Shown here piece by piece: positions 1 through 15,463 of a stretch of 15,463 bases of DNA. A model generated the notes under the pieces. It made no database searches. It was not told where the DNA came from and saw only the letters and a list, made by a program, of their open reading frames with translations. Position 1 is the stretch's first letter, and the number at the start of each line of letters is the position of its first letter. The translations under genes were made by a program, and so were the position numbers. The DNA comes from Nitrospinota bacterium (GTDB lineage Bacteria > Nitrospinota > Nitrospinia > Nitrospinales > VA-1), in NCBI GenBank assembly GCA_002731985.1, contig PCCT01000033.1, positions 3,391 to 18,853 of the forward strand, in the 5' to 3' direction.

Positions 1-4
1 CTGT

Positions 5-32
5 TTGTGGTATAGAATCCAAGAGATAATAT
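5..32 (+). promoter_or_regulatory. Possible sigma-70 promoter for the U32 gene
   Basis: A -35-like TTGTGG (5-10) and a -10-like TAATAT (27-32) are separated by 16 bases, and the start codon lies about 22 bases further on. The match is moderate and the window starts just upstream, so a promoter outside the window is equally possible. Confidence 0.35.
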
Positions 33-54
33 TCAATAAATTAAAGGAAGTATT

Positions 55-1353
55 GTGGTTAAGATTCCAGAATTATTGTGTCCGGCAGGCAGTCCGGAAA
101 AATTAAGATATGCTCTGGCTTATGGAGCTGATGCTGTATATGCGGGAATACCGCGATTTTCTTTACGAGCTAAGGAGAACCCGTACAACAATAATTCATT
201 AAAAGAGGATATCGAATATTGTCACAGCATGGATAAAAAGATGTATGTTACGGCAAATATTTTACCCCCCAACCGTAAACTTGAATCCTTCAAAAAATCC
301 ATAGCGACTATTGCCGAGGCAGAGCCCGATGGGGTTATCATGTCAGATCCCGGAATGATCCAATATGTAAGAAAAGAATTTCCAGGCTTAGCCGTTCATC
401 TTTCCGTGCAAACCAATACGATCAACTGGATGTCGGTGGCGTTCTGGAGAGATCATGGTATTAAACGCATCATCCTTTCACGGGAATTATCCATTCAAGA
501 ATTACAGGAAATTCATACGCAAGTTCCAGACATGGAGCTGGAGTCGTTTGTCCACGGCTCGATTTGTATTGCCTATTCGGGGCGATGCCTTCTGTCGAAT
601 TATTTCAATCATCGCGATGCCAATCAGGGAACATGCACCAATAGTTGCCGATGGGAATACAATGTGCAACAGGAAGTACCCGAAGGAGAACAGAAAACAA
701 AAAGCCCCGAGGGAAATTTTTTTATAGAGGAAAAAGGTCGCGGCGGAGACCTTATGCCCATTGATGAAGACGAACATGGGACCTATATCATGAACTCAAA
801 AGACCTTCGAGCGATTGAGCATATTGATGAATTGTGGAATGCAGGAGTGGAATCGTTCAAGATCGAAGGTCGTACGAAATCGATATATTACCTGTCACTG
901 ATAACAAAGACCTACCGCAAAGCAATAGACAGCATGGTTGCAAGCAAACCCTTTGATCCCGAGTTGCTGAGAGAGACTGAAAAAACAGCCAACCGAGGGT
1001 TTACCACAGCGTTTTTACTTTCCGGAGCTTCACGAGCTACCGAGCGTTTCGATTCACCGCAAGAAGAAAATCTTCCACAGATTTATGCCGGACAGATTAT
1101 TAATGAACGTGCGGGAAACTGGATCGAAGTGGATGTCAAAAACCGGATTGAAATTGGGTGCGAAATGGAATACATCTCGCCGCAGAATAATTATCGTTTT
1201 CGTATAACTTCAATGGAAAGCGACAGTGGGATGGCGCTGAAAGTGGCACACGGTGGTAACGGAAGCGTGTGGATGAAAATGGAAGGTCCCGTTGATCCGT
1301 TTGCTCTATTGAGCCGAGTCGTCGATTCGCCCGTTCCTTCGTCAGTGTCCTGA
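55..1353 (+). CDS. U32 peptidase-family protein, TrhP/YegQ-like
   Basis: This 432-residue protein belongs to the U32 family. It opens with the family signature PELLCPAGSPEKLRYALAYG and GADAVYAG, followed by the TIM-barrel half. The cysteine cluster at about residues 170-198 (CIAYSGRC, then GTCTNSCRW) matches the conserved cysteines that bind a [4Fe-4S] cluster in U32 enzymes. The length is close to that of E. coli TrhP (YegQ, about 450 residues), which works in prephenate-dependent hydroxylation of tRNA uridine 34; that is the most likely role, but U32 paralogues (RlhA, UbiU/V) cannot be excluded from sequence alone. The GTG start is chosen because AAAGGAAG (43-50) stands five bases before it. 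The region after the cluster carries a charged insert (about 210-240) before the C-terminal domain. It has no operon partner visible: the next plus-strand gene is 470 bases away. Confidence 0.85.
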   Translation: MVKIPELLCPAGSPEKLRYALAYGADAVYAGIPRFSLRAKENPYNNNSLKEDIEYCHSMDKKMYVTANILPPNRKLESFKKSIATIAEAEPDGVIMSDPGMIQYVRKEFPGLAVHLSVQTNTINWMSVAFWRDHGIKRIILSRELSIQELQEIHTQVPDMELESFVHGSICIAYSGRCLLSNYFNHRDANQGTCTNSCRWEYNVQQEVPEGEQKTKSPEGNFFIEEKGRGGDLMPIDEDEHGTYIMNSKDLRAIEHIDELWNAGVESFKIEGRTKSIYYLSLITKTYRKAIDSMVASKPFDPELLRETEKTANRGFTTAFLLSGASRATERFDSPQEENLPQIYAGQIINERAGNWIEVDVKNRIEIGCEMEYISPQNNYRFRITSMESDSGMALKVAHGGNGSVWMKMEGPVDPFALLSRVVDSPVPSSVS

Positions 1354-1427
1354 GAGAACCTCGTGTTTTTCTTTCATTCCTGATAATTTCCCCCACCTCA
1401 TAGAAAAAACCAGGTCCTTCATTCACA

Positions 1428-1718
1428 TCACTTTGGGTTGTTTTTATTTTCGTTGTTTCTGGTAGTTTCCGGCCATGCAATAACTGTGAAAATACCAAAA
1501 ACAAGAATCAGGGTCGCCCATTTTGAGAAGGAATCGAGGCGGTAATCGAAAATATCATGAGTCAATGTCCCATCAATAAAGATGGCGAAGGTGGCTATAA
1601 TAAGAAGTAGAAAGATTTTTTTCACAACCTGTTCTCTGAAACGGGTTTTCTGATTGGGTCGAACGTAAATGGGGACCAAGTAAAAAATATACCAAACTGT
1701 ATAAAGGTTTCCACTCAT
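1428..1718 (-). CDS. Possible small membrane protein, unrecognised
   Basis: A reading frame on the minus strand encodes about 96 residues from the ATG at 1718, or 124 from a TTG at 1802. It holds three hydrophobic stretches: one near the start (LYTVWYIFYLVPIYV), one in the middle (IFLLLIIATFAIFI) and one near the end (WATLILVFGIFTVIAW), with charged loops between and a polar Asn-rich tail. This is what a small inner-membrane protein would look like. I do not recognise the family. Neither start has a clear Shine-Dalgarno sequence, and the longer version would overlap the hpnH promoter. It fills most of the 469-base gap between its neighbours. It could also be chance AT-rich sequence. Confidence 0.4.
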   Translation of the reverse strand: MSGNLYTVWYIFYLVPIYVRPNQKTRFREQVVKKIFLLLIIATFAIFIDGTLTHDIFDYRLDSFSKWATLILVFGIFTVIAWPETTRNNENKNNPK

Positions 1719-1730
1719 GCGATATAGGGT

Positions 1731-1758
1731 TTGCAACTTGCGCAAACTCCAATATAAT
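1731..1758 (+). promoter_or_regulatory. Sigma-70 promoter of hpnH
   Basis: TTGCAA (1731-1736) and a perfect TATAAT (1753-1758) are spaced by 16 bases. Transcription would begin near 1765 and leave an untranslated leader of about 58 bases before the hpnH ATG at 1823. AAAGGT at 1814-1819 serves as ribosome binding site. Confidence 0.6.
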
Positions 1759-1822
1759 GAACGGTTTCTATTAGATTTTATCAATAAATACAACCAGCGC
1801 AATCCAAATATATAAAGGTTTC

Positions 1823-2830
1823 ATGCCAATTCCGTTAATGCAGGCGATAAAAGTAGGCACATATGTAATGCGGCAGAAAGTCAAAGGCCGGAAACGATAT
1901 CCTTTGGTATTGATGCTGGAGCCATTGTTTCGCTGTAACCTTGAATGCATTGGTTGTGGAAAAATTCAAAAACCCAACGAAATTCTAAACAAAAACCTCA
2001 CGCCTGATGAATGTTTTCAAGCAGCCAGAGAATGCGGAGCACCCGTAGTTTCAATTGCCGGAGGGGAGCCTTTGATGCATCCTCAGATAGTTGAAATCGT
2101 CGAAGGCCTTATAAAGCAGAAACGGTATATCTACCTTTGCACGAATGCGATAATGCTGAAAAACTTTCTTGGCAAGTTACCCGTATCCCCGTTCCTGACC
2201 CTTTCGATTCATCTGGACGGTCTTGAAGAAGATCATGACCGCATCGTGAATCGGCAAGGAGTTTTCAAGGTAGCGGTAGAAGCCATTCGGCAGGCAAAAG
2301 AAATGGGCTATCGAGTATCAGGCAACACAACATTTTTCGAAGGCACTACCGTTGAGCAAGCAGAAAAATTTCTCGACTGCCTTAATTCCCTGGGTGTAGA
2401 CGGGTCAACAGTTGCTTCGGCCTTCAGGTATGCGGACGCTCCGGATCAGGAGCATTTTTTTGGTCGGAAACGCACACAGGAGTTTTTTAAGGAACTGTTG
2501 GGGAAAAATAAAAAAGGCCGGTGGGACATATCGCATTCCCCATTGTATCTTGAATTTCTACAAGGTCGGCGGGATTATGAATGCACGCCTTGGGGCAACC
2601 CCAACTACTCCGTTCTCGGTTGGCAGAAACCTTGTTATTTGCTTGATGACGGTTACGCAGAGTCATTCAACGAATTGATGGATACAACCCATTGGGAAGA
2701 TTATGGGCATAAGAACAATCCCAAATGCGCCGATTGCACCGCCCACTGTGGCTATGAAGCGACAGCGGTGGAAGATGCTACCTCCAGCCTGAAGAATATG
2801 ATTGTCTCCGCGCGTGCGGCGATGCTCTGA
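1823..2830 (+). CDS. hpnH: HpnH, radical SAM adenosyl-hopene transferase
   Basis: This 335-residue protein starts with the typical HpnH N-terminus (MPIPLMQAIKVGTYVMRQK) followed by EPLFRCNLECIGCGKIQ. The CxxxCxxC there (about residues 38-45) binds the radical-SAM [4Fe-4S] cluster. SIAGGEPLMHP (about 75-85) is the GGE-type SAM-binding segment. A C-terminal cysteine group (CADCTAHCGYEA) is also typical of HpnH. The enzyme adds the 5'-deoxyadenosyl group to hopene (diploptene), the first step of side-chain extension to bacteriohopanepolyols, membrane lipids of the sterol-like class. No other hpn gene is adjacent; the upstream neighbours are unrelated and the downstream gene is convergent, so hpnH is probably a single-gene unit driven by the promoter at 1731-1758. 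Length and motifs are normal for the family. Confidence 0.9.
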   Translation: MPIPLMQAIKVGTYVMRQKVKGRKRYPLVLMLEPLFRCNLECIGCGKIQKPNEILNKNLTPDECFQAARECGAPVVSIAGGEPLMHPQIVEIVEGLIKQKRYIYLCTNAIMLKNFLGKLPVSPFLTLSIHLDGLEEDHDRIVNRQGVFKVAVEAIRQAKEMGYRVSGNTTFFEGTTVEQAEKFLDCLNSLGVDGSTVASAFRYADAPDQEHFFGRKRTQEFFKELLGKNKKGRWDISHSPLYLEFLQGRRDYECTPWGNPNYSVLGWQKPCYLLDDGYAESFNELMDTTHWEDYGHKNNPKCADCTAHCGYEATAVEDATSSLKNMIVSARAAML

Positions 2831-2845
2831 AATCTAAAAAACAAT

Positions 2846-3310
2846 TTAGAGAGAATCGGGTAGTTTGGTCGTTTCATTTGCCAATGCTAGGTCTACCTGT
2901 TGCTGAGTCAGGCCATCAGACATATGCAGATTGGCCCCAGCGAGATTGGTTCCTTCCAAATGGGATTCATGAAGATCAGCCCTTACCAGGTTTGCCTTCG
3001 ACAAGTCGGCTCCTTTTAGATTGGCCCATCTTAGATTAGCTCTACGCAAGTTGGCACCCGCAAGGTTGGCTTTTTCGAGGTTAGCATTTTTTAAATAGGC
3101 TCCGTACAGGTAAGCCCCTTTTAAATTGGCCCCTTTTAGATTGGCTCCCAAAAGAACGGCCCCACGTAAATTGTATCCTTCAAAGTTAGCCGGTTGCCCC
3201 TCAGTTTCTCCAGAACTCAACCATAGAGAATGGTCGGTCAGGATTTGTTTTAAATCATCCTTGGAAATTTCATGTAAAGCAGTTTCGTTTTTCATTGATT
3301 CACTTTCCAT
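2846..3310 (-). CDS. Pentapeptide-repeat protein
   Basis: The 154-residue product has a polar N-terminus of about 40 residues and then about 18 tandem pentapeptides of the A(N/D)LxG type, from about NFEGY through NLRGA, NLKGA and so on to NLHMS. These fold into a right-handed quadrilateral beta-helix. Such proteins are usually cytosolic, and most have unknown partners; some mimic DNA and bind gyrase, but nothing here points to that. No signal peptide is seen. Two starts are possible: the ATG at 3310, or the ATG at 3295, which has GGAAAG seven bases upstream and so looks better placed. The gene is convergent with hpnH, 15 bases apart, and has its own promoter (3367-3395). Confidence 0.8.
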   Translation of the reverse strand: MESESMKNETALHEISKDDLKQILTDHSLWLSSGETEGQPANFEGYNLRGAVLLGANLKGANLKGAYLYGAYLKNANLEKANLAGANLRRANLRWANLKGADLSKANLVRADLHESHLEGTNLAGANLHMSDGLTQQQVDLALANETTKLPDSL

Positions 3311-3349
3311 CGCGTATTTTTTTATTCTCGGCTTATAAAAATACAGAAA

Positions 3350-3395
3350 ATGCTTATATATTTACAAGCATAATCGAAAAATAAAATTGTGGCAA
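3350..3395 (-). promoter_or_regulatory. Promoter of the pentapeptide gene with an inverted repeat
   Basis: On the minus strand TTGCCA (3395-3390) and TATGCT (3372-3367) are separated by 17 bases. The -10 element overlaps one arm of an inverted repeat, ATGCTT (3350-3355) and AAGCAT (3366-3371), with ten bases between. The repeat could be an operator, but both parts are AT-rich and the call is tentative. Confidence 0.4.
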
Positions 3396-3413
3396 AACAT
3401 GATAGAAAAAATA

Positions 3414-3455
3414 AAAACGGATGAACCAAATCAATAGATTCAGTTCATCCGTTTT
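3414..3455 (-). terminator. Strong intrinsic terminator of the rodZ unit
   Basis: AAAACGGATGAAC (3414-3426) and GTTCATCCGTTTT (3443-3455) are perfect 13-base inverted arms around a 16-base loop. On the minus strand the stem is followed by a run of T, so it should stop transcripts from rodZ and its downstream remnants just after the stop codon at 3474-3476. The plus strand also has several T after the stem, so it may work in both directions. Confidence 0.8.
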
Positions 3456-3473
3456 GTTTGGATAATTTTAGAT

Positions 3474-3647
3474 TTATGAAGCGAGGATTTTACTACGAAA
3501 TTCCTGATATTTTGTGTTTCCCGGGGAAGATTTAAGAGCGGTTTCTATAGACTTGAGAGCCGAACCCCGGTCTTTCTGCACCATCTGAGTTTGCGCTATT
3601 TGATAGTAAGCTTCAATTAGTACAGGGTTGACTTGACCCGCTCCATG
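3474..3647 (-). pseudogene. C-terminal remnant of a TPR protein
   Basis: From the junction near 3640 down to the TAA at 3476-3474 the minus strand reads VLIEAYYQIAQTQMVQKDRG, then SALKSIETALKSSPGN and a short tail ending KILAS. The spacing of A, Y, A and P is that of a tetratricopeptide repeat, and the tail looks like a natural C-terminus. It has no start codon of its own. It is fused, in a different frame, to the beginning of pilT (3748-3617), so the rest of this gene has been lost. Confidence 0.7.
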
Positions 3648-3748
3648 TCTCCATGAACCCGGAGTATCGGTTGAGAACCCGCAACCAAATGCGGGTCGGA
3701 TGCCCCTTGATCATTCATCAGCTTGAAAAATGCGTCAATCTTGGCCAT
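3617..3748 (-). pseudogene. pilT: 5' end of pilT (twitching ATPase), truncated
   Basis: The frame starts with ATG at 3748, three bases after the rodZ stop (TGA-ACC-ATG), and runs 43 codons to a TAA at 3619. The first 39 residues, beginning MAKIDAFFKLMNDQGASD and continuing through LVAGSQPILRVHGDMERVK, match the N-terminus of PilT, the ATPase that retracts type IV pili. A full PilT has about 350-370 residues; the Walker A, Walker B and all catalytic parts are missing here. The usual SDLHL motif reads SDPHL, a change expected in a gene no longer under selection. After MERVK the sequence switches to the tail of a TPR gene in another frame. The tight spacing shows that rodZ and pilT were once translated together. 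Confidence 0.75.
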
Positions 3749-3751
3749 GGT

Positions 3752-4675
3752 TCACTCTATGAGTTGAGAGTTAATAATAAATTCTCGCACCACGTCATTT
3801 TCATTCCCTTCCGGCAGGGTCAGGGTCTGATCGTTCAGATTCAATTCAACCAGGTTTCGATCACCTATTGTCATTCTAAAATTATCTTTCCCGTAAAATG
3901 TTTTCGCGGTTCCTTTCGGAAGAATAAAATCCTCCACCCGTGACTCATCTACTGTCATGTTGAACCAGACATTGTCTTTAACCTTGATGGTTAACTTCAA
4001 CGGCAGGTCATTCCCTACAACCGAAGTGGAGCCGCTGTCTTTATTTTCACTTTCTGGGGGATTTTCAACTGGTGGGAGGGGCTCTCCGGATTGGGTATGA
4101 GAAGGTTTTTCTGTGGAGTTTTCTGACTCACCTGTCGTTGTTGATTTGTTGGAAAGTTCATCTACTTCTTTTAAAGAAGTAGATTCATCTTCGATTACCG
4201 TGGCCGACGCTGACAATTCTTTCACTGGTAACTTTTCTATTTCCTTCGGATCTGGTTTCGATACGACTGGTATGGATTTTTTTGAACTACCGCTGAATTT
4301 ATGGATGAGAATATTGGCTCCCCATCCCACTCCAGCTATCAATAATATTGCAAGGACTGACCCGATAATGGATTTTTTGGCTGTCGAAGGCTTGTTATCA
4401 GCTTGACCGTTTTTATTTTCGCCATTTGTAGATGACAGTTTTTCCAATGTGTCATCATACGCATTGAGCATTTCATCTTCATCGGAACCGATGGTTTTGG
4501 CAAAGGAACGGATATACCCTTTAATAAATACCTCTCCGGGTAGTTCATCAAGTTGGTTGTTTTCCAGTGCCTGCAAAAATCGGATATTGATTTTTGTGGT
4601 TGCCGAAATCTCTTCCAGCGAAACTCCTCGGAGCTTGCGCTCGTTTTTCAAATAGGAACCAAAATTTTCTATCAT
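3752..4675 (-). CDS. rodZ: RodZ-like cell-shape protein
   Basis: This 307-residue protein has the RodZ layout. An N-terminal helix-turn-helix (about residues 5-75) contains GSYLKNERKLRGVSLEEIS and the conserved ENNQLDELPGEVFIKGYIRS stretch. A Lys-rich linker leads to one membrane span (about 102-124, IIGSVLAILLIAGVGWGANI). A Ser/Glu/Pro-rich periplasmic linker follows, and then a C-terminal DUF4115-type beta domain (about 228-307; VWFNMTVDESRVEDFILPKG). RodZ couples MreB filaments to the membrane elongation machinery. The ATG start has no strong ribosome binding site, but it gives the standard N-terminus. The gene is led by a good promoter at 4760-4788 and is followed within three bases by the pilT fragment. 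It appears intact. Confidence 0.8.
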   Translation of the reverse strand: MIENFGSYLKNERKLRGVSLEEISATTKINIRFLQALENNQLDELPGEVFIKGYIRSFAKTIGSDEDEMLNAYDDTLEKLSSTNGENKNGQADNKPSTAKKSIIGSVLAILLIAGVGWGANILIHKFSGSSKKSIPVVSKPDPKEIEKLPVKELSASATVIEDESTSLKEVDELSNKSTTTGESENSTEKPSHTQSGEPLPPVENPPESENKDSGSTSVVGNDLPLKLTIKVKDNVWFNMTVDESRVEDFILPKGTAKTFYGKDNFRMTIGDRNLVELNLNDQTLTLPEGNENDVVREFIINSQLIE

Positions 4676-4745
4676 GGTTAGTTCATGGGCCGAATCAAAT
4701 TCAGGTACTCTTGAAGGGTATTAAGTTTTAATTAGTTAGCTTTTC

Positions 4746-4788
4746 TCTCAGTGCTGAGAATTATACCAAATCGAATAACAAGCTACAA
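4746..4788 (-). promoter_or_regulatory. rodZ promoter with a palindrome at the start site
   Basis: On the minus strand TTGTAG (4788-4783) and a perfect TATAAT (4765-4760) are separated by 17 bases. Directly after the -10 box lies TCTCAGTGCTGAGA (4746-4759), an inverted repeat with six-base arms that would cover the transcription start near 4753. A protein bound there would block the promoter, so it is a candidate operator. The leader to the rodZ ATG is about 75 bases. Confidence 0.6.
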
Positions 4789-4790
4789 TA

Positions 4791-5011
4791 TTAAGGGTTT
4801 AAGGTGAACAGCTCATTTTTTTCAAAAATATTAAAAATCTTTAATTTTTTTTCTAAGATTTTTGCTTTATCAACCGATAGATATGGTTGATGGGGCTTCT
4901 TACGTCTTTTTGCGTTGACCTCAATTTTGTTGGTTCGCAAGGCGTTGCATTTAACTGAAACGGAAAAGTCATCATATTTGTTCAAAGGCTATTTTATAAA
5001 TATTGACTAAA
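4791..5011. other. Gap without a supported gene
   Basis: This stretch, together with the rodZ leader, is more than 300 bases without a convincing gene. A minus-strand frame from a TTG at 4985 to 4791 could encode 64 lysine-rich residues, but it lacks a ribosome binding site, resembles nothing I know and lies in AT-rich sequence. I do not call it. Confidence 0.5.
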
Positions 5012-5307
5012 ATTGAAAAGGAGGTGGTGGCCGATAATACCGAAGGTATTAACCTTCAGTAATATGGGTAATCAGATCTTAATCAACGCTATGTTAATGG
5101 CTAAAGATATTTGAAGGTGGCGTAGGTTTAGGTTTGGCTACGGTGTATCAGATTATCCAGAAAAACGATGCCAAACTTGAGGTACAAAGCCAGATAGGCG
5201 AGGGGACATCATTTTTTGTGTTATTTCTAGAGGAAACTTCTTCTCATGATTCCCTGGATCAAACAGACTCAAAAGAGGTTGTTGTAGTTCAGAATGAAAA
5301 ATCCTGA
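5012..5307 (+). pseudogene. Histidine kinase remnant (ATPase domain)
   Basis: Two pieces of an NtrB-like sensor kinase can be read. Frame one (from 5070) gives NQILINAMLMAKD, which matches the N-box where the kinase binds Mg-ATP. Then, after a frame change near 5104, comes IFEGGVGLGLATVYQIIQKN, followed by LEVQSQIGEGTSFFVLF, which matches the F-box and G2-box and the end of the HATPase_c domain. The G1 box (DxGxG) and the usual segment between IFE and GGVGLGL are missing, as are the dimerisation, phosphoacceptor and sensor domains. The tail is polar and stops at 5305-5307. A ribosome-binding-like AAAAGGAGGTGG stands at about 5017-5028, but no start codon serves it. A short perfect hairpin (TAATACC-GAA-GGTATTA, 5035-5051) sits at the left end. 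This gene is dead. Confidence 0.75.
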
Positions 5308-5335
5308 TAAACTGTATTTTTTAATTTGATAGTTG

Positions 5336-5371
5336 TTTACAGACCAATTTAAAATTTTTTTGGTTTGTAAA
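5336..5371. repeat. Inverted repeat upstream of the CDGSH gene
   Basis: TTTACAGACCAA (5336-5347) and TTGGTTTGTAAA (5360-5371) form a 12-base inverted repeat with one G-T pair and a 12-base AT loop. It ends 22 bases before the CDGSH ATG. There is no T-run on either side, so an operator is more likely than a terminator. Confidence 0.4.
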
Positions 5372-5393
5372 AAATATAGAAGCAGATTTACTC

Positions 5394-5606
5394 ATGCCTG
5401 AAAACTTAGGACCTGAAAAAATAACAGGAGCAAAACAGATAGCATACTGTAACTGTATGCAATCATTTCACTGGCCCCATTGAGATGCTACACACTATTT
5501 GATGGGTGGAGGCGGACCGGATATTATAGACTTGGATGAAAACAAAACTTATATGTTATGTAGATGTTTCAAAAGTAAGAATAAGCCCTTCTGCGACGGT
5601 TCTTAA
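5394..5606 (+). pseudogene. Two-motif CDGSH Fe-S protein with in-frame TGA at a ligand Cys
   Basis: One frame of 70 codons from ATG at 5394 to TAA at 5604-5606 contains two CDGSH-type motifs (CxCxxSxxxPxCDxxH), which bind [2Fe-2S] clusters through three Cys and one His. Motif one has C19, C21, S24, P28, then TGA at codon 30 (5481-5483), D31 and H34; the TGA is exactly where the third Cys belongs. Motif two has C56, C58, S61, P65, C67, D68, G69, S70, and the TAA falls exactly where the ligand His belongs. The frame is otherwise open and family-like throughout, including GGGGPDIIDLDENKTYMLC. Reading TGA as selenocysteine would give a cluster with a Sec ligand; reading it as a stop gives a broken gene. 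I see no convincing SECIS hairpin: the best is a weak CTACAC/GTGGAG stem (5488-5493, 5506-5511). Loss of the second His and the nearby remnants favour decay. Confidence 0.7.
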
Positions 5607-5663
5607 GAAAAATAGAAAACCTTGCCCTGTAAACTCACTAATAAATCGGTCAAAAACATTATC

Positions 5664-6521
5664 ATGAAAATCGATTCCGGGATCGTGTGGAAAAATTTAT
5701 CTCGATACTTAGTTTCATTTGGATTAATCCTTATTTTAAATGGATGTCTTCCCTGGATCACAGGTACTGAGGACGAGATGGTTCTCGTTCCCGAAGGTTC
5801 TTTTGTAATGGGCTACAATATTGAAAATGATGCGGAATGGGGTGACACTGACGAAGAGCCGGTTCACGAAGTATTTTTAAAACCGTATTATATCGATCGC
5901 TATGAAGTGAATGCTTCTGACTTCTCAGACTTTTTAAATAAATATCCAGACAAGGCGTCACGTTATTTTCAAACGGGCTCAGGGGTTACTATCGAAAAAG
6001 TGGATAATGTATTTCGTCCCCGACCAGGCTTGGAAGATTATCCCGCCAATCGAGTTTCATGGTATGGGGCGGATGAGTATTGTCGCTCGATTAATAAACG
6101 TTTACCCACCGAAGCGGAGTGGGAAAAGGCCGCTCGCGGGACTGACAGCAGAGTGTTTCCCTGGGGTGACGACTTTCCAACAAATGAGCGAGTGACATTT
6201 CGACGTAAATTTGTCAAGTTAGGGTTTAGGGCTATGGAACCTGTGCATTCAATGCCAGAGGGGCGTTCGCCCTACGGAGCGCATCACATGGCAGGGAATG
6301 TATGGGAATGGGTTGCCGATTGGTATGAAGACGGTTATTACGAAGAGACACCTTTCGCAAACCCAGAAGGACCGGATTCAGGAATAAGCAAAGTATTACG
6401 CGGTGGAAATTGGTACTACAAAGCCTACTACATGCGAACCACATATCGATTTAATGAAAGGCCGGAAGTATTTAAAATCTGGCAAGGCTTTCGTTGCGCT
6501 GCTGGGCACAGGGCCAGCTAA
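5664..6521 (+). CDS. FGE-sulfatase-fold lipoprotein
   Basis: From the ATG at 5664 this is a 285-residue protein with a lipoprotein signal: basic start, hydrophobic run SFGLILILNG and lipobox Cys at residue 28 (LNGC). The rest is the formylglycine-generating-enzyme (SUMF1/PF03781) fold: MVLVPEGSFVMG near the start, YYIDRYEV, YPANRVSWYGADEYC, KRLPTEAEWEKAARG, FPWGDDFP, GNVWEWVADWY, LRGGNWYY and GFRCA. The copper-binding cysteines of true FGE should stand in the GG(S/N)W segment and five residues later; here both sites are aromatic or other residues (WYYKAYYM), so it should not make formylglycine. Many such proteins act in respiratory or iron-nitrogen metabolism, or have unknown roles at the membrane. 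A TTG 14 codons upstream would extend the frame but has no support. No clear ribosome binding site precedes the ATG. Confidence 0.8.
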   Translation: MKIDSGIVWKNLSRYLVSFGLILILNGCLPWITGTEDEMVLVPEGSFVMGYNIENDAEWGDTDEEPVHEVFLKPYYIDRYEVNASDFSDFLNKYPDKASRYFQTGSGVTIEKVDNVFRPRPGLEDYPANRVSWYGADEYCRSINKRLPTEAEWEKAARGTDSRVFPWGDDFPTNERVTFRRKFVKLGFRAMEPVHSMPEGRSPYGAHHMAGNVWEWVADWYEDGYYEETPFANPEGPDSGISKVLRGGNWYYKAYYMRTTYRFNERPEVFKIWQGFRCAAGHRAS

Positions 6522-6588
6522 AGGCTATTCGGTATAGCAGGTCATCGTAGATAGCAAGTCAACGTACAATCATTGCCCCCACGCCTGT

Positions 6589-6605
6589 CCTGAGCTTGTC
6601 GAAGG
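6589..6605. repeat. Dispersed short repeat (CTTGTCGAAGG type)
   Basis: The stretch CCTGAGCTTGTCGAAGG is an imperfect palindrome that I recognise as a short sequence scattered between genes in many bacterial genomes. It lies between the FGE-like gene and the end of the DUF115 remnant, a normal place for such a repeat. The rest of 6522-6617 shows nothing else. Confidence 0.45.
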
Positions 6606-6617
6606 AGCTAGTGGTGG

Positions 6618-7165
6618 TTATTTTAGGATTTTTTTTATTGTCCAATCCACGTTGATTTTTTTGTTACAGTATTTAAAAATTGCTTCGCTTAAGGGCATCA
6701 GTGAACAATGGTCTGTTAAAATTTCCGCCTCACTGCAATTTATGATTTCAGTTGGACCGGGACGTTTCCAGGTTGTGAGGGCCCAGTCGAACCATTTTTT
6801 TGAAACAGACATGGATTTTAAGGTAGGTAAATTCCGGCCATTGACACCCGTTTCGTAAACAATATTCTCCCGCCGTTTTTCCAGGGTCGCACCAAGCCCC
6901 ACACTTTCATATTCACTATCCCGGCTGTGAGTTTTCTTTTTTGGAAAGGATAAGTCTTGTCCAGTGAAAATAATCGGATTGGTTCCCGGTTAGAAGGCCA
7001 GATCATAGGCAATGGACAAAACACTTCCACTGCGGGGCACGAAAATTAAGGAAGAATATAACGCCAGCCTGAATATACCCCTTTGAGATAGGGTACCAGT
7101 GCCAAGGTAGAATATCACGAGCTCTTGTATCAGCTATCAAAAGGACTTTATTGGCGGGGGGGGGA
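6618..7165 (-). pseudogene. DUF115 (Maf/MptE-like) gene remnant
   Basis: The minus strand carries consecutive pieces of a DUF115 protein. Reading from the tRNA side: NKVLLIADTRARD (about 7152-7114), then after a frame change near 7050 VPRSGSVLSIAYDLAF, an in-frame TAA (6992-6990), then NPIIFTGQDLSFPKKKTHSR, and finally INCSEAEILTDHC and SLMPLSEAIFKYC to a stop at 6620-6618. These match the order of the family's conserved stretches (DTAxxxLL, SVxxxAxDLA, PIIFxGQDLxF..tH, INATEGG, MPLxEAL). The family includes motility-associated Maf glycosyltransferases and 6-hydroxymethylpterin diphosphokinase-like proteins. At least one frameshift and one stop make it non-functional, and its N-terminal half is absent: homology ends against the tRNA gene. 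A run of nine G (7156-7164) lies at the left end. Confidence 0.75.
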
Positions 7166-7187
7166 TTGACTTCCCACTTGAAATAAA

Positions 7188-7274
7188 TGGTGCCGAAGGA
7201 CGGACTCGAACCGTCACGGGGTTGCCCCCACTGGATTTTGAATCCAGCGCGTCTACCAATTCCACCACTTCGGC
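7188..7274 (-). tRNA. tRNA-Leu, anticodon CAA
   Basis: On the minus strand an 87-base gene folds into a class II tRNA. The acceptor pairs GCCGAAG (7274-7268) with CTTCGGC (7198-7192), followed by discriminator A and an encoded CCA. The anticodon stem CTGGA/TCCAG encloses the loop TTCAAAA, giving anticodon CAA, which reads the codon UUG. A long variable arm (GGGG-CAA-CCCC) and the T-arm GACGG-TTCGAGT-CCGTC are both present, as expected for tRNA-Leu. It has no tRNA neighbours. Confidence 0.95.
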
Positions 7275-7295
7275 GTCTTATTTTTCAAGGGGTTA

Positions 7296-7363
7296 TGGAT
7301 TTACACAAATCCACTTGTCTAAGTTTTTGTCTAAGTCAGTTAATCAAACAGAACGTCATTATA
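7296..7363 (-). promoter_or_regulatory. tRNA-Leu leader: possible -10 box, hairpin and direct repeat
   Basis: A perfect minus-strand TATAAT sits at 7363-7358, about 84 bases before the mature tRNA; no good -35 is seen. Within the leader, TGGATTT (7296-7302) and AAATCCA (7307-7313) form a seven-base hairpin, and TTGTCTAAGT occurs twice (7315-7324, 7327-7336) at a period of 12. The leader may therefore be structured and processed. Confidence 0.35.
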
Positions 7364-7396
7364 CCCGAATTTTTTGCAGTTGCATAAAAGGTTTTT

Positions 7397-7497
7397 GGCA
7401 AACTGTTGGAAATTTCAATCCGTTTCGGCAACATGTTGCCATTCCTTGAAACTCATTTCATTTAAAGGATTATCTTGCTATTGGCAATGTGTTGGAA
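7397..7497. repeat. Three copies of GGCAA-N3-GTTG element
   Basis: GGCAAACTGTTGGAA (7397-7411), GGCAACATGTTGCC (7427-7440) and GGCAATGTGTTGGAA (7483-7497) share GGCAA-N3-GTTG. The middle copy is a perfect 14-base palindrome. The copy-to-copy distances are 30 and 56 bases. They lie in the spacer between the end of the GT-C/TPR gene and the tRNA-Leu promoter. They look like binding sites of a dimeric protein, but the protein is unknown. Confidence 0.55.
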
Positions 7498-7519
7498 CAT
7501 GTGGGGTGGTCGTTATACT

Positions 7520-9457
7520 TTATTGCGCTTTTGTTTGCTGTAATACTTCTGCTATGTGGAGTAAATTTTTGGCACGCAAATCATCAGGTCGCTGGGAGGT
7601 AACAGATTTAAGGTGAGGTATTGCTTGGCTGAAACGCTTTTGAGCGATGTATAGATTCGCCAGGTTGCTATGAATAGTGACTTTTCCATCACTCATTTGC
7701 AGAGCTTTTTTAAATTCGATTTCGGCTTTATCCAACACTTTGAGATTCCAGAAAATAACTCCAATATTGTTTTGCGCTTCGACATGGCTGGGCTCCAACT
7801 CAAGAGCCCTTCGATAGGCTTTCAAAGCTGAATCATGTTGTTTCAACTTACGGAAGGCGTTGCCGAGTTCGTAATGATATAAAGCGCGATGTGATTTAAT
7901 TTCGATAGCTTTTAAAAGAAAAGGCAAGGCTTCTTCCGGTTGATTGAGCCTCAGTCTCATGAGTCCGGAATTAAAAAATACCTGTGACCGGCTGGCACCA
8001 AGTTTCAGCGCAAGGTCAAACTTAATCCGGGCTTTATCCCATTCCTTATTACGGAGGTGAATATGCCCAAGGTTAATATATGGATCGGTGCTAGACGGCG
8101 AAAGAGCTAAAGAAATTTCAAATGACTTGCGAGCTTCATCAAGTCGATCTTCGAATAAATAAGCAGTACCAAGATTATTGTGTGCCATGGATTTATAGGG
8201 AGATTTATTAACGGTATCCTCCCAGAGAATAACTTCGGTTCTGTAATCAAGACTACGTTGTATAGTTAGAAATCCATATAGAACCATTAGAATCAAAAGA
8301 GCATGACGGGCTTGACTCACTAAAGGCACTGCTCGTAACAACAGGATACCCATGCCCACGCTTATGCCAATGCCTGGGAGGTAGGTTCGGTGTTCTATTG
8401 CGAATTGTTTTAGAGGAATAATACTTGAGGTTGGTAAAACCGTAAGCAAAGCCCAAAAAAAGGCACCCTTAAGGAGAACAGATTTCTGATAAAACACGGC
8501 ACAGGCTATGCTGGTCATCGCCATAAGAGCCGCAATCCATTCCCAATCGGTTAGTCCGGATACCAGCCTTATGTCAGGTTCAAAGTTTAGATTGATGGGA
8601 AATAATAATTTTAAGAAATAATAAGAAATTACGACCTTGATCTGGGTTAGAAAATAAAGTCCGCGATCCACCAGGTGAGAGTACGGGTCGGTTTTTATGA
8701 CCAGTAAGCTACCCATTTCCACATAACGATAAAGAAGATAGCCCAGAAGAGGAATAAGAATAGCGGCCAGATCTGGAAAAAACTTACGAAAACTTTTAGT
8801 CGGGGACTGTACCCATAAATATAGAACTGCAATTACTGGAAGGGTAATAATTATTTCTTTTGCGCCTAATCCAAAAAGAAATAATAAAAAGGCCAACACG
8901 GGGTAGTGAATAAGACTGAGTCCGTCGCCGCGTTTTTCTTTTGCTTTGCTAAACCGAACAAGGAAGTAAAAAGATAATACATAAAATAATGTTGCCAGTA
9001 CTGAAGATCGGCTGGAAATATAGGTGACAGATTCTACGGTTACCGGATTAAACAAGTGAACCAGGGAAGCGACCAGTGGAAGTTTTTTTAGCTGAGGTTT
9101 GAGAGAAGGTTGCTCCAGGGTTAAAAGTTCAGCTATAAGGAAGTAAAGTACAATTCCGACACAGACATGAAGGAAAATATTAAATAAGTGATAGCCAAAT
9201 ACCTCTGATTGACCAAGAGCGTAATTGATCGAAAATGTTAAAAGGAGAACCGACCGATTAAAAATATTTTGAATTCCAACGGTCTGTTGAAACTCAGAAA
9301 GATTTTTTATATAGGGATTATCTTGAATCGCATGAGCATCATCATATAAAAATGGTGAGTGCATTGTGGCAAAAAAACCAGCAATCCCGGAAAAGCAAAG
9401 CAATGCCAGAACTTTGATCCTGTCAGATAATACAAATTTATAAACAACGTGGTTCAT
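7520..9457 (-). CDS. GT-C-type membrane protein with C-terminal TPRs (TMTC-like)
   Basis: The 645-residue product has two halves. Residues 1 to about 410 hold roughly ten membrane spans; the first outside loop carries YDDAHAIQDNPYI, with the paired acidic residues typical of GT-C glycosyltransferases that use lipid-linked sugars. NPVTVESVTYISSRSSVLA and EHRTYLPGIGI are stretches also seen in the TMTC-type O-mannosyltransferase family. Residues from about 420 to the end are about six tetratricopeptide repeats (such as AHNNLGTAYLFEDRLDEARK and ALYHYELGNAFRKLKQHDSA), expected on the periplasmic side. The likely job is sugar transfer to a protein or surface polymer, but no substrate can be told from sequence. 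The ATG at 9457 has no clear ribosome binding site; it starts four bases after the stop of a former upstream TPR gene, so translation coupling was probably used. Confidence 0.8.
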   Translation of the reverse strand: MNHVVYKFVLSDRIKVLALLCFSGIAGFFATMHSPFLYDDAHAIQDNPYIKNLSEFQQTVGIQNIFNRSVLLLTFSINYALGQSEVFGYHLFNIFLHVCVGIVLYFLIAELLTLEQPSLKPQLKKLPLVASLVHLFNPVTVESVTYISSRSSVLATLFYVLSFYFLVRFSKAKEKRGDGLSLIHYPVLAFLLFLFGLGAKEIIITLPVIAVLYLWVQSPTKSFRKFFPDLAAILIPLLGYLLYRYVEMGSLLVIKTDPYSHLVDRGLYFLTQIKVVISYYFLKLLFPINLNFEPDIRLVSGLTDWEWIAALMAMTSIACAVFYQKSVLLKGAFFWALLTVLPTSSIIPLKQFAIEHRTYLPGIGISVGMGILLLRAVPLVSQARHALLILMVLYGFLTIQRSLDYRTEVILWEDTVNKSPYKSMAHNNLGTAYLFEDRLDEARKSFEISLALSPSSTDPYINLGHIHLRNKEWDKARIKFDLALKLGASRSQVFFNSGLMRLRLNQPEEALPFLLKAIEIKSHRALYHYELGNAFRKLKQHDSALKAYRRALELEPSHVEAQNNIGVIFWNLKVLDKAEIEFKKALQMSDGKVTIHSNLANLYIAQKRFSQAIPHLKSVTSQRPDDLRAKNLLHIAEVLQQTKAQ

Positions 9458-9460
9458 AGT

Positions 9461-9792
9461 TTAAATATAATCAAAGAGTCGAAAGTTTTTTAATAATTGC
9501 GTCATTTCAGCGGCCTAGCCTTGAGGCAGATCAAGCGTCAAGGCCCGTTCAAGATAAGAGCGCGAGATTTCATTTTTTCCGAGACGGTAGTTAATTTTAG
9601 CCAGATTAACCAGAGCGACCTGTTGATCAGGCTCCAGGCCCAGGACTTTTTCATAGAGTGCCTCAGCCTGTTCAACTTTTCAGACATAAGATTGTTGAAT
9701 CGGGCAGTATCTGTTAGGAGAATCTTAGCAAATCTAAGAAACCAGAGTTCCCTTAAGTAACAAAAAGTTATATCACTATCTGGGAAGGCCAT
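9461..9792 (-). pseudogene. TPR gene remnant upstream of the GT-C/TPR gene
   Basis: Reading the minus strand, one frame gives VEQAEALYEKVLGLEPDQQ, then VALVNLAKINYRLGK and SYLERALTLDLPQG, a clear tetratricopeptide repeat. It is stopped by TAG at 9517-9515, although the same frame then continues AAEMTQLLKNFRLFDYI to a natural-looking stop at 9463-9461. Further upstream the match continues in another frame (DTARFNNLMSEKLN), so one base has been lost near 9675. The final stop precedes the next gene's ATG by three bases, showing that the two genes were once coupled. The 5' part is gone. The gene is broken by at least one frameshift and one stop. Confidence 0.7.
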
Positions 9793-9830
9793 GCAACCTG
9801 CCTCCGTATATCCATAAGCGATAAAATAGT

Positions 9831-9850
9831 TTGGACTTCATCAGGTCCAA
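9831..9850. repeat. Short inverted repeat in the spacer
   Basis: TTGGAC (9831-9836) and GTCCAA (9845-9850) flank eight bases. No T-run follows, so it is not an obvious terminator. The remaining spacer from 9793 to 9968 shows nothing else I can name. Confidence 0.3.
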
Positions 9851-9968
9851 GGCATTGTAAGTTCATATAATATCACTATTAAAAATTCTTCAGTTAAACC
9901 CTTCGGCATAATTGTTTTCATATTTTAGAGGAAAATGAAATTTAATAGTCGACACATGATAAAAATAG

Positions 9969-10295
9969 TTTAACATTGTAGAAATATATACTAATCATCT
10001 GACGGGATATTCTTGGCCGGGAAATATACGGGGACTGGAAAACTCTGTTGAGATAGCCTTGGTCTTGGCTGATAACGAGGAGTTGGATGTGGACTTGTTT
10101 CCTTTGGAAACAACTCAAAAGCCTATCGAGGTAAACGTAGGGTCAACACTTAAGGACGCCAGCGATTCCTTCCGGCGGGCCTTTATAATGAGCACTTTGA
10201 AGTCCACCACGGGGAATCGTACCAAAGCCGCTAAAATTCTTGAAGTCCAACGCTCCTACTTTTCCCGTTTGATCAAAGAATTGGAAATCGATTGA
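9969..10295 (+). pseudogene. C-terminal end of a sigma-54 activator (NtrC family)
   Basis: From about 9996 the frame reads HLTGYSWPGNIRGLENSVEI, then ALVLADNEELDVDLFP. This is the conserved WPGNxRELEN region that closes the AAA+ domain of sigma-54 activators. It continues through a linker to NRTKAAKILEVQRSYFSRL, a Fis-type helix-turn-helix (about the last 45 residues), and a proper stop at 10293-10295. The receiver domain, Walker motifs and GAFTGA loop are absent; upstream is a TAG at 9966-9968, with no start codon or ribosome binding site in the matching frame. A product of 78 residues from a TTG at 10059 would be a free Fis-like domain, but nothing supports its expression. This is best read as the 3' end of a deleted gene. 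A matching kinase remnant lies at 5012-5307. Confidence 0.75.
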
Positions 10296-10408
10296 TTTTA
10301 AAATTTCATGTCGTCGCACTCATGATAAGAACCTACTAAGATATTTCCCCGCTAGTTTTTGTAACTTATAAATAAAAATAATTAACATTACATATTGGAA
10401 TAAAAAGC

Positions 10409-11254
10409 ATGGGCATTATTGATGGGAAAATGATTTCTTCCAAGGTGAAGGAAAGTATCACCGCCGAAGTGGAGGCACTAAAACAAAAAACAGGAAAAAC
10501 TCCAGGACTCGCCGTAGTGTTGGTGGGTGAAGACCCCGCGTCCGCTGTGTATGTGCGCAACAAAAATAAAACCTGTAAAAATGTCGGATTTCAATCCTTT
10601 GAAAATATTTTGCCAGCAGACACCAGTGAAAAGAAATTACTTGATCTGATTGATGAGTTAAACAAAGACGAAAAAGTTAACGGGATTCTTGTTCAGCTTC
10701 CCCTGCCCAATCACATAGACTCACAAAAAGTTCTTGAAGCAATCAATCCAGCAAAGGATGTGGACGGATTCCACCTCGAAAACGTAGGTCGACTGGTAAC
10801 AGGGAACGCCGCATTTAAACCATGTACTCCTGCAGGAATCATAGAACTTCTTGATCAATATAAGGTAGAGATTGAAGGCAAAAATGCGGTTGTACTGGGT
10901 CGGAGTAATATCGTAGGAAAACCAATAGCATTTCTTTTACTCGATAGAAACGCCACGGTCACCGTTTGTCATTCACGCACAAAAGATTTACCGGCAGTTG
11001 CCCGGTCAGCGGATATCCTCATCGCGGCAATTGGAAAGCCAAAATTTGTTACATCAGATATGGTTAAGGACGGAGCGGTCGTTATTGATGTAGGTATCAA
11101 CCGGGTAGACGGCAAACTGGTGGGGGATGTCGATTACGAATCCGTGTCAAAATCAGCCTCTCTTATCACCCCCGTTCCTGGCGGGGTGGGACCCATGACC
11201 ATAGCCATGCTCATGGTAAATACCCTGCGGGCATTCAAAGATTCTTTGTCCTGA
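10409..11254 (+). CDS. folD: FolD, methylene-THF dehydrogenase/cyclohydrolase
   Basis: This 281-residue protein is the bifunctional cytosolic enzyme that converts 5,10-methylene-tetrahydrofolate to 10-formyl-tetrahydrofolate using NADP. The key features are in place: Y48 and K52 in YVRNKNK (catalytic Lys), GILVQLPLP (92-100), KDVDGFH (116-122, with the conserved Asp), the nucleotide-binding GRSNIVGKP (164-172) and the family end signature [11 protein letters not shown] (254-264). The length is normal (about 280-300). The ATG is preceded by GGAA about nine bases upstream. It opens the housekeeping run folD-xseA-xseB-tlyA, all on the plus strand; a 111-base gap with its own possible promoter separates it from xseA. 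Confidence 0.95.
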
Positions 11255-11296
11255 CTAAAAATCCAGCCGCCTGCAAAAAATATTAGCTATTTGATT

Positions 11297-11324
11297 TTGT
11301 CCGCCACCCTTTTTGGCCTATGAT
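11297..11324 (+). promoter_or_regulatory. Possible promoter for xseA-xseB-tlyA
   Basis: TTGTCC (11297-11302) and TATGAT (11319-11324) are separated by 16 bases and lie 42 bases before the xseA ATG. The match is fair; readthrough from folD is also possible because I see no strong terminator between the genes. Confidence 0.4.
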
Positions 11325-11365
11325 AAGTCAGTATTGAAGCTAACTAGGCTCCTGCCAAACTGATC

Positions 11366-12781
11366 ATGATCCATTCCAAAACCATAAGAGTAAAACAGGA
11401 AGAACCCACTCCTAAAATCTATTCCGTTGCAGAGGTAACGGGAGATGTTAAGGCGATCCTGGAAGCGGCATTTGATTCGGTGTGGGTGGAAGGAGAAATT
11501 TCCAACCTTCGTATTCCCGGCTCACAACACGCTTATTTCGTTCTTAAAGATGACCGTTCGCAGATACGCTGTGTGCTGTTCAAAGGATATCGGGCCGGCC
11601 TGAAATTTGAGCCGGAAGACGGAGATCAAGTTCTTTTATTCGGGCGAGTCACCGTTTATGAAGCCAGAGGCGAATACCAGTTGATAGTGGAGCATCTTGA
11701 GCCAAGGGGCCTGGGAGCGTTGCAAAAAGCTTTCGAAAAAATGAAGGCAAGGCTTCAGGAAGAAGGGCTGTTCGCTGAAGAAAAGAAAAAAAAGATACCA
11801 TCGTTTCCATGGAAAGTGGGGGTCATAACATCAGGTACCGGTGCGGCGGTCCGTGATATATTAAATATTATACAAAGGCGTAACCCCAAGGTATCTGTCC
11901 TGGTCCACCCGGTAAAAGTTCAGGGAGAAGGAGCGGCCGAAGAAATTGCCGAGGCGATCCAGCAAATGAATAAGATAAAAGATCTGGATGTCCTTATAGT
12001 TGGGCGAGGCGGTGGATCAATTGAAGATCTATGGGCGTTCAACGAAGAAAAGGTCGCACGCGCTATTTCAAAATCGACATTACCTGTTGTGTCGGCTGTA
12101 GGACATGAAATCGATTTCACCATAGCCGATTTTGTGGCCGACTTGCGTGCACCGACCCCTTCGGCGGCGGCGGAAATGGTGGTTCCTGTTCTGAACGAAA
12201 CAATTCGCGAATTAAATAGAATGGCCGAGCAGCTTTTTGAAAATGTCCAGACGCGAGTTGAAAGTTATAAAGATTTGCTGGAACGTCTCATCGAAAGACG
12301 GTTTTTCAGAGATCCAATGAATATTATTCAGCCATATGCTCAGCGACTGGATGACCTTAATAATCGTTTGCTTCGCGGATTAGACCAATGGGTAGTACTG
12401 CAACGGCAAAAACTGTCAGGAAAAGTTCAGCAATTAGTTCATCTCTCTCCAGAGAAAAATATTCGTCAATTAGAAGAAAATTTGAAAATACTGAATCACC
12501 GCTTGGTCCAGAATATAAATTCGACAATAAGGTTGGAGAGTAAACGATTCGACGGTGCGGCAAAAAATCTGCACGCACTCAGTCCGCTCGCCATTCTGGA
12601 TCGAGGGTACAGCATCACAAACTTTAAAGGAAAAGCTCTAACTCACAGCGATCGAGTGAAGCCAGGAGATTCTGTTGATATCCGTCTGGCAGAAGGCCAA
12701 TTGGAATGCAAGGTAGATAAAGTAATAAATGGGTTTGGGATTAATACTCCTTCTCCCCCAGAGGGCGAAGGAGAATATTAA
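11366..12781 (+). CDS. xseA: Exonuclease VII large subunit
   Basis: The 471-residue product is the catalytic subunit of exonuclease VII, which degrades single-stranded DNA from both ends. The N-terminal OB-fold (about 18-110) includes KIYSVAEVTGDVKAILE, VWVEGEISNLR and HAYFVLKDDRSQIRCVLFKG. The catalytic domain has VGVITSGTGAAVRDILNIIQRRNP, IVGRGGGSIEDLWAFNEE and VVSAVGHEIDFTIADFVADLRAPTPSAAAE (split here into shorter recognised units). A coiled-coil region (about 280-400) follows, and then a C-terminal domain with LDRGYSIT. The last ten or so residues (NTPSPPEGEGEY) are encoded by a dispersed inverted repeat and are not part of the usual protein. The ATG lacks a visible ribosome binding site but gives a normal N-terminus. 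xseB follows 30 bases later. Confidence 0.92.
   Translation: MIHSKTIRVKQEEPTPKIYSVAEVTGDVKAILEAAFDSVWVEGEISNLRIPGSQHAYFVLKDDRSQIRCVLFKGYRAGLKFEPEDGDQVLLFGRVTVYEARGEYQLIVEHLEPRGLGALQKAFEKMKARLQEEGLFAEEKKKKIPSFPWKVGVITSGTGAAVRDILNIIQRRNPKVSVLVHPVKVQGEGAAEEIAEAIQQMNKIKDLDVLIVGRGGGSIEDLWAFNEEKVARAISKSTLPVVSAVGHEIDFTIADFVADLRAPTPSAAAEMVVPVLNETIRELNRMAEQLFENVQTRVESYKDLLERLIERRFFRDPMNIIQPYAQRLDDLNNRLLRGLDQWVVLQRQKLSGKVQQLVHLSPEKNIRQLEENLKILNHRLVQNINSTIRLESKRFDGAAKNLHALSPLAILDRGYSITNFKGKALTHSDRVKPGDSVDIRLAEGQLECKVDKVINGFGINTPSPPEGEGEY
12747..12773. repeat. Dispersed inverted repeat at the 3' end of xseA
   Basis: CTCCTTCTCCC (12747-12757) and GGGCGAAGGAG (12763-12773) pair over 11 positions with one mismatch around a five-base loop. 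I recognise this CCTTCTCCC...GGGxGAAGG pattern as a repeat found between genes in many bacterial genomes. Here it sits inside xseA and supplies its last codons up to the stop. As RNA it forms a stable hairpin just before xseB. Confidence 0.6.
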
Positions 12782-12811
12782 AAAGAAAAAGCAGAATATA
12801 TAGAGGCTACT

Positions 12812-13057
12812 ATGTCGGAAATAAAATTTGAAAAGGCAATGACACGGTTGGAAAAGATCGTAGAAGAGCTGGAGCGTGGCGATTTGGATATTGATAAGTC
12901 CCTTGAAATTTTTGAAGAGGGGATCAAGATGTCTCGTGTGTGCTCAAAGAAACTCACGGAAGCCGAAGCAAAAATTGAAAAACTCACTAAGGGAAAGAAG
13001 GGAGAGCTAGTCACCGAGCTCTTTCCGGTAAATGAAAAAGATGACGAACAAAAGTAA
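12812..13057 (+). CDS. xseB: Exonuclease VII small subunit
   Basis: The 81-residue product has the standard XseB form: FEKAMTRLEKIVEELERGDL, then LDKSLEIFEEGIKMSR with small differences, CSKKLTEAEAKIEKL and a charged tail. XseB folds as a long helical hairpin; several copies bind the coiled-coil arm of XseA. The ATG at 12812 has a GAGG seven bases upstream. Its stop (13055-13057) overlaps the tlyA ATG (13041) by 17 bases, which indicates translational coupling. The length is typical (about 75-85). Confidence 0.93.
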   Translation: MSEIKFEKAMTRLEKIVEELERGDLDIDKSLEIFEEGIKMSRVCSKKLTEAEAKIEKLTKGKKGELVTELFPVNEKDDEQK

Positions 13058-13831
13058 AAAACTTCGATTGGATCAGTTACTCCTAAAAAAAAACTCGTTT
13101 CCTCGCGAGAACGCGCGAAAAGCCTGATCCTGGCGGGTAAAGTCCGGATAGGTGATGAAGTAGCAGACAAGCCCGGACGCATGTGTGATGAAGAGTGTCC
13201 AGTTAGAGTTATTGAAGACATCCATCCTTACGCCAGTCGTGGCGGACTAAAACTAGAACACGCCCTCAAAGAATTTGAAATTTCACTTCCCGGAAAAACG
13301 GCAGTGGACCTTGGAGCCTCAACAGGAGGATTTACCGACTGCATGATCCAACATGGCATTGAAAAAGTGTTCGCAGTTGATGTGGGTTATGGTCAGCTCG
13401 ACTGGAAACTTCAAAGCGATGCAAGAGTCATTTCCCTAGACCGCAAAAACGCACGCGACCTCAAGCCAGAGGAAATTGGAGAACAGGTCGACCTAGTGGT
13501 GATAGATGTTTCCTTTATTTCACTAAAGCTGGTGATTCCCCCGGCACTAAGTGTCCTGAAACCCGGAGGTGATCTTATAGCACTGGTAAAGCCGCAGTTT
13601 GAAGTGGGAAAAGCTGAAGTGGAAAACAAAGGCATCATCAAAGACCCGCAAAAACACCTCAAAGTACTCCGGGAACTTTTCGCATTTTTGGCGGAGAAAA
13701 AATGGCCCATGGTCAACCTCACCACTTCCCCGATCACAGGCCAAAAAGGCAACCGCGAATTTCTTATTCATTGCTCCGACCATGGTACAGAAATCGACAG
13801 GGAGCGAATTGAGGAAGAGGTTCTGCGATAG
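13041..13831 (+). CDS. tlyA: TlyA, rRNA 2'-O-methyltransferase, split by a frameshift at A9
   Basis: TlyA methylates ribosomal RNA with S-adenosylmethionine and has an N-terminal S4 domain plus a Rossmann methyltransferase. The ATG at 13041 starts MTNKSKKLRLDQLLLKK, the front of the S4 domain. After the run of nine A (13085-13093) this frame soon stops (near 13128), while another frame continues the S4 domain as LVSSRERAKSLILAGKVRIG and then the methyltransferase: ASRGGLKLEHAL, AVDLGASTGGFTD, FAVDVGYGQLDWKL, VVIDVSFISL and LVKPQFEVGK. One extra A (ten in place of nine) would restore a 263-residue protein, the normal size. The later frame has its first ATG only at 13181, which would lose most of the S4 domain. 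Polymerase slippage on A9, a real mutation or a sequencing error are all possible. The gene is coupled to xseB by overlap. Confidence 0.8.
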
Positions 13832-13930
13832 AGCAAAGTGATCGGCGGGTTGTTTTCAATATTTTAGGGAATAAAATGAGTGCATTTTTACTCTTAAGAC
13901 ACTATGTAGGGTATGGTTCATAGAAGACAC

Positions 13931-13958
13931 TTGACAAAAGAGCTGTTTTCTATATATT
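13931..13958 (+). promoter_or_regulatory. Strong promoter of the His-rich protein/receptor cassette
   Basis: A perfect -35 TTGACA (13931-13936) is followed after 16 bases by TATATT (13953-13958). Transcription should start near 13965, giving a leader of about 30 bases. No obvious Fur- or other metalloregulator box is visible over it. Confidence 0.65.
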
Positions 13959-13994
13959 CCCGGTTATCTAATAAAGTTCTATGCGGAAGATCAA

Positions 13995-14423
13995 ATGTTT
14001 TCGAGAATAGTTGCAACATTTCTGTTTTTATGTGTGATGGGTTTCTGGTCGTCCAGTGCCGTTGCTGGGATGCATGAGCACCATCATGGTCAGCATGGGA
14101 AATTAGAGCAGGTCGTTTCTCCATTTGATAAAAAACAGGATGTTCAATCAAAGCACTGCGCCCTCAAAAATCACGCCCATTATAGTTATTGTCCGCATGA
14201 CTTATTGAGTCCTTCTGCAAAAGGATTCAAGATAGCTTCCGATTGTGGTGGCAAATCATCAGGAACCGTTCCAACCAGTACCTCAACAGGTAAAAACCTT
14301 TTTACCTTGTCTGTGTTTAACGAAATGCCTGTTTTATACTTCTCTCAAAATATAGCAGGAATACTCCCTTCGTATAGTTTTCAGTTCGCTGATTCTTTAG
14401 ATCCGCCCCCTCGTTTTATCTAA
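13995..14423 (+). CDS. Secreted His/Cys-rich protein, probable metal binding
   Basis: The 142-residue product has a signal peptide (about 1-24, hydrophobic IVATFLFLCVMGFW, cleavage after AVA). The mature start is GMHEHHHGQHG, a metal-binding-type His cluster. A second cluster has HC at 54-55, H60, H62, C66 and H68, and C84 follows. The C-terminus has a hydrophobic stretch (VLYFSQNIAGILPSY) and ends in DPPPRFI, a tail I associate with small exported proteins near metal transport genes. No defined family is recognised. The ATG has GGAAG five bases upstream and stands 30 bases after a strong promoter. Its neighbours, a small Cys/His protein and a TonB-dependent receptor, suggest a role in metal capture or sensing in the periplasm. 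Confidence 0.75.
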   Translation: MFSRIVATFLFLCVMGFWSSSAVAGMHEHHHGQHGKLEQVVSPFDKKQDVQSKHCALKNHAHYSYCPHDLLSPSAKGFKIASDCGGKSSGTVPTSTSTGKNLFTLSVFNEMPVLYFSQNIAGILPSYSFQFADSLDPPPRFI

Positions 14424-14537
14424 TTAAATCCCAATAGTTTTACATTTTGAAGTAGGCCGTGTGTGCGATTACGTCTGCGTTTGTAGTTTGCGTGCGGCTA
14501 CGCTTGCTTTTACATAAAAATTAAAGGAGGAACGACC

Positions 14538-14717
14538 ATGCTTGTGAGTGATATGGCTGTTTGCGATCAACATAGAAATATTACAGCAGAATGTTTTTAT
14601 TGTGATTTGACTGAAGAAAAATTTTGGAAAGAAAAATATTTCAAAATGCTAAAGCAACATATGGCTACGGTTAAAGAACTGTACGAACTGGAAGACATCA
14701 ATGGGAGTAATGCGTAG
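14538..14717 (+). CDS. Small 59-residue Cys/His protein, unrecognised
   Basis: A short frame from ATG at 14538 to TAG at 14715-14717 encodes 59 residues. It has an excellent ribosome binding site, AAAGGAGG at 14523-14530, seven bases before the start. The N-terminal half contains C9-x2-H12 and C19-x2-C22 (VCDQHRNITAECFYCD), the spacing of a small zinc-knuckle or other metal site. The second half is a charged, amphipathic helix-like region (EEKFWKEKYFKMLKQHMATV). There is no signal peptide, so it should be cytosolic. It lies 114 bases after the His-rich protein and 79 bases before the TonB receptor, on the same strand, so it is likely co-transcribed. I do not recognise the family; a metal sensor or chaperone would fit the site, but this is inference. 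Confidence 0.65.
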   Translation: MLVSDMAVCDQHRNITAECFYCDLTEEKFWKEKYFKMLKQHMATVKELYELEDINGSNA

Positions 14718-14726
14718 GCTGATTTC

Positions 14727-14743
14727 TTTTGCGCATCGCAAAA
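14727..14743 (+). other. Perfect hairpin between the small protein and the receptor
   Basis: TTTTGCG (14727-14733) and CGCAAAA (14737-14743) flank a three-base loop. There is no T-run after it, so it is more likely an RNA-stability or attenuation element than a full terminator. AATTGAGAAA occurs twice around here (14743-14752, 14776-14785), the second overlapping the receptor's ribosome binding site. Confidence 0.45.
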
Positions 14744-14796
14744 ATTGAGAAAAGCCTCGTTGAACTAACAGTGCTAATTGAGAAAGGAAAGTTTTA

Positions 14797-15463
14797 ATGA
14801 ATTTTGGAAAAACAATTACTGTCGGTGCGCTTGTTGGATTTGCCGCGCTTTGTTTGATAAGCATTGACTTGGCCAACGCAGAGGAAGAAAAAAATGAAGG
14901 GGCCGCTCTACAAGAAATTATTATTGAAGCTCCAAAGGCAGAGCTTAAAGATACCTTTGAAGACTTCATGCCATTACCAACGGCAAAGTTCAAAGTGAAA
15001 AAGGAGGAAATTGAAACAATCAATGTAGTTACTGTAGAGGATGCGGTCCGCTACCTTCCTAGTATGGAAATTCGTCGCAGATACATTGGCGATCCCAATG
15101 GAGTTATATCGATGCGAGGGAATGGAAATTTTCAGACTGCACGTCATATGCTTTTTGTCGATGGTTTTCCATTACACAGTATGCTGCGTACCCGATGGAA
15201 TGGTGCTCCTCAATGGAATTTTGTGGCACCAGATGAAATAGGTTCCATCAATGTCACTTTTGGTCCATTTTCTCCCAAACACAGCGGTAATGCCATGGGT
15301 GGGGTGATTGATATTGTGACTCGGCAACAAAAATCCGGGTCGCAATTTTGACGGTTTTCTGCAACAATTCAAACGAATCGAGATTTGTTTCCAGTTCAGA
15401 TGAAAGTTCCTTAATAATGAGCGATAGAATCCACGGAGTCACCTTTTTATTGAAATTAGCCAA
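14797..15463 (+). pseudogene. TonB-dependent receptor, frame broken after the plug (partial)
   Basis: The frame from ATG at 14797 (AAAGGAAAG upstream) gives 184 residues to a TGA at 15349-15351. A signal peptide (about 1-28, ending ANA) is followed by a TonB-box-like ALQEIIIEA (37-45) and the complete plug domain: VEDAVRYLPSMEIRRRYIGD, GVISMRGNGNFQTARHMLFV, DGFPLHS, TRWNGAPQW, EIGSINVTFGPFSPKHSGN, AMGGVIDIVTRQ. The barrel should follow, for a total of about 650-750 residues. After the TGA no frame is open at once, but a different frame near the window end reads SLIMSDRIHGVTFLLKLA, which fits the first barrel strands of this family (GDRIGxFSFxL). One or more frameshifts near 15340-15400 therefore split the gene. 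It may be a mutation or an error. The ligand is unknown; the neighbours suggest a metal. Confidence 0.7.

Follow-up and report, generated by a model that had tools for sequence, protein, structure and literature searches.

A tandem CDGSH frame with two in-frame stops

The stretch of DNA analysed here, hereafter the window, comprises 15,463 nucleotides from the draft genome of a Nitrospinota bacterium. Its forward strand carries the remnant of a tandem CDGSH gene (class II, CISD3/MiNT-like), running from an ATG at 5394 to a TAG that ends at 5615 and matches the end of a homologous protein, P0002. Translation bears out the 70-codon frame at 5394–5606 given in a preliminary description, with TGA at codon 30 (5481–5483, forward strand) and TAA at codon 71 (5604–5606, forward strand); the former takes the place of the third cysteine ligand of motif one and the latter that of the histidine ligand of motif two. 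When the stops are read through, residues 1–73 align with P0002 (E = 4.8e-43), and two zf-CDGSH motifs lie in one chain, the second of which scores 39.3 bits against the Pfam model (cut-off 29.5).

Class II CDGSH proteins (CISD3/MiNT, PF09360), described in PMC5859297 as the dominant bacterial form, are short chains that consist of two CDGSH motifs and carry no further domain. The window copy shares this architecture and differs in having stops for one cysteine and one histidine ligand, such that the full set of three cysteines and one histidine per motif is not found in it. The solved sequences closest to P0002 are 3tbn and human CISD3 (6avj). Since TGA closes five of the window's 11 larger frames, we regard this codon as an ordinary stop here, and its use as a sense codon throughout the genome is unlikely. 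A plasmid search with the DNA of the locus returned zero matches.

Surroundings of the gene and its counterpart in a congener

The neighbourhood is rich in remnants, as had been noted before, with a probable kinase tail, a gene fragment and an activator tail all lying around the CDGSH copy. Directly upstream of the CDGSH frame lies what is probably the C-terminal end of a histidine kinase (5107–5307, forward strand), which matches HATPase_c weakly and below the cut-off (22.1 versus 26.4 bits). Further along, a fragment of an MptE-like gene (6621–7028, reverse strand) matches residues 178–313, the last 136, of a 313-residue frame in another genome (G005), and a sigma-54-type activator is represented at 9996–10295 by its C-terminal part alone, the AAA lid and a Fis-type HTH, with no full gene ahead of it. 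Two intact genes stand among these remnants: an FGE-sulfatase-type gene (5661–6521, forward strand), 86% identical to its counterpart in a genome of the same genus (G006), and a RodZ-like gene (3752–4678, reverse strand). The latter lies upstream of the CDGSH gene and on the same strand in four related loci (L031–L034), and is inverted in the window as part of a segment spanning 3708–4880.

The CDGSH ortholog of G006 (L034:2643-3441, contig C106) is also broken. There, a PAS-domain frame, probably a histidine kinase judging by its H-box motif, continues into the CDGSH sequence in another reading frame, and the first 25 codons of the CDGSH gene are lost; it is the same gene broken by a different route, namely fusion with a truncated PAS protein. 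This PAS fragment has no match within the window. The TPR gene that precedes the RodZ-like gene in G006 similarly lacks a close counterpart in the window; a different TPR gene there is hit weakly, and about 11 first codons match in the DNA.

Codons 30 and 71 among relatives

The question of whether TGA or a cysteine codon is the usual state at codon 30 was addressed at the DNA level, because the products of gene callers end at TGA and protein databases are biased accordingly; the cysteine found at this place in 14 of 14 database proteins is subject to that bias. With P0002 as query (E ≤ 1e-15, stops read through, weaker CDGSH paralogs left out), we searched 64 genomes from the order and found the locus in 32 of them. 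In-frame stops, one TGA and one TAA, occurred only in the window's own genome, with none in the other 31 loci. Codons were read in 29 of these 31, G037 and G040 being counted for stops only. Codon 30 was TGT in 18 and TGC in 11, with no TGA, while codon 71 was CAC in 23 and CAT in six; His34 was kept in 28 of the 29 and replaced by tyrosine in G006. The check proposed in the preliminary description, to look at codon 30 in homologues, thus returned cysteine at every locus read, together with histidine at every codon 71. In a selenoprotein family one would look for a mixture of Sec and Cys homologues with the TGA conserved in some; here cysteine was universal among the 29 and TGA was absent. The window copy instead shows what marks a pseudogene, disabling changes unseen in relatives and the loss of key residues.

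A large protein search gave P0001 as the nearest protein, with 96% identity to the window frame; P0002 is 87% identical and has a complete second motif followed by two further residues. Each of the two contains two PF09360 stretches. P0001 keeps Cys30, and its chain ends ahead of the second-motif histidine, its last residue being number 70 as in the window frame. The closest named relatives in a genome scan were MAGs or genomes of Nitrospinaceae and Nitrospina.

Selenocysteine machinery and folding after the TGA

The machinery for selenocysteine was sought in the window's own genome and 59 relatives, a set of 60 that includes 55 members of the order. SelB and SelD exceeded their cut-offs in the same three genomes, G055, G058 and G059, none of which belongs to the order; neither did so in any of the 55 within it, the window's own included. 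Below the cut-offs, both models matched in all 60 genomes; these weaker matches are presumably to related GTPases and PurM/ThiL-like proteins. The tRNA-Sec model was similarly unselective, giving hits at E ≤ 0.001 in all 60 genomes and hits over its cut-off in 11. Eight of these 11 were checked; the other three, G037, G040 and G041, score 47.1–47.6 bits (cut-off 47). At the tRNA-Sec hits of G055, G058 and G059, ARAGORN called tRNA-SeC; the other eight genomes, all of the order, passed the cut-off narrowly, and the five of them that were checked proved to have tRNA-Leu. In each of these three Sec-using relatives, which share the class, the gene for SelD (G058:C14:7475-8398, G059:C528:2618-3544 and G055:C130:19354-20280) contains one in-frame TGA, as is expected of Sec-containing SelD.

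The window's own genome gave seven matches to the tRNA-Sec model, and the four that were checked are tRNA-Ser or tRNA-Leu, one of them the tRNA-Leu of the window; selA, searched for in this genome only, had no match. This assembly (1.58 Mb, 114 contigs, 65% complete) thus yielded no match to selA, no SelB or SelD over cut-off and no tRNA-Sec among the hits checked, and absence from it would prove little by itself because so much of the genome is missing. G006, which belongs to the same genus and is 95% complete, likewise has no SelB or SelD over the cut-offs.

Minimum-energy folding of the stretch after the TGA revealed no SECIS-like hairpin: three overlapping segments fold like their shuffled versions (z = 0.04, -0.72 and 0.07), in agreement with the earlier remark that no convincing SECIS hairpin was visible. 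Among the CDGSH matches listed for G059, a Sec-using relative from the same class, none contained an internal stop.

Position, order and age of the changes

The preliminary description placed the TGA exactly at a cluster-ligand cysteine. The position stands, and its evidential weight is reduced: in four intact relatives, 11–12 single-step changes would create a TGA, six of them on ligand cysteines, so that a random TGA would strike a ligand about half the time and the coincidence is weak evidence. When changes to any stop are counted, there are 31–32 in the same four relatives, six of them on ligand residues.

For the second stop, the loss of two bases (CA) had been proposed. The alignment with G006 speaks against it, running gapless over codons 28 to 71 and onward past the TAG at 5613–5615, and on this ground we reject a two-base deletion behind the TAA. 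P0002 terminates two residues beyond its second histidine, which fits the same TAG, and from these two observations we conclude that codon 71 differs by substitution. Judging from its length, P0001 probably has the same TAA at codon 71. Because it shares the end at residue 70 yet keeps Cys30, the second-motif histidine appears to have been lost first, with the TGA at codon 30 arising later in the lineage of the window.

The gene seems to have been maintained for a long time before these events. Comparison with four relatives gave dN/dS of about 0.09–0.11, a rough figure given that dS (1.2–1.9) is near saturation; for a fifth relative (G002) dS was beyond estimation. Between the window and G006, 16 of the 26 differences in codons 28–70 fall at third positions. 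These values, rough as they are, suggest that the gene was under purifying selection until recently, which would make the breakage recent as well, and we attribute to this recency the preservation of the frame and of most motif residues after the TGA.

Interpretation of the locus

Taken together, the locus, set in a decaying neighbourhood of a Nitrospinaceae genome, very probably once encoded a tandem CDGSH [2Fe-2S] protein and was inactivated recently. Two ordinary stop substitutions would have broken it, TAA at codon 71 and then TGA at codon 30, and translation is now predicted to stop after 29 residues, ahead of the completion of either cluster site, so that no working protein is predicted. 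The preliminary description had weighed a cysteine-to-stop mutation against selenocysteine, and held that the latter would fall if all close homologues had cysteine at codon 30 and histidine after the second motif and the genome lacked selB and tRNA-Sec. Most of this is what we find. The mutational reading stands, on the cysteine and histidine codons of all 29 loci read and on the lack of internal stops in the 31 other loci, and the selenocysteine reading does not, no SelB or SelD being over cut-off in any of the 55 genomes searched within the order and selA being unmatched in the genome itself.

The case for a Sec-ligated [2Fe-2S] CDGSH protein deserves to be set out nonetheless. Bacterial selenoproteins (TGA plus SECIS, with selA, selB, selC and selD) resemble the window copy in that a TGA replaces a conserved metal-ligand cysteine, and the frame is kept downstream of it as in a Sec gene; a table in a review of prokaryotic selenoproteomes (PMC13188914) includes the CopZ family, a further (2Fe-2S)-binding protein, among those with Sec forms. 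The resemblance ends there, as the window's order has no detected machinery, the checked tRNA-Sec hits of its own genome are serine and leucine tRNAs, the sequence after the TGA has no stable or SECIS-like fold, and the second stop is not a TGA, leaving the end of motif two at its histidine unexplained by selenocysteine. With cysteine at codon 30 in all the relatives read, and the machinery not found in the order, insertion of Sec is exceedingly unlikely, and we reject it on the codons of homologues, the missing machinery and the lack of a SECIS-like fold. We grant it its sliver of probability only because the genome is incomplete: a Sec system acquired by transfer would have to lie in the unassembled third of the genome and serve a CDGSH protein without a typical SECIS and with one complete cluster only, a combination that we consider next to impossible. 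CDGSH occurs nowhere in the main text of that 2026 review (PMC13188914), a count that applies to the main text and carries no wider claim about Sec-containing CDGSH proteins in print, and our search for literature joining 'selenoproteome' with 'Nitrospina' found none.

Two other readings were weighed. The TGA could have entered the MAG as a consensus error or represent a minor strain variant, the population having mainly Cys30 and a gene like that of P0001, ending at residue 70; the close identity, equal length and Cys30 of P0001 speak for this, as does the fragmentary and incomplete state of the draft. We nevertheless think it improbable, and less likely than mutation, at a locus that is surrounded by remnants and already disabled by another change. 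More doubtful still is re-initiation at an ATG in codon 37, where P0001 also has methionine, to give a 34-residue peptide with a single CDGSH motif. Single-motif (class I) proteins do occur in a few bacterial phyla, as stated in PMC5859297, but no Shine–Dalgarno-like stretch is seen ahead of this ATG, and the peptide would be without the histidine ligand that all 29 related loci keep.

The preferred reading, inactivation by stop substitutions, makes the locus a pseudogene formed by nonsense substitution of a class II CDGSH gene. In its well-kept frame, its stops missing from relatives and its adjoining remnants it is like other bacterial pseudogenes of this origin, and we found no difference from them. 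Its importance beyond bookkeeping is slight. It illustrates that a TGA at a ligand cysteine can mimic a selenoprotein, a coincidence to be expected in cysteine-rich metal proteins, and that the locus has decayed by different routes in two lineages of one genus, those of the window and of G006. In another genome (G004; L061, contig C16, 5400–6300), a further CDGSH-type match contains a TAA, and the frames there suggest a second CDGSH gene that is decaying too.
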